Made by a program: the position numbers and the translations under genes. This document shows, in pieces, positions 1 to 64,000 of a stretch of DNA of 64,000 nt. The notes beneath the pieces were generated by a model, which did no database searches, had not been told where the DNA came from, and saw only the letters and a program-made list of their open reading frames with translations. Origin of the DNA: Acetoanaerobium noterae (GTDB lineage Bacteria > Bacillota > Clostridia > Peptostreptococcales > Filifactoraceae). The stretch covers positions 398,343 to 462,342 of the forward strand of contig NZ_FUYN01000002.1 in the NCBI RefSeq assembly GCF_900168025.1. The letters run 5' to 3'. The first letter of the stretch is position 1. Every line of letters begins with the position of its first letter.

Positions 1-1037
1 TAAAAGTAGTAAAGCTTTTAAACACTACAAAAGATACTGGACTGGATTTGGCAGGAAACATGACCTCACTTGCAGGTGAAATAAAAAATATTAATAAAAT
101 AATAGAAGAAGTACAAAGCATAGCAAACAAAACAAATCTACTTTCGCTAAACGCTTCAATAGAGGCAGCTAGAGCAGGAGAATCAGGAAGAGGTTTTGCT
201 GTTGTAGCTCAGGAAATTGGAAAGCTTGCTATGCAGTCTCAAGAAGCCGTAGAAAAAATTGACTCTACACTCACGGATTTGGCAGCTAGAATCATAAACA
301 TAACAGAAAATGTAACCACAGAGATGAACCATGTAGAGCAAGAGGCAAAAGTTGCTGATAACTCTATAGCATCAATGCAGCTCATAGATGAGGAAGCCAA
401 AAAAGCAGCCTCAAAAATGAAAAATCTAGAAAGAAACACTCAGATTCAGAAAAAGCTAGGAGAAAAAGTTGAGCTTGTATCTGCGGATTTTATTCAGCTT
501 ATGGAGGATGTAACTAGCCTGTCTGAAGATATGAGAGCAGGAAGCCAGAATTACTATGCAAAGTCTCAAAACATCACAGCTATGCTATTAGAAACAGAAA
601 AAAGAACTCAGGAAATTTTTGGCTTTATTCGTTCATATACTGAGAGTCTACCTCTTACTGATAAAATGAAAACCTGCATAGCAAATGCCAAGTCAGCACT
701 TGCAAATAAGCAGACAGACACTTCTCTTTTAAAAAGAGAAAATAATAAAGTAGCAAGAGAAGAGCTAAAAAAATTGGCAAAAGCCTATCCATCATTTGAA
801 GTAATCTGTATACTAGATGCTAGTGGATTAAGCTTAGTGTCGAGCATTGATGAAGAAGACTACAAACTTAACTTCTCTCATGCAGAGTATTTTAAATCAG
901 CTATTGCAGGAAATACTTATGAATCAAAGCCATACATATCTACAGATACAGGGAACTACTGCGTTGCAGTATCTCTTCCGATAAAAGAAAATGGTCAAAT
1001 AGTTGGGGTAATAATGGCGGACGTATCACTCGCTTAA
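1..1037 (+). CDS. methyl-accepting chemotaxis protein, C-terminal part (5' end outside window)
   Basis: The reading frame is open to the left edge, so the true start and any membrane sensor lie outside. The visible part begins inside the cytoplasmic signalling domain: the conserved hairpin-tip core ([19 protein letters not shown], then [15 protein letters not shown]) is the surface that contacts CheA and CheW. A long coiled-coil stretch follows. The last 110 or so residues are unusual: they read like a single Cache/PDC-type sensor ([22 protein letters not shown], then [24 protein letters not shown]). That puts a small-molecule sensor fold after the signalling tip, presumably in the cytoplasm. 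The family call is secure; the ligand is unknown. The gene ends just before a RAYT-type repeat pair. Confidence 0.9.
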
Positions 1038-1064
1038 ATCAAGAATCAATAGGGAATCAATATA

Positions 1065-1165
1065 AATCAATAGGGACGGTTCTTATTGATTCTAGCTCTA
1101 ATAATCGATTTCAAAATGAAATAAAATTAAAACAGAGTGGTCAAAAAGAACCGTCCCTTTTGATT
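1065..1165. repeat. paired inverted repeat element of the GGGACGGTTCTT family (MITE-like copy)
   Basis: A left unit at 1065-1091 (AATCAATAGGGACGGTTCTT then ATTGATT) and an inverted right unit at 1141-1165 (TCAAAAAGAACCGTCCC then TTTTGATT) enclose about 50 bp. The inner right flank (GAGTGGTC before the right unit) matches the 3' end of the transposase gene at 56534-57346. Partial left-end fragments (AATCAATAGGG) also lie at 1044-1054. The element fills the gap between the chemotaxis receptor and the MazG-family gene. Confidence 0.85.
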
Positions 1166-1217
1166 CTCCATTTTGATTCTCTTCTGATTCGAAAAATAAA
1201 ATAAAAAGGAATTTGAT

Positions 1218-2291
1218 ATGAAAATAAATATAGTAGGACTCGGTCCAGGAAGTCTTGATAATATTAGCTACAAAGTATATGAGCTAGTGACAGTTTCAAA
1301 GCTTCCACTTTATATTAGAACAAAAAAACACCCAGTAATAGATACTCTAGAGCAAAGAGGGATGAAGGCAGAATATCTTGATAGATTTTATGAAGCTGGA
1401 GAGGTATTTGAGCAGGTATATGAAGCTATTGTAGCTTACTTGATTGATGAAGTTGAAAAACGTAATGAAATCATATACGCAGTACCGGGGCATCCTTATG
1501 TAGCTGAGCAAACAGTAGCTATTCTTCATGAAAAATGCAAAGAGCAAAATATAGAAATAGTAGCCTATCCATCCATGAGCTTTATTGATGCTTTATTTGC
1601 AGCAGTAAAAAGAGACCCTTCAGATGGATTTGAACTAAAAGATGCATTTAACATAGATGCTCTTAGCCTAGATACGGAGCATGATTTAGTAATCACTCAG
1701 GTATATGACAACTTCATAGCCTCTGAAACAAAGTTAAAGCTACTAGAAGCCTATCCAGATGAGCATGAGGCATATATAGTCAAAAACGCTGGAATAACAG
1801 GCACAGAAGAAATAACCGTATGCAAAATATATGAGCTAGATCAGATGGGAATATGCTACGATTACTTAACTAGTCTCTATATTCCAAGAGTAATTCACAA
1901 AACCTACAGCAATCTTTCTGACCTCATAAACATAGTTAGAAAGCTAAGAGGACCAGATGGCTGCCCTTGGGATGCTAAGCAGACTCATGAATCACTTAAG
2001 GACCATATAGTTGAAGAAGCTACAGAAGTAAAAGAAGCAATAGAAAATGACGACCTAGATAACCTAATAGAAGAGCTTGGAGACGTACTGCTTCACATAG
2101 TGTTTCACAGCGAGCTAGGCAGAGAATCTGGCTACTTCAACCTTCTAGACATTACAGATGGGATTTGCAAGAAGCTCACATTTAGACATCCACACGTGTT
2201 TTCAGACTTAGAAATTGATGAAAAAGACCTACCAGAAATGTGGGAAAGATTGAAACAGATTGAAAAAAACAATAAAAATACTGATAAATAG
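1218..2291 (+). CDS. mazG: MazG-family protein with N-terminal tetrapyrrole-methylase domain (YabN-like)
   Basis: Two domains are visible. Residues 1-225 form an SAM-dependent tetrapyrrole-methylase-type fold with the N-terminal glycine-rich loop (VGLGPGS) and a YAVPGHPYVAE segment. Residues 235-350 form one MazG nucleoside-triphosphate pyrophosphohydrolase domain (LRGPDGCPWD, then the metal-binding EEATEVKEAIE and EELGDVLLH). The family hydrolyses NTPs to NMP and pyrophosphate, removing non-canonical nucleotides. At 357 residues it is shorter than B. subtilis YabN (about 490), consistent with one MazG domain rather than two. The start is the ATG after AAAAGGAATTTGAT. It heads the conserved mazG-hup-rqcP-divIC neighbourhood. 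Confidence 0.9.
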   Translation: MKINIVGLGPGSLDNISYKVYELVTVSKLPLYIRTKKHPVIDTLEQRGMKAEYLDRFYEAGEVFEQVYEAIVAYLIDEVEKRNEIIYAVPGHPYVAEQTVAILHEKCKEQNIEIVAYPSMSFIDALFAAVKRDPSDGFELKDAFNIDALSLDTEHDLVITQVYDNFIASETKLKLLEAYPDEHEAYIVKNAGITGTEEITVCKIYELDQMGICYDYLTSLYIPRVIHKTYSNLSDLINIVRKLRGPDGCPWDAKQTHESLKDHIVEEATEVKEAIENDDLDNLIEELGDVLLHIVFHSELGRESGYFNLLDITDGICKKLTFRHPHVFSDLEIDEKDLPEMWERLKQIEKNNKNTDK

Positions 2292-2440
2292 CGAATTAGA
2301 GGTTGACGAAACATAAATATTGAATATACAATAGGAATTAGGACAAGACAATACATCCCGATGATAAATTAAATGGGAAGCTTAGTAAGACTAAGCTAAA
2401 ACGTAGCACAGCTACATAAAAATAAGGAGGTATATAACAA

Positions 2441-2749
2441 ATGAACAAAGCTGAATTAGTTGCAAAAATGGCTGAGAAGAGTGGCATGACTAAAAAAGAT
2501 ACAGAGGTAGCTTTAAACTCTTTCATGGCATCAGTTGAAGAAGCATTAGTAGCTGGAGAAAAAGTTCAACTTGTTGGATTTGGAACATTCGAGACAAGAG
2601 AAAGAGCAGCAAGAGAAGGAAGAAATCCAAGAGATCCAGAAAAGAAAATTAAAATACCTGCTTCAAAAGCTCCAGTATTCAAAGCTGGAAAAGGCTTAAA
2701 AGAAAAAGTTAACGCTACAAAAGCTGCAAAATCATCTAAAAAGAAATAA
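2441..2749 (+). CDS. hup: HU family DNA-binding protein
   Basis: A 102-residue nucleoid protein. The N-terminal half has the helical dimerisation region (MNKAELVAKMAEKSGMTKKD). It is followed by the conserved GFGTFETRERAAREGRNP strand/arm signature and the PAFKAGK-like turn (APVFKAGKGLKEKV). The last 12 residues are a lysine/alanine tail (KATKAAKSSKKK) that extends past the usual roughly 90-residue HU and probably adds non-specific DNA contacts. A strong AAGGAGG lies 9 bases before the ATG. A hairpin terminator directly downstream suggests it can be made at a high level as its own transcript. Confidence 0.96.
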   Translation: MNKAELVAKMAEKSGMTKKDTEVALNSFMASVEEALVAGEKVQLVGFGTFETRERAAREGRNPRDPEKKIKIPASKAPVFKAGKGLKEKVNATKAAKSSKKK

Positions 2750-2756
2750 AGACAAT

Positions 2757-2794
2757 AAAAGGACTACAGGGCTTTTGCCATGTAGTCTTTTCAA
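2757..2794 (+). terminator. intrinsic terminator after hup
   Basis: AAAGGACTACA and TGTAGTCTTT pair around an inner GGC-TTTT-GCC stem, followed by TTTTC. It lies between the HU stop and the rqcP ribosome binding site, so it may terminate or partly attenuate read-through into rqcP. Confidence 0.7.
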
Positions 2795-2809
2795 ATAAGG
2801 AGAACTATC

Positions 2810-3052
2810 ATGAGATTAGATAAATACCTTAAGGTATCGCGTATAATAAAAAGAAGAACAGTTGCAAAGGACGCTTCAGATGCTGGAGTAGTGTTCATAA
2901 ACGGCAAGGAAGCCAAAGCCTCAACTAAAGTTAAAATAGGAGACACCCTAGAACTTCATTTCGGAGAAAAAATTTTAAGAGTTAAAGTACTGGATTTAAA
3001 AGAACACGTAGGCAAGGACGAAGCAGCTTCCTTGTATGAGGTGATTGAGTAG
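2810..3052 (+). CDS. rqcP: S4-domain RNA-binding protein RqcP (YabO/Hsp15 family)
   Basis: An 80-residue protein that is almost entirely one S4 domain (MRLDKYLKVSRIIKRRTVAKDA, then VFINGKEAKASTKVKIGD). In Firmicutes this small protein works with RqcH on the stalled 50S subunit to add alanine tails to incomplete peptides (ribosome-associated quality control). The length matches B. subtilis YabO (about 86 residues). The start has AAGGAGAA upstream. Its TAG stop shares one base with the GTG start of the divIC gene, so the two are translationally coupled. In B. subtilis yabP and yabQ lie between these two genes; here they are absent. Confidence 0.9.
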   Translation: MRLDKYLKVSRIIKRRTVAKDASDAGVVFINGKEAKASTKVKIGDTLELHFGEKILRVKVLDLKEHVGKDEAASLYEVIE

Positions 3053-3585
3053 TGAAAGGCAAAAATCAGGATGAAACAAAAATAAGTAAAGTTTTAGAAT
3101 TTAAGGATAATCAGACAAGAGAAGAATCTTTTGAAAATATCAACATAGATAATGATGATTTGAACACAAAACCTAGAGACGTTAAAAAAATAGAAGATAC
3201 AGATAAACAAAAAAAATTGATAAAGTTAAAAGATAAAAGCTCAAAACATAGAAATAAAAAAGGTGAAGATAAACCTAAGAAAACTAAGAAGAAGCTTGAT
3301 AGCTTTGATGTTGCATCGGCAGTAGTGATCGGACTATTGATTTGGGCAGGGATATCTTTGTCATTTACATTTATAGAGCAACAAATGGAAATCTCTGTCC
3401 TAAAGGAAAGAAAACTAGCCTTAGAAACTCAGATAAAGCAAGAAGAAAAAGAGCTTAAAAAAATAAAAAATACACTTAATCAGATGGATACCTTAGAGTT
3501 CATAGAAAAACAGGCTAGAGAAAAACTTGGAATGATAAAACCGGGTGAAACCGTATATATAGATTTGACAAAAAAGAAAAACTAA
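3052..3585 (+). CDS. divIC: septum formation initiator, FtsB/DivIC family
   Basis: A 177-residue bitopic division protein. Residues 1-80 are a long, highly charged, lysine-rich cytoplasmic tail. Residues 85-108 form the single membrane segment (VASAVVIGLLIWAGISLSF). Residues 110-150 form a heptad-type coiled coil (QQMEISVLKERKLALETQIK), followed by the family's EKQAREKLGMIKPGE motif. DivIC pairs with FtsL and DivIB in the divisome. The cytoplasmic tail is much longer than in B. subtilis DivIC (125 residues). The GTG start overlaps the rqcP stop by one base. Confidence 0.88.
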   Translation: MKGKNQDETKISKVLEFKDNQTREESFENINIDNDDLNTKPRDVKKIEDTDKQKKLIKLKDKSSKHRNKKGEDKPKKTKKKLDSFDVASAVVIGLLIWAGISLSFTFIEQQMEISVLKERKLALETQIKQEEKELKKIKNTLNQMDTLEFIEKQAREKLGMIKPGETVYIDLTKKKN

Positions 3586-3597
3586 GGGGTGAAATAA

Positions 3598-4512
3598 TTG
3601 AAACTAGCATCGATAGATATTGGGACAAACTCTATGAGGCTACTTATTACCGATTATGAAAATGGATTTTCTAAGAGAAAAAAGTATACAAACATAACCA
3701 GAATAGGTAGAGGGGTAGATGAATTTGGATATATATCCAAAGAAGCCATAGACCGTAACATACATGCACTCAAGGAATTTGTTGAAATAGCCAAACACGA
3801 AGATTGCGAGGAAATATATGTCATGGGAACATCAGCTCTGAGAGATAGTAAAAACAAAGAGGAATTCATAGAAAGAGCAAAAAACGAAGCTGGAGTAAAT
3901 GTAGATATTATATCTGGCAATGATGAGGCATCGCTTGGATTTTATGGAGTAACAGCTGACCTAAAAGAAGAAGGCCAGGTTCTTATCCTAGATATAGGTG
4001 GAGGCTCAACAGAGTTTATCCTAGGGGATAAAACAGGCGGAATAGTTTTTAGCAAAAGTGAAAACATCGGCTCAGTAAGACTTACAGAAAAATTCATAAA
4101 ATCAGACCCAGTAGATGAAATCGAGCTAGAAAACATGGATGCCTATATCAAGGCAGTAACAGAAAACACCATATCAATCCTCAAAACCTACCCTATTACA
4201 AAGCTCATAGGTATCGGTGGAACTGCTACTACTATATCTGCTATGGTACAGCAGCTAGATGTCTACGATATGGAAAAAGTCCACCAAAGCCTAGTAATGT
4301 ATGAAGAGGTTGAAGCGATATTCAAAGACTTAAAATACAAAACCCTAGATGAAAAGCGAATGATAAAAGGCCTACAGCCTCAAAGAGCTGACGTAATAAC
4401 AGCAGGAGTAAATATCCTAAAAAATCTAATGTCCTACCTAGAAATGAAAGACATACTTATAAGCGAATACGACAACCTAGAAGGCCTAGTATACACAAAA
4501 AACAAAAACTAG
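3598..4512 (+). CDS. Ppx/GppA-family phosphatase (exopolyphosphatase or pppGpp phosphatase)
   Basis: A 304-residue member of the actin-like ATPase superfamily with the three expected signatures: phosphate loop 1 (ASIDIGTNSMRLLITD), the central GTSALRDSKNKEEFI region, and phosphate loop 2 (LDIGGGSTEFI), plus the GIGGTATTISAM segment. Only the catalytic Ppx-GppA core is present; the C-terminal HD-like extension of longer exopolyphosphatases is missing. The start is TTG with GGGGTGAAATAA upstream, 12 bases after divIC, so it is probably in the same operon. Sequence alone cannot separate polyphosphate from pppGpp as the substrate. Confidence 0.9.
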   Translation: MKLASIDIGTNSMRLLITDYENGFSKRKKYTNITRIGRGVDEFGYISKEAIDRNIHALKEFVEIAKHEDCEEIYVMGTSALRDSKNKEEFIERAKNEAGVNVDIISGNDEASLGFYGVTADLKEEGQVLILDIGGGSTEFILGDKTGGIVFSKSENIGSVRLTEKFIKSDPVDEIELENMDAYIKAVTENTISILKTYPITKLIGIGGTATTISAMVQQLDVYDMEKVHQSLVMYEEVEAIFKDLKYKTLDEKRMIKGLQPQRADVITAGVNILKNLMSYLEMKDILISEYDNLEGLVYTKNKN

Positions 4513-4525
4513 AATCAAAAGGTAG

Positions 4526-4552
4526 AATCAAAAGGGACGGTTCTTTTTGATT
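4526..4552. repeat. single GGGACGGTTCTT-family repeat unit
   Basis: AATCAAAAGGGACGGTTCT followed by TTTTGATT. The outer eight bases (AATCAAAA/TTTTGATT) pair perfectly, so one unit can fold as a hairpin with an 11-nt loop. It lies just after the ppx stop and is preceded by a partial AATCAAAAGG duplicate. Confidence 0.85.
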
Positions 4553-4590
4553 TTAAATCTAATTAAAACATATGGCTCTTAATTAAAAAG

Positions 4591-4633
4591 GGGACGGTTC
4601 TTGGTGATTTCAAAAATCACTAAGAACCGTCCC
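4591..4633. repeat. head-to-head pair of repeat units forming a 43-nt near-perfect palindrome
   Basis: The left arm GGGACGGTTCTTGGTGATTT (4591-4610) pairs with 4614-4633 with a single mismatch and a 3-nt centre. It belongs to the same GGGACGGTTCTT family. It lies between the convergent ppx (+) and stalk-domain (-) genes. With A-rich sequence on one side and T-rich on the other, it could act as a bidirectional terminator. Confidence 0.8.
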
Positions 4634-4652
4634 TTTTGATTTATTTTGATTT

Positions 4653-5477
4653 TTAGTCTTGGATAGAATCTCTTAATCTACCATCATACTCATACTCTAC
4701 AATTCTAGAAGGATTGCTTCTAGCTGTACCATTGTAAACATTGATTATTACATCTGAGTTTTTAAATGATCTAACAGCTTCTTCAGCTATTTCTTCTATG
4801 AAATCATCAAAATCTCTGTAGTCATCTTTAAGTGCATTAAGCGCTGTAGAGTCAAGCTTGCTGTCTATATACATATCGATTTCGATATCTCCTCTATACT
4901 CATCAACTTCAAAATCAAAGTATAAAGTTCCTACGCCTGTAGGTCCAGAATATCTGTTGAAATCTCTATCATCGTTTAAAGTGTCTTCTAGAGCAGTTAA
5001 ATCCTTGCTAGAAATATCCCCACTAGTTGAGCTGCTTTGCTTTAACTTATCTACTTCAGCTTCTAATCTAGCTTTATCAGCCTTAAGAGTTGTGATTTCA
5101 GAATCTTTAGCTTGTAGCTGTGTATTAAGAGCTGCTAGCTGTTGCTGATATAGAGCAACCTCCCCACTAGCTGTACCACCTTTTGGACTTACTGCTAGAG
5201 ATGCGGCTTGTCCACTTGCTGCTGGAGTCCACTGCACATTAGCTATTCCTAAATTTTGAAGAGTAGCTATAGGTACATAAACTCTGCTGTTTGCTATAAA
5301 TGGCTTAAGAGCTGTATCAGAAATGAATTGCTCAGTTCCATTTACCACTAATTTAAACGTATCATAATATGCATCTTGCTTGATAGGTGTAGCAGCATAA
5401 GCAATAGTTCCTGCTAACATAGTAGTAAGCATAGTACCAATTATTGCTATTTTTTTCTTTGAACTAAATAACTTCAC
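4653..5477 (-). CDS. secreted stalk-domain protein with coiled coil (copper amine oxidase N-terminal-like)
   Basis: A 274-residue exported protein. Residues 1-29 are a signal peptide (KKKIAIIGTMLTTMLAGTIAYA, likely cut after AYA). Residues 35-95 read as one stalk domain of the type called copper amine oxidase N-terminal-like (LVVNGTEQFI, SRVYVPIATLQNLG). Residues 105-145 are a coiled coil (LYQQQLAALNTQLQAKDSEI onward). The C-terminal 120 residues are an acidic domain of unknown function. The layout matches the 251-residue protein at 19807-20562, so the two are probably paralogues. No enzyme activity is expected; these domains are thought to be wall- or surface-associated. The ribosome binding site is AAAGGAGGAG. 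Confidence 0.75.
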   Translation of the reverse strand: MKLFSSKKKIAIIGTMLTTMLAGTIAYAATPIKQDAYYDTFKLVVNGTEQFISDTALKPFIANSRVYVPIATLQNLGIANVQWTPAASGQAASLAVSPKGGTASGEVALYQQQLAALNTQLQAKDSEITTLKADKARLEAEVDKLKQSSSTSGDISSKDLTALEDTLNDDRDFNRYSGPTGVGTLYFDFEVDEYRGDIEIDMYIDSKLDSTALNALKDDYRDFDDFIEEIAEEAVRSFKNSDVIINVYNGTARSNPSRIVEYEYDGRLRDSIQD

Positions 5478-5510
5478 AAAATCTCCTCCTTTATAATTAT
5501 CACTAATTGC

Positions 5511-5538
5511 ATTATAACCTGTTTAAATTACAACACAA
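5511..5538 (-). promoter_or_regulatory. putative sigma-A promoter for the 4653-5477 gene
   Basis: Read on the minus strand, TTGTGT (5533-5538) is followed after 16 bases by TATAAT (5511-5516), about 33 bases before the start codon. The -10 is perfect and the -35 is a 4/6 match. Confidence 0.5.
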
Positions 5539-5811
5539 TTACAGAATATTTACAAGCATATAGCATCAATGTCACCAAAAGATTAAAAAAATATTACAAT
5601 TATATCTCGTTTTAGTACAAAAGCTAAAACCATACAGTATAATAGACGATATATAAAAAGATTGTAGTGTGAAATTTATAGAGTTAATTATTACATAGTT
5701 AATTATTACATAGTTATAAATTATGCTACTAGCATATCTAAAAAAGCAAATAAGAATGAATACTCAGAAATAAATTAGAAATTAAATTTGTGAAAAAAGA
5801 AAGGGATGGGC
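5539..5811 (+). promoter_or_regulatory. divergent intergenic region with candidate promoter and 15-bp tandem duplication
   Basis: This AT-rich gap precedes the giant surface-protein gene. TATAAT at 5638-5643 is the best -10 candidate; no convincing -35 was found. Downstream, AGTTAATTATTACAT occurs twice in exact tandem (5682-5696 and 5697-5711). A third partial copy follows, then a small ATGCT/AGCAT hairpin (5723-5735). This implies a 5' leader of roughly 150 nt. I see no gene in it. Confidence 0.4.
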
Positions 5812-8800
5812 ATGATTACAAAATATAATTCAAACACAAAAAACCTATCAAGCAGAAAAAGTAAGTCTGGAAGAAATAAAAAATCCATGATTTCCTTTAT
5901 ACTTTTATTTGCACTATTATTTACATCTATACCTATGGAAAGCTTTGCGGCTACTCCAACTATATCTATTAATAGATTCCAATTCATTCAAGAGGTGAGT
6001 GGTGGAAAAACAAAAAATAAAATCGAGATTACTGGATTTAATTTTGTGGAGTACATCAACAACAATCCTGTAGACGTAGTTAGGAATATAAGTATAGGAA
6101 ATGGTACAGCTACTACTACCATGCAAGATATAATAGCGGCTGGAGGAAAAGTTACTATAACAGAAACCTTGATTAGAATAGAAGCTCCAGATACTGGTCC
6201 TATTACACTAGGAATGAACACAAATGGAACGTCATATATAACTATTACAGCAAGAGATCAGAGTGCAAAGGTTTTTGAAACCAATGTAAATCAGCTTCCA
6301 TCTGTTGGAGGATCTTTCGTAGAAAGTAAGCTTTATGCTGGTCAACCAGTTGAAATAGAGGGTTCTGGGTTTACTGGAGTTACTGATTTTATGGTAGCTG
6401 GAGCTTCTCATACACCAGGCACTCCTGCTGGGTCAGGAAGACTTACTGTTACTGCTACAAAACTATCTATAGATGCACTTCAAAAAAATATACTAGGTGC
6501 TGAAACGAGCATAATACTTAGAAAAGAAAATACTACAACGGTAAGCGGTCAAGTTGATACTATACCAGTTATATTTTCTGTAGATTATAAAAATAGAGTC
6601 ACTGTGTACGACAGACTAAGTGGAATGGATAATCTGCTAGTACTTCCTTCGGAAGGACCAGTTTCTAAGTCAAGTCTTATAACAGTTTATGCAATGGATG
6701 AACTTGGAACTACAAAGCTAACAAATAAATTTACAGATAAAATGAGAATATTCCTAAGAAAAGCAGAAGATAATACCATTGAGATACCCCTTCAAAATGT
6801 TGAGCTTAAATATGAAAAAATAGGAGGAGTGGATACAGTTGTAGGAATTACAGGATATACTCCAGCTATAGATAGCAGAAAAGAAGTAGATAAACTCTAT
6901 CATGCTGTCATAAGAGACCCAGCTAATCCTCTTGCAGAAGGGATTAAGAAAAATGCCTATACATTTGTAACAGGAGATCCAGCACCGTCCATAGTAGGAC
7001 TGTATCCGGGAGAAGGACCAAGTACTGGCGGAACAGATGTAACAATAGTTGGAAGAAATATAATTAACGTTGCATCGTCTGGAATTACAAAGCCTCAAGG
7101 AGTTGAATTTAAAGCGGAGCAAACTCCTTCTAGAGAAGGCAATGATACACTAGTTATAGACTACGATATACTAGGCGAGACAGCCTCAAATAAAGCTATG
7201 TATGGAGAGAAACAGATAGTTGATATACAAAGAAAAATAAAGACCAAAATTTCTCTATATACTACACCTAAAGAATTAGAAATTCAGTACAGTAAACTCA
7301 ATACAGAAAGTTATGGAACGGCTCATTATACAACTATCACAGAAGATGGTTTAGTAGTAACTACACCTAATGCAAATGTGGATGGACCACAGGCAGTTAT
7401 TTTAGAGATAGAAACTATTATGGAGTTAGAAGATGGAACTGTAATATCCATTCCAGAAGGAACCAGATACTCATCTTTTATCTACAAAGAAGTAGAACCT
7501 AGACCAGTAATACAAAGTGTAGAGCCACCTTATGGATATTACTACAACGTAGATGCAGTGGAAAAACCATTAATGATTAGAATTAAAGGTTCTAAATTCC
7601 AAGCAATTAAGGATCCAGTTACAGGAGAAATATCATATCCAGAAGTTAAATTCAAGCTACCTGATGGACAAAGTCTTCCAGTAAAGATATCAAAAGAGCC
7701 TGGAGATATAAAGGTTTTAGATAAGGGAGCTCAAATCGACGGACAATTTAAAACTTTAGGAGATACATTGGTCGTATCAGTATTACCGGATTCTGCATTA
7801 GGGGATTTAAAGTCATTAATACTAAAAGAAGCCCTTCAGCCAGATGGATATAGATTCCTTTACGGTATAGTGGAAGTACAAAATCCTCAAGGAGGCACCA
7901 ATATACTATCGACTGAGGGAGTGAAATTTGAATTTAGGCATCCCGATGACGTATTAGGTAATACAACAGCCCATTCTAAGCAACCAATAATATCGCAGGT
8001 GCTATTAAATGGTAATGTTCCTGTTCAAAAGCTTAGCTCTGATAAAGACAATGAAGTTGAAATAAGATTTAGCACTAGAGCAGGGCTTAGCGATTTGAGC
8101 AAAGTAAAGGTTACTATAGATGGAATGGATATAAGCAATAAAATATCATCTAGAACGAATGATGGAAATCAAGCAGTTATCAAAGTAGTAATTCCAAGAG
8201 GAATAGTAGGGAAAACTAGACTCCAGATAATTCTTAATGAAGGATTGATGGATTCATATGATATTACTTTTGACAATCTACTTGGACCAGAAATTAAAGA
8301 TATTACACCTAATACAGGTGATGCAGGAACTATAGCAATAATAAAGAGAGACACAAAAGCAAATACTATAGGATTCAAGCCAGCTCTTAGTACTTCTGCT
8401 GATGAGCAAGAGAGAGTAGGAAGTAGAGTATTATTAAACGGACAAGACATAAATGAATTATTTTCAGGATATTCAAAGGATGTTGATGGCAAGGTAATAT
8501 ATCAAGATAGTGATATATTTACAAACTTTACTGATCCATCTCAGCCACTTAGTATACCAGGAAAATATATTTATGTAGTAGATGCGGATACTATATATAT
8601 GAAGCTTCCAGAAGCTATTGATGCTGGGAAATATACAATTCAAATAAAAAACCCAGATGGAAGTGAGAGCACCTCTGCTAAAATATTTACAGTTATAGAC
8701 TCCATAGCAAAAACAAAAATAGGAACTATCGATCCAGGACAAGATGATGAAACAGGAGGAATAATAACTACTATTACAGCAGATACAGGAACAAACTTCA

Positions 8801-11800
8801 AAGGGGAAATAGATGTTTATTTCGGAAGTCAAAAAGCAACTGTAGTAGGCTACAATCTAGACTATACAAAAGCATATGTAAAGGTACCACCACTCACGGA
8901 TTTTAAATTCCCAACTAATCCTGCTGATATTGATAAAATTCAGTCCTTTACAGTTCCAGTAACAGTAGCTAACAAAGTAAATAAATCTACAGATACTAAA
9001 TCGGATGGGTTTATTTACCTCAACCCAAATTACACAGTAAAAATAACAAAAATATATAGAGAAGGCATGTCATCTACTGACCAAAATGCAAATAAAGTGA
9101 ATGTTGGAGACTATATATGGATTGAGGGAGAAAACTTTAGAGGAACCACTACAGATGGGAAAACCGTAGAAAATCTTCCGATAGTCATGTTTGGCTATAC
9201 AAAAGTTCAAGCAGAGGACTATGACATAATGAATATAGGAACAGATAGAGCAGAGCTATCAAGAATAAAAGTAAAAGTACCACCAAAACCAATAAATGCT
9301 GCAAATGATGGTTCTGTTGATATATTAGTTCAAAACTACGATGGAGCTAAAGCTATTCAACCAAAAGGTGTTATATATGGAACAGGCAATCCTTCTATTG
9401 ATGAAAAAACATCTATTCTAAGAGCAAGAAAAACTGGTGAACGAATAGAAATTTTTGCAAAGGAAGTATTTAAGGACGGATTAATAGTTGCATTTGGAGA
9501 TAGAACTTACAAAAAAGAACTTGGTTCAAACCAAAAAGACTTTATAACCAATGAAAAAGGTGAATTAGAACAAATTGTAGTAAGATATATCCCAGGACAG
9601 ACAGAAAATATTGAGGTGTACTATAGAGATCCTTCAGGAGCCTTGACTTTAATGGAGGACGCAACTCTATTGACTACTACTTCTGAGACTGTAACTGGAG
9701 GTAAAATAGCACTTGGAAATGAACCGGGAATTACAAAAATAATAGGAATAAACTGGCAAAATCCAGATTACCACAAAGCTACAAGTGCTGCATCAAATCC
9801 TGATCAGCTAAAAACCTATAATAAGGAATATATGTCTATAAAAACTATCCAAGAAGGCTCGAACAACTACTTAGAAATTAGAAGAGCACTTGGGAAAGTT
9901 GAAAGCTTTAAAATCGATAAACTTAACAATTCAGTTATAGGTATAAACACACCGTTTCACGATAAAATTGAAAAAACTACTATAACTTTAATAAACTCAG
10001 ATGGCTCATCAGCAACAGCTCCATTTGAATTCCACGGTGGACTAGATGCGCCAGTGATTACTGATTTAGAAGGTAGCAAAGACAGAAATGTAATGATAGA
10101 TGGAGCTCAGCAAAAAGTAAAGGTTAAAACCCAAGACTACACAGTAGACGGAACGATGAAAGTATTAGGAAAGAATTTTAAAGATGTTCAGTCTGTAAAA
10201 ATAGGAACTAAGGAAGTGAAAGTAGAGTCAGTTTCTCAAGACTACACTTATATGATAGTATCGGTTCCTAAAGGTACTCCAGAAGAAGTAGGACAGCCTC
10301 TTCAAGTAACGGTTGTTACTAAAGAAGGAAATGCCTTTTCATCTAGAACTGAGCCACCTGTATACTTCATGTATATAGCTGCAGACTCAAAACCTGTAAT
10401 AGAAACAGTAACACCAGTTGTTGGACCTAGAACAGGTGGAACTCTCGTTACCATTAAAGGTAAAGGATTTAGAGAAAAGGATGAATTTGGAGTAATATCA
10501 GATAATGTAGATGAGAGAATAACTATTACAGTAAACGGCTCTATGCCAGCTGGATTAAAAAGCACGGTTAAAAACGAGCAAGGCGAAATTGTAGAGCTAA
10601 AAGTAATTATGCCACCATCAGTAACTGGAAAAGCAAAGCTTCAGGTTATAAATGCAGATGGAGGAACATCGGAGCCAAAGGATTTCACATATATTTCTCA
10701 GCCTAAGATTTCGCAAACAGAAGGCTCTCTTTTCTTCAATGATACAACGACTGAGGTAAGACTTTTTGGAGAGGATTTCCAATCAGGAGTTAAAGTTGTA
10801 ATAGGAGCAGATCAGACTAAAGGCAAGAAACCTGCTGATGCTTCTGTGTCAGGAATGATAGGAGTAACAGCTGATGGACAAAATCAAGAAGGACATCTTG
10901 TAGGAGGAGTAGAGGCAGCAGATGTTAAGGTTACAGGAACTAACCAAATAACCTTTAAAATGCCTGATGGAATAGAATCACTTGAAAATACTTCAATCAT
11001 AATAGTGAATCCAGACACGGGTATGTCTGAACCAGGGCAAGGAAATATCAAACCACCAGTACCAGACGTCCCAGACATCGAGGCTATACCAGGCTTTGAA
11101 AGAACCATGATACTAAGATGGAAAGTAGATAAGGACGTACTAAACGCAGCAGAAAAATTTGAAATCTACGTAAGAGAGCGTAGAAGCGGAGACTATACCT
11201 TTGTAGGAGATACAAAGCAAGATACAACGGATCAGTCCTACGTAATAAAAGGGCTAAAATACGACACAACCTACGATATATTAGTTAGAGTACTGAATAA
11301 ATACGGTGAAGCAGAAGATTTTGGAAGTGTGAGAGAAACTACCTTGAAACAAAATCAAGACTACAAAGAAAAAGAAAAGGTAGATGCAGTGGATAAAGCT
11401 GTAACTAATATAGAAACTCAAGGGAAACAGGAAGTAATAGGAGATACCTTGTATTACACTGTAGGAACTAGAGAATCTACTATCAATCTTTCAAATACTA
11501 CTGCAAAAAATAAAACAAAATACGTTCAGATTCCTGTAAGAGATATAAAAGCAGGAAACAAAACTATAACAATAACAGATAAAGACCTAAGCCTGACAGT
11601 AAGCTACAGCTCACTTAATACACCAGAGCTTAGAAATGCACCAGATGATGCGGTATTTAGATTTAAGATATCAGCGGCAGAAAAACAAGTAGAAGAAAGC
11701 CTGACTAGAGCTATACCTAGAGCCTACAAAAAAGCCTCTAACGTATATGGAATCTACTTTGAGCTAGCACAGCCAAAGCTAGTAACTCCTATAGCTATGC

Positions 11801-11946
11801 TAGCAGGAAGTGCTACTATAAACATCAACTCCCCAGCATATCCTAAATACCACGCAGTATATATAGAAAGTGCAGATACATTCTCAATACTGCAGTCAAA
11901 CATCATCACGCAAGGAGGAAACTATGTACTTCTTACAAACAAATAA
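5812..11946 (+). CDS. giant secreted surface protein with multiple IPT/TIG domains and a fibronectin type III domain
   Basis: About 2044 residues. A basic N-terminus and hydrophobic stretch (SFILLFALLFTSIPMESFA) form the signal peptide. Repeated IPT/TIG immunoglobulin-like folds are recognisable from their openings near residues 390 (PSIVGLYPGEGPSTGGTDVT), 565 (PVIQSVEPPYG), 825 (PEIKDITPNTGDAG), 1080, 1412 (APVITDLEG) and 1526 (KPVIETVTPVVGPRTGG). A fibronectin type III domain lies at about 1755-1845 (RTMILRWKVD, LKYDTTYDILVRVLNKYGEA). The last 180 residues form a beta-rich domain. No SLH repeats or LPXTG motif are visible, so anchoring may rely on partners such as the next gene. ATG 5812 is preferred over 5806 because GGG lies six bases upstream. 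The next gene starts inside its 3' end. Confidence 0.85.
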   Translation: MITKYNSNTKNLSSRKSKSGRNKKSMISFILLFALLFTSIPMESFAATPTISINRFQFIQEVSGGKTKNKIEITGFNFVEYINNNPVDVVRNISIGNGTATTTMQDIIAAGGKVTITETLIRIEAPDTGPITLGMNTNGTSYITITARDQSAKVFETNVNQLPSVGGSFVESKLYAGQPVEIEGSGFTGVTDFMVAGASHTPGTPAGSGRLTVTATKLSIDALQKNILGAETSIILRKENTTTVSGQVDTIPVIFSVDYKNRVTVYDRLSGMDNLLVLPSEGPVSKSSLITVYAMDELGTTKLTNKFTDKMRIFLRKAEDNTIEIPLQNVELKYEKIGGVDTVVGITGYTPAIDSRKEVDKLYHAVIRDPANPLAEGIKKNAYTFVTGDPAPSIVGLYPGEGPSTGGTDVTIVGRNIINVASSGITKPQGVEFKAEQTPSREGNDTLVIDYDILGETASNKAMYGEKQIVDIQRKIKTKISLYTTPKELEIQYSKLNTESYGTAHYTTITEDGLVVTTPNANVDGPQAVILEIETIMELEDGTVISIPEGTRYSSFIYKEVEPRPVIQSVEPPYGYYYNVDAVEKPLMIRIKGSKFQAIKDPVTGEISYPEVKFKLPDGQSLPVKISKEPGDIKVLDKGAQIDGQFKTLGDTLVVSVLPDSALGDLKSLILKEALQPDGYRFLYGIVEVQNPQGGTNILSTEGVKFEFRHPDDVLGNTTAHSKQPIISQVLLNGNVPVQKLSSDKDNEVEIRFSTRAGLSDLSKVKVTIDGMDISNKISSRTNDGNQAVIKVVIPRGIVGKTRLQIILNEGLMDSYDITFDNLLGPEIKDITPNTGDAGTIAIIKRDTKANTIGFKPALSTSADEQERVGSRVLLNGQDINELFSGYSKDVDGKVIYQDSDIFTNFTDPSQPLSIPGKYIYVVDADTIYMKLPEAIDAGKYTIQIKNPDGSESTSAKIFTVIDSIAKTKIGTIDPGQDDETGGIITTITADTGTNFKGEIDVYFGSQKATVVGYNLDYTKAYVKVPPLTDFKFPTNPADIDKIQSFTVPVTVANKVNKSTDTKSDGFIYLNPNYTVKITKIYREGMSSTDQNANKVNVGDYIWIEGENFRGTTTDGKTVENLPIVMFGYTKVQAEDYDIMNIGTDRAELSRIKVKVPPKPINAANDGSVDILVQNYDGAKAIQPKGVIYGTGNPSIDEKTSILRARKTGERIEIFAKEVFKDGLIVAFGDRTYKKELGSNQKDFITNEKGELEQIVVRYIPGQTENIEVYYRDPSGALTLMEDATLLTTTSETVTGGKIALGNEPGITKIIGINWQNPDYHKATSAASNPDQLKTYNKEYMSIKTIQEGSNNYLEIRRALGKVESFKIDKLNNSVIGINTPFHDKIEKTTITLINSDGSSATAPFEFHGGLDAPVITDLEGSKDRNVMIDGAQQKVKVKTQDYTVDGTMKVLGKNFKDVQSVKIGTKEVKVESVSQDYTYMIVSVPKGTPEEVGQPLQVTVVTKEGNAFSSRTEPPVYFMYIAADSKPVIETVTPVVGPRTGGTLVTIKGKGFREKDEFGVISDNVDERITITVNGSMPAGLKSTVKNEQGEIVELKVIMPPSVTGKAKLQVINADGGTSEPKDFTYISQPKISQTEGSLFFNDTTTEVRLFGEDFQSGVKVVIGADQTKGKKPADASVSGMIGVTADGQNQEGHLVGGVEAADVKVTGTNQITFKMPDGIESLENTSIIIVNPDTGMSEPGQGNIKPPVPDVPDIEAIPGFERTMILRWKVDKDVLNAAEKFEIYVRERRSGDYTFVGDTKQDTTDQSYVIKGLKYDTTYDILVRVLNKYGEAEDFGSVRETTLKQNQDYKEKEKVDAVDKAVTNIETQGKQEVIGDTLYYTVGTRESTINLSNTTAKNKTKYVQIPVRDIKAGNKTITITDKDLSLTVSYSSLNTPELRNAPDDAVFRFKISAAEKQVEESLTRAIPRAYKKASNVYGIYFELAQPKLVTPIAMLAGSATININSPAYPKYHAVYIESADTFSILQSNIITQGGNYVLLTNK

Positions 11947-14392
11947 AAAAGAAAAGACCCGTCTTCTGGGTCTTTTCCTAAGCATAATCATGATACTTTC
12001 ATCAGCAGTTACCTCATGGGCAGCCTATGATGACGTATCTCCATATCCAGTATATAGAGGACTTATTAACCCTCAGGAAAATATGCTGAAAATGACAGTG
12101 ACTGATGCAGCAGGAAGCACACTTCCTTACTTTGCACTAGGCACTGGAGTTATGTCGGTGACCAATACTAGATTTAATCCATTTGCTCCTATGACAGAGA
12201 TGGACGCTCTAGCAGCAGTAGTGAATGCTTCAGGAATGAGTGAACAGATAGAGCCAAATCCTACAAACTGGAGAACAGGCTATATCGATATGGCTACTCA
12301 GATGGGCATCATAACAGATGTAGATTTGGCTGAGTATAGCGATACACCAGATACTCCGTTTACAAAGCTTGTTACAGCTGAAAAATTTAATAAATGGCTC
12401 AGCACTGGTCTTCAAAAAGAAACTAAATACAAGCTTTCGCCAAACGCTACTGTTAGAAGAATAGATGCGGCAGAGCTATTTCATAACAATCAGGAGCTAG
12501 TAGCTCCAGCCAAAGGCTTCACCTTGCTAAAAGGTGAAATAGTAGACCAAAAAACTATAACAGAAGATGGAGTAAATAAAATAGCTACCTCAGTAAAGCA
12601 GGACACAGGAGGCTATATAACCATCCTTAGCAACCAAGATATCCCAGTAGTAAAAAATGGGCAGATATCTCTTAATATGACAAACCTTTCAAAAGGAGAG
12701 GTAGCGTCTTTTTACTACAAAAATAACCAAGTTCAATTTGCAATATCAGAAGTGACTACAGCTCAGACCATAAATGGAACCTTTCAAAGTCTAAATGGAG
12801 ATACCTTGACTATTTTGGATTTTAATAACCAAATCAGAACCTATAAAACTCATCCAAATATGGTAATTCTAGAAGTAGAAGGTGAGCTTGACAATCAAGG
12901 TAAATCTAGAACTATAGCAGCAAAGGATTTGATTTTCAATCAAGATATGCAGCTAGCAGTCAAAAATGGCCTAGTACATGAGCTTAAGACCTTCATTCCT
13001 AGAGACTCAGATTTAGACGGCTATATACCAGCAGAATCAAAACTAATTGCTGGAGTAGTGCTAGATGTAACTGCAAACTATGTAACTCTTACAGACAACA
13101 AGCAGTACTATATAAATCCAGACACCTTTATCCTAAGAAACGGTGAGCTCACTGATTATAGAGATATAAAGGAAGGCGATAGAGTAAAGCTGTTTTTTGA
13201 TGATATCTACACTCCTATGGTGACTAGAGCAGAGGTAGAAGGACCTCAAAGACAAGTTGACACTATAATAAAAGGAACTATAGATAGCTACGCACTAGGA
13301 AGAGGAGAGCTAGCACTTAAATCTGTAACAAAGCTAAACGGAGATAGATGGGTAGCTGCAGATACTAGCTACACAAAGCTAAAGCTAAGTGGAGATATCT
13401 ATGACGGAAGCAAAAAAGTAACTGCTGCAAAGCTAAAAGACTATAAAGGTCAAGAAATCTATGCAGTACTAGCAAAAAATCAAAATAACCCTACAATAGA
13501 AAAGGCAAATATAAGAAGAGGCTCAGCTCTATCCTTCTCAGATGAAATATCTCAGGTGGACTACCCAGGTAGCTACCTAAACATTGAGACAAATCTCATC
13601 AACTATACAGAAGGAACTCTAATAGTAAAAGATGGCAGAATAGTAGCTCCAGGAAATCTTCAGGCTGATGTAGGAGCCTATGTAGAGTCTGGAACCAACA
13701 AAAATGCTTCACTTATAGTTATGAACAACACTCAGTATTCATCTGACAACAAAAGCTATCCATACAAAATCTACAGAGGAACTATTGAAGATATCTTTGA
13801 CTACTCTATAGAACTAGGAAATGATAAAGACGATAGATACTACTACGAAATGAGAGGCTCGGTATGGGCTAGCTTTAGAGCAGGAAGCGAGGGACCGAGA
13901 ATTTCCTACAACGACAGCACCACCATCTACGATTCTGACTATAATAAAGGTAAGGGAAAAGAAATTCCAGTTAGAGATTTTAGAGATTACAAATATGAAG
14001 GAAGCAGATATGACGATGAAGACCCAGTTTACTACGATAGACAGGTATATGTAGTAACCAAAGACGACGTAGCTATATCTATAAACTTCCTATCAGAATC
14101 AGGCTACGATGAAGTAAACACTCAAAATGTCATGACAGGAAAAGTAAAAGCAGTAGATATAACTGCAAAAACTCTTACGCTTTCAGAGGTAAGTAAATAT
14201 AACTCTCTAAGAGAGATATTTGTGCCTCAGCAGACAGAGGAGCTAATCGATATATCAAAAGCGAGCATAATATCAGGAAATAAAGAGCTACCTAAGCTAT
14301 CAGCAGAGCAACTGATAGGCAAAAAAATAAGAGCAGTCTACAAACAAAACACAACCAGAAAAAATAATGGTATAGTTATAATAGTAGATTAA
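11924..14392 (+). CDS. secreted surface protein with diverged SLH-like N-terminal region
   Basis: 822 residues. A signal peptide is clear (RLLGLFLSIIMILSSAVTSWAA). Residues 40-170 look like worn S-layer-homology repeats (MTEMDALAAVVNASGMS, YIDMATQMGIITDVD, TVRRIDAAELFHNN). The rest is beta-rich with repeated short units (YVTLTDNKQYYINPDTFILR, REGDRVKLFF-type turns) and no catalytic motif I recognise. ATG 11924 is chosen because a perfect AAGGAGG lies five bases upstream, inside the giant gene. The two genes overlap by 23 bases and are likely translationally coupled, suggesting they are made together and perhaps form one surface structure. Confidence 0.75.
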   Translation: MYFLQTNKKEKTRLLGLFLSIIMILSSAVTSWAAYDDVSPYPVYRGLINPQENMLKMTVTDAAGSTLPYFALGTGVMSVTNTRFNPFAPMTEMDALAAVVNASGMSEQIEPNPTNWRTGYIDMATQMGIITDVDLAEYSDTPDTPFTKLVTAEKFNKWLSTGLQKETKYKLSPNATVRRIDAAELFHNNQELVAPAKGFTLLKGEIVDQKTITEDGVNKIATSVKQDTGGYITILSNQDIPVVKNGQISLNMTNLSKGEVASFYYKNNQVQFAISEVTTAQTINGTFQSLNGDTLTILDFNNQIRTYKTHPNMVILEVEGELDNQGKSRTIAAKDLIFNQDMQLAVKNGLVHELKTFIPRDSDLDGYIPAESKLIAGVVLDVTANYVTLTDNKQYYINPDTFILRNGELTDYRDIKEGDRVKLFFDDIYTPMVTRAEVEGPQRQVDTIIKGTIDSYALGRGELALKSVTKLNGDRWVAADTSYTKLKLSGDIYDGSKKVTAAKLKDYKGQEIYAVLAKNQNNPTIEKANIRRGSALSFSDEISQVDYPGSYLNIETNLINYTEGTLIVKDGRIVAPGNLQADVGAYVESGTNKNASLIVMNNTQYSSDNKSYPYKIYRGTIEDIFDYSIELGNDKDDRYYYEMRGSVWASFRAGSEGPRISYNDSTTIYDSDYNKGKGKEIPVRDFRDYKYEGSRYDDEDPVYYDRQVYVVTKDDVAISINFLSESGYDEVNTQNVMTGKVKAVDITAKTLTLSEVSKYNSLREIFVPQQTEELIDISKASIISGNKELPKLSAEQLIGKKIRAVYKQNTTRKNNGIVIIVD

Positions 14393-14398
14393 AAAATG

Positions 14399-14455
14399 AA
14401 AAGTCTCTGCCCTTATCATATACATCGCGTATATTTGAGGAAGAGACTTTTCTTT
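14399..14455 (+). terminator. intrinsic terminator after the surface-protein pair
   Basis: AAAAGTCTCT (14399-14408) pairs with AGAGACTTTT (14442-14451). Inside the loop ATATAC/GTATAT forms a second short stem. T-rich sequence follows. Confidence 0.65.
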
Positions 14456-14626
14456 ATAAAAAATAAAGTAAAACATGTATAATAAAAATATGAGCATTAA
14501 AAATATAGAATATATAATAACTATTAAGGAAACAACCGAAATTATAAAATCAAAATATAGAAATAAAATAAAAAGCGAATATAGAAATAGAAAAGAAATA
14601 ATATTCGAATAAAAAAGGAGTAGACT

Positions 14627-16048
14627 ATGAAAAAAATTTTTTCAACGATTTTAGCAGGCCTGATGATATCATCTCTTGCTGTATCATCTGCCTATGCAGA
14701 GCCTCTTGGAGGATTTGACCCAGGAATAGAAAATCTTCAAGGTTATCAGGAAGTTGTATTTCTGACAGGAAGACCAGTCCTTATGAAGGGAACAGTGAAA
14801 ACCTCTATAAAAGAAAAAGACGATGAAAGAACAGAAAAATATACCTACAAGCTAGAAGACGCATCTGGAGAATTCACTCTTTCACGTTCTCTATCTCTTA
14901 CGGCAACACTTCAGGATAACTATGGACAAACAGTAGAGGTAGCTGAGGTGGATTCGTTTAAAGAAACTATAAAGCTAGGGGATGTGACCTACAGCGCAGA
15001 TGATAAGACCTCTGAATTCACTCAAAGTATCATCTACGATAACAAGCCTGCTGTCAGCTACTACGCAGGTAACATGGCTTATAGGAAGGTATATAAAGGA
15101 GACGACGAAACTCCAACTATCACAGTGGATATGGAAGGAAGCTCTGTAGGCTACGACCAAGCATGGGGAAATACAGAAACTAGGACCATGAACTACTATA
15201 TATCATCTTCTGACCCAAAAGGCATCCAAGGAAGCTACACAGTAAAAAATTCAAACAACATAACTAAAGATATAGTATATGCAGAAAACCAGCCTACTCA
15301 GATTTCATTTAGAGGGGGTTATATGGTATCGGAAAAAGATGAAAGCGTAATGGAATATTCATATGATATAAACGGCAGAGTAGGTTCAAACTCACTTACA
15401 CTTGCAAACAATCCAAAGTTCACTAGGCTAAATGTTCCAGAACTTAGAGATACTAGTGGGCACTGGGCGGAAGAATCAATAAAAATCCTAGCATCATTAA
15501 ACGCTATTTCGCCAAATGCAAAGAACTTCGCTCCATCACTGGCGATAAGCAGAGAAGAGTTTGCAAAAGCTGTAGCTGTGGTATCAGATATAGTAGAAGA
15601 AGAAACCACAGTAAGAAGAAGCAAGAAAACTCAAGAGCAACCACTATTTACTGACACTGCACTAGACTCAGAAAAATATAAATACGTAAAAGCAGTAGCG
15701 ACAAAAGGCATCATGGGTGGAGTAGGAGAAGATAGATTTGAGCCAAAGGGAGAGCTTAGCAAGGCTCAAGCAGCAACCATCCTCATAAATGCTCTAGGAG
15801 TAGAAGCCCTAGCACCTAATGGAGCTTACTCTACAGGGTTCAAAGATGATTACTCTATACCTTACTGGGCAAAGGATTCTGTATATATGGCTAGAAGCCT
15901 AGGACTAATCGATGGAACAGAAAACGGATTCTTCCAGCCGAACAAAAGCTTAACTAGAGCAGAAGCAGCTAGCATACTAAATAACTACATTCACTACCTC
16001 AGCTATGACCTGAGAGAGGATTTTAGAGAAAGAATAGTCAACTACTAA
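14627..16048 (+). CDS. S-layer homology (SLH) domain protein
   Basis: 473 residues. Residues 1-25 are a signal peptide (STILAGLMISSLAVSSAYA). Residues 26-270 form a beta-rich region of unknown role. Three SLH domains follow at about 274-325 (TSGHWAEESIKILASLNAI), 338-392 (GIMGGVGEDRFEPKGELSKA) and 404-455 (IPYWAKDSVYMARSLGLIDG, then FFQPNKSLTRAEAASILN). SLH triplets bind pyruvylated secondary wall polymer and anchor proteins to the wall. The start follows AAAAAAGGAG. A candidate extended -10 lies upstream at 14478-14483 (TATAAT). Only 15 bases separate it from the protease gene, so they likely share a transcript. Confidence 0.9.
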   Translation: MKKIFSTILAGLMISSLAVSSAYAEPLGGFDPGIENLQGYQEVVFLTGRPVLMKGTVKTSIKEKDDERTEKYTYKLEDASGEFTLSRSLSLTATLQDNYGQTVEVAEVDSFKETIKLGDVTYSADDKTSEFTQSIIYDNKPAVSYYAGNMAYRKVYKGDDETPTITVDMEGSSVGYDQAWGNTETRTMNYYISSSDPKGIQGSYTVKNSNNITKDIVYAENQPTQISFRGGYMVSEKDESVMEYSYDINGRVGSNSLTLANNPKFTRLNVPELRDTSGHWAEESIKILASLNAISPNAKNFAPSLAISREEFAKAVAVVSDIVEEETTVRRSKKTQEQPLFTDTALDSEKYKYVKAVATKGIMGGVGEDRFEPKGELSKAQAATILINALGVEALAPNGAYSTGFKDDYSIPYWAKDSVYMARSLGLIDGTENGFFQPNKSLTRAEAASILNNYIHYLSYDLREDFRERIVNY

Positions 16049-16063
16049 AAGGGAGTCCTGAAA

Positions 16064-17182
16064 ATGAAAAAACTAAGACAGATATTAACCTTGCTATTCA
16101 CTACCATGATATTGTCTACAAATCTTGCATATGCAGATCCGATAACAAAAGATCAAGAATTCTTTGATGCAGTCAAAGAGTACATCATGCAAAACTACGC
16201 TTTAGAAGTAACAGAAGACCAGCTATACGATGCAGCTATAAAGGGTATGTTTGATGCACTTGACCCATATAGCACTTATATGGATGAAGAAGAATACAAA
16301 GCCTTCATGGAAGAAGCTACAGGTGAATTTGCAGGTATAGGGGCAGTAGTAGGAAAAAGAGATGATGGATTTTATCTAGTAAGCATAAACGAAGGCTCAC
16401 CAGCGTCAAAAGCAGGGCTAAAGCCTATGGACGTATTAATATCTGTAAATGATAAAGCGATAGACCTAAAACAAGATACAGAGTCTCTAGTGAAACAAAT
16501 AAGAGGACAAGCAGGAACCAACGTAAAGCTAATTGTAAAAAGAGGAAATGAAGTTCTTACAGTAAATATAGTAAGAGCGCAGATTCAAGTAAACCCTATA
16601 GAATACAAAACCTTAGAAAAAGACCTAGGCTATATCAGAATAACTGAATTCAATAATAATACCTATACTAACATGACTACAGCTATACAAGACCTAAAAA
16701 AGCAAGGAATAAAAAAAGTAATCCTAGACCTAAGAGGAAACCCAGGAGGCTCTTTAGACCAGGTCCTAAAAGTATCTAACTATTTCGTACCAAAAGGCAA
16801 GCTCCTAGAGATACAATATAAGGAAGATAAACCTGATGTATTTTATTCTAATGGTAACCTTCAGTTTGAAAAAGTTGCAGTACTAATAGATGGAAACACA
16901 GCATCTGCATCAGAAATCCTAGCAGGAGCTATTCAGGACACAAACTCAGGAACGCTAGTTGGAACTACTACCTATGGGAAAGGAGTAGTTCAAGACTTAT
17001 ATCCTCTAAAAAATGGGGAAGCCATAAAGCTAACTATAGCAAAATATGTCTTACCATCAGGTAGAAGTATAAACTTAAAAGGATTAAATCCTGACAAAAA
17101 AGTAGAGTATATCACGCCAACAAATAACTCAGATACAGATAATCAGCTAAACACAGCGATTGAATTTATAAAGCAGAAATAA
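16064..17182 (+). CDS. S41-family carboxyl-terminal processing protease (CtpA-like)
   Basis: 372 residues. The order of parts is: signal peptide (LTLLFTTMILSTNLAYA); short N-terminal helical region (MFDALDPYSTYMDEEEY, typical of the family); PDZ domain at about 85-165 (GIGAVVGKRDDGFYLVSINE, SPASKAGLKPMDVLISVN); and the S41 catalytic core with DLRGNPGGSLDQ. The nucleophile serine lies in NTASASEILAGA and the general-base lysine in TYGKGVVQ, so both catalytic residues are present. Such proteases trim or degrade exported proteins outside the membrane. Its place within surface-protein genes suggests a role in their maturation or quality control. Confidence 0.93.
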   Translation: MKKLRQILTLLFTTMILSTNLAYADPITKDQEFFDAVKEYIMQNYALEVTEDQLYDAAIKGMFDALDPYSTYMDEEEYKAFMEEATGEFAGIGAVVGKRDDGFYLVSINEGSPASKAGLKPMDVLISVNDKAIDLKQDTESLVKQIRGQAGTNVKLIVKRGNEVLTVNIVRAQIQVNPIEYKTLEKDLGYIRITEFNNNTYTNMTTAIQDLKKQGIKKVILDLRGNPGGSLDQVLKVSNYFVPKGKLLEIQYKEDKPDVFYSNGNLQFEKVAVLIDGNTASASEILAGAIQDTNSGTLVGTTTYGKGVVQDLYPLKNGEAIKLTIAKYVLPSGRSINLKGLNPDKKVEYITPTNNSDTDNQLNTAIEFIKQK

Positions 17183-17196
17183 CAGGTAAATAATGT

Positions 17197-17242
17197 TAAT
17201 ATTACAACAAAAACAAGCAAGTGTAACAGACATGTAATATTA
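17197..17242. promoter_or_regulatory. inverted repeat upstream of the major surface-protein promoter
   Basis: TAATATTAC (17197-17205) and GTAATATTA (17234-17242) form perfect 9-bp arms 28 bases apart. They sit just upstream of the TATAAT at 17261, with no T-run. Position fits a protein-binding operator better than a terminator, but this is inference. Confidence 0.35.
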
Positions 17243-17260
17243 AAAACCTAGTTTTAGTAG

Positions 17261-17463
17261 TATAATAGCTATAAGAACTTGGGGGTGGAGTATGAAAACT
17301 TCTCAAGTTACAACTCTATTACATGCACATTCAGAGCTTGACTCGAGTTGGATGTAATGCTATAATTCATTTTGTAAGTCTGACGATTTGTACGGCAGAC
17401 CAGCAGGGAGGCTGTAAAACTCTCAAACCAAAAAACACATATTTTAAAGGAGGAAAGACAAAC
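17261..17463 (+). promoter_or_regulatory. promoter -10 and long structured 5' leader of the 17464 surface-protein gene
   Basis: TATAAT at 17261-17266 is followed by about 190 nt before the start codon. The leader can form several structures. AAACTT/AAGTT is a small hairpin near 17296-17309. CAACTC (17311-17316) can pair with GAGTTG (17345-17350), and ATTACAT (17318-17324) with ATGTAAT (17352-17358); these pairs cross. GTCTGACG/CGGCAGAC forms a hairpin at 17378-17400. CAGC/GCTG (17401-17414) has a loop GGGAG that can pair with CTCTC at 17420-17424, giving an H-type pseudoknot. It ends 20 nt before the AAAGGAGG at 17446. It does not match a riboswitch class I know. Confidence 0.5.
17292..17357 (+). 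CDS. possible 21-residue leader peptide (uORF)
   Basis: ATG at 17292 is preceded by a G-rich ribosome binding site (GGGGGTGGAG). The frame runs 21 codons (MKTSQVTTLL ... SSWM) to a TAA. Both sets of crossing stems in the leader lie within or across this frame, so translating it would melt one and free the other. Not recognised as a known leader peptide; it may be chance. Confidence 0.35.
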   Translation: MKTSQVTTLLHAHSELDSSWM

Positions 17464-19617
17464 ATGAAGAGAAAATTATCTCTATTAATGGTATTAATGA
17501 TGATGTTAACATTAATACCTGCTAACATGGCGTTTGCTGCAAGTGATGCTGTTGTTAACACAACAACAACAAGTGCTGACGGAACAGTAAACTTCCAAAT
17601 CCAGATTGACCCTAAAGGTACAGGTTTTGAGCCTAATGGAAGTTTTGAAATTGCATTAGGAGAAAATGCTGAGTGGTTAACTTCTGGAAGTACTTTTGTT
17701 ATTAATGTAGCTGGTTCTTCTCCAGTTCAACCAACAAAAGAAAGAGAAACAGAAAAAAGAGTGGAATTCAAGATGCCAGCAACAGTACCAGCTGGAGAAA
17801 TTGTAATCACTGGTAAAGTTCAACTAGACGGCGCTTCTGCCGGGGACCAAAAAGTAACAATTGAAGATCTTGGAAACTCAGGAGTTTCTAGACAAGTTCT
17901 TACTTACGCTGTAGTTTCTGGTTCTGGATCAGTTATATCTAGAAGATTAGAAGACGTTAAAACTGTAACTAGATCTGCTCAAGCGGTTGGCGCAGAGTTT
18001 GAACTTAGAGAAGTTTCAGCTAAAGCTCTTAGCACTGCAAATGGAGCTAGCTTTAAATTAAGACTTCCTAAGGATATGTCATGGAATCAAGCAGATACTG
18101 TAGTTACATTAAACAATGTAGCGGCAGATGTGACAAAAACATTTAGCGATAGAGAAATGACAGTTACTTTTGCAAATGGAAAAATTTCTGATAGCGTAAT
18201 GGATAGAATTATTGTTAAGCCAGTAATATCTATTTCTAAGGATGCTAAATTCGGAGATATAGAAATCGAAGTAATTGATGTAAATGCTAATATGGACGCT
18301 GACGATGTGAAAGTTGCTGAATATAAAGAATTTGGCGCTGTGCTAGAAGTGGATAAAGTTAAGAGCATAGTTGCTGGTACAGAAAAAACTAGCAAAGAAT
18401 ATACTGTAAAAATTACACTTGACCCAAATGGAGCTTCTTTTATTCCTTCAAGAACTATAGATTTCACAGTTGCTGGTGGAGACCTTAAATTAAAAGGTTC
18501 TGTTACTGGTGGAACTATGGAAACAGGAAAAGACACTATATCTGGAAAATATGATGATGAATTTGGTATCCAAGCAAATTCAACTACTGCAAAAATTGAA
18601 TTTGAAGCTTATTTAAAAGCTGATTGGGATGCTAATGGTGAATTAAAACTTACTGCTAAAGGTGCAGGGGTTGAAGAGCAAACAATTAAATTGGCTGATG
18701 TTTTAGCGCCAGCTAAAATCACTACTAAAGTAGATGATACAAAAACTGTTGCTGATGTAGTAGTTGGACTTCAAAATCAAGCTACTCCAGAAATTATTAT
18801 TACTGAGACAGAAGCTGGTTCTTTAGCAGAAGGATACTATGTATTCGATCTTAACCAAGCTAGATATGCTGGAGTAGAATTTATTGATTCTACAGTTAAG
18901 TTCGAGACTACTGGAGATATCAGTGTTGATGATGTTTACACTATTGAAAATGGCGATAAAGTAGTAGTATATGTAGATGGAGAGTCAAATAAAGAAGCTT
19001 CTTCTATAGTTATAAAAGGTCTAACTGTTACTCTTGACAGAGCTGTTCCATTTGGACAACTTGATTTAAGATTTGGAGCAGTTGTAGCTGATGGAGATCA
19101 AGGAACAATCACTGATGGAGAATTTGGTATTGACCCAGAGAAAAAGAGTTTTGAATATGAAGTTGAAACTATAATTGAGAAAGTTCCTTTCTTAAACGTA
19201 GTAACAGAAGTACAAACAGCTAGACAACAAAAAACTGTATTTACTTTAGATTCTACAACTTACACTGTAGGTTCTGAAACTAAAACTTTAGATGCAGCAC
19301 CATATATTTCTAACAACAGAACTATGCTTCCTATCGGAACTGTAGCTCAATTAGCAGGTGCTACTCTTAACTACTCAGCAACTACTAGAACTGCTGTATT
19401 TACTAAAGATAACCTAGTTGTATCTATGAACTTAGACACTAATATTCTTCTAGTAAACGGATCTCCAGTTCCAATGGATGCTAAGCCAGAGATAGTTAAC
19501 AGCAGAGCATTTGTACCAGTTGTTTATGTTGCACAAGCTTTCGGTATCCAAAACGGAATCGATATAGTTTATGATGCAGCTACAAGAACTGTAACTTTAT
19601 TCCCTAACGCTCAATAA
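17464..19617 (+). CDS. probable major surface (S-layer-like) protein with C-terminal stalk domain
   Basis: 717 residues. The signal peptide (LSLLMVLMMMLTLIPANMAFA) is cut after AFA. Residues 30-585 are beta-rich, acidic and nearly cysteine-free, with repeated strands typical of S-layer proteins (VEFKMPATVPAGEIVITGKV, IEFEAYLKADWDANGELKLT). Residues 587-717 form a paired stalk domain (SNNRTMLPIGTVAQLAGATL, VNSRAFVPVVYVAQAFG, ATRTVTLFP), labelled copper amine oxidase N-terminal-like in databases but not an enzyme. ATG 17464 follows a perfect AAAGGAGG. Own promoter, long leader, strong ribosome binding site and strong terminator all suggest high expression. Calling it the S-layer subunit is inference. 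Confidence 0.75.
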   Translation: MKRKLSLLMVLMMMLTLIPANMAFAASDAVVNTTTTSADGTVNFQIQIDPKGTGFEPNGSFEIALGENAEWLTSGSTFVINVAGSSPVQPTKERETEKRVEFKMPATVPAGEIVITGKVQLDGASAGDQKVTIEDLGNSGVSRQVLTYAVVSGSGSVISRRLEDVKTVTRSAQAVGAEFELREVSAKALSTANGASFKLRLPKDMSWNQADTVVTLNNVAADVTKTFSDREMTVTFANGKISDSVMDRIIVKPVISISKDAKFGDIEIEVIDVNANMDADDVKVAEYKEFGAVLEVDKVKSIVAGTEKTSKEYTVKITLDPNGASFIPSRTIDFTVAGGDLKLKGSVTGGTMETGKDTISGKYDDEFGIQANSTTAKIEFEAYLKADWDANGELKLTAKGAGVEEQTIKLADVLAPAKITTKVDDTKTVADVVVGLQNQATPEIIITETEAGSLAEGYYVFDLNQARYAGVEFIDSTVKFETTGDISVDDVYTIENGDKVVVYVDGESNKEASSIVIKGLTVTLDRAVPFGQLDLRFGAVVADGDQGTITDGEFGIDPEKKSFEYEVETIIEKVPFLNVVTEVQTARQQKTVFTLDSTTYTVGSETKTLDAAPYISNNRTMLPIGTVAQLAGATLNYSATTRTAVFTKDNLVVSMNLDTNILLVNGSPVPMDAKPEIVNSRAFVPVVYVAQAFGIQNGIDIVYDAATRTVTLFPNAQ

Positions 19618-19650
19618 TTGAGTTTAAAAGAATAATTATAATCAAATAAA

Positions 19651-19682
19651 AGAGAGCTGAGATATCTCAGCTCTCTTTTTTA
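19651..19682 (+). terminator. strong intrinsic terminator
   Basis: A 26-nt perfect palindrome (AGAGAGCTGAGA and its complement, 19651-19676) is followed by seven Ts. It closes the 17464 surface-protein transcript. Confidence 0.9.
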
Positions 19683-19806
19683 TAAAAATGTAATATCAAT
19701 GTTATAATTTAAATCGTGATTTAGTATAAAATTATAGTGTACAATTTTAAATTATATCATGATTTAAATTTAGATTTAGATTATTAATTATTTAGGAGGA
19801 ACTTAA

Positions 19807-20562
19807 ATGAAAAAAATATTAGCAATTACTCTTACAATGTTGATAGGTATATCGAGTTTTGCTTATGCTGCACCTAAAACTATTGAAGCATATTTACAAA
19901 ATGATTTTTTAATTAAAGTAAATGGAGAATTTAAATACCATCCAGAAGGCTTAAAACCTATAGTGTATGAAAATAGAACATACTTGCCTGCAGCTTTTAT
20001 AGCTGATATATTAGGAGCTAGTACAACATTTGATACTTCGACTAAAACTGTTAATATTGCTTCACAACCGCAAAATAGTCTTGATCAAAACAAGATTGAT
20101 GAGTATGAAAATAAAATAAAAGAGCTTGAAAATAAAATAAAAAAATTAGAATCATCAACACAGGTTACTTCAGATTACGCAAACTTTCCATCGCGTGTAT
20201 CTAAAGATGGCTACCAATTAACTGTTGAAGGCTTATCTGTAAGAGATGATGGAAGAGATGGAAGACTATACTTTTATTTAAAAAATGAAGATGTTAATAC
20301 GGGTATAAAAATTAATTCAATGGCTACCACGATAGAAGCCAATGGAAAAACTTACAAAGCATCTGCAATGATGCAAGAGAATTTAGATATGAAATTGTTT
20401 AAATGGGTTCAACGTACTGAAGACTTAAAAACATTTATTCCATTTTCTGATTTACCAGAAGAAGATAAAGATATAAAAGAAATGACAATTACAATTGAAG
20501 TTGAAATCAATCAAGCATACCCAAAAACTGAAACATTAGTGTTTAAAGTGCTAAATGATTAA
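19807..20562 (+). CDS. secreted stalk-domain protein with coiled coil, paralogue of the 4653-5477 protein
   Basis: 251 residues. The signal peptide (ILAITLTMLIGISSFAYA) is followed by a stalk-type domain at 25-80 (LIKVNGEFKYHPEGLKP, NRTYLPAAFIADILGA, TKTVNIA). A short coiled coil at 95-120 has near-duplicated KIKELENKIKKLE heptads. A C-terminal beta domain with no motif I recognise completes the protein. The order signal-stalk-coil-beta domain is the same as in the minus-strand gene at 4653. The ribosome binding site is TTTAGGAGGAA. It is 20 bases from the TolC-like gene and probably co-transcribed with it. Confidence 0.75.
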   Translation: MKKILAITLTMLIGISSFAYAAPKTIEAYLQNDFLIKVNGEFKYHPEGLKPIVYENRTYLPAAFIADILGASTTFDTSTKTVNIASQPQNSLDQNKIDEYENKIKELENKIKKLESSTQVTSDYANFPSRVSKDGYQLTVEGLSVRDDGRDGRLYFYLKNEDVNTGIKINSMATTIEANGKTYKASAMMQENLDMKLFKWVQRTEDLKTFIPFSDLPEEDKDIKEMTITIEVEINQAYPKTETLVFKVLND

Positions 20563-20582
20563 TTTAAAGGAGAGTGATTAAC

Positions 20583-21728
20583 TTGAAAATGAATATCAAA
20601 AAAATAATTCTATCTGCTTTTTTGACATTTACTATTGTGAATCCATTATCAGCATTTGCTGAACCAAATAATTTAGAATCAGTACAAGCATCTAACTTAC
20701 TTACCTATGAAAGAGCGGTAGAACTTGCAATTAATGAAAGTACTGACTTAAAAAATCTAAAACTTGAAAAAGAATCTACCACAGTGAAAATCGATGATGC
20801 TCTAGACCAATTTGGAACAAGCTTATATGATCCTCAAGTTTTAGCCTTAATGAAAATTCAAAAAAATGATAAAATAAGTTCAGAAAAAACAACTAAAATG
20901 GAAGAGTATATTAAACAAGCTTTAGCTTTTAAATTAAAATCCATGTTCAATAATATAAATTTAATGGAAGAAGATTTAGATTTAAAAATATCTAAGTTAG
21001 ACAATGATATTAAAAAAAGAAATACAATTGCTCTTAAAGTTGAATACGGAATGGAAAGTAAAACTAATTTAACGACTAAGGATATAGAAATCAATCAAAC
21101 AAGAAAAGATATTGAAACTTTAGAAAAAGAACTTGAGGAGCAGTATATAGCTCTTAGTAAAATAATTGGTTATGACAACTTCGAGAAATATAATATTGAA
21201 AAACTTGATTTTGAATACCAACCCATAAAAGATACTCAGGAAGATATTGAGTTTAAAGCTACAAGAGCGTTAAGTAGTGATATCAATATATGGGGGAAAA
21301 AACAACAATTAGATATTCAAAGAATTGATGTTGATTTCTATGCTCTTAATTATATTAGTGGATTACCTAGCAACATGCAATCTAATCCTACACCCTATAA
21401 AGCCTTAGAACTCGATGCTAAAATTTCTTCAAATGATTTGGAGCAAGCAAAGAAAGATTTAAAAGATAGTGTAATTAACAAATATAACTCTATTAAAAAA
21501 TTTGAAACTGCTTATGATAATACTATTTTGAAACTAAAAGAGTTAGAAGAGAAAAAAAGAATATTAGAAGTTGCTATTAAAGCTGGAACAGCAATAAACC
21601 AAGATTATCAAGATTTATTACTTGGAATAAATGAAGTTAATAATGGAATTGAAAAAATTCAATCTCAACATGCGCTTTTAGTAGAGATGTATAACAATCC
21701 GTTATTAGCAGGAGGAAGCATTAACTAA
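20583..21728 (+). CDS. exported TolC-like helical protein
   Basis: 381 residues. After a signal peptide (IILSAFLTFTIVNPLSAFA) the protein is almost all helix and long coiled coil. It starts with the TYERAVELAINES motif that opens TolC-family repeats and has the spacing of a helical hairpin repeated twice (NLKLEKESTTVKIDDALDQ; AVELAINE- and ALELDAKIS-type openings). In Gram-negatives TolC is the outer-membrane export duct. This host looks Gram-positive, with no outer-membrane genes in view, so an outer-membrane role is unlikely. A surface- or wall-associated helical protein is more plausible. TTG 20583 is chosen because AAAGGAGAG lies 8-10 bases upstream. Confidence 0.65.
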   Translation: MKMNIKKIILSAFLTFTIVNPLSAFAEPNNLESVQASNLLTYERAVELAINESTDLKNLKLEKESTTVKIDDALDQFGTSLYDPQVLALMKIQKNDKISSEKTTKMEEYIKQALAFKLKSMFNNINLMEEDLDLKISKLDNDIKKRNTIALKVEYGMESKTNLTTKDIEINQTRKDIETLEKELEEQYIALSKIIGYDNFEKYNIEKLDFEYQPIKDTQEDIEFKATRALSSDINIWGKKQQLDIQRIDVDFYALNYISGLPSNMQSNPTPYKALELDAKISSNDLEQAKKDLKDSVINKYNSIKKFETAYDNTILKLKELEEKKRILEVAIKAGTAINQDYQDLLLGINEVNNGIEKIQSQHALLVEMYNNPLLAGGSIN

Positions 21729-21743
21729 ATTAATATAAAAACG

Positions 21744-21775
21744 GGCAGAATTTACATTTATTCTGCCTTTTTTTA
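21744..21775 (+). terminator. intrinsic terminator after the TolC-like gene
   Basis: GGCAGAAT (21744-21751) pairs with ATTCTGCC (21760-21767), followed by seven Ts. It separates the surface-protein block from the glycan locus. Confidence 0.88.
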
Positions 21776-21847
21776 TGCAATCGCTTTTTCATTTTTAGAT
21801 ATCCTATGTTATAATATATTGGTAACGAATGAATAGAAGGAGGTAGC

Positions 21848-23749
21848 ATGGTGTCTACATCTAAGAAGAGACTAAATAATGATACTAGAATAAACCAAAA
21901 TGCACTTAAGACTTCACACATATATTTTGATTTATTTAAGATTTTACCGCTTTTATTAATTGTTGGAATTTTACCATTTATTATACGTCTAAAATTAGTG
22001 CCACTAGAAGGTCCTTTTTATGAATTTTGGAATGGACAAAGCATTAATCCTGATTTTTTTACCTATTATAAACAAATTTTTATTTACGTTGTAACAGCAT
22101 GGGCCTTATTACATACTTTTCTCTTTACAAAAAAAATAAAATTTACTAAAGCATACTATTTTATGGGAGCATATGGATTTTTAGTAATACTTTCTACTAT
22201 ATTTTCTAAATATCCTCAAATTGCACTCCACGGATTTAATGAAAGACGGGAAGGAATGTGGATAATTCTTTGTTATTTATTACTTATGTTTTCAACCATT
22301 AATTTAGTAGAAACTGAAAAACAAATTAAAGCAATAATATATACACTAGGTGCTTCAGGAGCAATAATATCTTTAATATCTATATTTCAATATTTTGGGA
22401 TGGATATTTTTACTACAGAATTTGCAAAAAATATTATGATATCAAGTGAAATACAATCACAAGTAAAAGATTTTAACATAAAATTTGGTGAAAAATATTC
22501 CTATGGAGTATTCTATAATCCTAACTACTTAGGAGGATACATAAGCTTCTATGCACTACTTATGTTATCGTTTGCCATCATATCAAATAACATAAGAGAA
22601 AGAGCGCTATTTGCGGTATTCTTCATATTATCTATGTTCGCCCTATATGGTAGTCGAAGTGAAGCAGGAGTGCTGGGAATAGTAGGAGCGATAGGTCTAT
22701 TGATATTAGTATTTACAGCTAGATACATAATAAAAGATAAACCAAAAGAAGAACATAAAAAACTACTACTTACTAGATTCTTACCTATACTACTATCACT
22801 TATTATACTACCAGTGAGTCTGTCATATATACCTATATCAGATAACCCTCTTACTAGAATTAGAACAGAAGCTGTAACATTATTTCAGCCGTCAGATTTA
22901 AAAGGTAAAGACTATAAAGAAATTGGGCCTATTAATGATATAAAGCAGATAGATGAGAAGACCATTGAGCTAAAGATATACGGTAAGGTTACTAGATTGA
23001 ACGTGGATAAAGATATGAATTTAAACTTAATTGATGATAATCATAAGTTGCTTTTTAACCTTAAAATAGAGGGAGAAAAACAGTCTTCTGGTCATATACT
23101 AGGGATAACAGAGTATCCTTGCTATATAAATATAGTTGATAAAGGAAACAGCAATTACAGCATACATTATTATTATAATGACCGAACTTGGGAAAAATTA
23201 GATTTTCTAGTATCAAATGGAGAGCTTTCGTTTACTACTCCATCATTTAGAAAAGTGGATATACAAAAAGACTTATATGCTAAGCATATAGGATTTGAGG
23301 AAAGAGGCAAATTAGCTAGTGGAAGAGGGTATATATGGTCTAGAAGCATTCCTTTAGTTTTTAGCAATATAATTGTTGGTTCGGGGCAAGATACATTTAT
23401 AACAGAATTTCCACAGTACGATATATTTGGAAGACAAGCTGAGAATATGCCTCAATATTACTGGAACATACTAACTGATAAACCTCATAATACCTTCATA
23501 CAAATAGGTATACACTCAGGATTAATTTCATTACTTATTCTTTTAACTGGAATAGTGTTACTTATATTTAAGTCAATTAAATCATCATTAAATGAAGGGA
23601 ATATAAATATCACAATAGCTATATTCTCATCAGCCATTTTAGGGTTTTTACTATCATCAGTTTTTAACGACAGCATTTTGGCTATTACTCCTATGATATA
23701 TATATTACTAGGAATCAATGTATTAGGTATTATTAAATCAAATAACTAA
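21848..23749 (+). CDS. O-antigen ligase/polymerase-like membrane protein (Wzy_C domain)
   Basis: 633 residues with about ten or more membrane segments (for example ILPLLLIVGILPFIIRLKL, GILGLVGAIGLLILVFTA-type). A large external loop spans about residues 330-500. The loop holds the O-antigen ligase/PglL family hallmarks: RGYIWSRSIPLVFSNIIVGSG, then DKPHNTFIQIG, where the histidine is the family's key residue. Such enzymes either polymerise lipid-linked glycan repeats or transfer finished glycans to lipid or protein. Being between S-layer-type genes and glycan genes, and with a second Wzy-like protein at 32618, a transfer (ligase/O-glycosyltransferase) role is plausible but inferred. GAAGGAGG precedes the ATG. 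Confidence 0.82.
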   Translation: MVSTSKKRLNNDTRINQNALKTSHIYFDLFKILPLLLIVGILPFIIRLKLVPLEGPFYEFWNGQSINPDFFTYYKQIFIYVVTAWALLHTFLFTKKIKFTKAYYFMGAYGFLVILSTIFSKYPQIALHGFNERREGMWIILCYLLLMFSTINLVETEKQIKAIIYTLGASGAIISLISIFQYFGMDIFTTEFAKNIMISSEIQSQVKDFNIKFGEKYSYGVFYNPNYLGGYISFYALLMLSFAIISNNIRERALFAVFFILSMFALYGSRSEAGVLGIVGAIGLLILVFTARYIIKDKPKEEHKKLLLTRFLPILLSLIILPVSLSYIPISDNPLTRIRTEAVTLFQPSDLKGKDYKEIGPINDIKQIDEKTIELKIYGKVTRLNVDKDMNLNLIDDNHKLLFNLKIEGEKQSSGHILGITEYPCYINIVDKGNSNYSIHYYYNDRTWEKLDFLVSNGELSFTTPSFRKVDIQKDLYAKHIGFEERGKLASGRGYIWSRSIPLVFSNIIVGSGQDTFITEFPQYDIFGRQAENMPQYYWNILTDKPHNTFIQIGIHSGLISLLILLTGIVLLIFKSIKSSLNEGNINITIAIFSSAILGFLLSSVFNDSILAITPMIYILLGINVLGIIKSNN

Positions 23750-23763
23750 AAGGTGGAAGACAA

Positions 23764-24798
23764 ATGAATCAAACATATGAAGAGGAAATATCTCTTAAAG
23801 AATTACTAGGAGTACTCATAAAAAGAAAAAAAGTAATCCTAATATCTTTTATAATTATTACCTTATTATCGGGAATATATGCTTTTTTGCCTGCATTTGA
23901 AAAACAAACAGAATATGATGCAGTAAGTAGCATAGCTATAATTTATAACTATAAGGCACCAGAAAACCCAGAAGAAATCGGGGAAGGGTATGTGTATTAT
24001 CAAGATAGGTTGCAAGGAATAATGATACCTACTATAAAAGGATATGCTCAGTCACTGAGTATTCTTAGAAGTATCATAACTGAACTGGAAATAAAAGATG
24101 ATGAAGGAGAATATATAAAGGCAAGAAAGCTAGCAGAAGATATAGAAATAGAAAATCAGACAGGCAGTAATCTTCTTACTATCACAGTGAAATACAAAGA
24201 TGAAAAATTAGTAGCAGATATAGCAAATAAAATACCTGAGAAATTAATTCAAATGGCAAAAGCAAATCCAGAACTTAGCAATTATCAAATCAATATTATT
24301 GACTATGCTATTGCAAGTGAAACAAAAGGTTCGAGTAGATTGTTGCCAGTTGCTATAGGAATGGTTTTAGGAATTATGCTGGGGATATTTTTAGCATTTG
24401 CAATGAGTTATTTAAGCAAAAAAATTCAATCGCAAGCTCAGATTACAGCTATGGGAATAGACATAGATTTAAGACTTAAAAATAAAGTAGATACAGAAAG
24501 CCAAAATAAACTTATAGCTCTAGCAAAACTATCTGAGGTAGATAAGCTGCTAATAGGAATTCATAATACTGATTCTGCAGTATTACCTTCTGACTTTATA
24601 AAAATTGCTAAATCAAATAATATAGAAGTTCAGATACTACCATATACTACTGATGAATTTTTACTAAAATCCAAAGAATCAGACTTATCTATGATAATAG
24701 TAGAAGAAGAAAAATCAGAAATAAAAGACTTAGAGGAACTAATAAAAATAATTAGTAAATATAAAATTAAAACCTCAGTGATTTACATTGAAAAATAA
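23764..24798 (+). CDS. polysaccharide chain-length determinant (Wzz/CpsC-like)
   Basis: 344 residues. The N-terminal EEEISLKELLGVLIKRKK segment and first membrane helix (VILISFIIITLLSGIYAF) are typical of Wzz/CapA-type copolymerases. The external domain spans about 45-190. The second membrane helix lies near 198-220 (LPVAIGMVLGIMLGIFLAFA). A cytoplasmic tail of about 120 residues follows. It has a nucleotide-binding-like beta-alpha look but no Walker A motif, so it is not a BY-kinase; the tail resembles a worn or regulatory remnant of one. It controls glycan chain length with the polymerase encoded immediately upstream. Confidence 0.8.
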   Translation: MNQTYEEEISLKELLGVLIKRKKVILISFIIITLLSGIYAFLPAFEKQTEYDAVSSIAIIYNYKAPENPEEIGEGYVYYQDRLQGIMIPTIKGYAQSLSILRSIITELEIKDDEGEYIKARKLAEDIEIENQTGSNLLTITVKYKDEKLVADIANKIPEKLIQMAKANPELSNYQINIIDYAIASETKGSSRLLPVAIGMVLGIMLGIFLAFAMSYLSKKIQSQAQITAMGIDIDLRLKNKVDTESQNKLIALAKLSEVDKLLIGIHNTDSAVLPSDFIKIAKSNNIEVQILPYTTDEFLLKSKESDLSMIIVEEEKSEIKDLEELIKIISKYKIKTSVIYIEK

Positions 24799-24808
24799 TA
24801 GTACTTAA

Positions 24809-24847
24809 GGACCCACTGAACTAAAAAATCACTGGGTCTTATTTATT
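24809..24847 (+). terminator. probable intrinsic terminator
   Basis: GACCCACTGA and TCACTGGGTC pair with one mismatch, followed by TTATTTATTT. It could end or attenuate the first glycan transcript before the PglE-like gene. Confidence 0.55.
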
Positions 24848-24880
24848 TCTTTAAGCTTGAATAAAGGAGAAGTGATTAAT

Positions 24881-25999
24881 ATGCCAAATAAAATATGGTT
24901 AGCGTCACCACATATGAGTGATGAAGGTTATGAAAGAAAGTATGTACAAGAAGCGTTTGATACAAATTGGATAGCCCCACTTGGACCTAATGTAAATGAA
25001 TTTGAGAAAGAACTTGCTGCTAAAGTTGGTTCAAAGCATGCTGCAGCGATGACATCAGGGACGGGAGCTATTCACTTAGCACTTAAAGCTGCCGATGTCG
25101 GTGAAGGAGATGTAGTATTTTGTCCGACCCTCACTTTTTCAGCTACAGCCAATCCAATCATCTATCAGAATGCAACTCCTGTCTTTATCGACAGTGATTA
25201 TGAAACATGGAATATGGATCCAAAAGCATTAGAGGAGGCCTTCGAGAAGTATGGTTATAAGGTGAAGGCTGTTTTAGTTGTGCATTTATATGGTCTTTCT
25301 GCTGATATGGATAAGATTATGGAGATATGCAGCAGATACGAAGTAACGGTTATTGAAGATGCAGCTGAATCTTTGGGTGCCTATTATAAAGGAAAACATA
25401 CTGGAACATTTGGTAAGTTCGGAGTGTTTAGTTTTAACGGAAATAAAATCATCACTACTTCTGGTGGAGGAATGCTTGTTTCAGATGATGAAGAGAAGAT
25501 TAAGAAAGTTAGGTTTTGGTCCACTCAGTCGAGAGATGCTGCAAGGCATTACCAACACAGCGAATTAGGGTTTAATTACCGTATGAGCAACGTTGTTGCT
25601 GGGATTGGGAGAGGGCAGCTTAAGGTATTAGACAAGAGAGTTGCTAAGAAGAAATATATATTTGAGTTTTATAAGAGAAAACTTGGTCAGTTAGAAGGTG
25701 TAGAGTTTATGCCAATCAATGATTGGAATGAGCCGAATTACTGGTTGAGTATGATGACATTGAAGGGTTCGGTAAGACCTCTTGATGTTATGGAAGCACT
25801 AGAGAAGGAAAACATCGAATCAAGACCTGTATGGAAGCCGATGCACATGCAGCCGTTCTTCGCTGAGTATGATTATGTTGGATCAGATGTTAGTGAGCAG
25901 CTATTTGAGAATGGTGTGTGCTTGCCGAGTGACACCAAGATGACAGATGAGGATTTGCATAGGATATGTTCAATTATAAAGGGACTATGGTTTAAATAA
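24881..25999 (+). CDS. DegT/DnrJ/EryC1-family sugar aminotransferase (PglE/EpsN-like)
   Basis: 372 residues. PLP-dependent fold type I sugar aminotransferase: substrate loop (TNWIAPLGPNVNEFEKEL), TSGTGAIHLALKAA, the cofactor aspartate in VIEDAAESLGA, and the Schiff-base lysine in FSFNGNKIITTSGGG. PglE and EpsN convert UDP-4-keto-6-deoxy-GlcNAc to the 4-amino sugar. The two following genes are PglC- and PglD-like, which supports this assignment. No UDP-GlcNAc 4,6-dehydratase (PglF/EpsC) is present in the window. ATG 24881 is chosen with AAAGGAG upstream. By eye this gene and the next use more G/C-rich codons (GCC, CCG, CTT) than their neighbours, hinting at a separate origin. Confidence 0.85.
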   Translation: MPNKIWLASPHMSDEGYERKYVQEAFDTNWIAPLGPNVNEFEKELAAKVGSKHAAAMTSGTGAIHLALKAADVGEGDVVFCPTLTFSATANPIIYQNATPVFIDSDYETWNMDPKALEEAFEKYGYKVKAVLVVHLYGLSADMDKIMEICSRYEVTVIEDAAESLGAYYKGKHTGTFGKFGVFSFNGNKIITTSGGGMLVSDDEEKIKKVRFWSTQSRDAARHYQHSELGFNYRMSNVVAGIGRGQLKVLDKRVAKKKYIFEFYKRKLGQLEGVEFMPINDWNEPNYWLSMMTLKGSVRPLDVMEALEKENIESRPVWKPMHMQPFFAEYDYVGSDVSEQLFENGVCLPSDTKMTDEDLHRICSIIKGLWFK

Positions 26000-26016
26000 G
26001 AAGTAGGTGCTAAGAG

Positions 26017-26682
26017 ATGCAAAGTGGAGTTAAAGAAGAAGTTAATGTTAAAGTGAATAAAGGCTTATACAGAAGATTTTTCAAACGACCATTGGACTTC
26101 ATTTTATCTTTGATGGCGATTATTGCTTTAAGTCCGGTACTTATAATCGTTGGGGTATTGGTTAGAGTTAAGCTTGGTAGTCCGGTATTGTTTAAGCAGA
26201 AAAGACCAGGTCTTAATGAGAAGATTTTTACTATGTATAAGTTCAGAACAATGACGGACGAGAAGGACGAGAATGGTGAGCTGCTTCCAGATAGTGTTAG
26301 ATTAACAAAGTTTGGTAGGATGCTTAGATCTACAAGTCTAGATGAGCTTCCGGAGCTGTTTAATATCCTTAGAGGGGATATGAGTATTGTGGGGCCGAGG
26401 CCTTTACTCATTCAATATCTTGAACTTTACAACGAACACCAAAAGAGAAGACATGAAGTAAGACCAGGTCTTTCAGGACATGCTCAAGTGAATGGACGTA
26501 ATACCATCAGTTGGGAAGATAAGTTCAATCTAGATGTTGAGTATGTAGATAGTGTGAGCTTTATCGGAGACTGGAAGATTATCTTTCTTACAATAAAGAA
26601 GGTATTTGTTAAAGAAGGAATTAGTTCGGATACATCAGTGACGATGGAGCCTTTTAGAGGATCTCAAAGAATGGAGGATTAA
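26017..26682 (+). CDS. undecaprenyl-phosphate sugar-1-phosphate transferase (PglC/EpsL-like)
   Basis: 221 residues, a monotopic bacterial sugar transferase without the long polytopic N-terminus of WbaP. The re-entrant membrane helix (PLDFILSLMAIIALSPVLII) is followed by the catalytic core: GSPVLFKQKRPG, FTMYKFRTM, the Asp-Glu pair in TSLDELPELFNIL, GDMSIVGPRPLL, and RPGLSGHAQVNGRN. It starts glycan assembly by moving a phospho-sugar onto undecaprenyl phosphate. The size and order with PglE- and PglD-like genes match the bacillosamine/EpsLMN type. It begins 17 bases after the aminotransferase. Confidence 0.9.
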   Translation: MQSGVKEEVNVKVNKGLYRRFFKRPLDFILSLMAIIALSPVLIIVGVLVRVKLGSPVLFKQKRPGLNEKIFTMYKFRTMTDEKDENGELLPDSVRLTKFGRMLRSTSLDELPELFNILRGDMSIVGPRPLLIQYLELYNEHQKRRHEVRPGLSGHAQVNGRNTISWEDKFNLDVEYVDSVSFIGDWKIIFLTIKKVFVKEGISSDTSVTMEPFRGSQRMED

Positions 26683-26686
26683 TTAT

Positions 26687-27325
26687 ATGAAAAATATAGT
26701 TATTATTGGAGCTGGTGGTTTTGGTAGAGAAGTTGCTTGGCTTATTGAAGATATTAATAAAGAAAATAAGGAATGGAATATTGTTGGATTTGTTGATGAT
26801 AATCAAGATATCCAAGGAACTGAAGTTAATGGATATAAAGTCGTTGGAAATATCAATTGGTTAAAAGAGCAAGAACTATATGTAGTTAATGCAATCGGGG
26901 ATCCAATAACGAAAAAGAAAATTATAGAAAAATTAGATAGTAGCAAGAACCAATATCCAGTATTAATCCATCCAAATGTTGTTTTTTCCGACAGTGTTAA
27001 TTTTGGGGAAGGTTCAATCATTTGCGCCGGGAATATTATTACAGTGAATATTGAAATTGGCAAGCACGTCATTGTAAATCTAGATTGTACAATTGGACAT
27101 GATGCAATTATTGGTGATTATTCAACAGTTCTTCCAAGCGTTAATATATCGGGTTTTGTTGAAACAGAAGAATGTGTAAGCATTGGAACAGGATCAGCTG
27201 TTATCCAAGGTGTAAACATTGGAAGAAACACCGTTGTTGGTGCAGGAGCTGTAGTAGTAAAAGATTTACCAGCAAATTGCACTGCTGTTGGTTCGCCTGC
27301 TAAACCAATTAAGTTTCATGAATAA
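26687..27325 (+). CDS. sugar O/N-acyltransferase (PglD/EpsM/NeuD-like)
   Basis: 212 residues. The N-terminal PglD_N Rossmann-like domain (KNIVIIGAGGFGREVAWLIED) binds the UDP-sugar. The C-terminal part is a left-handed beta helix with hexapeptide repeats (IGKHVIVNLDCTIGHDAIIG, IGRNTVVGAGAVVVKDLP). The catalytic histidine of the family lies in TIGHDA. PglD acetylates the 4-amino group made by PglE. The gene is more AT-rich than the two before it. Downstream, 27330-27431 still encodes a piece of another hexapeptide acyltransferase, which suggests this copy replaced an older one. Confidence 0.88.
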   Translation: MKNIVIIGAGGFGREVAWLIEDINKENKEWNIVGFVDDNQDIQGTEVNGYKVVGNINWLKEQELYVVNAIGDPITKKKIIEKLDSSKNQYPVLIHPNVVFSDSVNFGEGSIICAGNIITVNIEIGKHVIVNLDCTIGHDAIIGDYSTVLPSVNISGFVETEECVSIGTGSAVIQGVNIGRNTVVGAGAVVVKDLPANCTAVGSPAKPIKFHE

Positions 27326-27329
27326 GATA

Positions 27330-27431
27330 TTAGGCAATAACGTGAACATCTGCAGTGGATGCAAAGTGGGTGCAGGTGCTGTGGTGGTTAAGGATATTAC
27401 TGAACTTGGGACATATGTTGGGTTCCGGTGA
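27330..27431 (+). pseudogene. remnant of a hexapeptide acyltransferase C-terminus
   Basis: The 33 codons ending at TGA 27431 read LGNNVNICSGCKVGAGAVVV, then KDITELGTYVGF. This is the end of a left-handed beta-helix acyltransferase (G-A-G-A-V-V-V-K-D, then GTYVG). There is no start codon or N-terminal part. It lies right behind the intact PglD-like gene and is not a copy of that gene's end (which reads VKDLPANCTAVGSPAKP). Its codons are richer in G, like the 24881-26682 genes. It looks like a scar of gene replacement. Confidence 0.7.
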
Positions 27432-27466
27432 GAAAGATAGATTAAATGTTGTGAGGAGAAGAGAAA

Positions 27467-28633
27467 ATGGAATTACTCTTTAAAATATTATTTTATATAA
27501 GTGCATTTATTATTGTTTGGGCTATGGTAGGCTATCCAGTATCTTTAAAGATAATTGGTAAGATCTATAAGTCTAGAAAACTAAAGAAAGACTACAAACA
27601 TCAGCCAACGGTTACAGTTATGGTTGTAGCTCATAATGAAGAAAAAGTAATTCTTGAGAAACTCCATAATATCATTAAACTTGATTATCCCAAAGAGAAG
27701 ATTGAGTTTTTAATATCATCAGATAACAGCACGGATAGAACAAATGAAATAGTTAAGGAATTTATAGCTAATCATTCTGAATATAACATAAGACTTTATG
27801 AAGTTAAAGCCCGTATGGGGAAAACTAATGCACAGAATGAAGCTCAAAAAACAGTATCAACAGAGTATCTTGTAATGACAGATGCAAACTCAATGATGGA
27901 TAAAAACTCTGTTAGAGAATTAATGGCAGCTTTTACTTCAGAGAACATTGCATATGTTTCAGGTAGACTATCTATAGTGAATCAAGAAGCCAGTGATGTA
28001 AGTAATGCTGAGGCTAGTTATTGGGATAGTGATTTAGCGGCTAGAGAAATTGAAGGTAGAATACAGACTATTACTGCGGGTAATGGAGCATTATATGCCT
28101 GTAGAACAAAAGATTACTATGATTTTAACCCAATTCAATGCCATGATAGTGCAATGCCTCCATTGTATGCACTTGAGGGTAAAAGAGCAATAGCGAATCA
28201 TGATGCAATTGCTTATGAAAAAGCAGGGGAAGTTATAGAAGATGAGTTTGGTAGAAAGGTAAGGATGAACCGAATAATCCTTAAACAGATACTACCAGAT
28301 GTCAGGATATTAAATGTGTTCAAATACGGATGGTTTTCTTACTTTTATTTTGGTCACAGGACGTGTAGGTACTTACTTTGGATATCACACTTTATATTGT
28401 TTGTTTTGAGTGCTTTTTTAATTAGCGGATCATGGTTTTATATGTTGGCATTTATAGGGCAAGTTCTTTTTTACTTTTTAGCTTTGTTAAAAGCGATTAC
28501 TAAATCACAGAATAAATATCTAACTTTGATTTATTATTACACAGTAACAATAATAGCCCAATGGGTCGGAGTATACAGAATATTAACAAGCAAGGCTAAA
28601 CCGTTTTGGGATAAAGCTGAAAGTACAAGGTAG
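27467..28633 (+). CDS. membrane-bound family 2 glycosyltransferase
   Basis: 388 residues. An N-terminal membrane helix ([20 protein letters not shown]) precedes a GT-A domain at about 45-270 with [14 protein letters not shown], the first aspartate in SSDNSTDRT, and MTDANS in place of the usual DxD. The C-terminal 110 residues contain three to four membrane helices ([17 protein letters not shown] and following). The layout resembles processive or poly-isoprenyl-linked glycosyltransferases, but no QxxRW motif is evident, so processive synthesis is not supported. The acceptor is unknown. GAGGAGAAGAGAAA precedes the ATG. Confidence 0.85.
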
Positions 28634-28643
28634 GGGGATTGAA

Positions 28644-29810
28644 ATGAAAATAACAATAGCGGGAACTGGTTATGTTGGTTTATCTAATGCAGTTCTCTTA
28701 GCGCAAAATAATGAAGTAATAGCATTGGATATCATCCAAGACAAGGTTAATATGATTAACAATAAAAAATCACCAATTATTGATGCAGAAATTGAAGAAT
28801 ACTTAGCTACTAGAGAATTGAATTTAAATGCTACTACTGATAATTATGTTGCGTTTAAAGATGCTGATTATGTAATTATTGCTACGCCTACTAATTATGA
28901 CCCTGAAAAAAACTACTTTAACACAAGAACCGTTGAGGCAGTTATTGCTAATGTTCTTTCAATAAATCCAGAAGCTGTTATGATAATTAAATCTACGGTA
29001 CCTGTTGGATATACAGACTCAATTAAAGAAAAATTCGAAACAGAGAATATCATTTTTTCGCCAGAATTCTTAAGAGAAGGAAAAGCTTTATACGATAATT
29101 TATATCCATCAAGAATTGTTGTAGGAGAGCAGTCTGAGAGAGCAAAAGTATTTGCTGAACTATTAGCTTATGGTGCGATCAAGAAGGACATTCCAATTCT
29201 TTATACAAATCCAACCGAAGCCGAAGCAATTAAACTCTTTGCCAATACTTATCTTGCTTTAAGAGTTGCTTACTTTAATGAACTTGACTCTTATGCAGAG
29301 GTAAGAGGTCTTGATACTAAACAAATTATTGAGGGTGTGGGGATGGATCCACGGATAGGGACGCATTATAATAATCCTTCATTTGGTTATGGTGGATATT
29401 GCTTACCCAAGGATACAAAGCAGTTGTTAGCCAATTACCAGGATGTTCCCCAAAATATAATGGGGGCGGTAGTGGAGGCAAACAGAACAAGAAAAGACCA
29501 TATTGCAGAGATGATTATTAAAAGAAATCCTAAGATTGTAGGTATTTATCGGCTAACTATGAAGATGGATTCTGATAACTTCCGTCAATCCGCTATCCAG
29601 GGAGTCATGAAACGTATCAAAGCCAAAGGTATCGAGGTTGTTGTATATGAGCCAGCTCTTAAAGAGGATGAGTTCTATCATTCAAGAGTGATAAAAGACT
29701 TTGATGAGTTTAAGAAAATTTCTGATGTTATTGTGGCAAATAGGTTGTCTGATGAGATTAAGGATGTAGTAGACAAGGTTTATACAAGAGATTTGTTTAG
29801 TAGAGATTAA
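28644..29810 (+). CDS. ugd: UDP-glucose/UDP-sugar 6-dehydrogenase
   Basis: 388 residues. The N-terminal NAD-binding domain has [19 protein letters not shown]. The central helical domain carries the substrate glutamate/lysine region ([16 protein letters not shown]). The catalytic cysteine is Cys253 within [15 protein letters not shown]. The C-terminal UDP-binding domain includes [12 protein letters not shown]. The reaction oxidises UDP-glucose (or a related UDP-sugar) to the uronic acid with two NAD+. It supplies an acidic sugar for the glycan built by the surrounding genes. It is close in size to compact Ugd enzymes of Gram-positive capsule loci. Confidence 0.93.
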
Positions 29811-29840
29811 ATAATATGATAGGTTAAGGGGTTTTAATAT

Positions 29841-30626
29841 ATGGATTTGCAAGTACTTGTGGCAACAATGCATCAGAAAGATTATAGTTTGATAGACAAA
29901 ATGAATATCAATTCCGATGCAATTGTGATAAATCAATGTGATGAAAATAGCGAAAATGAAATTCAGCATGATGGGAAGAAAGTGAAATGGTTCAATGATT
30001 CTGATAGAGGGTTAAGCAAAAGTAGAAATATGGCATTGAAACATGCTACAGGAGATATTTGTGTTTTGGCTGATGATGATTTGGAGTATGTTGAAAACTA
30101 TAGCGATTTAATCATAGAACAGTTTAAGTTACATCCACAAGCAGACATTATTACCTTCCAAGTAGAAGGGATAGAGAAAAAATTTAAAAGTTATTATAAA
30201 GAGTCGAGAAAATTAAACTACTTTACTTCTATGAAGATATCATCAGTTGAAGTTGCATTTAGATTAGAAAAGGTAAAAGAGCAAGATATAAAGTTTGATG
30301 AAAATTTTGGTGCGGGATCAAGATATAAAATGGGAGAAGAGAATATTTTTCTTGCTCATTGTATTAAAAATGGGCTAAAAATCGCATATGTTCCCGTGAA
30401 AATTGCTGACTTACATATAGGTGAATCTTCGTGGTTCAATGGTTATAATAAAGGCTATTTTATTAGTAAAGGTGCTCAGTTTACTGCAATGTCAAAATCG
30501 CTATCTTTATTGTATATTTTGCAATTTGCTTTAAGAAAACGTAATTTATATAAAAAAGAAACCTCTCTGATGAACGCTTTAAAAATTATGTTGCAGGGGC
30601 GAAGTGAGTATTTGAAACTTATGTAA
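29841..30626 (+). CDS. family 2 glycosyltransferase (short GT-A type)
   Basis: 261 residues. It lacks the usual N-terminal PxVSVIIPTYN but keeps the diagnostic core: RGLSKSRNMALKHATGDICV, followed by the metal-binding LADDDLEY. A later motif (GEENIFLAHCIKNGLKIAYV) fits the acceptor/base region of GT2. No membrane segments are evident. It adds one sugar to a lipid-linked intermediate at the cytoplasmic face; donor and linkage cannot be read from the sequence. Confidence 0.82.
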   Translation: MDLQVLVATMHQKDYSLIDKMNINSDAIVINQCDENSENEIQHDGKKVKWFNDSDRGLSKSRNMALKHATGDICVLADDDLEYVENYSDLIIEQFKLHPQADIITFQVEGIEKKFKSYYKESRKLNYFTSMKISSVEVAFRLEKVKEQDIKFDENFGAGSRYKMGEENIFLAHCIKNGLKIAYVPVKIADLHIGESSWFNGYNKGYFISKGAQFTAMSKSLSLLYILQFALRKRNLYKKETSLMNALKIMLQGRSEYLKLM

Positions 30627-30654
30627 ATAAAACTATAGATTAGAGGTTATACAA

Positions 30655-31674
30655 ATGAAGTTTTTTTTTGTAGGTGATTTAAAAAATAATACAGGACCTG
30701 CAATGGCAAATAAAGCTATTCGAAAAGGTCTTTTAGGAAATAAAAGTGTAGTTTTTTCGGATGCCAATAACAAGTTAACGAGGGCTTTAGAAATTGTAGT
30801 TAAGATTTTATTTTCAGACGGAGTTTGTTTTTGTAGTTTTTCAAAAGCAACTATCTTTGGAATTAGGATAGCAAAACTCTTCAATAAAAAGACTTTTTAC
30901 TTGATGCATGGATATTCAACGCTTGAAAATAGAATTAATAACGAAAATATTACTGAAAAGCAACTTATGAAAATTAATAAGTGTGAGAAGTATATATTCA
31001 GAAATGTGGATCATATTTTTTGTGTATCAGAAGCTTTCATGAATTATATGAAAGATGCAGAACCTACATTCAAAGAAAAGTTTGATTATAATTATAATGG
31101 TTTAGATTTAAATAAAATCAAGAACAGCACTGTAAAATATTCTGCAAACAAGAAACAAGGACAAATTGTTTCTATTGGAGGTGGAATGAAGCAAAAAAAC
31201 AATTTAGCGGTTTGCGCGGCCATTGATAAACTTAATAAAGAAAAAAACATGGGTTTAAAATATATAGTTATAGGACTTCCATACACTGACAAAGAAAAGA
31301 TATGCAGCTATGATTTTGTTACTTACTATGATGAACTACCCCATGAAAAAGTGCTGGAAATTCTAGCTGAAAGTTATTTATATGTACAGAATAGTAGCTT
31401 TGAAACTTTTGGATTGGCTTTGATTGAAGCATTATTTTCAAATTGCAATTTATTGGTGTCAAGAAGAGTAGGTGCAATTGGGGTAATTAAAACTATAACT
31501 GATACAGACTTAATATTTAATCAGGATAACATTGAAGAAATTTCAAGTAAGATTGAAAAAATTATAAATATTGGGAATGCTAGAAGGCTAATGAGAGGTG
31601 TTCTTGAAGATGAAATTGGTTTAGAAAGAGCATCAGAATCGTTATTAAATAAGATTTTAAAAACCATTAGATAA
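30655..31674 (+). CDS. family 4-like (GT-B) glycosyltransferase
   Basis: 339 residues. The N-terminal half shows MKFFFVGDLKNNTGPAMANK and a GYSTLENR loop. The C-terminal half carries the GT4 donor-site signature near 250-275 (NSSFETFGLALIEALFSNCN), with the glutamates that hold the nucleotide sugar. IVSIGGGMKQKNNLAVCAAI marks the start of the second Rossmann domain. It is a retaining GT-B enzyme, cytosolic, within the Wzy-type locus. Substrates unknown. Confidence 0.85.
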   Translation: MKFFFVGDLKNNTGPAMANKAIRKGLLGNKSVVFSDANNKLTRALEIVVKILFSDGVCFCSFSKATIFGIRIAKLFNKKTFYLMHGYSTLENRINNENITEKQLMKINKCEKYIFRNVDHIFCVSEAFMNYMKDAEPTFKEKFDYNYNGLDLNKIKNSTVKYSANKKQGQIVSIGGGMKQKNNLAVCAAIDKLNKEKNMGLKYIVIGLPYTDKEKICSYDFVTYYDELPHEKVLEILAESYLYVQNSSFETFGLALIEALFSNCNLLVSRRVGAIGVIKTITDTDLIFNQDNIEEISSKIEKIINIGNARRLMRGVLEDEIGLERASESLLNKILKTIR

Positions 31675-31706
31675 GATATTTAATATATGAAATGGAGAAA
31701 TGAAGT

Positions 31707-32621
31707 ATGTTATCAATATTAACACCCACTTATAACAGAGCATATATCTTGCCACAATTATTTGAATCATTGAAAAGACAATCCAAGAAGGGGTTTGAAT
31801 GGATTGTAGTAGATGACGGCTCTACAGATAATACTGAAGAAATTGTTAGAAAATGGAAAGATTCAGAGATAGAATTCAATATAAACTATATTAAACAAGA
31901 TAATGGAGGAAAGCATAGAGCTATAAACAAAGGAATCAACTTTGCACAATATGATTTCACATATATTCTTGATAGCGATGATTACTTAACTAATAATGCT
32001 GTAGAGTTAATTTATAAATGGATAAAAGAGATTGATAATGCTGAAAGATATGTTGGGGTTTCAGGCTGTAAGGGAAAGTATGATGGTAACCAGTTAATTA
32101 GAATTGGAGATTTTCCTGATGAGAATAAGTATGTTGATTCTAATAATATAGATAGAATTAAAAATAAACTTCAGGGAGACAAAGCCGAAATATATAGAAC
32201 TGAAATCTTGAAAAAGTATCCTTTTCCCGAATTTGAGGGAGAAAAATTTTTATGGGAGGCTGTGGTTTGGAATAAAATAGCCTCAGATGGATTTTTAATT
32301 AGATGGTTTCCAGAGATAATTTGTATTTGTGATTATTTACATGATGGTTTGACAAATACAGATTCTGAATATAGGAAACTGTCAAACTTTAATGGCTATA
32401 CTTTGTTAGAAAAAATGAACTGTAATACACTACCTTTCCCTTACAACTTCTTCTCAGCAGGTAGATACTATAAAATTGCAAAACAAAAGAAATTTAAGTC
32501 ACAAAAAATTCTAGAAGCATTAGATATTGAAAAATCATTTCTTTGTTTAGGTATATTTATGAATTTTGTTAAGGAGTTCGTTAAGACTCGAATGACAAGT
32601 AAAGGAGGGTCTAAGACATGA
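31707..32621 (+). CDS. family 2 glycosyltransferase
   Basis: 304 residues. The classic GT-A opening (MLSILTPTYNRAYILPQLFE) is followed by WIVVDDGSTDNTEEIVRKW, the DNGGKHRAINKGI loop and the metal-binding motif YILDSDDYL. The C-terminal half fits GT2 acceptor domains. It ends by ATGA overlap (4 bases) with the polymerase gene, showing translational coupling in the glycan operon. Confidence 0.9.
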   Translation: MLSILTPTYNRAYILPQLFESLKRQSKKGFEWIVVDDGSTDNTEEIVRKWKDSEIEFNINYIKQDNGGKHRAINKGINFAQYDFTYILDSDDYLTNNAVELIYKWIKEIDNAERYVGVSGCKGKYDGNQLIRIGDFPDENKYVDSNNIDRIKNKLQGDKAEIYRTEILKKYPFPEFEGEKFLWEAVVWNKIASDGFLIRWFPEIICICDYLHDGLTNTDSEYRKLSNFNGYTLLEKMNCNTLPFPYNFFSAGRYYKIAKQKKFKSQKILEALDIEKSFLCLGIFMNFVKEFVKTRMTSKGGSKT

Positions 32622-33958
32622 GACTTGTAAATCTCAAAGTGTTTAGTTGGTCAGTTTTATACAGAGTTATCATGGAGTATATATATGTTTCGGTCTTACA
32701 TGTAAAATACCCTCTAACTTATGAAGTAGAATTTTCATTGCATAGATATGTTATGTCGTGGGCTTTTTTTTTAATTTTCAATTTCTTAATATCTAATTTG
32801 TATAATAAAAATTCAAATATTAAAATCTCTTCTGTGATTATTATTATTCTATTCTATGTGAGTTATATACCGACGACTATCCATGACTCATATAATAGTA
32901 ATGAGTGGGCCTATTTTATATATCACAATTTTTATTGGTTGATATTGTTTTGTTTTAATCAATTACTCGAAAGAAAGAAAATTAGCTTACCAAAAATACA
33001 AATAAAGGGTTTAAAAAGAATATTCACTCCAGAAACGATAAGGTACATAATACAGATTATGGCAGTTCTGTTCGTTGTGTATACATCATTTAAAGTTTAC
33101 GGAAGGATTTATTTTCACTTTGGATTATCAGATGTATACGATTTGAGATTTAATGAATCCTTATCAAATTTTGGAACATTGTATTCGCTTGTTCTTACTT
33201 GGAGTGGAACAATAATAATTCCTGTAATGGCAGTATACAATTACAAAAAAAAGAACTATTATAGTTTCTTCTATCTATTAATTGCACAAATAATATCATT
33301 TTCAATTGCAGGGCATAAAACGCAATTTTTTTTAATCCCCATAGGGATAGCATCAATTTACTTTTTAAACAACAAAAATCTGAGGTATTTGCCATTTGCT
33401 TTTGTTAGTTTAAATCTATTATCATTATTAGAATTAGTTATTAAAAAAACTGATATCCTTTTTGATTATTTCATTAGAAGGATATTCTTTGTTCCAGCAT
33501 TATTAAACTCCTATTACTTTGACTACTTTAGCAGAAACTCAAAACTACTTCTATTTGAAGATATGTTTTTCTCAAGATTTTTCATAAAAGTTTTTGGCTT
33601 ATCTCCGAATTATGAGGTACCATCTGCAAAAATTATTGGATTGAATTATTTAGGTAGAGAAGAATTGTTGGCCAATAATGGAATGTTTTCATACGCTTAT
33701 GCTGATTTAGGTTTTCTAGGGATAATACTCGGGGCATTCTCTTTAGTTGTACTCTTACAGATGATTAACTGGATTATGAATAGAATGGATATATCATATG
33801 CGGGTATTGTCATAGTAATATTTACAATAGCCTTTTTAAGTGTTTCTATTAGTTCAGTTTTTTATTCTTACCTAGTTCCATTAATACTCATAAGATTTGT
33901 TTTTTCTGATGAGTTAAATAAGAAACAAAACTTGGAAAGAATCAAGGAGGAACTTTAA
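32618..33958 (+). CDS. Wzy-like O-antigen/capsule polymerase
   Basis: 446 residues with about 10-12 predicted membrane segments (WAFFLIFNFLIS, VIIIILFYVSYIPTT, FSLVVLLQMINWIM, IVIVIFTIAFLSVSISSVFY) and an external loop after YFDYFSRNSK. There are no soluble domains. The composition and topology match the oligosaccharide-repeat polymerases found beside Wzx flippases. Wzy proteins share little sequence, so the call rests on topology and context. It overlaps the preceding gene by four bases and the next by one. Confidence 0.75.
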   Translation: MRLVNLKVFSWSVLYRVIMEYIYVSVLHVKYPLTYEVEFSLHRYVMSWAFFLIFNFLISNLYNKNSNIKISSVIIIILFYVSYIPTTIHDSYNSNEWAYFIYHNFYWLILFCFNQLLERKKISLPKIQIKGLKRIFTPETIRYIIQIMAVLFVVYTSFKVYGRIYFHFGLSDVYDLRFNESLSNFGTLYSLVLTWSGTIIIPVMAVYNYKKKNYYSFFYLLIAQIISFSIAGHKTQFFLIPIGIASIYFLNNKNLRYLPFAFVSLNLLSLLELVIKKTDILFDYFIRRIFFVPALLNSYYFDYFSRNSKLLLFEDMFFSRFFIKVFGLSPNYEVPSAKIIGLNYLGREELLANNGMFSYAYADLGFLGIILGAFSLVVLLQMINWIMNRMDISYAGIVIVIFTIAFLSVSISSVFYSYLVPLILIRFVFSDELNKKQNLERIKEEL

Positions 33959-34896
33959 TGATAGATCTATCAATTGTTATGGTAACTTACAATCACGAAA
34001 AATATGTAAAAGATGCCATAGAAAGCATATTAATGCAATGGACTCAATATAAGTATGAGATACTTATTGGAGATGATTCTTCTGAAGATACTACTGCGAA
34101 AATACTTGGGGAGTATCAGGAGTTATATCCAGACAAAATAAGATTAATTAAAAGAACTGAGAACATAGGAGCAACAAAAAATTTACACGATCTTTTACTG
34201 AAAACAAAAGGAAGATATATTGCTTATCTAGAAGGTGATGATTTTTGGAGTGATAATGGTAAAATTGAAAAACAGATTAGTTTACTTGAATGTGGATTTT
34301 ATTTTGGCATAGCTCACGCAAATTATAGAGTTGATATGAAAGGAAATATTTTCGGCGAAACCTGTTACTTCGACGAGCCTACAGAAATAACAATTAACGA
34401 TTTGTTAAAGACGTCGGGGATATTTCATACTGCAACACTAATGCATAAGAATTTTTTCTTAAATTCTGATTTAGATTTCAGCATAATATTTGAAGCACAC
34501 AAACTTATATCAGATTACACTATAGCATGTCTTTGTTTAAATAATGGTCCGATTCTTTACATCCCAGACAAGTTAAGTTCTTATAGGGAAAATCTTTCCA
34601 ATAATGGCGGAAATGCAAGTGCAATTATTAGACGTAATATGATAGGGGAGTATGAAGAAATAATTACTATGTATAGTAAACTTGAAAGCTATTTCGATAA
34701 AAAATATAACTTTGATTATACTAAAGCAGTGCGAGCATTAGAACTTATTTCTACCTATTTGGTAAAAAAGAATACAACACTAAAACATATTTCAGGATTT
34801 ACAAGAAAGTTATCTTATAAAACTAAACTCTTCACAATACACTTATTCGTAAGGAAACTTTGTTCATATATTAGAAAAAAATTAATAGTTTTCTAA
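33958..34896 (+). CDS. family 2 glycosyltransferase
   Basis: 312 residues. GT-A fold: IDLSIVMVTYNHEKYVKDAI, EILIGDDSSEDTTAKI, NIGATKNLHDLL, and the metal-binding YLEGDDFW, which is typical of GT2 enzymes near capsule and O-antigen genes. The ATG shares a base with the TAA of the polymerase gene. Confidence 0.9.
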   Translation: MIDLSIVMVTYNHEKYVKDAIESILMQWTQYKYEILIGDDSSEDTTAKILGEYQELYPDKIRLIKRTENIGATKNLHDLLLKTKGRYIAYLEGDDFWSDNGKIEKQISLLECGFYFGIAHANYRVDMKGNIFGETCYFDEPTEITINDLLKTSGIFHTATLMHKNFFLNSDLDFSIIFEAHKLISDYTIACLCLNNGPILYIPDKLSSYRENLSNNGGNASAIIRRNMIGEYEEIITMYSKLESYFDKKYNFDYTKAVRALELISTYLVKKNTTLKHISGFTRKLSYKTKLFTIHLFVRKLCSYIRKKLIVF

Positions 34897-34960
34897 TTTG
34901 AACTATATCAGAAGAAGCAAGGCTGAAAGAAAATTTCGCTTTTTAGAAAGAAGGGATATA

Positions 34961-36418
34961 ATGCAAACAGAAAGCATTAAATCAAATATAGTCTCTTCCC
35001 TAATGTGGAAACTATTAGAGAGAAGTGGAACACAAGGTATACAATTTATCGTCCAAATTATTCTAGCAAGACTTCTTTCGCCTGAAGAGTTCGGTGTTAT
35101 TGCTATAGTAATGGTGTTTATACTTCTAGCCAATGTATTTGTACAAAGTGGCTTTAATACAGCATTAATCCAAAAAAAGAACGCGGATGAAGTTGATTTT
35201 TCATCAGTTTTGTATTTAAGTTTAGGAGTTGCTACAATATTATATACTGTTATCTTTTTCTGCGCCCCCTTTGTAGCAAAATTTTACAACCAACCTGTAT
35301 TAACAAATGTGCTTAGAATATTATCAATTACTTTGTTTATTGGAGCAGTAAACTCTATTCAAAACGCCTTTGTAGCAAAACATATGTTATTCAAGAAATT
35401 GTTTGTATGCAGTTTAGGTGCTGTGATTATCTCGGGGGTTATTGGTATAGTTGCTGCATATAGGGGTATGGGTGTCTGGGCTTTAGTTGCTCAACAATTG
35501 ACTAATCAATTAACAGTTGCAGTATTATTATGGTCTACTGTTAAATGGAGACCTCAATTGGTATTCTCAATTCAAAGAGTAAAGAGCCTTTTTTCCTACG
35601 GATCAAAGCTGCTTGCATCAGGCTTGATTGACACTCTATATAGAGAGTTGACAACCCTTATTATTGGAAGGGTTTATAGTCCATCGATGATAGGTTTTTA
35701 TAATAGAGGACAACAATTTCCACAGTTGATTGTAGCGAATATTAACGGCTCAATTCAATCTGTAATGCTACCAGCATTATCAGCTTGTCAAGATGACAAA
35801 AAGAGAGTTAAGGAAATGATGAGAAGAGCAATAGTATCAAGTTCCTTTCTGATTTTCCCTATGATGATAGGTATGGCTGTAGTGTCAAAACAATTAGTAC
35901 TGATTGTACTAACAGAAAAGTGGTTACCTGCAGTACCGTTCTTGCAGATATCATGTTTGACTTTTTCACTATGGCCAATTCATACAGCTAACTTACAAGC
36001 AATTAATGCAATGGGTAGAAGCGATATATTTTTGCGACTAGAGATTATTAAGAAAACTGTTGGCCTAATAATTCTGGGAATTACATTACCTTTCGGAGTA
36101 TACGCATTGGCGCTAGGAGTTGCTATCAGTGGAATTATTTTTACATTCATTAACGCTTATCCGAACAAACAGTTGCTAAATTATAGCTATAAGGAGCAAT
36201 TGATAGATATAATGCCATCTCTTTTCATTTCTATTACTATGGGAGGAATAGTCTATTCTTTAAATCTCTTTAGCTTTAACGATTGGCAGATACTTATACT
36301 TCAAATAATTTTAGGAGTAAGTATTTATATTGGATTGGCCAGAACATTTAATTTAGAAAGCTTTAACTACTTAGTTAGAACGATTAGACAATTGAAAAGA
36401 AAAAATGAATATAGTTAG
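34961..36418 (+). CDS. Wzx-type polysaccharide flippase (MOP/PST family)
   Basis: 485 residues with about 12-14 membrane helices. N-terminal family features are visible: SNIVSSLMWKLLERSGTQGIQFIVQ cut into QIILARLLSPEEFG and VIAIVMVFILLANVFVQSGF. The WzxC-like signature NTALIQKKNADEVDFSSVLY follows. It moves undecaprenyl-linked oligosaccharide across the membrane for polymerisation by the Wzy protein. ATG 34961 is chosen because AGAAGGGATATA lies just upstream; the region 34898-34960 is more likely untranslated. Confidence 0.88.
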   Translation: MQTESIKSNIVSSLMWKLLERSGTQGIQFIVQIILARLLSPEEFGVIAIVMVFILLANVFVQSGFNTALIQKKNADEVDFSSVLYLSLGVATILYTVIFFCAPFVAKFYNQPVLTNVLRILSITLFIGAVNSIQNAFVAKHMLFKKLFVCSLGAVIISGVIGIVAAYRGMGVWALVAQQLTNQLTVAVLLWSTVKWRPQLVFSIQRVKSLFSYGSKLLASGLIDTLYRELTTLIIGRVYSPSMIGFYNRGQQFPQLIVANINGSIQSVMLPALSACQDDKKRVKEMMRRAIVSSSFLIFPMMIGMAVVSKQLVLIVLTEKWLPAVPFLQISCLTFSLWPIHTANLQAINAMGRSDIFLRLEIIKKTVGLIILGITLPFGVYALALGVAISGIIFTFINAYPNKQLLNYSYKEQLIDIMPSLFISITMGGIVYSLNLFSFNDWQILILQIILGVSIYIGLARTFNLESFNYLVRTIRQLKRKNEYS

Positions 36419-36571
36419 GAAAGGTTAAACACAGACCATAACAATGGTTAATATTATCACTATTGTAATATTCTGATTAATATTTGTTCCGCTTAGTTTG
36501 TTTTAATATAACTGTGTATTTAGGCATAACAATATGCTGTAAATAAACAATCAAGTAGAAAGGAAGATTTT

Positions 36572-37294
36572 ATGAATATACTTATACTCACAGATAATGA
36601 ATTTCTTTATATAAGTTTCAAAAAGTTGATAATGGGCTGTGATTTTGAAGGGATCAAGTTTGACTACTTTTATTCATACAATAATGAATTTTTGCAAAAA
36701 AAATGCATCAATAATTTCAAAGCTATAAACCTCAAAAAAAAATGTGATGTTATTATTGAAAATTACGATTTGGTTTTCTCACTCCACTGCAAACAATTAT
36801 TCCCACCTGAGTTGGTTAAAAGCGTACGTTGTGTCAATGTACATCCGGGCTTAAATCCACATAATAGGGGATGGTTCCCACAAGTATTTAGCATTATCAA
36901 TAAGCTACCAATAGGAGTAACAATTCATGAAATGGATGAAGAATTAGATCATGGTCCAATTATTGTTCAAAAAGAGCTAGAAATAAGAGCTTGGGAGACT
37001 TCGTATGATGTTTATCAACGAATTCAAGAATTAGAGATTGAACTTATTAGAGAAAATTTACTAAAAATAATTAATAATGAGTATAAAGCAGTTCAACCAA
37101 ACTCTGAAGGAAATGTTAACTTAAAGAAAGACTTTAATGAGCTTTGTGAAATTGATTTAGATAAGAAAGTAAGTTATAGAGAGGCTATTGACTTCTTTAG
37201 ATCTATGAGTTTTAAAGGTTATAAAAACGCATACTTCCATGATGAAGAAGGAAATAAGATTTTTGTCGAGATAGAATTAGAAAAGGAGGAATAA
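36572..37294 (+). CDS. dTDP-4-amino-4,6-dideoxyglucose formyltransferase (VioF-like)
   Basis: 240 residues, an N10-formyltetrahydrofolate-dependent sugar N-formyltransferase. The Asn-His-Asp catalytic triad is recognisable: N and H in CVNVHPGLNPHNRGWFPQ (about residue 87 onward) and D in EELDHGPIIVQ (about 125). The FMT-like fold with this NRGWFPQ segment is characteristic of enzymes that formylate amino sugars rather than tRNA. The following genes supply its substrate (transaminase, RmlA, RmlB). It starts a new transcription unit after a 153-base gap. Moderate uncertainty remains between the 4-amino-glucose and 3-amino families. Confidence 0.85.
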   Translation: MNILILTDNEFLYISFKKLIMGCDFEGIKFDYFYSYNNEFLQKKCINNFKAINLKKKCDVIIENYDLVFSLHCKQLFPPELVKSVRCVNVHPGLNPHNRGWFPQVFSIINKLPIGVTIHEMDEELDHGPIIVQKELEIRAWETSYDVYQRIQELEIELIRENLLKIINNEYKAVQPNSEGNVNLKKDFNELCEIDLDKKVSYREAIDFFRSMSFKGYKNAYFHDEEGNKIFVEIELEKEE

Positions 37295-37298
37295 GGTG

Positions 37299-38399
37299 AT
37301 GAGTAATAAAAAACAGATATTAGTTACCAAGTCCTCCATGCCTCCATTAGAAGAATATATTAATGAAATAAAAGGTTTGTGGGAAAGTCACTGGTTAACA
37401 AATATGGGAGAGAAACATCTTGAACTTGAGGACAAGCTGAATAATTATCTGAAAACAAACAATATAACTTTGTTTACAAATGGACACCTAGCATTAGAAT
37501 GCGCCATTGCTGCTCTCAATCTTACCGGTGAGGTTATAACTACACCTTATACATTTGTCTCAACAACTCATGCTATTTTCAGGAACGGGCTAACGCCAGT
37601 TTTTTGTGACATTAATTCTGAAGACTATACAATTGATGTTACCAAAATAGAAAAATTGATTACGGAAAAAACAAGTGCAATTATTCCAGTGCATGTATAT
37701 GGGAACGTCTGTAACATTGAAGAAATTCAAAGAATTGCTGATAAGTATAATCTAAGGGTAATTTATGATGCCGCTCACACTTTTGGTATTACTGTCAACG
37801 AAGTAGGTATTGGAAACTTTGGAGATGTATCCATGTTTAGTTTTCATGCAACAAAAGTATTTAACACAATTGAGGGAGGGGCACTCACATATAACAATCC
37901 CAAACTTCAGCAGGTTTTAAATGATATCAAGAATTTTGGAATTACTGGTCCTGAAACCATCGAGTATATTGGCGGAAATGCTAAAATGAACGAATTTCAA
38001 GCTGCTATGGGTTTATGCAATTTAAGACATGTAGATGAGGAAATCGAAAAAAGAAAGTTAGTAGTTGATCGGTATTATGAAAACTTAAGTAATATTGATG
38101 GAATAATATTGTCTAAGCCACAAAAAGGAGTCAAGAGTAATTATGCGTATTTTCCAGTTATATTCGATGGTTTCAAGAAAGATAGAAATCAAGTTTTTGA
38201 AGAACTAAAGGATAATAATATTATTACAAGAAAATATTTTTATCCACTTACAAATGCTATTGAGTGTTATCAGGACGAATATAATGTTGATGATACTCCA
38301 GTAGCAAAACACATTGCGGAGCATGTACTGACACTACCATTATATTCAGATTTAGGACTAGAAGATGTTGATAGAATTTGTGAAATTATTAAGAGATAA
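37299..38399 (+). CDS. dTDP-4-amino-4,6-dideoxy-D-glucose transaminase (VioA-like DegT family)
   Basis: 366 residues. PLP-dependent sugar aminotransferase: [29 protein letters not shown], the cofactor aspartate in [11 protein letters not shown], and the Schiff-base lysine in [17 protein letters not shown]. The SFHATK-NTIEGG form is the one seen in VioA-type enzymes, which aminate dTDP-4-keto-6-deoxyglucose using glutamate. A GTG three bases earlier (37296) could also serve as start; AAGGAGG lies 9 bases before the ATG. It sits two bases after the formyltransferase. Confidence 0.88.
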
Positions 38400-38410
38400 G
38401 AGGTGATTTG

Positions 38411-39280
38411 ATGAAAGGAATTATTTTAGCTGGTGGGAAGGGAACTAGACTATATCCTATGACACAAGCAATATCAAAACAATTATTACCTATTTATGAT
38501 AAACCAATGATTTATTATCCTCTTTCAGTTTTGATGATGACAGGAATTAGAGAAATACTTATTATTTCAACTCCAGAGGACACACCTATTTATGAGAAAC
38601 TATTAGGTGATGGATTAAACTTAGGTATTCAAATTGAGTATAAAGTACAAGACACACCAAGAGGGCTTGCGGATGCCTTTATTTTGGGCGAACAGTTTAT
38701 TGGAAGCGAGAGTGTTTGTTTAATTTTAGGTGATAATATTTTTTACGGACAAGATTTTGTTAGGCAATTAAAAGATGCAAGTAATCTTAAAGAAGGCGCG
38801 ATAGTCTTTGGATATCCAGTTAAAGACCCAAAATCTTTTGGAGTTGTCGAGTTTGATGATAATAGCAGGGTTGTTTCAATAGAAGAAAAGCCACAGAAAC
38901 CTAAATCAAATTATGCTGTACCAGGTTTGTACTTCTATGACAATAACGTAGTTGAGATTGCTAAAAATGTAAAGCCTTCTGAACGTGGAGAAATTGAGAT
39001 TACTTCAATAAATAACGTATACCTTGAAAAGAAGGATTTAAATGTGGTTCTTTTAGGGCGTGGTATGGCATGGCTTGATACTGGAACACCAGAAGGAATG
39101 CTTAAGGCTGCTGAATATGTAGAGGCAGTACAAGCAAGACAAGGCTTTTATATTGCATGCCTTGAAGAGATAGCTTGGAGAAGAGGATTTATAGACGATA
39201 ATAAGCTTAGAGAAGTTGGAGAAAGCCTTAAGATGACAGATTATGGTCAATATATATTGTCGTTGTTAGAAGAGCTATAA
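38411..39280 (+). CDS. rfbA: glucose-1-phosphate thymidylyltransferase
   Basis: 289 residues, the standard RmlA length. It has the nucleotidyltransferase loop [16 protein letters not shown], the [18 protein letters not shown] motif, [30 protein letters not shown] and [10 protein letters not shown]. It makes dTDP-glucose from dTTP and glucose-1-phosphate, the first step of the four-gene pathway here. ATG 38411 follows GAGGTGATTTG. Confidence 0.96.
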
Positions 39281-39305
39281 TCCATAAAAAGAAAGGTGAA
39301 CTCAG

Positions 39306-40361
39306 ATGAAAAACGTTTTAGTAACAGGTGGAGCTGGATTTATAGGTAGTAACTTTGTCAAGATGATGGTTGAAAAGTATCCAAAGTATAATATTTTAAA
39401 TCTAGATGCATTAACATATGCTGGAAATCTTGAAAATCTTTCTGATATAGATACAGCTTCTAATTATACATTTGTTAAAGCAGATGTTAGAGATAGAGAG
39501 GTAATAGAGCAGATTTTTAATACTCAAGATATAGATTTGGTAGTTAATTTTGCAGCAGAGTCTCATGTGGATAGAAGTATAGATGAACCAGAAGTTTTTT
39601 TAACGACTAACATCATAGGAACGCAAGTACTTTTAGATGCCGCAAAGAAATACTGGAAAATCAATCCTGATGACAAATATTGCAAAGAATATAAAGAAGG
39701 AGTTAAATTTCTTCAAGTTTCTACTGATGAAGTTTATGGGGCGCTTGGTGAAACAGGTATGTTTGTAGAGACAATGCCTCTTATGCCAAACAGCCCGTAT
39801 TCAGCATCAAAAGCAAGTGCAGATATGATTGTTAGAGTTTATAATGAAACTTTTGGATTACCTGTTAATATTACAAGATGTAGTAACAATTATGGTCCAT
39901 ATCAATTTCCAGAAAAGCTAATACCATTGATGATTAATAACTGTATGAAAGGAAAAAATCTTCCTGTATACGGGGATGGAATGCAAGTAAGAGATTGGCT
40001 CCATGTTTCTGATCACTGTTCAGCAATTGACACAGTTCTTCATAAAGGTATAGATGGAGAAGTTTATAATGTTGGTGGAAATAACGAGAAAGCTAATATA
40101 GAAATAGTAAAACTAATTATTAATACTCTTGGAAAGTCAGAAAATCTGATTAAGTATGTTAAAGATCGTCCAGGTCATGATCGAAGGTATGCAATTGACA
40201 ATACTAAAATTACTACTGAACTTAGATGGGAGCCACAATATACCTTTGAACAAGGTATGAAAGAAACAATTCAATGGTACCTTGATAATACTAATTGGAT
40301 TGAGAATATCATTTCAGGTGACTATGCGAATTACTATGACAGAATGTACATGGGGGTTTAG
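39306..40361 (+). CDS. rfbB: dTDP-glucose 4,6-dehydratase
   Basis: 351 residues, an extended short-chain dehydrogenase. NAD-binding GGAGFIGSNFVKMM, the NFAAESHVDRSI motif, the STDEVYG catalytic segment, SPYSASKASADM (Tyr-x-x-x-Lys), and SNNYGPYQFPEKLIPLMI. It yields dTDP-4-keto-6-deoxyglucose. RmlC and RmlD are absent, so the product goes to the transaminase and formyltransferase upstream rather than to rhamnose. Confidence 0.96.
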   Translation: MKNVLVTGGAGFIGSNFVKMMVEKYPKYNILNLDALTYAGNLENLSDIDTASNYTFVKADVRDREVIEQIFNTQDIDLVVNFAAESHVDRSIDEPEVFLTTNIIGTQVLLDAAKKYWKINPDDKYCKEYKEGVKFLQVSTDEVYGALGETGMFVETMPLMPNSPYSASKASADMIVRVYNETFGLPVNITRCSNNYGPYQFPEKLIPLMINNCMKGKNLPVYGDGMQVRDWLHVSDHCSAIDTVLHKGIDGEVYNVGGNNEKANIEIVKLIINTLGKSENLIKYVKDRPGHDRRYAIDNTKITTELRWEPQYTFEQGMKETIQWYLDNTNWIENIISGDYANYYDRMYMGV

Positions 40362-40437
40362 CTGTTCTGAGATTTTATAATAATTTCCAAGACTGCCTAA
40401 TCTAATATTCATATCCCCAGAAATACAAGTCATCAAG

Positions 40438-40743
40438 ATGGATGGTGTATATTTTTGGTATAAGTTATTTGATATGGTAGAAAAGATATTGCCATTCAGT
40501 TTATTTAAATCGCTAAAGTTTACTTCAAAAATTAAGGGTTTGTCTGATAGATGGGTGATGTCACATTTTTTATTAAGTATTCTGAGCTTATATACCATAA
40601 ACACTAATATCTCAAGAGGAATTAAAACAATAATTGTAGTATATACGGCTTTACTTATTTTTGAAATTGTTATTTATCAAAATAATATTCTTTTATTTTA
40701 TCCCTATAAATCATACATAAATAAAAAACCCCAGACTGTTTAG
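40438..40743 (+). CDS. possible small membrane protein or gene fragment
   Basis: 101 codons lie in the 512-base gap after rfbB. Two hydrophobic stretches are visible (HFLLSILSLYTINTN and IIVVYTALLIFEIVIYQN). There is no good ribosome binding site before ATG 40438, and the first half reads like the middle of a longer protein, so this may be a leftover of a glycan-locus gene. It ends just before a terminator. Not recognised. Confidence 0.3.
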   Translation: MDGVYFWYKLFDMVEKILPFSLFKSLKFTSKIKGLSDRWVMSHFLLSILSLYTINTNISRGIKTIIVVYTALLIFEIVIYQNNILLFYPYKSYINKKPQTV

Positions 40744-40753
40744 TGAATCTATT

Positions 40754-40791
40754 AGGTCTAATTATTAAGAAAAATATTAGACCTCTTTTTA
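40754..40791 (+). terminator. intrinsic terminator ending the glycan locus
   Basis: AGGTCTAAT (40754-40762) pairs with ATTAGACCT (40776-40784), followed by CTTTTT. Confidence 0.85.
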
Positions 40792-40804
40792 TAATTTCCA
40801 TTCG

Positions 40805-40845
40805 GGACATATGTCCTTTAGAAACCCTTTTATTAATTCTATAAT
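40805..40845 (+). promoter_or_regulatory. promoter with Crp-type palindrome upstream of the regulator gene
   Basis: GGACATATGTCC (40805-40816) is a perfect 12-bp palindrome. It abuts a weak -35 (TTTAGA, 40817-40822), 17 bases before a perfect TATAAT (40840-40845). Such a position suits binding by a Crp/Fnr dimer, probably the product of the gene at 40874. Confidence 0.5.
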
Positions 40846-40873
40846 GAAATTAAGCAGATGAGGAGGATAAGAG

Positions 40874-41548
40874 TTGAAGGAGTTGTTTAGAAAAGATTAT
40901 CCTATGTTCAAGCTTGTTTTAAATTCAAAGCCGGATATTTTAGATAAGTGGGAAGTGCTGGATTTTGAAAAGGATGAGGTCATTTGCAAGTACAATGAGG
41001 TTTATGAATATTTTTGTGTGCTTCTAAAAGGAAGCATCAATATCTACCATACCTCGGAGAAGGGGAAAACCTATTCCCAGTCTGTATATAAAGAAGGAAG
41101 CTATTTTGGTGAGCTAGAGATATTTCACAGTTTGCCCTATGTATGCGAGATAAAGGCTATGAACAGAGTAAGGCTTATAAGGCTGAAAAAATGTTATTTT
41201 GAGAAATGGATTAACAGTGATAATGAGGTAGCGATTTATATATTAAAAAGTCTATGTAAGACTAGCTACGAACTTTCAAAGAAGGCTATAGTTGATACCC
41301 TGTATTCACTTAAGTTTAGAATCTGCGATTATCTCATCACTTCTTATGAGAGCAGAGTAAAGAAAGAGCACAACAAGTTTTACATCAGCAAAGACCATCT
41401 CAGTGAGCACTTTGTGGTTACTAGAAGAAGTATAAATAGGATACTTAAGGATATCCACGACAAGGGTTACATAAGTGTATATAGAGACAAGATTGAGATT
41501 CTGGATATTGATTCTCTGATTGATGAAAGAGAAAGTGAGCGGTATTAA
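40874..41548 (+). CDS. Crp/Fnr-family transcriptional regulator
   Basis: 224 residues. The N-terminal cyclic-nucleotide-binding-type beta barrel spans about 20-115 (EYFCVLLKGSINIYHTSEKG, SYFGELEIFHSLPYVCEIKA). A long dimer helix follows, then a winged helix near 155-215 (KDHLSEHFVVTRRSINRILK, GYISVYRDKIEILD). There are no clustered cysteines for an Fe-S centre, so it is not a classic Fnr. The effector is unknown. TTG start with AGGAGG. It directly precedes the nucleoside importer operon (38 bases), making it the likely regulator of that operon. Confidence 0.9.
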   Translation: MKELFRKDYPMFKLVLNSKPDILDKWEVLDFEKDEVICKYNEVYEYFCVLLKGSINIYHTSEKGKTYSQSVYKEGSYFGELEIFHSLPYVCEIKAMNRVRLIRLKKCYFEKWINSDNEVAIYILKSLCKTSYELSKKAIVDTLYSLKFRICDYLITSYESRVKKEHNKFYISKDHLSEHFVVTRRSINRILKDIHDKGYISVYRDKIEILDIDSLIDERESERY

Positions 41549-41586
41549 GCCGATTTGGCTAAAATATACATAAGGAGGAGAAGGAT

Positions 41587-42609
41587 TTGAAGAAGAAAAT
41601 ATTTGGATTTGTAAGTATGTTTTTGATTATGGCTATGGTGATGGTAGGCTGCGCAGGCAATCAGCCAGCTGAGCAAAGTGAAGAGCCAGCGACAGAGGAA
41701 GCTAGTGCGCTTAAGGTAGCTCTAGTAGTAGCTGGAGGATTAGGTGACAGATCTTTTTATGATTCAAGTAATGAAGGTCTAAAGATGGCAATTGAAAAGC
41801 TAGGAGTAGAAGGCAAGGTACTTGAGTGTAAGAATGACCCTACTCTATATACTGACCAGCTAGTTCAGGCATCTACTGCAAGTGATGTTGTGGTTGTAGT
41901 TGGTTTTGAGTTTTATGATGTAATCCAAGAGGTAGCAGCTGAGTTTCCTGACAAGAAGTACATCTATATCGACAATGTTATTGAAAATGTAGAAAATATC
42001 ACATGCATAGACTACAAGGAAAATGAAGGTTCTTTCTTATCAGGAGCACTAGCTGCTATGGAATCTAAGACTGGAAAGATAGGTATGGTTGGGGGTATGG
42101 ATATACCAGTAATCAGAAATTTCCAAGTTGGTTATGAGGCTGGAGCAAAGTATATCAATCCGGATATCCAAGTTGAGACTATTTTTGCTGGAGATTTTGA
42201 AGACCCTGCTAAAGGTAAGGAAAGTGCTCTTGCATTATATGCAAAAGATATTGATATAGTTTTCCAAGTTGCTGGTAAAACTGGCGAAGGTGTGTTTGAG
42301 GCAGCAAAGGATACAGGCAAGTTTGCTATAGGTGTGGACTCTGACCAAAGATACATAAATCCAGATGCAATCATTGCAAGTATGATTAAAGGTGTGGACA
42401 TTTCTATTTATGAAACTATAGAGAAGATTCAAAAGGGTGAGTTTGAATCTGGTAATGTTTATGAGTACGGAGCAAAAGAAAACGGTGTAAGAATAGCTTA
42501 TGGAACTGAGGATATGCCAAAGCTAGTGTCTGATGAGGCTATGAATCAGATACAAGAGCTTACAGCTATGATAATCCAAGGAGATATAGAGGTTCCAGAG
42601 GCAAACTAA
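41587..42609 (+). CDS. BMP-family substrate-binding lipoprotein (nucleoside ABC importer)
   Basis: 340 residues. The lipoprotein signal peptide ends in a clear lipobox (MVMVGCAGN, Cys about 22). The mature part is a PnrA/TmpC-type periplasmic-binding fold: LKVALVVAGGLGDRSFYDS, FPDKKYIYIDNV, GSFLSGALAAMESKTGKIGM, DIVFQVAGKTGEGVFEAAKD. These proteins bind purine nucleosides such as inosine or adenosine, and feed NupOPQ-type ABC transporters. Strong AGGAGGAGAAGG before the TTG start. The transporter genes follow, then a nucleoside phosphorylase, which supports a nucleoside substrate. Confidence 0.92.
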   Translation: MKKKIFGFVSMFLIMAMVMVGCAGNQPAEQSEEPATEEASALKVALVVAGGLGDRSFYDSSNEGLKMAIEKLGVEGKVLECKNDPTLYTDQLVQASTASDVVVVVGFEFYDVIQEVAAEFPDKKYIYIDNVIENVENITCIDYKENEGSFLSGALAAMESKTGKIGMVGGMDIPVIRNFQVGYEAGAKYINPDIQVETIFAGDFEDPAKGKESALALYAKDIDIVFQVAGKTGEGVFEAAKDTGKFAIGVDSDQRYINPDAIIASMIKGVDISIYETIEKIQKGEFESGNVYEYGAKENGVRIAYGTEDMPKLVSDEAMNQIQELTAMIIQGDIEVPEAN

Positions 42610-42621
42610 TACTAGGATTGT

Positions 42622-42652
42622 AAAAAGAAGAAGCTCGCTTCTTCTTTTTTTC
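42622..42652 (+). terminator. hairpin between binding-protein and ATPase genes
   Basis: AAAGAAGAAGC pairs with GCTTCTTCTTT around a 2-nt loop, followed by a T-run. Probably it lets most transcripts end after the abundant binding protein, with partial read-through into the importer genes. Confidence 0.75.
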
Positions 42653-42677
42653 TAGGTTGATATAAGGAGAGCTAGGT

Positions 42678-44198
42678 ATGAGCGAAGAGATTATTAAGTT
42701 AATAGGTATTACTAAGAGGTTTCCAGGAGTGCTTGCAAACGACAATGTAACTCTAGATGTAAGAAAAGGAGAAATCTATGCTTTAGTAGGAGAAAATGGA
42801 GCGGGAAAATCTACTCTGATGAAAACTATGTATGGACTTCACCAGCCTACAGAGGGAGAGGTATGGATTAAGGGTAAGAAGATTGAGGATTTTAGTCCAT
42901 CTACAGCTATAAAAAATGGAATAGGTATGGTGCATCAGCATTTTATGCTACTGCCATCGTTTACTATTGCAGAAAATATAGTTCTAGGTAAAGAGCTCAG
43001 AAAAAACAGAGTATTTCTAGACAAGGATGAAGCAAATAAAAAGGTGATAAGTCTATCAAAGGAATATGGACTAGAGGTAGATCCAAAGCTAAAGATAGAG
43101 GATGCTTCAGTAGGGCTACAGCAGAGAGTTGAGATACTAAAGGCTCTATATAAGGGAGCAGATATTTTGATTCTAGATGAGCCTACAGCTGTGCTTACTC
43201 CTCAGGAAACTAAGGAGCTGTTTGCAGTTATTAAAAAGCTCGTAAAGGAAAAGGATATGACTGTTATTATCATAACTCATAAGCTAAATGAGGTAATTGA
43301 GATATCAGACAGAGTAGGGGTCATGAGGGCAGGAAAGCTCATAGGAGTAGAAAATACAAAGGATGTCACTGAGAAGATACTAGCAGAGATGATGGTTGGA
43401 AGAGAGGTACTATTTGAGCAGATAGATAAAAATGATGCCTATGGCGATATTTTAGTACAGGTGGATAATTTATGGGTAAAGGACAACAGGGGATTTGACG
43501 CTATAAAGGGGATATCTTTTGGAGTGAGAGCTGGAGAGATTCTAGGAATAGCTGGAATAGAAGGAAACGGACAAAGTGAGCTTATAGAGGCTCTTACAGG
43601 AATTAGAAAAGTAGAAAAGGGCAAGGTATATATAAAAAATAAAGAGGCTACGAATTTATCACCTAAGAAAATAAGAGAAATGGGAACATCTCATATCCCT
43701 GAGGATAGATTGACAACTGGCATGAGCAAGGACTCTAGTATAGAGGACAATATCCTAATGGGCAAACAACACAACGAGGAGTTTGCTACAAAGGGTATTC
43801 AGCTAAAGAGAAAGAGTATAAAAAAGTATGCCAAGGATTTAATTGAGAAGTTTGATGTGAGAACTGCATCTGAAGAGGTGAAAATGGGCTCGCTTTCAGG
43901 TGGTAATATGCAAAAGGTGATAATAGCTAGAGAGTTTTCTTTTGATACTCCGATTTTATTTATCTCTCAGCCGACTAGAGGGGTGGATATAGGGGCTATA
44001 GAGTTTATCCATGAGCAGATAGTGAAAAAGAGAAACGAGGGCTGCGCTATAGTTCTTGTGTCTGCTGAACTAGATGAGATTTTTAGGCTATCTGACAGGA
44101 TTCTTTGTCTTTATGAAGGAAATATTACTGGGAAATTTAAAAATGGAGAGATTTCGAAGCTTGACATTGGTTACTATATGACTGGAAATAGGAATTAG
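42678..44198 (+). CDS. nucleoside ABC transporter ATP-binding protein (two ATPase domains)
   Basis: 506 residues with two fused ABC domains, as in NupO/RbsA-type importers. Domain 1: Walker A GENGAGKSTLMK, Q-loop GMVHQHFMLLPSFT, signature VGLQQRVEILKALY, Walker B ILILDEPTAVLTPQE. Domain 2 (from about 255): a degenerate Walker A (GIEGNGQSELIEAL), PEDRLTTGM, signature LSGGNMQKVIIARE, and FISQPTRGVDIGAIEF. The degenerate second site is usual for this family. It energises uptake through the two permeases encoded next. Confidence 0.94.
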   Translation: MSEEIIKLIGITKRFPGVLANDNVTLDVRKGEIYALVGENGAGKSTLMKTMYGLHQPTEGEVWIKGKKIEDFSPSTAIKNGIGMVHQHFMLLPSFTIAENIVLGKELRKNRVFLDKDEANKKVISLSKEYGLEVDPKLKIEDASVGLQQRVEILKALYKGADILILDEPTAVLTPQETKELFAVIKKLVKEKDMTVIIITHKLNEVIEISDRVGVMRAGKLIGVENTKDVTEKILAEMMVGREVLFEQIDKNDAYGDILVQVDNLWVKDNRGFDAIKGISFGVRAGEILGIAGIEGNGQSELIEALTGIRKVEKGKVYIKNKEATNLSPKKIREMGTSHIPEDRLTTGMSKDSSIEDNILMGKQHNEEFATKGIQLKRKSIKKYAKDLIEKFDVRTASEEVKMGSLSGGNMQKVIIAREFSFDTPILFISQPTRGVDIGAIEFIHEQIVKKRNEGCAIVLVSAELDEIFRLSDRILCLYEGNITGKFKNGEISKLDIGYYMTGNRN

Positions 44199-44210
44199 GA
44201 TGGTGTAGGC

Positions 44211-45272
44211 ATGAGAGGAAAGTTTAATGAACAATTAGAATATCTGGGTTCTCTTTTTATTGCGATATTTCTAGCTCTTGTTCTCGGAGCTGGAATTATG
44301 ATTTTAAATGGAAAGAATCCGGTGCAGGGCTATATGGCTCTAGTAAGTGGAGCTCTAGGCTCAAAGTATTTGCTTGCAACTACTCTAGCAAAAACAGTAC
44401 CGCTTATTCTGACTGGACTTGCTACAGCTATTTCATTTAAAAGTGGAATTTTTAATATAGGTGGTGAAGGTCAGCTTTATTTAGGAGCTTTTGCTGCTGC
44501 TTATGTAGGGTTTACTTTTACAGAGCTTCCTGTGGTGGCAGGGATAGTATTAGCAGTGATAGCGGCTATGGTAGTAGGCGGGCTTTATGCTTTTATACCA
44601 GCGCTTTTGAAAGTGTATTACAACATAGATGAGGTTATTACTACGATAATGTTTAACAGTATAGCAATTATGTTTACTGGATATCTAGTAAACTATCCAT
44701 TTCAGGCATCTCAAGGGAAAATGGGTGGAACTGATATGATAGCTGAGGGATTCAAGTTTCCAAAGCTAGTAGCTATGAGCAAGCTAAATACCAGTATTTT
44801 TTATACTATGATTATTGCAGTTTTGATTTATTACTTAATGAAAAAGACTTCATATGGCTACAACTTTAAGATAGTAGGAGAAAACAGCATTTTTTCTAGG
44901 TATGCAGGGATAAATAATAAGAAGTATATGATTTGGGCGATGATTATCTCTGGTGCTTTATGTGGTATAGCAGGGGCTTTTGAGGTATATGGAACTCATT
45001 ATAGATTTTTGCAAAACATTTCAAAGGGATTGGCCTTTGATGGGATGCTAGTATCTCTTATTGTTAAGAACAATCCTGTAGGGATAGTGCTGATGTCGCT
45101 ATTCTTTGCGATTTTAAAGACGGGGTCAAATGCTATGGAGCTAAATACAGGGGTTCCTTCTGAACTTATTTTAGTTATTCAGTCGGTTATCATTTTATTT
45201 ATAGCAGGTGAGAGCGGATTTAAGGAGATATTAAAAAGAAGACAGCTAAATAAAGCAAGGAAGGTGAAATAA
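44211..45272 (+). CDS. nucleoside ABC transporter permease (NupP-like)
   Basis: 353 residues, with about nine membrane segments of the BPD_transp_2 family (SLFIAIFLALVLGAGIMILN, VPLILTGLATAISFKSGIFN, IGGEGQLYLGAFAAAYVG). The FKSGIFNIGGEGQLYLGA motif is characteristic of BMP-linked nucleoside permeases. Begins 12 bases after the ATPase gene; its TAA shares a base with the next ATG. Confidence 0.92.
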   Translation: MRGKFNEQLEYLGSLFIAIFLALVLGAGIMILNGKNPVQGYMALVSGALGSKYLLATTLAKTVPLILTGLATAISFKSGIFNIGGEGQLYLGAFAAAYVGFTFTELPVVAGIVLAVIAAMVVGGLYAFIPALLKVYYNIDEVITTIMFNSIAIMFTGYLVNYPFQASQGKMGGTDMIAEGFKFPKLVAMSKLNTSIFYTMIIAVLIYYLMKKTSYGYNFKIVGENSIFSRYAGINNKKYMIWAMIISGALCGIAGAFEVYGTHYRFLQNISKGLAFDGMLVSLIVKNNPVGIVLMSLFFAILKTGSNAMELNTGVPSELILVIQSVIILFIAGESGFKEILKRRQLNKARKVK

Positions 45273-46177
45273 TGAAGGATATATTTGATTTGGCTCTACT
45301 ACAAAATACCATCAGAACAGCTACTCCCCTTATTTTAGCAGCTCTAGGCGGTCTTCTTACCATGCATGCAGGGATACTAAATATAGGTATGGAGGGCATG
45401 ATACTTATAGGGGCTTTTTTCGGAGTATTAGGAAGCTACTTTTTTGCCTCTTCTTTTATGGGTGTAGTTCTTGCTATTATTTCTGGAATTGTTATAGGGG
45501 CTTTATTTGGCTTCTTTGTTATTGAATTAAAATCAGATGAGTTTATTATAGGTATCGCTATTAATATTTTTGCAGGTGGACTTACAGTTTTTTTACTTAG
45601 AAGTATTTTTGGCGTGAAAGGTGCTTTTTCTTCACCAGATATCAAGCCGCTTCCGGATTTGCATCTTCCATTTTTGGATAAAATTGAGGTGCTGGATAAG
45701 ATATTTAACAATCACTCGATTTTAGTGTATGTAAGCTGGATACTTGTGTTACTTATATATATTTTGCTTTACAAAACTCCTTATGGCTACTGGATAAGAG
45801 GGGTAGGAGAGCATGAAGAGGCTATAGAGACGGCAGGGATTAATCCTAAGAAAATAAAGTACATTTCATCTATTTTAGGTGGAGTTTTCTGTGGGATAGC
45901 AGGAGCTCATCTTTCGCTGGGATATCTTACTCTATTTACTGAAAATATGAGCGCAGGTAAAGGCTTTATCTCACTAGCCGCTATTATTTTTGGTGGGTCA
46001 AATCCTATAAAGGTTTACGGAGCATCCTTGCTTTTTGGATTCTTTGATGCACTGGGAATCAGGATGCAGTCACTAGGAATAGCTTCGCAGTTTACTCAGA
46101 TGATTCCTTATGTTGCTACTGTGCTAGTACTATTTATGGTAGCTCAAAAGAAGCTGATGAAGAGAAAGGGGAACTAA
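45272..46177 (+). CDS. nucleoside ABC transporter permease (NupQ-like)
   Basis: 301 residues, second subunit of the BPD_transp_2 pair. TATPLILAALGGLLTMHAGI, LNIGMEGMILIGAFFGVLG, and the C-terminal IFGGSNPIKVYGASLLFGF segment match this family. Together with the 44211 permease it forms the heterodimeric channel. Overlaps the previous gene by one base. Confidence 0.92.
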   Translation: MKDIFDLALLQNTIRTATPLILAALGGLLTMHAGILNIGMEGMILIGAFFGVLGSYFFASSFMGVVLAIISGIVIGALFGFFVIELKSDEFIIGIAINIFAGGLTVFLLRSIFGVKGAFSSPDIKPLPDLHLPFLDKIEVLDKIFNNHSILVYVSWILVLLIYILLYKTPYGYWIRGVGEHEEAIETAGINPKKIKYISSILGGVFCGIAGAHLSLGYLTLFTENMSAGKGFISLAAIIFGGSNPIKVYGASLLFGFFDALGIRMQSLGIASQFTQMIPYVATVLVLFMVAQKKLMKRKGN

Positions 46178-46178
46178 A

Positions 46179-47495
46179 GTGAGGTATGATGCTGTAGTTA
46201 TAGGCTCTGGAGCTGCTGGACTTTATTTTGCTCTATCTGCAAGCAAGAAAGGCAAAAAAATTGCTTTAGTTGAGAAAGCTCAGCTAGGAGGGACTGCTTT
46301 TGCAACAGGCTGTCTTCCAGTTAAGAAGATAATGGATAAGATTAAAAGCTATGAAAAAGCGAAGGCGCTGGAAAATGAAAATCTGCTTAAGCTGAATCCA
46401 GACAAGGAAGTGCTTTTTAAGGCAGGGATAAAATCCTTGGAAAATATTGAGGGTTATATAAGTGATAAGCTAAGCAGAAATAATATAGATTTATATATAG
46501 GTGAGGGAGAGGTAGTAAGTGAAACTATAGTTAGGGTAAATGAAGCTCAGCTTGAGACAGAGTATATTATACTAGCTACTGGAACTACGGCCTCTACAGT
46601 AGAAGGATTTGCCCCTATAGACCATAAGGTGATACTCAGTCATGAAAGCCTACTTACTATGAAGCAGCTACCTGATGAAATGACTATACTAGGAGGAAAC
46701 GTAGAGGGGATAGAGTTTGCCTCTATGCTCAGCGAGCTAGGAGTAAAGGTCAAAGTAATAGAAAAGGAAGCTCAGATATTACAGGGTAATGATGAGGATT
46801 TGATTGAAAATATCAAAGCTAGGCTTATTAATAATGGGGTAGAGCTGATTTTAAATACTGAGGTTACGGCTATTGAAAAGGTAGAGGAGGAAGTCTTAAT
46901 TAGCTTTTCGAATCGTGAAAGTCTAAAAGTAAAAAGCCTTCTTGTGACTGGGATCAGAAAGCCTAATATTCCAAAAGGTATAGAAGAGCTAAATCTAGAG
47001 ATGAATAATGGATTCATTAAGGTAGATGAAAATCTCATGACTAGCAAGGCTTCGATTTATGCTGTAGGAGATATAAATGGAATTCATGGGATGGCTCACA
47101 TTGCACTTCAGCAAGGGATTTTGTTAGCTGATTATATTTGGGAGGGCAAGCAGATATCTACTCAGTACAGCTCACTTCCAAGATGTATATTTACCATAAA
47201 TGAACTAGCTGGAGCAGGCTGCCAAGAGCACGAGCTTGAGAACTGCGTAGTAAAAAAGCTATATTTTAAGGATACCTTTAGAGGGCTTGATTCTAGCTAT
47301 GATGATGGGTTTATGAAGATAATTATACAGGATGAGATAGTAAAAGGAATATGGATAAATTCTATTGATGCAGGAGCCTTGGTAGGAAATGTGGGGCTTT
47401 GGATTGATAACAAGGTGAGCGTAGAAGCTATAAAAAGGAGCTTGTTTATTCATCCTACTTTATCAGAAGCCTTGATAGATGCAATAATTGATTAG
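46179..47495 (+). CDS. FAD-dependent pyridine-nucleotide oxidoreductase lacking one redox-active cysteine
   Basis: 438 residues with the dihydrolipoamide dehydrogenase fold: FAD-binding YDAVVIGSGAAGLYFALSAS, NAD-binding MTILGGNVEGIEFASMLSEL, the second FAD motif IYAVGDINGIHGMAHIALQQ, and the C-terminal dimer/active-site motif FIHPTLSEAL (His and Glu kept). The disulfide motif is broken. Family members read GGTCLNxGC; here it is GGTAFATGC, with Ala40 in place of the first cysteine and Cys45 kept. So it cannot form the usual disulfide, and a single-cysteine or thiol-independent reaction is implied. It is two bases after the permease gene. Its substrate is unknown. Confidence 0.85.
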   Translation: MRYDAVVIGSGAAGLYFALSASKKGKKIALVEKAQLGGTAFATGCLPVKKIMDKIKSYEKAKALENENLLKLNPDKEVLFKAGIKSLENIEGYISDKLSRNNIDLYIGEGEVVSETIVRVNEAQLETEYIILATGTTASTVEGFAPIDHKVILSHESLLTMKQLPDEMTILGGNVEGIEFASMLSELGVKVKVIEKEAQILQGNDEDLIENIKARLINNGVELILNTEVTAIEKVEEEVLISFSNRESLKVKSLLVTGIRKPNIPKGIEELNLEMNNGFIKVDENLMTSKASIYAVGDINGIHGMAHIALQQGILLADYIWEGKQISTQYSSLPRCIFTINELAGAGCQEHELENCVVKKLYFKDTFRGLDSSYDDGFMKIIIQDEIVKGIWINSIDAGALVGNVGLWIDNKVSVEAIKRSLFIHPTLSEALIDAIID

Positions 47496-47509
47496 AAAGA
47501 GGGAAATTT

Positions 47510-48253
47510 ATGATTCAGCCACATATACAGTGTGAAAAAGTAAGTAAGATGGTGCTACTGCCAGGAGATCCTCAAAGAGTAGATAGAGTAGGAGGCTTTC
47601 TGGACGATGCTGTAGTCATAGCAAATAATAGAGAGTTTAAGACTTTGACTGGAAGCTATAAAGGGATGCAGGTTACTGTTACTTCTACGGGAATAGGGGG
47701 AGCCTCAGCTGTGATTGCATTAGAGGAGCTGATAAACTGTGGGGGAGAGTACTTCATCAGAATAGGAAGCGCAGGAGCAGTTCAAAAGGATATAAACATA
47801 GGGGACCTTATAATCAGCATGGCATCAGTAAGAGAAGATGGGGCATCTGCTATGTATATCAATAAGGACTATCCAGCAGTATCTGATTTTGAAATATTGA
47901 CAGCCCTAAAAAACAACGCTGTGAAACTAGGCTATGAGCACCATGTGGGAGTAACTAGAAGCCATGACTCGTTTTATATAGATGATGAGATAGAAAAAAT
48001 GGAATTTTGGAACAAGAAAAATGTTCTAGGCTCAGATATGGAAACCGCATCGCTATTTGTAATAGGAAAGCTAAGAGGAGTAAAGGTAGGCTCAGTTCTA
48101 AACAACGTAGTGCTATATAGCAAGGATGTAAAAGACGGAGTGAATGATTATGTAAACCAAAAAGACCTAGCTCAGCAGGGAGAAGACAGAGAAATACTTC
48201 TCGCCCTAGAGTCCCTCCACGAAATCAAAATCAATAGGGACGGTTCTTTTTGA
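47510..48253 (+). CDS. nucleoside phosphorylase (uridine phosphorylase-like, PNP/UDP family)
   Basis: 247 residues. The fold and active site match the trimeric/hexameric PNP-UDP-1 family: MVLLPGDPQRVDRVG (phosphate site), STGIGGASAVIALEEL, FIRIGSAGAVQ, and the ribose-binding GSDMETASLFVIGKL. It splits a nucleoside with phosphate into base and ribose-1-phosphate. It closes the importer operon, so incoming nucleosides would be used here. The last nine residues (IKINRDGSF) and the TGA come from an inserted GGGACGGTTCTT repeat unit (48229-48255), so the native C-terminus has been replaced or extended. Confidence 0.9.
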   Translation: MIQPHIQCEKVSKMVLLPGDPQRVDRVGGFLDDAVVIANNREFKTLTGSYKGMQVTVTSTGIGGASAVIALEELINCGGEYFIRIGSAGAVQKDINIGDLIISMASVREDGASAMYINKDYPAVSDFEILTALKNNAVKLGYEHHVGVTRSHDSFYIDDEIEKMEFWNKKNVLGSDMETASLFVIGKLRGVKVGSVLNNVVLYSKDVKDGVNDYVNQKDLAQQGEDREILLALESLHEIKINRDGSF

Positions 48254-48364
48254 TTTTTGAATGTATCATTGAGAATGTTTTTTAATTATTATAGTTCTAT
48301 AAAAAACAATATTAAAAAAATAGATTTAAATGAAAGTGGTCAAAAAGAACCGTCCCTCATGATT
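48229..48364. repeat. MITE-like paired repeat element (internally deleted RAYT element)
   Basis: The left unit 48229-48255 starts AATCAATAGGGACGGTTCTT. The inverted right unit 48340-48364 reads TCAAAAAGAACCGTCCC, then TCATGATT. The inner flank 48293-48339 (ending TTAAATGAAAGTGG) aligns with the last 50 or so bases of the transposase gene (ending TTAAATGAGGGTGG, 57270-57318). The element therefore keeps both ends of the 56420-57343 element and has lost the middle. Its left unit supplies the stop codon of the phosphorylase gene. Confidence 0.85.
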
Positions 48365-48385
48365 TTAAAATAAATTTTTTAAGTT

Positions 48386-48456
48386 AATTAAATGTAACAA
48401 AATCAATTGTAATATAAATATAAAAATGTTATATTTAAATAATTAAATGTTACATT
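48386..48456 (+). promoter_or_regulatory. promoter and candidate autoregulatory operator of the AbiE-like pair
   Basis: TTGTAA (48407-48412) and TATATT (48430-48435) are 17 bases apart. AATTAAATGTAAC (48386-48398) and AATTAAATGTTAC (48441-48453) bracket this promoter as near-exact direct repeats. AATGTAAC and GTTACATT also make an inverted pair. Antitoxins of the AbiEi type repress their own operon by binding such repeated sites. Confidence 0.5.
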
Positions 48457-48470
48457 AGAGGGTGATTGAA

Positions 48471-49448
48471 TTGGTTACTATTGTAGAAACATACTTAAAA
48501 GAAAATATCGATGAAGATATTAACATAAAACCGTGGCTTAAAAATGGCAACTTTCCAATTTTTTTAAGGGATAGCTATAACTTTTATGAGATGACAATCC
48601 TTGGAACGCAGTGTGTTTTATTAGAAGTCATTGCTGAGATGCCTAGCATAGATCAGCTTCAAAAGCATCTGAAGCAAATTAAAAATTTAACGAATTGTCA
48701 AATTGTTCTATTCTACAAAGATATCACTAGATATAGAAGGAAAAGTTTGATTAAAAATAAAATTTCCTTTGTGATTGAAGATGGACAGATGTACTTGCCA
48801 TTCTTGGGGCTTGATTTGAAAAAAGCTCAAGAATATTTTGTAGAAGAAATAAAAGAGTTTACAACACCTACTCAGATTGCTTATTTATACTTCTTGTATA
48901 ATAGGGAAGAAGTTGTGAACACTACTGAGTTTGCAAAAAAATTAGGGCTTAATAAAATGACAGCTTCTAGAGCGTTAAATGATTTATACAATTTGAATCT
49001 CATTAGATATGAAATTGGAGGGAAAACGGGCCGTAGCAAAGAATATAAGCGAATTTCAGATCCAGATTACTTTTTGAGAGGACGAGAATATCTAAAGACT
49101 CCCGTGAGAAGAATCATTTATGCAGAGTCAAAGCCTTTAGGTGCTTTGACTGCTGGATTAGATGCATTGGCAGTATTATCCATGATTAATCCATCAGGCC
49201 ATTCTATTATTGCAATAGAAAAAAATAAGTTAGATGAAAATCAGATTGAAATTGTTAAAAACAAGGATTTTATAAAAGATAAAAAACTAGTTGAAATAGA
49301 GCTTTGGGACTATGATCCTAGACTATTTTCTAATAGTAGCAATGTCGACATACTCTCTTTGTATGCTTCTTTAAAGGATGAAACCGATGAAAGAGTGGAG
49401 CAAGCTCTAGAAGACGTTTTGAGAGGTGAACTATGGTACACGGATTAG
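48471..49448 (+). CDS. AbiEi-like antitoxin / winged-helix regulator
   Basis: 325 residues. The N-terminal 120 residues form an alpha/beta domain (IFLRDSYNFYEMTILG, CQIVLFYKDITRYRR). A winged-helix domain follows at about 135-190 (TEFAKKLGLNKMTASRALND, LIRYEIGGKTGRSKEYKR). The C-terminal domain begins at TPVRRIIYAESKPLGALTAG. It is followed, with a 16-base overlap, by a nucleotidyltransferase of the AbiEii type. This order (HTH protein then transferase) is that of type IV toxin-antitoxin/phage-abortive operons. It is longer than classical AbiEi, so this is a variant. TTG 48471 is chosen, with GGTGA five bases upstream; a GTG at 48462 is the alternative. Confidence 0.6.
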   Translation: MVTIVETYLKENIDEDINIKPWLKNGNFPIFLRDSYNFYEMTILGTQCVLLEVIAEMPSIDQLQKHLKQIKNLTNCQIVLFYKDITRYRRKSLIKNKISFVIEDGQMYLPFLGLDLKKAQEYFVEEIKEFTTPTQIAYLYFLYNREEVVNTTEFAKKLGLNKMTASRALNDLYNLNLIRYEIGGKTGRSKEYKRISDPDYFLRGREYLKTPVRRIIYAESKPLGALTAGLDALAVLSMINPSGHSIIAIEKNKLDENQIEIVKNKDFIKDKKLVEIELWDYDPRLFSNSSNVDILSLYASLKDETDERVEQALEDVLRGELWYTD

Positions 49449-50194
49449 AAAAATTCAAAGCGTATTTTGAAAATCATACAAGTCAGTATGTGTTTATTGG
49501 AGGAACTGCTTGTGATATTCTTATGGATGAACTTGGTGCTCAATTTCGAGCAACAAAGGATTTGGACATAGTACTCATTATTGAGGCTCTAGATTCCTCT
49601 TTTGGAAAAACATTCTGGAAGTTTATAGAAGATGGCGGTTATGAAAATCGTCAGAGGGGAACTGGTGAAAATCAATTTTACCGTTTCACTGAACCGAAGG
49701 ATTCATCTTTTCCAAAAATGATTGAGCTCTTTAGTAAACTTCCTAATAAATTTGGACTTAGTTTCAATGGAGGACTAACGCCTATTCACATTGATGATAG
49801 CATAGTCAGTCTTTCTGCAATATTATTAAACGATGATTATTACAATTTATTACTAAAAGGGAAAAGTACAGTGGATGGATTTTCGCTCATTGAAATCGAA
49901 ACAGTTATCCTATTTAAGATTAAAGCATGGCTGGATATGAAAGAACGAAAAGAAGTCGGAGATGATATAGATACAAAAAATATAAAGAAACATAAGAATG
50001 ATGTATTTAGACTTCTAGCCAATGTATCTCCAGAAAGCAGAATTGAACTCTCAGAAGAAATTCAAAATGATGTAATGAAGTTCATTGAGCAACTCAAGGA
50101 AGATAAACCTGATTTGAAAAACTTAGGTATTAGAAGTGCGAGTTTTGATGAAATGCTAGAGATTCTAAGTGATATATTCTTAATTGAAAGATAA
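49433..50194 (+). CDS. AbiEii/AbiGii-like nucleotidyltransferase toxin
   Basis: 253 residues. The nucleotidyltransferase core is visible: YVFIGGTACDILMDELG (Gly-Gly at 23-24), then ATKDLDIVLII with the two metal-binding aspartates (about 43-45). ETVILFKIKAWLDMKERKE is a later conserved Lys-containing helix of this family. AbiEii/MenA-type toxins transfer nucleotides to RNA targets (tRNA for MenA), causing reversible growth arrest; they protect against phage. The ATG lies inside the end of the upstream gene after GAGAGGTG. The stop TAA is the first overlap with a repeat unit at 50193. Confidence 0.72.
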   Translation: MVHGLEKFKAYFENHTSQYVFIGGTACDILMDELGAQFRATKDLDIVLIIEALDSSFGKTFWKFIEDGGYENRQRGTGENQFYRFTEPKDSSFPKMIELFSKLPNKFGLSFNGGLTPIHIDDSIVSLSAILLNDDYYNLLLKGKSTVDGFSLIEIETVILFKIKAWLDMKERKEVGDDIDTKNIKKHKNDVFRLLANVSPESRIELSEEIQNDVMKFIEQLKEDKPDLKNLGIRSASFDEMLEILSDIFLIER

Positions 50195-50219
50195 TCAAAA
50201 AGAACCGTCCCTCATGATT
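50193..50219. repeat. single GGGACGGTTCTT-family unit (right-end type)
   Basis: AATCAAAAAGAACCGTCCC then TCATGATT, inverted relative to left units. It starts inside the TAA stop of the nucleotidyltransferase gene. Confidence 0.85.
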
Positions 50220-50239
50220 TTTTTAAAATTATCTGCATA

Positions 50240-50290
50240 TTTTATTTATTATGTGCATATAATTATGATAATATTATGCATATAGAGCGA
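50240..50290 (+). promoter_or_regulatory. AT-rich promoter region of the fic gene with TGCATA repeats
   Basis: CTGCATAT, GTGCATAT and ATGCATAT occur in close succession around TATAAT/GATAAT hexamers. TGCATA and TATGCA arms give a partial palindrome. This may be promoter plus operator; the assignment is weak. Confidence 0.3.
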
Positions 50291-50310
50291 AAAATAAGTA
50301 GGTGATAAAA

Positions 50311-51378
50311 GTGAAAGAGTTTAATTACAGAGAAATGAATAAGGAATTAATGGTTCCTGAGATCATGAATTTAGTGTCGAAAATCCATGAATTTAAAGGT
50401 AAACAAGAACTGCTCATGAGGGCAAAACCGGATATACTCAAGGCCATGCTGGAGGTAGCAAAGATTCAAAGTACCGGTGCGTCCAATAGAATTGAAGGGA
50501 TATTTACTTCGGACTCCAGGCTTGAAGAACTGGTTTCAAAAAAAGCAGAACCGATTAATAGAGATGAAGAGGAGATTGCAGGCTACAGGGAAGTTCTTAA
50601 TACAATACATGAAAATTACGATTATATAACATTAAAGTCAAGTGTAATTTTACAATTACACAGAGACCTTTATAGTTTTCATCCATTGAGCAATGGGGGA
50701 CGATATAAAAATCAAGACAATATTATTGAAGAAGTTGATGAAAAGGGAATTCGCAGAATTCGGTTTAAACCATTATCTGCTTTTGAGACGCCAGAAGCAG
50801 TAGAGAAATTATGCAGTGCTTATAATGAGTCTATTAATGATGGAAGAATTGACCCATTAATTTTAATTTCAAAGTTTGTATTAGATTTTCTAAGTATTCA
50901 TCCCTTTAATGATGGTAATGGAAGAATGAGCAGACTCATAACACTTTTACTTTTATACCAGCAAGGCTATATTGTAGGAAAGTATGTCAGTGTAGAGATG
51001 TTAATTGAAAGCACCAAGGAAAGTTATTATGAAACCCTTCAAGAAAGTTCAATAGGCTGGCATGAAAATGAGAACAATTATCTACCTTTTGTAAAGTACT
51101 ACTTAAGTATTTTATTGAAGGCCTATAGGGACTTCTCTGATAGGGTAGAAACCGTAGCTGTAGATAAAATGGGTAAATCAGAAAGAGTGAAAGATATTTT
51201 TGATAAGAAGGTTCATAAACTTTCAAAGAGAGAGATTGCAGACATTTATCCGGATATCAGTGTCACAACCATTGAAAAAGCACTTTCGGATTTACTGAAA
51301 GAGGGATACATCAAAAAGGTTGGATCTGGTAGAGGAACCGCCTATATTAAAATCAATAGGGACGGTTCTTTTTGGTAA
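50311..51378 (+). CDS. Fic-family protein (class II, with N-terminal inhibitory motif and C-terminal winged helix)
   Basis: 355 residues. The Fic catalytic motif HPFNDGNGRMSR is intact at about residues 197-208. The N-terminal inhibitory motif S-x-x-x-E-G is present as SNRIEG (58-63), so this is a self-inhibited class II Fic. A C-terminal winged helix follows (SKREIADIYPDISVTTIEKA, LSDLLKEGYIKKVGSGRG). The reaction is usually AMP transfer from ATP to a protein hydroxyl; the target is unknown. GTG 50311 is chosen, with TAGGTGA six bases upstream. The final residues INRDGSFW and the TAA come from the inserted repeat at 51351. Confidence 0.92.
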   Translation: MKEFNYREMNKELMVPEIMNLVSKIHEFKGKQELLMRAKPDILKAMLEVAKIQSTGASNRIEGIFTSDSRLEELVSKKAEPINRDEEEIAGYREVLNTIHENYDYITLKSSVILQLHRDLYSFHPLSNGGRYKNQDNIIEEVDEKGIRRIRFKPLSAFETPEAVEKLCSAYNESINDGRIDPLILISKFVLDFLSIHPFNDGNGRMSRLITLLLLYQQGYIVGKYVSVEMLIESTKESYYETLQESSIGWHENENNYLPFVKYYLSILLKAYRDFSDRVETVAVDKMGKSERVKDIFDKKVHKLSKREIADIYPDISVTTIEKALSDLLKEGYIKKVGSGRGTAYIKINRDGSFW

Positions 51379-51620
51379 TCAATAGGGACGGTTCTTTTTG
51401 GTAATCAATAGGGACGGTTCTTTTTGGTAATCAATAGGGACGGTAATCAATAGGGACGGTTCTTTTTGATTTTTGTAAGAATCTGAATTAAAAGAGAAGG
51501 TTCTTAATGATTATTGCTCTATTTAAAAACAATTATAAAAAAATAGAATTAAATGAAAGTGGTCAAAAAGAACCGTCCCTCATGATTGGTCGTCCCTCAT
51601 GATTTAGTCTCTCATGATTT
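51351..51620. repeat. expanded MITE-like element with tandem left units
   Basis: A 26-bp left unit starting AATCAATAGGGACGGTTCTT occurs three times in exact tandem (51351-51376, 51377-51402, 51403-51428). It is followed by a 16-bp partial and a full end unit (51445-51471). The inverted right unit is at 51563-51587, followed by two decayed partial right units up to 51620. The inner flank from 51516 aligns with the transposase gene from 57270 (GCTCTATT, AAAAACAATT, TAGAATTAAATGA). The tandem block overlaps the 3' end of fic. This fills the gap before the GntR gene. Confidence 0.88.
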
Positions 51621-51712
51621 AATTAAACTTCTAGTTATTAAAATTTTAATTTTTTTGAAGCATTGTCAGAGCTTTAAAAAAAAGTTAAAATTAGTAATGT
51701 AGGAGGCTGTTT

Positions 51713-52363
51713 ATGCTAAATTATAAATCACTTAAAGAACACGTTTACGAATATATATCAAATCAAATAAGGGATGAAGCACTTAAACCTGGAGAAAAAA
51801 TAAATGAAAATGTAATCTGTGAAACTTTGAAAATTTCTAGAACCCCTGTGCGTGAGGCACTGATTCAGATGGCAAACGATGGATACATAGAGCAGATTCC
51901 AAGAAGGGGCTTTGTAGTTAAGAGTATATCTTTAGAGAGGGTTCATAATATTTATGAAATTCTAGGAGCTCTAGAGGCTCTAGCAGCGACACTTAGTCTT
52001 TCTAACTGGGATGAAGATTCTATTGATGAGCTTGCTGATATGGCAAAGCAAATGGATGAGCTAATTGATAAAGAAGACTATACTGGTTACTATCAAGCTC
52101 AAAATGAATTTCATCTATTTATAAATAAGGCAAGCAATAATTCTGATTTAGTAGATATGATAGAAAATTTGAAAAGATCCTTTATAAGACAAGCATACAG
52201 TGGCAATGACCCTGATGAATACAAGCTTGCTCTTAAGAAAACAAATGAAGAACATTATCATATTATTGATTTAATAAAAGCCCAGGATTCAGATGGTTTA
52301 AGAAAATATATGCAAGAGGTTCACTGGAATGCTAAGTATGCTTCCATGGAGATGCTTATTTAG
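51713..52363 (+). CDS. GntR/FadR-family transcriptional regulator (FCD domain)
   Basis: 216 residues. The N-terminal winged helix is typical of GntR (LKEHVYEYISNQIRDEALKP, GEKINENVICETLKISRTPV, REALIQMANDGYIEQIPRRG). The C-terminal FCD all-helical sensor spans about 80-210 and has the metal/ligand histidines in NEFHLFINKAS and EEHYHIIDLI. GntR-FCD proteins usually repress catabolic operons until an organic or amino acid binds. It lies beside the DDAH and amino-acid symporter genes, with a palindrome in their promoter, so it probably controls them. Confidence 0.92.
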   Translation: MLNYKSLKEHVYEYISNQIRDEALKPGEKINENVICETLKISRTPVREALIQMANDGYIEQIPRRGFVVKSISLERVHNIYEILGALEALAATLSLSNWDEDSIDELADMAKQMDELIDKEDYTGYYQAQNEFHLFINKASNNSDLVDMIENLKRSFIRQAYSGNDPDEYKLALKKTNEEHYHIIDLIKAQDSDGLRKYMQEVHWNAKYASMEMLI

Positions 52364-52391
52364 AAGCTGTAGAAATACAGTTTCTTTTTTT
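52363..52391 (+). terminator. intrinsic terminator after the GntR gene
   Basis: GAAGCTGTA pairs with TACAGTTTC (one G-T pair) around a GAAA loop, followed by seven Ts. It overlaps the stop codon. Confidence 0.8.
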
Positions 52392-52403
52392 GTGCTTTTT
52401 ATG

Positions 52404-52445
52404 TTGACTAATTTTCAGAATTATCATACAATATCTTAAAGATAT
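52404..52445 (+). promoter_or_regulatory. sigma-A promoter with overlapping palindromic operator
   Basis: TTGACT (52404-52409) and TACAAT (52427-52432) are exactly 17 bases apart. ATATCTTAAAGATAT (52431-52445), a perfect 15-bp palindrome, overlaps the end of the -10. This is a good site for repression by the adjacent GntR protein. Confidence 0.7.
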
Positions 52446-52506
52446 ATTATATATAATATATAATATACAAAATACACAATAAATACATTGAAACAGGAGG
52501 CTTATT

Positions 52507-53277
52507 ATGTTTAAAAATTGTATTGTAAGAAAACCAGCAAAATCAATGGTTGAAGGAATAACATCAGCTCCAGAACTAGGTAAACCAGATTATGAATTAG
52601 CACTAAAACAACATGAGCAGTATGTCAAAGCCTTAGAATCATGTGGGGTGAAGGTGCTAGTTTTAGAAGCTATGGAAGATTTTCCAGATTCTTGTTTTGT
52701 GGAGGATGTAGCTATTTGTACTGATAAATGCGCAGTTATTACTAATCCTGGGGCAGCATCTAGAAATAAAGAAATTTTAGGAATAGAGCCGGCTATTAGA
52801 GAGTATTTTAATGATGAGGATGTTCATCGCATAACTTCTCCAGGGACTTTAGATGGTGGAGATGTTATGATGGTAGGCAATCATTTTTATATAGGTTTAT
52901 CTGAAAGAACAAATATGGAAGGTGCAAATCAGCTCATAGAGCATTTGGGAAAATACGGTAAGACTGGTGAGGCAGTACCTCTTTTTGAAGTGCTACATTT
53001 AAAAACAGCTCTTGCATATCTAGAAAATAATCACTTAATTGTGGGTGGGGAATTTATAACTCATCCAACCTTTGAAAAATTTAACAAAATTGAAATTACA
53101 GAAGATGAAGCCTATGCTTGTAACTGCATTTGGATGAATGATACGATAATAGTTCCAGAAGGATATCCGAAAACTCAAAAAGCAATTGAGGACAAGGGAT
53201 TTAAAATAATTACTGTGGATACTTCAGAGTATAGAAAGCTAGATGGCGGCCTGAGCTGCTTGTCACTCAGATTCTAA
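52507..53277 (+). CDS. dimethylarginine dimethylaminohydrolase-like amidinohydrolase (DDAH family)
   Basis: 256 residues, the usual length of DDAH. The catalytic cysteine lies six residues from the end (GGLSCLSLRF), the histidine in VLHLKTALAY, and the acidic residues in DSCFVEDVAI and GTLDGGDVM. The family hydrolyses guanidine groups: methylated arginine to citrulline plus methylamine, or related substrates. The next gene is an amino-acid:sodium symporter, so the pair may take up and degrade a guanidino amino acid. AGGAGGCTTATT precedes the ATG. The exact substrate is uncertain. Confidence 0.88.
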   Translation: MFKNCIVRKPAKSMVEGITSAPELGKPDYELALKQHEQYVKALESCGVKVLVLEAMEDFPDSCFVEDVAICTDKCAVITNPGAASRNKEILGIEPAIREYFNDEDVHRITSPGTLDGGDVMMVGNHFYIGLSERTNMEGANQLIEHLGKYGKTGEAVPLFEVLHLKTALAYLENNHLIVGGEFITHPTFEKFNKIEITEDEAYACNCIWMNDTIIVPEGYPKTQKAIEDKGFKIITVDTSEYRKLDGGLSCLSLRF

Positions 53278-53300
53278 GTTTGTAACGTAAGGGGGCTTTT

Positions 53301-54773
53301 ATGACGCAGGAAATGATTGAATATATTGTTTGGGAAGTGCTTTGGGGTACTCCATTAATCATAACTATTTTAGCAATAGGAGTTTACTATACGTTTAGGA
53401 CAGGATTTTTTCAATTCAGATTTTTAAAGCATGCGGTTGAAAAAGCAATAGAGCAAATTAAGCCAGATAAGGCAAATCAAGGTGATGGAGTTATAAGCTC
53501 ATTTCAAGCTATGAGCTTAGCGCTTGGAACTACTGTTGGGGTAGGAAATATAGGTGGAGTAGCTGCTGCGATTGCTATAGGAGGTCCAGGAGCAATCTTT
53601 TGGATGTGGGTAGCGGGTTTACTTGGTATGATTATTAAAACCTCAGAAATAACTTTGGCAGTATATTATCGTTCTCATAATAAGGATGGTTCAACGTATG
53701 GTGGACCAAACTATTATATGAAAAAAGGTATAGGCATTGAAAAAGGTATGAACAAGGTTTTTAAAGTTCTAAGTGCAATTTTTGCTTTTGGATTTTTAGT
53801 TAGTTTGGTCATCAATATACAGATATATACAGTGGCTGAGGCTGTAGCAACGACTTTTAACATGAATATGATGCTTATGGCAGCAATATTTACTGGAATT
53901 TTGTATATTATGATATCAGGAGGACTTAAAGGACTAGGAAGAATTGCAGGAACTCTAGTACCATTTATGGTTGGGTTTTATCTTATCGCAGGTTTGTTTA
54001 TAATATTTAAAAATATCACTATGCTTCCAGAGAGTTTTGCACTTATATTTTCTAGTGCATTTACAGGAACTGCAGCAGTTGGTGGTTTTGGTGGAGCGGC
54101 ATTTTCACATGCTATAAAAACAGGAATGGCTAGATCAGTGTTTTCAAATGAAGCTGGATGGGGCTCGGCACCTATGGTTCATGCTTCAGCAAAAGTTGAC
54201 CATCCTGTAAAGCAAGGAATTTTGGGCATATTTGAGGTAATGGTGGATACCTTATTTATTTGCAGTATAACTGCTCTGGTTATTATGGTTACAGGACAGT
54301 GGTCTTCAGGGCTTTCTGGAGCAGAGCTTACACTTAGTGCCTTTGAAGTAGGTATAGGAAGCTGGGGACGTATTATATTGGCTGTTGGAACTTTCTTGTT
54401 TGGAATTACTACAGCAAGTGGTATTTATGCTCAGATGGAAGTAGTAATAAGATACCTAATAGGCGAATCTAAGTCAAAGGATATGATTCTTACAGCTTAC
54501 AAATGGCTGTATCCACTTCCGGGCTTGGGACTAGTTATAATAGCAGTGTATTATGGTTTCCCAGGTACTACTGTGTGGTTATTTTCAGATATGTCTACAG
54601 CACTTCCGATATTTGCAAATGTTGTAGCACTTATGATATTAAGCCCTAAGGTACTTGAACTTTTAAATGACTATAAAGCAAGATTCTTAGGGATAGGTAA
54701 AGTTAACCCAAATATTAAACTATTTTATGAAGATGATGACATAGAAGAAATCATTAGGGACGGTTCTTCTTGA
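53301..54773 (+). CDS. sodium:alanine symporter family protein (AGCS)
   Basis: 490 residues with about 11 membrane segments. AGCS signatures: ALGTTVGVGNIGGVAAAIAI, GGPGAIFWMWVAGLLGMIIK, GGAAFSHAIKTGMARSVFSN, EAGWGSAPMVHASAKVDHPV. It carries alanine, glycine or a related amino acid with sodium. It lies 23 bases after the DDAH gene, probably in the same GntR-controlled operon. The last residues (EEIIRDGSS) and the stop come from a repeat unit (54749-54775). Confidence 0.93.
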   Translation: MTQEMIEYIVWEVLWGTPLIITILAIGVYYTFRTGFFQFRFLKHAVEKAIEQIKPDKANQGDGVISSFQAMSLALGTTVGVGNIGGVAAAIAIGGPGAIFWMWVAGLLGMIIKTSEITLAVYYRSHNKDGSTYGGPNYYMKKGIGIEKGMNKVFKVLSAIFAFGFLVSLVINIQIYTVAEAVATTFNMNMMLMAAIFTGILYIMISGGLKGLGRIAGTLVPFMVGFYLIAGLFIIFKNITMLPESFALIFSSAFTGTAAVGGFGGAAFSHAIKTGMARSVFSNEAGWGSAPMVHASAKVDHPVKQGILGIFEVMVDTLFICSITALVIMVTGQWSSGLSGAELTLSAFEVGIGSWGRIILAVGTFLFGITTASGIYAQMEVVIRYLIGESKSKDMILTAYKWLYPLPGLGLVIIAVYYGFPGTTVWLFSDMSTALPIFANVVALMILSPKVLELLNDYKARFLGIGKVNPNIKLFYEDDDIEEIIRDGSS

Positions 54774-54775
54774 TT
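54749..54775. repeat. single GGGACGGTTCTT-family unit (left-end type)
   Basis: AATCATTAGGGACGGTTCTT then CTTGATT. It overlaps the 3' end of the symporter gene and supplies its stop codon. Confidence 0.85.
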
Positions 54776-54840
54776 CTTTTGATTGAGAGCTAAAAGACAT
54801 TCAGTATTATATCTATTATTTTAATATATTTATTTTGACT

Positions 54841-54876
54841 ATAAACCTGTGGAGGAATCCATGGGTTTATTTAGTT
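54841..54876 (+). terminator. probable intrinsic terminator after the symporter gene
   Basis: TAAACCTGTGGA can pair with TCCATGGGTTTA (including G-T pairs) around a GGAA loop, followed by TTTAGTT. Confidence 0.55.
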
Positions 54877-54958
54877 AGAGAATAAGGGGATAGATTTATG
54901 GGTAGAAACTGATTGAATAATAATATTAATTTAATCTAGTGGAGGAATGAATATAACT

Positions 54959-56419
54959 ATGAATGAAAAGTATAATTGGAATTTTAAAACTAGCTATGAG
55001 CTTCTTCCAGAAGTTTTTTATAAAAAAGTCTCTCCTAATACTGTAAAGAGTCCTGAAATTGTAATTTTTAATGAGGAGCTTGCAAATGAATTAGGTCTTG
55101 ACTCATCAATGCTAAAAAGTGGATATGGGAAAAATATTTTGGCAGGAAATTTGGGACCAGAAGATGAAGGATTGCTTTCTTTAGCTTATGCGGGGCATCA
55201 GTTTGGGCATTTTACTATGTTAGGAGATGGAAGAGCTTTATTAATAGGTGAAAGTAAAAACTCAAAAGGAGAACTAATTGATATACAATTAAAAGGTAGT
55301 GGACGTACGCCTTACTCGAGAGGAGGAGACGGAAGGGCAGCACTAGGGCCAATGCTTAGGGAACATCTAATTAGCGAGGCTATGAATGCACTTAAAATAC
55401 CTACGACTAGAAGTCTAGCAGTACTAAAAACAGGGGAAAAAGTTTATAGAGAGAATTCTCTTGAAGGTGCGATTCTCGTTAGAACAGCACTGAGTTATAT
55501 AAGAGTAGGAACATTTGAATATGCAGCAGCTATGGGAAAGGGAGAGCATCTAAAACAATTAGCAGATTTTGCTATAGATAGACATTTTTCGAAGGTAAAA
55601 AAAGAGGAGAATCCTTACCTTGAATTTTTGAGAGAGGTGATACACTCTCAAGCGGAACTAATTGCCAGATGGCAGGCTGTGGGTTTTATCCACGGAGTTA
55701 TGAATACGGATAATACTGCTATAAGCGGCGAAACGATTGATTATGGGCCGTGCGCATTTATGGATATCTACGATCCTAAGACTGTATTTAGCTCAATAGA
55801 TACATTTGGCAGGTATTCTTATGAAAATCAGCCTAAAATTCTTAGATGGAACCTTGCTAGATTAGCAGAAACCCTAATTCCTCTAATTGATGACAATCAA
55901 GACAAGGCTGTATCACAAGCAAATGAACTGCTTGCAGAGTACGATGAGATATATCTTGGATTTTATTATAGTCTAATGAGAGATAAGTTAGGAATTATAA
56001 AGGCTAGCAGTGAAAACAACAAATTAGTAGATGATTTGTTAGAACTGATGAAGAAAAACAAAATGGATTATACCAATACCTTTGTTGATATTACCTTTAA
56101 TAATTTAAATGAAAGTGAAAGCTATGAGAGTGAAGAATTTAGGCAGTGGGAAATCAGATGGAAAGATATATTAGATAATCAGGATGGAAATATAGAGTTA
56201 GCAAAGCTAAAAATGAAACAATCAAATCCTGGTATAATTCCAAGAAATAGTTTAGTAGAACGAGCACTCTCAGAAGTTATAAATAATAACGATTATACGT
56301 TTTATAAAAAGTTATTAAAGAATCTTTTATCGCCATATGAGCATGAATTAATTGATAAAGAGTTTAAAAAAGATCCAGTTATGCCGCTAAAACCATACAA
56401 AACCTATTGTGGCACTTAA
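54959..56419 (+). CDS. selO: SelO/YdiU-family protein adenylyltransferase (pseudokinase fold)
   Basis: 486 residues. SelO hallmarks are clear: LSLAYAGHQFGHFTMLGDGR, ALLIGESKNSKG, DIQLKGSGRTPYSRGGDGRA, ALGPMLREHLISEAMNAL, and GFIHGVMNTDNTAISGETID, followed by YGPCAFMD. SelO has a kinase-like fold with ATP bound in reverse and transfers AMP to Ser/Thr/Tyr, linked to redox stress in E. coli. This form ends without a selenocysteine. GGAGGA abuts ATG 54947 with no spacer, so ATG 54959 (13 bases on) is the likelier start; both are in frame. Confidence 0.93.
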   Translation: MNEKYNWNFKTSYELLPEVFYKKVSPNTVKSPEIVIFNEELANELGLDSSMLKSGYGKNILAGNLGPEDEGLLSLAYAGHQFGHFTMLGDGRALLIGESKNSKGELIDIQLKGSGRTPYSRGGDGRAALGPMLREHLISEAMNALKIPTTRSLAVLKTGEKVYRENSLEGAILVRTALSYIRVGTFEYAAAMGKGEHLKQLADFAIDRHFSKVKKEENPYLEFLREVIHSQAELIARWQAVGFIHGVMNTDNTAISGETIDYGPCAFMDIYDPKTVFSSIDTFGRYSYENQPKILRWNLARLAETLIPLIDDNQDKAVSQANELLAEYDEIYLGFYYSLMRDKLGIIKASSENNKLVDDLLELMKKNKMDYTNTFVDITFNNLNESESYESEEFRQWEIRWKDILDNQDGNIELAKLKMKQSNPGIIPRNSLVERALSEVINNNDYTFYKKLLKNLLSPYEHELIDKEFKKDPVMPLKPYKTYCGT

Positions 56420-57343
56420 AATCAATAGGGACGGTTAGAATCATTAGGGACGGTTCTTTTTGATTTTTGTTAAATAGGAATTTTATGGTAAAATTAACTA
56501 AATATTTGAGATTATAATTGTGAGGTGAGTATGATGCCAAGACAAGCTAGAGAGATAAGTGAATCTGGATACTATCATGTGATTATGAGAGGCAATAACA
56601 AGGAATATATCTTTGAAGACCGATTGAGTAAGCAAATTTTCATGAATCAATTATTGAAGATATGTGATGAGAAACTGTTGGATCTCTTAGCATGGTGTAT
56701 TATGGACAATCATGTGCACCTTGTTGTAAAAACTTCACCTGAGGATTTGGGGATAGCTTTTAAACGTATTAATATTAAATATGCTATTTGGTATAATAAA
56801 ACTTATGATAAAATAGGCCATGTTTTTCAAGACAGGTTTATAAGCGAAGCGATTGAGTCAGACGAATATCTTATGATGGTCATTAGATACATCCACAACA
56901 ATCCTTTAAAAGCCAACATTGTAGATAGCTGTGAAAAATATGAGTGGAGTAGCTATACATTGTTTACTGGAAAATTTATTCCTGAGCCTATGAAAATAGT
57001 TATGGAAATGTTTCAAAATGATTTAAAAGCATTTAAGGATTTTCATAAGATGGAAGATGACAAAGAATATTTAGAGATAAAAGAGGATAAGCAAAAATTT
57101 AGAGAAGCAAAAATTCAAAAAACTATTGAAGAATTTTGCATCAAATATAATATAAGTAAATTAGAAAATAAAGTAATGACGCCTGAGATGAAGACGGAAA
57201 TAATAGAATCATTAATAGGTTGTGGTCTTAGTATAAGAACGATTTCGGATATATTGGGGGCTCCATATAGCTCTATTCAAAAACAATTTAAGAAAGTAAT
57301 AGAATTAAATGAGGGTGGTCAAAAAGAACCGTCCATACTGATT
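56420..57343 (+). mobile_element. complete REP/RAYT-type element: transposase gene between inverted repeat units
   Basis: The left end has a partial unit (56420-56436) and a full unit (56439-56465, AATCATTAGGGACGGTTCTT then TTTGATT). The right end is an inverted unit (57319-57343, TCAAAAAGAACCGTCCA then TACTGATT). Between them lies one gene, a REP-associated tyrosine transposase. The right unit encodes the transposase C-terminal residues, and its TGA stop is immediately outside. At least three shorter elements in the window share both ends of this one, which marks it as the likely autonomous parent. Confidence 0.8.
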
Positions 57344-57346
57344 TGA
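56534..57346 (+). CDS. REP-associated tyrosine transposase (RAYT, IS200-like HUH/Y1 family)
   Basis: 270 residues. The N-terminus MPRQAREISESGYYHVIMRG is the RAYT opening. The HUH metal-binding motif is HVH at 60-62 (CIMDNHVHLVVKTSPEDLG). The single catalytic tyrosine is Tyr119 in VIRYIHNNPLKANIV. These enzymes nick single-stranded DNA and form a 5'-phosphotyrosine link. A basic C-terminal part (about 200-265) includes a helix-turn-helix-like segment (LSIRTISDILGAPYSSIQKQ). All catalytic residues are intact. ATG 56534 is chosen: AGGTGA lies five bases upstream, and family proteins start MPR. The GTG 56525 and ATG 56531 are alternatives. The C-terminal residues GGQKEPSILI are encoded by the terminal repeat. 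Confidence 0.93.
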   Translation: MPRQAREISESGYYHVIMRGNNKEYIFEDRLSKQIFMNQLLKICDEKLLDLLAWCIMDNHVHLVVKTSPEDLGIAFKRINIKYAIWYNKTYDKIGHVFQDRFISEAIESDEYLMMVIRYIHNNPLKANIVDSCEKYEWSSYTLFTGKFIPEPMKIVMEMFQNDLKAFKDFHKMEDDKEYLEIKEDKQKFREAKIQKTIEEFCIKYNISKLENKVMTPEMKTEIIESLIGCGLSIRTISDILGAPYSSIQKQFKKVIELNEGGQKEPSILI

Positions 57347-57364
57347 TTTAAGGAGATGAGAAGT

Positions 57365-57709
57365 ATGAAAAAAGTGATTGTTTATACTACTAGTACTTGT
57401 CCGCACTGTATTAATGCGAAGAAATTTTTAAAACAAGAGGGTATTTCTTTTGAAGATAGAGATGTAAATACTAATCCCATAGCTAGAGATGAATATGCAA
57501 AGCTCAATGTTAAAGGTGTCCCAACATTTGTGATAGGAGATGAAGTGATTGAAGGCTTTAATGAGCAAAAAATTAAATCCTTGCTCGATTATTTTGTTAT
57601 CAGTTGCCCTTCTTGCAAAGCTAGGATGAGAGTGCCTAAGAATAAAGGCCAGATAAAAGTTAGTTGCAAAAAGTGTGAGACACAGTTTTTGGTAAATACT
57701 AATAAGTAG
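57365..57709 (+). CDS. glutaredoxin-like protein fused to a zinc ribbon
   Basis: 114 residues. Residues 1-78 are a glutaredoxin/thioredoxin fold: CPHC active site (STCPHCINAKKFLKQEG) and the cis-proline loop VKGVPTFVIGDEVIEGFNEQ. Residues 79-114 add a small zinc ribbon with two CxxC pairs (CPSCKARMRV and CKKCETQFLV), of the MJ0042 type. The fusion suggests a thiol-transfer module targeted by, or acting on, a zinc-binding site. ATG 57365 follows AAGGAGATGAGAAGT. It stands alone just beyond the RAYT element. Confidence 0.85.
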   Translation: MKKVIVYTTSTCPHCINAKKFLKQEGISFEDRDVNTNPIARDEYAKLNVKGVPTFVIGDEVIEGFNEQKIKSLLDYFVISCPSCKARMRVPKNKGQIKVSCKKCETQFLVNTNK

Positions 57710-57788
57710 GTTTTATTTAGGCGGAATAGGGCTTCCATTATAAGAGCTAAAATTTGTATCATTAATTACGATAAAAGAATTAAAATAA

Positions 57789-57815
57789 AATCAAAAAGAA
57801 CCGTCCCTTTTGATT
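57789..57815. repeat. single GGGACGGTTCTT-family unit
   Basis: AATCAAAAAGAACCGTCCC then TTTTGATT. Perfect 8-bp outer arms make a hairpin around AGAACCGTCCC. An extra TTTTGATT follows. It lies between the glutaredoxin and ATPase genes. Confidence 0.87.
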
Positions 57816-57860
57816 CTTTTGATTTAAAAAATGTATAGTTTAAATTAGACTAAATACGAC

Positions 57861-57889
57861 TCGACAATACTTAATTCTAAGTATATAAT
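57861..57889 (+). promoter_or_regulatory. sigma-A promoter of the ATPase gene
   Basis: TCGACA (57861-57866) is followed after 17 bases by a perfect TATAAT (57884-57889), about 31 bases before the start codon. Confidence 0.65.
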
Positions 57890-57920
57890 TTGTATAGGAT
57901 AGAATTGAGGAGGATAAGTC

Positions 57921-59321
57921 ATGTTTTCAGGTAGAAAAAAAGAACTTAAATATTTACAAAATAGATACGAAAGTAATAAATCTGAATTTGTTGTTTTATA
58001 CGGAAGACGACGAATAGGAAAAACAGAGTTACTAAAACAATTTGCACTAGATAAAAATCATATTTTTTATTCTGCAATAGAAACCGTTGATAAAAGTCAA
58101 CTGGAAATGTTTTCAAAAGAATTATTAAAAGGTTCTGAACTAGAAAATTATATTGATAGCTTTAAATCATGGGAAGAAGCATTTAAATTTTTGGCTGATA
58201 AATCAAAAAAAGAGAGAATCTTAATTATAATAGATGAGTTTCCATACATGGTAAATGGTAATAGTTCAATTCCTTCTATACTTCAAAATATTTGGGATTT
58301 AAATTTGAAAAATTCAAAATTAATGTTAGTTCTTTGTGGGTCATCTATGTCCTTTATGGAAAAAGAACTGTTATCTGTCAAAAATCCTTTATATGGAAGA
58401 TTAACAGGGAATTATAAAGTTGAGGAATTTTCAATTTATGAAACGGCAGAACTTTTACATGAGCTATCTTTTGAAGAAGTAGTTCAATATTATGGTATTT
58501 TTGGAGGAGTTCCTCATTATCTTGTTCAAATTAATATGAAAGAATCCTTTTATTATAATCTAAGTAGCATTGCTCTAGAAAGAGGTTCCATTCTATTTAA
58601 TGAGGTGGAGTTTCTCTTAAGGCAAGAACTTAGGGAAGTTATGTCGTATTTCGCAGTGATACAGGCAGTTGCGCTTGGAAGCACAACTCTCAATGAAATA
58701 GAGCAAAAATCCTCTATTGACAGAACAAAATTAACTTATTACTTAAATAATTTAATAGAATTGGGAATTCTAGAGAAAGAATATCCTGTGACCATGCCAA
58801 TAAAACAAAAAGCTAAGAGTAGGAAAGGCCTATATTATCTTAAAGATTCTTATTTTAGATTTTATTTCACATATATGTTTCCCTATATGTCTGAATTAAT
58901 AGATTCTGGAAGTGACTATATTGTAGAAAAAATCATTAAACCCGATATGAATAGATTTTTAGGAGCAACTTTTGAAAAAGTTTGTAAGCAGTTTTTAATT
59001 AAATTAAAAGCTGAAGGAAACTCTCCTTTTCATTTTGTTTTGATTGGCAGATGGTGGGATAAATCCGAGGAAGTTGATATAGTGGCATTTGATGAAAACA
59101 ATAATATGCTCTTAGGAGAATGTAAATGGACTAACAGTACTCAAGGATATAAACTCTTAGATAAAATGATTAGATTAAATAAAGAAGTGATGCCAGATGT
59201 AGGAAACACTTGGTATTATTTGTTTTCAAAATCTGGATTTACTGATGAACTTATCCAGCACGCAATAGAGCAGAAAAATATTAAATTAATCACATTAGAT
59301 GATATGAAGTTTAAGGAGTAG
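57921..59321 (+). CDS. archaeal-type AAA ATPase with C-terminal DUF234 / nuclease-like domain
   Basis: 466 residues. The N-terminal STAND-like ATPase has the P-loop GRRRIGKTELLKQF (28-35 core), Walker B ILIIIDEFPYM (about 98) and the sensor LMLVLCGSSMSFME. A winged helix lies near 255-300 (TTLNEIEQKSSIDRTKLTYY). The C-terminal region (about 300-460) matches DUF234 and carries a PD-(D/E)xK-like arrangement: EVDIVAF, then LLGECKW (D, then E-x-K). This family is common in archaea and anaerobes. Its role is unknown, but defence or DNA maintenance is suspected. It has its own promoter, and AGGAGG precedes the ATG. Confidence 0.88.
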   Translation: MFSGRKKELKYLQNRYESNKSEFVVLYGRRRIGKTELLKQFALDKNHIFYSAIETVDKSQLEMFSKELLKGSELENYIDSFKSWEEAFKFLADKSKKERILIIIDEFPYMVNGNSSIPSILQNIWDLNLKNSKLMLVLCGSSMSFMEKELLSVKNPLYGRLTGNYKVEEFSIYETAELLHELSFEEVVQYYGIFGGVPHYLVQINMKESFYYNLSSIALERGSILFNEVEFLLRQELREVMSYFAVIQAVALGSTTLNEIEQKSSIDRTKLTYYLNNLIELGILEKEYPVTMPIKQKAKSRKGLYYLKDSYFRFYFTYMFPYMSELIDSGSDYIVEKIIKPDMNRFLGATFEKVCKQFLIKLKAEGNSPFHFVLIGRWWDKSEEVDIVAFDENNNMLLGECKWTNSTQGYKLLDKMIRLNKEVMPDVGNTWYYLFSKSGFTDELIQHAIEQKNIKLITLDDMKFKE

Positions 59322-59328
59322 TTTGTAT

Positions 59329-60321
59329 ATGAGATATTTAGTAACTGGTGGACTGGGGTTTATTGGCAGTCATACTGTAGTAGAGCTTATTAATAATGAC
59401 CATGAGGTAGTTATAGCTGATAATCTTATTAATTCGAAGCTTGAGGTGCTTGATAAGATATATGAAATAACTGGAGTTAAGCCAATTTTTTTTCAAATTG
59501 ACGTTACTGATGAAGAAAAAGTTAAGGAGATATTTTTAAATAACAAGCTTGATGGAGTAATTCATTTTGCAGGGCTAAAGGCTGTAGGAGAATCGGTTAG
59601 CAAGCCTCTTGAATATTATTATAATAATCTAGTATCTACTATGGTTCTTAGCAAGCTATGTTTAGAGTATAAGGTTAATAAATTTGTATTTAGCTCATCA
59701 GCTACAGTGTATGGAGAGCAAGAGTCTCCACTAAATGAAGGTATGGAGCTAAAAAGGACAACTAATCCCTATGGAGAAACAAAAGCAATGAGTGAAAGAA
59801 TTCTGATGGATACAGCTAATGCTAATGAAGGGTTTAGTGTTTGCCTTTTAAGATATTTTAATCCAGTAGGAGCTCATGAAAGTGGACTGATAGGAGAAAA
59901 TCCAAATGGAACTCCAAATAATCTTATGCCATATATTACTAAGGTGGCAAAAAAAGAGCTTAAGAAGCTGAGTATATTTGGAGATGACTATGACACGGTA
60001 GATGGAACTGGAGTGAGGGACTATATTCATGTAGTAGACCTTGCAAAGGGTCATGTAAAGGCTATAGAAAAACTAGCATCAGGAGTAGAAATATACAATC
60101 TAGGAACAGGAAAAGGCACATCAGTACTAGAGCTAGTAAATGCATTTATGAAAGTCAATAATGTCGATATACCCTACGAAATAGTAGGAAGAAGAGCTGG
60201 AGATATAGCTACTTGCTATGCAGATACAAATAAAGCTATGAGCGATTTGGGATGGAGAGCTGAGAAAGATATAGCGGATATGGTGAGAGATTCTTGGAGA
60301 TTTGAAGGGGGAGTAGGATGA
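59329..60321 (+). CDS. galE: UDP-glucose 4-epimerase
   Basis: 330 residues. NAD-binding GGLGFIGSHTVVELI, HFAGLKAVGESVSKPLEYYY, the catalytic SSATVYG and YGETKAMSERIL (Tyr-x-x-x-Lys), and RYFNPVGAHESGLIGENPNG. It interconverts UDP-glucose and UDP-galactose. It has no glycan genes nearby; the last four bases overlap the isomerase start (ATGA), so galactose metabolism and the salvage genes are transcribed together. ATG 59329 has AAGGAGTAG upstream. Confidence 0.95.
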   Translation: MRYLVTGGLGFIGSHTVVELINNDHEVVIADNLINSKLEVLDKIYEITGVKPIFFQIDVTDEEKVKEIFLNNKLDGVIHFAGLKAVGESVSKPLEYYYNNLVSTMVLSKLCLEYKVNKFVFSSSATVYGEQESPLNEGMELKRTTNPYGETKAMSERILMDTANANEGFSVCLLRYFNPVGAHESGLIGENPNGTPNNLMPYITKVAKKELKKLSIFGDDYDTVDGTGVRDYIHVVDLAKGHVKAIEKLASGVEIYNLGTGKGTSVLELVNAFMKVNNVDIPYEIVGRRAGDIATCYADTNKAMSDLGWRAEKDIADMVRDSWRFEGGVG

Positions 60322-61370
60322 TTAGAAAAGATGAAGGCCTAGGTTTTATCTTAAAATATGAAAATGTAGCTTGGTATGAGGGCGGCAAGGTAAAAATTCT
60401 CGATAGGAGAATTTATCCTACTCAGATTAGTTTTGTGACCTGCAATACGCATGAGGAGGTAGCCAAGGCTATAGCGGATATGGTAACTCAAAGTGCTGGA
60501 CCATATACGGCTGCAGGTATGGGGATGGCTCTAGCAGCATATGAAATAAGAAATGAAAGCAAGGAAAAACAACTTGAGTATCTCGAAAAAGCTGCATACA
60601 CACTATCTCATGCTAGACCGACTACTGTAAACCGGATGAAGCTTATTACGAGTGGATGCCTAGAGGTTGCAAGAAAAGCTCTTGATAATGGAGAGCAAGT
60701 TGATGAAAAGATATTTAACTCTACTATAGATTCACTAAATAGAAGATATGAGAACATGGAAGTAGTAGGAAATTACCTAGTTGATATGTTTCCAAATAAA
60801 GGGACAATTATGACTCAATGCTTTGGAGAAACTATTGTAGGGATGATGTTAAAGCAAGCCAAAAATAGAAATAAGGATATAAGAGTTTTCGTTCCTGAAA
60901 CTAGGCCTTATTTTCAAGGAGCAAGGCTAACTGCTAGCGTAAGCCAGGATCAAGGCTTTGATACCACTGTTATCACTGATAATATGCCTGCTTTTGTTAT
61001 GAAAACTAATAAGATAGATTTATTTACATCAGCGGCAGATGTGATTTGCCTAGATGGTCATATCACAAACAAAATAGGAACCTATCAGCTTGCAATCACT
61101 GCTAAATATCACGAGGTTCCATACTTTGTGACAGGAATACCAGATATTGATAATCCTACTGTAGATACAGTAAAGATAGAAGAAAGAGACCCAGCTTTAG
61201 TACTAGAAGCTAGAGGGATAAAAAATACATTAGATGGAGTAAAGGGCTACTATCCTTCGTTTGATATTACGCCGCCTCACTTAATCAGTGGAGTAGTTAC
61301 AAATAAAGGAATATATTCACCTTATGACTTAAAAAGATATTTTGAATCGGATGTAAAAAAATTCTATTAG
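60318..61370 (+). CDS. diverged 5-methylthioribose-1-phosphate/5-deoxyribose-1-phosphate isomerase (MtnA/DrdI-like)
   Basis: 350 residues, in the eIF2B-alpha/MtnA isomerase family. Family motifs are clear: AAYTLSHARPTTVN, ETRPYFQGARLTASVSQD, and NKIGTYQLAITAKYHEVPYF. The catalytic cysteine is kept (MTQCF), as is the catalytic aspartate (SAADVI), but the surroundings differ from textbook MtnA. THCNAGALAT has become TQCFGETIVG, and GADRIAANGD has become AADVICLDGH. The enzyme isomerises a 5-substituted ribose-1-phosphate to the ribulose form. Kinase and aldolase genes follow with short gaps, supporting the DHAP-shunt role. Confidence 0.82.
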   Translation: MIRKDEGLGFILKYENVAWYEGGKVKILDRRIYPTQISFVTCNTHEEVAKAIADMVTQSAGPYTAAGMGMALAAYEIRNESKEKQLEYLEKAAYTLSHARPTTVNRMKLITSGCLEVARKALDNGEQVDEKIFNSTIDSLNRRYENMEVVGNYLVDMFPNKGTIMTQCFGETIVGMMLKQAKNRNKDIRVFVPETRPYFQGARLTASVSQDQGFDTTVITDNMPAFVMKTNKIDLFTSAADVICLDGHITNKIGTYQLAITAKYHEVPYFVTGIPDIDNPTVDTVKIEERDPALVLEARGIKNTLDGVKGYYPSFDITPPHLISGVVTNKGIYSPYDLKRYFESDVKKFY

Positions 61371-61379
61371 GGGTGACTG

Positions 61380-62600
61380 ATGGATAGATTTAGTGAGCAT
61401 TTTAGGATGGATGAAGAAGCTATAAGGGTATATGTAGCTGAAAAACTCAAACTTTTTGGAAATATAGAAGATATAAAGGTCAGTGAAATAGGTGATGGGA
61501 ATATCAATTATGTTTTTAGAGCTGAGGATATAAAATCAAAGAAATCTGTAGTTATAAAGCAGGCAGATAAACTGCTTAGAAGCTCTGGAAGACCTCTTGA
61601 TGTAGATAGAAACAGAATCGAGGCCGAGGTGCTAAAATTTTATGGGGAGGTTGCAAGCGACTATGTTCCAAAAATTTATCATTATGATGAAGTAATGTGC
61701 GCGCTTACGATGGAAGACATATCTGAATATGAAAACCTAAGGCATGGACTTATGAAAAAGAAGATATATACGAACTTTGCTGAGGATATCACCACATTCA
61801 TGGTAAACACTTTGATTTCTACTATGGATATAGTAATGAATCCTTGGAAGAAAAAAGAAGATGTAAAAAAATATATTAATGTAGAGCTATGTGATATTAC
61901 TGAAAAATTAGTATTTACAGACCCATATACAAATCATTTTGGAACAAATATTGTGCTTGATGAAAGCAGTGAGTTTGTAAAAAAAGAAATTTACGATGAT
62001 GAAGAGCTAGTATTTGAGGCAGGAAAACTCAAGTATAAGTTTATGAACAATCCTCAGAGCTTACTTCATGGAGACCTTCATAGTGGTTCGATTTTTGTGA
62101 CTGAGTCAAAAACTAAAGTTATAGATCCTGAGTTTGCATTTTATGGACCTATAGGCTATGACCTTGGCAATGTGGTTGGAAATTTATTTTTTTCTTATAT
62201 TCATTCAGACATAGTTATGAGTGATGAAGTCGAAAAGAGAGCTTATCTTAGTTACCTAGAGACTACTATAGCGGAAATAATGGATAAGTTTACTGAGAAG
62301 TTTGGCAGAGCCTATGATGAAAAAGTAATTGATCCTATGGCAAAAAATCCTCTATATAAAAGATGGATGATAGCTAGCATACTAGAGGATGCTGCTGGAA
62401 TGGCTGGAACAGAGATAATAAGAAGGACAATAGGAGATTCAAAGGTTAAAGAAATTGAATCGATTGGAAGTATAGAAGCTAGAGTATATATGGATAAATT
62501 TTTAATACTTTTAGGAAAGAGCTTAATTAAAGACAGATATAAAATCAAGACAGGCAAGGATTATGTAGCTTTGATAGATAAAATTAAAAAATTAATTTAG
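61380..62600 (+). CDS. 5-methylthioribose kinase-like protein (MtnK/DrdK-like)
   Basis: 406 residues, an aminoglycoside-phosphotransferase-like kinase. MtnK features: IGDGNINYVFRAED and VVIKQADKLLRSSGRPL (ATP-binding lysine), the catalytic LLHGDLHSGSIFV, and the metal site VIDPEFAFYGPIGYDLGNV. It phosphorylates 5-methylthioribose (or 5-deoxyribose) at C1, giving the substrate of the isomerase encoded 10 bases upstream. The length matches MtnK (about 400). Confidence 0.88.
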   Translation: MDRFSEHFRMDEEAIRVYVAEKLKLFGNIEDIKVSEIGDGNINYVFRAEDIKSKKSVVIKQADKLLRSSGRPLDVDRNRIEAEVLKFYGEVASDYVPKIYHYDEVMCALTMEDISEYENLRHGLMKKKIYTNFAEDITTFMVNTLISTMDIVMNPWKKKEDVKKYINVELCDITEKLVFTDPYTNHFGTNIVLDESSEFVKKEIYDDEELVFEAGKLKYKFMNNPQSLLHGDLHSGSIFVTESKTKVIDPEFAFYGPIGYDLGNVVGNLFFSYIHSDIVMSDEVEKRAYLSYLETTIAEIMDKFTEKFGRAYDEKVIDPMAKNPLYKRWMIASILEDAAGMAGTEIIRRTIGDSKVKEIESIGSIEARVYMDKFLILLGKSLIKDRYKIKTGKDYVALIDKIKKLI

Positions 62601-62608
62601 GGGAACAG

Positions 62609-63259
62609 GTGAATATCAAGATGATGGAATATGAAAAAGAGCAGGTTGTAAGGTATGGGAAAAAGTTAATTGACAGAAGACTAACTACAGGCTCTGGAGG
62701 AAATATCAGTGTATATAACAGAGAAAAAAATCTAGTTGCGATAAGTCCAAGTGGACTTGATTACTATGAAACTACACCTAAAGATATAGTAATCCTAGAT
62801 ATCAATGGCAATCTAGTAGAAGGAAAGCATAGACCATCGAGTGAAGCAGGTATGCACTTAGCATTTTATAAAAATAGAGCTGACGTAAGCGGGATAGTGC
62901 ATACGCATTCTAAATTTGCAACAGCAATAGCTTGCATGGGATGGGAGCTTCCTGCTGTACATTACCTAATAGGAATGGCTGGGCATAGAGTAAAATGCAC
63001 GGGATATGCCACTTATGGCTCTGATGAACTAGCTAAAAAAGCTCTTAAGACAATAGGAGACTCAAATGCTGTTCTTCTTGCAAATCACGGACTTATTGCT
63101 CTAGGGGAAGATGTTGACAGAGCCTTTTCTACAGCTGAGCATTTGGAATTTGTTTCAGAAGTTTATTACCTTACAAAAACCTTAGGAACACCAAATATTT
63201 TAAGTGATGAAAATATGGACGAGGTAATGAAGAAATTTGGAACATACAGATATCTATAA
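62609..63259 (+). CDS. class II aldolase (fuculose-phosphate aldolase-like; Ald2/DrdA-like)
   Basis: 216 residues, typical of class II FucA/AraD-type enzymes. TGSGGNISVYNREKNLVAIS, SPSGLDYYETTPKDIV, the catalytic glutamate in PSSEAGMHLAFYKN, zinc histidines in IVHTHSKFATAIA and in LLANHGLIALGED. In the DHAP shunt this aldolase splits the 5-substituted ribulose-1-phosphate into DHAP and an aldehyde (methylthioacetaldehyde or acetaldehyde). No MtnB dehydratase or later methionine-salvage gene is here, which favours the shunt over the classic pathway. GTG start with TAGGGGAA upstream. Confidence 0.9.
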   Translation: MNIKMMEYEKEQVVRYGKKLIDRRLTTGSGGNISVYNREKNLVAISPSGLDYYETTPKDIVILDINGNLVEGKHRPSSEAGMHLAFYKNRADVSGIVHTHSKFATAIACMGWELPAVHYLIGMAGHRVKCTGYATYGSDELAKKALKTIGDSNAVLLANHGLIALGEDVDRAFSTAEHLEFVSEVYYLTKTLGTPNILSDENMDEVMKKFGTYRYL

Positions 63260-63347
63260 ATTATTTTTACCTGTTTTATTGGACTATAAATAAAGATATA
63301 ATGGTAGAGATAGAACAAAATAACTAATTTAGGGGAGTGGGTTATTA

Positions 63348-64000
63348 ATGAAAAGAATTATTTTTGCTATGTTTATGGTATGTGCACTGATTGTCTCGGT
63401 ACCACTAAATGCTGAAGCGGCTACTTATGCTAAGGGAATTATTTTGGATGGACAGCAAATTGAGACAGAAATTGCACCTATAATTGAAAATGGAAGAACT
63501 CTTGTACCTGTAAGAGGAGTACTTGAGGCTATGGGAGCTACTGTTACATGGGATCAAGCCACAAAAACTGCAACTGCTTATTTGGGAGAAAATACGACAT
63601 CTGTAACTATTGACAACTACACTGCATATGTAAACGGCTACGCAGTTACCTTGGAAGTGCCTGCAAAGGTAGTAAATGGAAGAACTATGGTTCCTCTTCG
63701 TTTTATGGCTGAATCTATAGGATATGATGTATCGTATAGTGATGGATACGTATACCTTGATATGCCACAATATGATGGATATAGCGAGTTTTATGCTATT
63801 ATGGATGATTTTGATGTTAACATAGTTCAGCCAGAATTTCAGTCAGACAATTTATATGTTTCAACTAGCTATAATGAAGATGAAAATGCAGTTGTAATTA
63901 GCATCCAAGGCGATGGAATGACAAATGAAATAATGAAGATGACCACAAATGAAGGTTTTGAAAGTGAATGGAGCGAATTTATTGATTATATGGGAGCTTT
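63348..64000 (+). CDS. secreted stalk-domain protein, 3' end outside window
   Basis: At least 217 residues; the frame is open at the right edge. The signal peptide (RIIFAMFMVCALIVSVPLNA) is followed by two stalk-domain modules: ENGRTLVPVRGVLEAMGATV with TWDQATKTATAYLG, and VNGRTMVPLRFMAESIGYDV with SYSDGYVYLD. This is the standard paired copper amine oxidase N-terminal-like domain. An acidic region of unknown function follows. ATG 63348 has AGGGGAGTGGG upstream, and a TATAAT lies at 63297-63302. Confidence 0.88.
   Translation, partial: MKRIIFAMFMVCALIVSVPLNAEAATYAKGIILDGQQIETEIAPIIENGRTLVPVRGVLEAMGATVTWDQATKTATAYLGENTTSVTIDNYTAYVNGYAVTLEVPAKVVNGRTMVPLRFMAESIGYDVSYSDGYVYLDMPQYDGYSEFYAIMDDFDVNIVQPEFQSDNLYVSTSYNEDENAVVISIQGDGMTNEIMKMTTNEGFESEWSEFIDYMGA

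Follow-up and report, generated by a model that had tools for sequence, protein, structure and literature searches.

How REP-like repeats arise from RAYTs (REP-associated tyrosine transposases) is an open question on which the genome of Acetoanaerobium noterae bears: a RAYT, gutted copies with its coding end and bare units occur in this one genome and, together with a case in a relative (G021, see below), provide direct sequence evidence for the step from an autonomous to a miniature element. The window, i.e., the whole stretch of DNA analyzed, is 64,000 nucleotides of contig NZ_FUYN01000002.1, and positions below are those of the window unless a contig (C1, C2, etc.) is named. Judged from sequence, the probable course of events is that a RAYT lying between terminal units gave rise, by loss of its reading frame, to miniature elements that retain the coding end and that were spread locally in trans by the RAYT. 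The RAYT element consists of the following parts, preceded by a partial unit.

56420..56438, plus strand: partial left unit, directly after the selO stop codon and outside the full left unit (assigned by sequence)
56439..56465, plus strand: LE, the element's left unit, AATCATTAGGGACGGTTCTTTTTGATT, 27 nt
56525..57346, plus strand: ORF encoding the RAYT (HUH/Y1 transposase), 273 aa if counted from GTG; ATG 56531 or 56534 is the likely start
57266..57316, plus strand: 3' coding end retained partly or wholly in the miniature elements according to anchored alignments; approximately residues 248-264, end of the HTH region
57317..57343, plus strand: RE, the element's right unit, which falls within the ORF end; core mismatch

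The first-pass annotation had placed a complete HUH/Y1 transposase gene between inverted terminal units, and was right in both coordinates and anatomy: the element spans 56439-57343, and the ORF matches Pfam Y1_Tnp (E 6.5e-15), which is the only Y1_Tnp match in this genome (2.81 Mb, 99.92% complete). The best NCBIfam match is REP_Tyr_transpos (REP-associated tyrosine transposase), whose 74.6 bits are below the cut-off of 80. The right unit, GGTCAAAAAGAACCGTCCATACTGATT, lies within the last codons of the ORF with the stop codon directly beyond it, and its core carries a mismatch (TGGACGG on the other strand). In an alignment of 17 sequences, the HVH and Y---NP (here YIHNNP) motifs are conserved, Tyr120, Asn124 and Pro125 being invariant, and the RAYT ORF is intact; a profile built from 17 relatives matches TnpAREP 4er8 (E 1.1e-5). 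HTH_23 is detected in 5 of the 17 aligned relatives (E up to 0.1), and the window protein, which has no HTH match of its own, nevertheless aligns through this region. Relatives in named genomes were found at 17 loci, including those of Soehngenia, Tissierella and Maledivibacter, with best identities of 46-47% in a search from which own-genome records were possibly excluded. A single-sequence structure prediction (mean pLDDT 41) is not taken as evidence. The RAYT, with this motif and flanking inverted repeats, is probably of the TIRYT/RAYT group 1/TnpAY1 subclass 2.1 type.

Further copies of the units, with or without a remnant of the gene, are as follows.

1065..1165, plus strand: element A, 101 nt; RAYT 3' flank in a decayed state, each outer side with partial units
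4508..4643, plus strand: mosaic of one left unit plus a pair of inverted units, in which no RAYT remnant was found
48229..48364, plus strand: element B, 136 nt (82 nt between LE and RE); right flank with RAYT 3' end
50191..50221, minus strand: solo unit between two codirectional ORFs
51351..51444, plus strand: left units in tandem, of which three have 26 nt and one is a 16-nt partial; the first ends an upstream Fic-family ORF
51445..51587, plus strand: element C, 143 nt; right flank with RAYT 3' end
51588..51619, plus strand: two partial right-unit pieces outside element C
54749..54776, plus strand: solo left-type unit, which ends an upstream AgcS-family ORF
57787..57823, minus strand: solo unit and partial outer copy, downstream of a glutaredoxin-like ORF
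C2 at approximately 397.6, 396.7 and 366.2 kb, same direction as the RAYT: elements D, E and F, outside the window

Thus, six further two-ended elements have the ends of the RAYT element, three in the window (A, B and C) and three outside (D, E and F). Element B and the more decayed element A had been recognized as such at first reading, whereas the region 51351-51620, taken then for one element, contains a full element only at 51445-51587, the rest being a compound array of left units and partial pieces. The core GGGACGGTTCTT occurs 18 times in the window with up to two mismatches (1.5 expected) and GGTCAAAAAGAACCGTCC 15 times with up to three (0.03 expected); these counts rule out chance as the source of the repeats. 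The copies have diverged from one another, and whole elements fold strongly as DNA (z -5.8 to -8.1). When the N-terminal and core parts of the protein were searched for in this genome, the RAYT segment alone matched, and elements A-F carry no transposase. Between element B and the solo unit at 50191, two overlapping ORFs (48462-50194), winged-helix-like and nucleotidyltransferase-like, form a pair which presumably resembles AbiE-type toxin-antitoxin systems; a family search gave a weak Lrs14 match and nothing further.

Whether the miniature elements derive from the transposase gene was analyzed by aligning their inner right flanks to the RAYT 3' end, anchored at RE, with 500 shuffles per flank. 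Seven of the eight flanks exceed all 500 shuffles (scores: B 44, C 56, D 47, D2 37, E 42, A 22 and F 30; best of 500 shuffles 12-20), in agreement with the earlier proposal that these flanks align with the 3' coding end of the transposase gene, and the match spans 31-51 nt of that end; the 20-nt E2 flank scores 10, which was matched by 12 of 500 shuffles. With anchors at 500 random window positions, the observed score was reached 0-2 times, and some random anchors in the tests of B and C scored up to 152-166, which we take to fall inside the RAYT itself. Without anchoring, and with a RAYT reference missing 12 nt, the signal was weaker: of the eight flanks, C alone exceeded all 300 shuffles. 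The anchored test supersedes this result. The left inner flanks have no match to the RAYT 5' side beyond the unit, and homology is present at the 3' side only. The alignment between B and C covers 67 inner nt and that between D and E all 38 inner nt, so that at least two derivative lineages are inferred. The lost stretch seems to extend from the left unit's edge to a point 31-51 nt before the right unit. As in a MITE, the inner sequence derives, by alignment and on one side, from the autonomous element. The alignments support the proposal of the first-pass annotation that coding sequence makes up part of the repeats, which have the appearance of true deletion derivatives; this holds, through the retained coding end and the case of G021, for the 3' side.

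The case of G021 came from a tblastn search with C-terminal 75-aa tails against 84 partly overlapping segments centered on units in 15 genomes. In the A. noterae genome, six places hold remnants that lack the N-terminal part (3.3e-6 to 6.7e-4; the right unit encodes some of the residues in each match). G021 likewise has such a remnant (6e-9), and there the element keeps approximately 31 codons of the C-terminal HTH, 58% identical to the G021 RAYT (1.4e-10). This RAYT is 44% identical to that of A. noterae over residues 12-253, and G021 units have the same AATCA/TGATT arms. The presence of HTH codons in the G021 element supports the direction from gene to repeat. A second match in G021 is weak (6e-4, 33%), and a match in G018 may be a full gene as it ends at the contig end; among the units fetched, no clear coding-end derivative was found in 13 of the 15 genomes. 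In the G021 derivative (L079:5878-6160, G021:C17), three left units are nested, and the HTH frame is open for approximately 30 codons with a stop just before the right unit.

In the mechanism that we favor, near-complete loss of the reading frame would spare the 27-nt left unit together with the right unit and approximately 31-51 nt of coding end, and this would have happened probably at least twice, producing the B/C type and the D/E type. The gutted copies hold the end of the transposase gene, which ties a little-understood class of transposase to repeats that it probably once distributed. Acting in trans on single-stranded DNA, the RAYT would probably have spread the miniatures within approximately 90 kb of itself, with insertions mostly at gene 3' ends and in one orientation, a pattern with which a single-strand intermediate inserting near its donor would fit; both the RAYT as mover of the repeats and the single-strand route are inferred. 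Neither a second full-length copy of the RAYT element in this genome nor a clean empty site at the fic and selO genes of the same-genus genome G001 or at the C1 terminator (see below) was found, orthologous gene ends being present with flanks too diverged. These two results count against this mechanism, as do the unmatched left flanks, the 13 of 15 genomes above, the closest RAYT in G021, beside which no unit was found (its 5' side runs off the contig), the four unit-bearing genomes without a RAYT match, the confounded orientation and the weak folding of single units (the last three are described below). The further suggestion that the intact transposase could still move these elements gains no support from the single full-length copy, the missing clean empty site, the divergence of the copies and the mismatch in the RE core.

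The units are placed at gene 3' ends, a position familiar from REPs. Nine of the 12 own elements begin between -28 and +9 nt from a codirectional stop codon, where 2.8% of positions would lie by chance, although B, C and the solo left unit are near a stop partly by construction because the unit itself supplies the stop. The left units at 48229-48253, 51351-51378 and 54749-54773 give three upstream ORFs their last residues and stop (INRDGSF, INRDGSFW and IIRDGSS); the first of these ORFs, ended by the LE of element B, is phosphorylase-like, the Fic ORF is short of its G001 homolog by the last few residues only, and the AgcS ORF spans the whole family profile. The three elements farther from a stop are H, at 148 nt and following a minus-strand ORF, D, at 896 nt, where a gene may have been overlooked, and the solo unit at 57787, at 77 nt. 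Where a unit side in relatives comes within 30 nt of an ORF end (72 groups, with ORFs defined by length only), that end is a gene 3' end in 52 cases and a gene 5' end in 12. Between convergent genes on C1, a solo unit (L035:2560-2607, approximately 588.6 kb) is located within the loop of a hairpin resembling a terminator (RNA fold z -4.2); at the orthologous place G001 has a terminator-like sequence without a unit, with flanks too diverged for a clean junction.

This placement also suits an explanation in which the units are gene-end hairpins retained by the host for termination, mRNA stability or stop supply, their spread being past and the RAYT no longer moving them. It is a real possibility, if short of probable: units abut gene 3' ends, the C1 unit occupies a terminator-like hairpin loop, divergence is seen among the copies and there is a mismatch in the RE core of the RAYT element itself, whereas the intact RAYT ORF with conserved motifs speaks against it, and tandem and nested units point to repeated activity at some time.

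The copies are concentrated in one part of the genome: of the 27 exact GGGACGGTTCTT cores, 25 lie within C2:363677-456149 (92 kb, RAYT included), and the others are single ones on C1 and C6. The binomial value for this clustering (2.7e-35) overstates it because units in arrays are not independent. A foreign island behind the clustering has no support, as the GC content of the window is 0.339 compared with 0.31-0.40 in other stretches of the genome, and five gene-length matches of the window to G001 (67-86%) also count against it. All seven elements with distinguishable ends (A-F and the RAYT element) are in one orientation, a count that omits the mosaic at 4508-4643, whose ends give no direction, and single-ended copies. 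This orientation is confounded with gene direction because 69 of the 81 ORFs on the fetched C2 stretches are on the plus strand, which is that of the elements, and 12 are on the other; GC skew of the window is +0.18.

Partial copies adjoin many units on the outside. In the 36 nt adjoining a unit on its outer side, a hexamer of the outer arm is found again for 14 of 27 own units and 29 of 104 units of relatives (counts to which tandem arrays add); the corresponding figures are 0-1 of 27 and 0-3 of 104 for three stretches farther out, and 4 of 27 and 15 of 104 on the inner side. The idea that these copies end at the hairpin apex was ruled out, as their ends are scattered (57 cases, 19 own). Recombination, slippage or segmental duplication, rather than transposition, might have produced such local copies, and the tandem left units at 51351-51444, the nearly identical inner regions of D and E (approximately 1 kb apart) and the partial outer copies at 14 of 27 own units agree with this; it is nonetheless unlikely to account for the set, as most two-ended elements follow different genes and have dissimilar outer flanks where these were read. 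That the repeats came first, the RAYT having gained its 3' end from a repeat on landing between two units, is very improbable: the right unit does encode the last residues of the RAYT, and most relatives lack a counterpart of the tail beyond approximately residue 257, but the common segment extends into the region aligning with the C-terminal HTH of relatives, and the segment retained in G021 is unmistakable HTH coding sequence, which already weakens this explanation.

The favored mechanism of frame loss and spread by the RAYT draws support from the matching right flanks, the C-terminal remnants, the clustering of cores around the only Y1_Tnp gene, the common orientation, the association of units with RAYT matches (see below) and the complementary arms of the end units. 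By comparison between genomes, an end unit is an arm, a GGGACGGTTC core and a complementary arm, the arms covarying from genome to genome. Own units end in AATCA...TGATT or GGTCA...TGATT, and the hairpin foot lacks a GT[AG]G tag. Of 30 RAYT loci obtained by searching relatives, the present one included, 18 have the gene between exact inverted repeats of at least 11 nt (a count without a chance control); GGACGG is present in 15 of those 18, and the exact core occurs on at least one side at 20 of 30. The arms flanking the core differ between genomes and stay complementary in one register: over eight positions in 32 units, complementarity is 71.5% Watson-Crick, compared with 42.7 +/- 3.4% for permuted arms (0 of 2000 as high) and 27-38% in slid registers. 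Arm similarity tracks RAYT identity (Mantel r 0.46 for inner and 0.50 for outer arms, 0 of 5000, n=23, a set picked by best-paired unit), and both statistics ignore shared ancestry. As DNA, LE alone folds with z -1.9 (14 of 200 shuffles as good) and RE no better than shuffles; single units thus fold weakly, and the hairpin claim therefore rests on covariation.

The arms would set the specificity of end recognition, and their covariation offers a testable code for it. In IS608-type ends, a guide sequence pairs with the cleavage site. The arms could be the counterpart of this pairing, and plain hairpin recognition fits equally. Somewhat speculatively, Clostridia group 1 RAYTs might be true single-strand transposons, with the outer arm as cleavage or target site and the inner arm as guide, each lineage having re-set its target by changing both arms with the GGGACGGTTC core fixed, and the derivatives hopping locally behind the replication fork. 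If so, these elements would offer a natural set of re-targeted single-strand transposases, with autonomous element, gutted offspring and bare units side by side.

The units are associated with RAYTs in other genomes. Of 148 relatives, 12 carry the 16-mer GGGACGGTTCTTTTTG, and each of these has a RAYT protein match, as do 73 of the 148 overall (Fisher 1.3e-4). The 16-mer is also present in 25 of 391 genomes of a class sample, 21 of them with a match, which 130 of the 391 have (Fisher 9.5e-8, and 2.5e-6 without the 20 genomes common to both samples). Both samples include the A. noterae genome, and the class search scored up to six candidates per genome with RAYT matches not limited to the exact clade. 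The first-pass reading would have been refuted had the same repeats been common in genomes without a RAYT of this clade, and the outcome (12 of 12 and 21 of 25) runs against such a refutation; the unit-bearing class genomes without a RAYT match are G199, G312, G339 and G510.

The family itself is already known (TIRYT, RAYT group 1 or TnpAY1 subclass 2.1). TIRtrons and TIRYTs were named by Di Nocera 2013; in the available parts of that paper, a TIRYT is a RAYT-like gene flanked by inverted repeats which recur in the genome as dimers or clusters, share in many cases a GGGGWSAS motif and may overlap the gene 3' end (PMC3733652). The present element likewise has inverted repeats around a RAYT, recurrent in the genome and overlapping the gene 3' end; unlike TIRYTs as described there, its repeats keep transposase coding sequence, and its units are self-complementary around GGGACGGTTC with covarying arms (PMC3733652). 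According to the sections available of Quentin 2018, subclass 2.1 takes 291 of 292 RAYT group 1 sequences, probably equals TIRtrons/TIRYTs and showed no REP-like sequences near its genes (PMC6006769). The Y---NP motif, the HTH-like C-terminal region in relatives and GGGG[AT][CG]A[CG]-like inverted repeats agree with that subclass as characterized there, whereas REP-like units and miniature derivatives are present here (PMC6006769).

Miniature elements moved by RAYTs were proposed, in the parts available, by Bertels and Rainey 2011 (PMC3116915) and Nunvar 2010 (PMC2817692). Inverted pairs of short palindromic units, a single-copy RAYT as their proposed mover in trans and units at gene 3' ends are shared with the REPIN and REP-RAYT systems as outlined there (PMC3116915; PMC2817692); in contrast, the units listed here have no GTAG tag and are clustered near the RAYT, and the spacer is a RAYT gene remnant. 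With IS200/IS605 elements (IS608 and ISDra2) the RAYT shares Y1 chemistry; as far as covered in the same parts of Quentin 2018, this enzyme class cuts and joins single strands and two members of IS200/IS605 have a lagging-strand preference (PMC6006769). Unlike these, the present RAYT has the class 2 Y---NP motif instead of class 1 Y---Q (PMC6006769), is single copy and has no separate subterminal hairpin that was recognized. In the available parts of the TIRYT, TIRtron and RAYT group 1 literature, no description was found of coding-end derivatives, arms that covary around a fixed core following the transposase, clustering within approximately 92 kb at the RAYT or ragged outer partial copies, and among the matches listed for the literal unit strings, titles concern unrelated subjects only.

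The same-genus genome G001 carries a different RAYT (37% identical), which is flanked by other GGGACG-containing repeats, of the GGGGACGTATC type (L077, G001:C7 at approximately 56 kb; L073, G001:C50). A repeat of this type also lies upstream of the G001 fic gene, near where the A. noterae genome has a solo unit.
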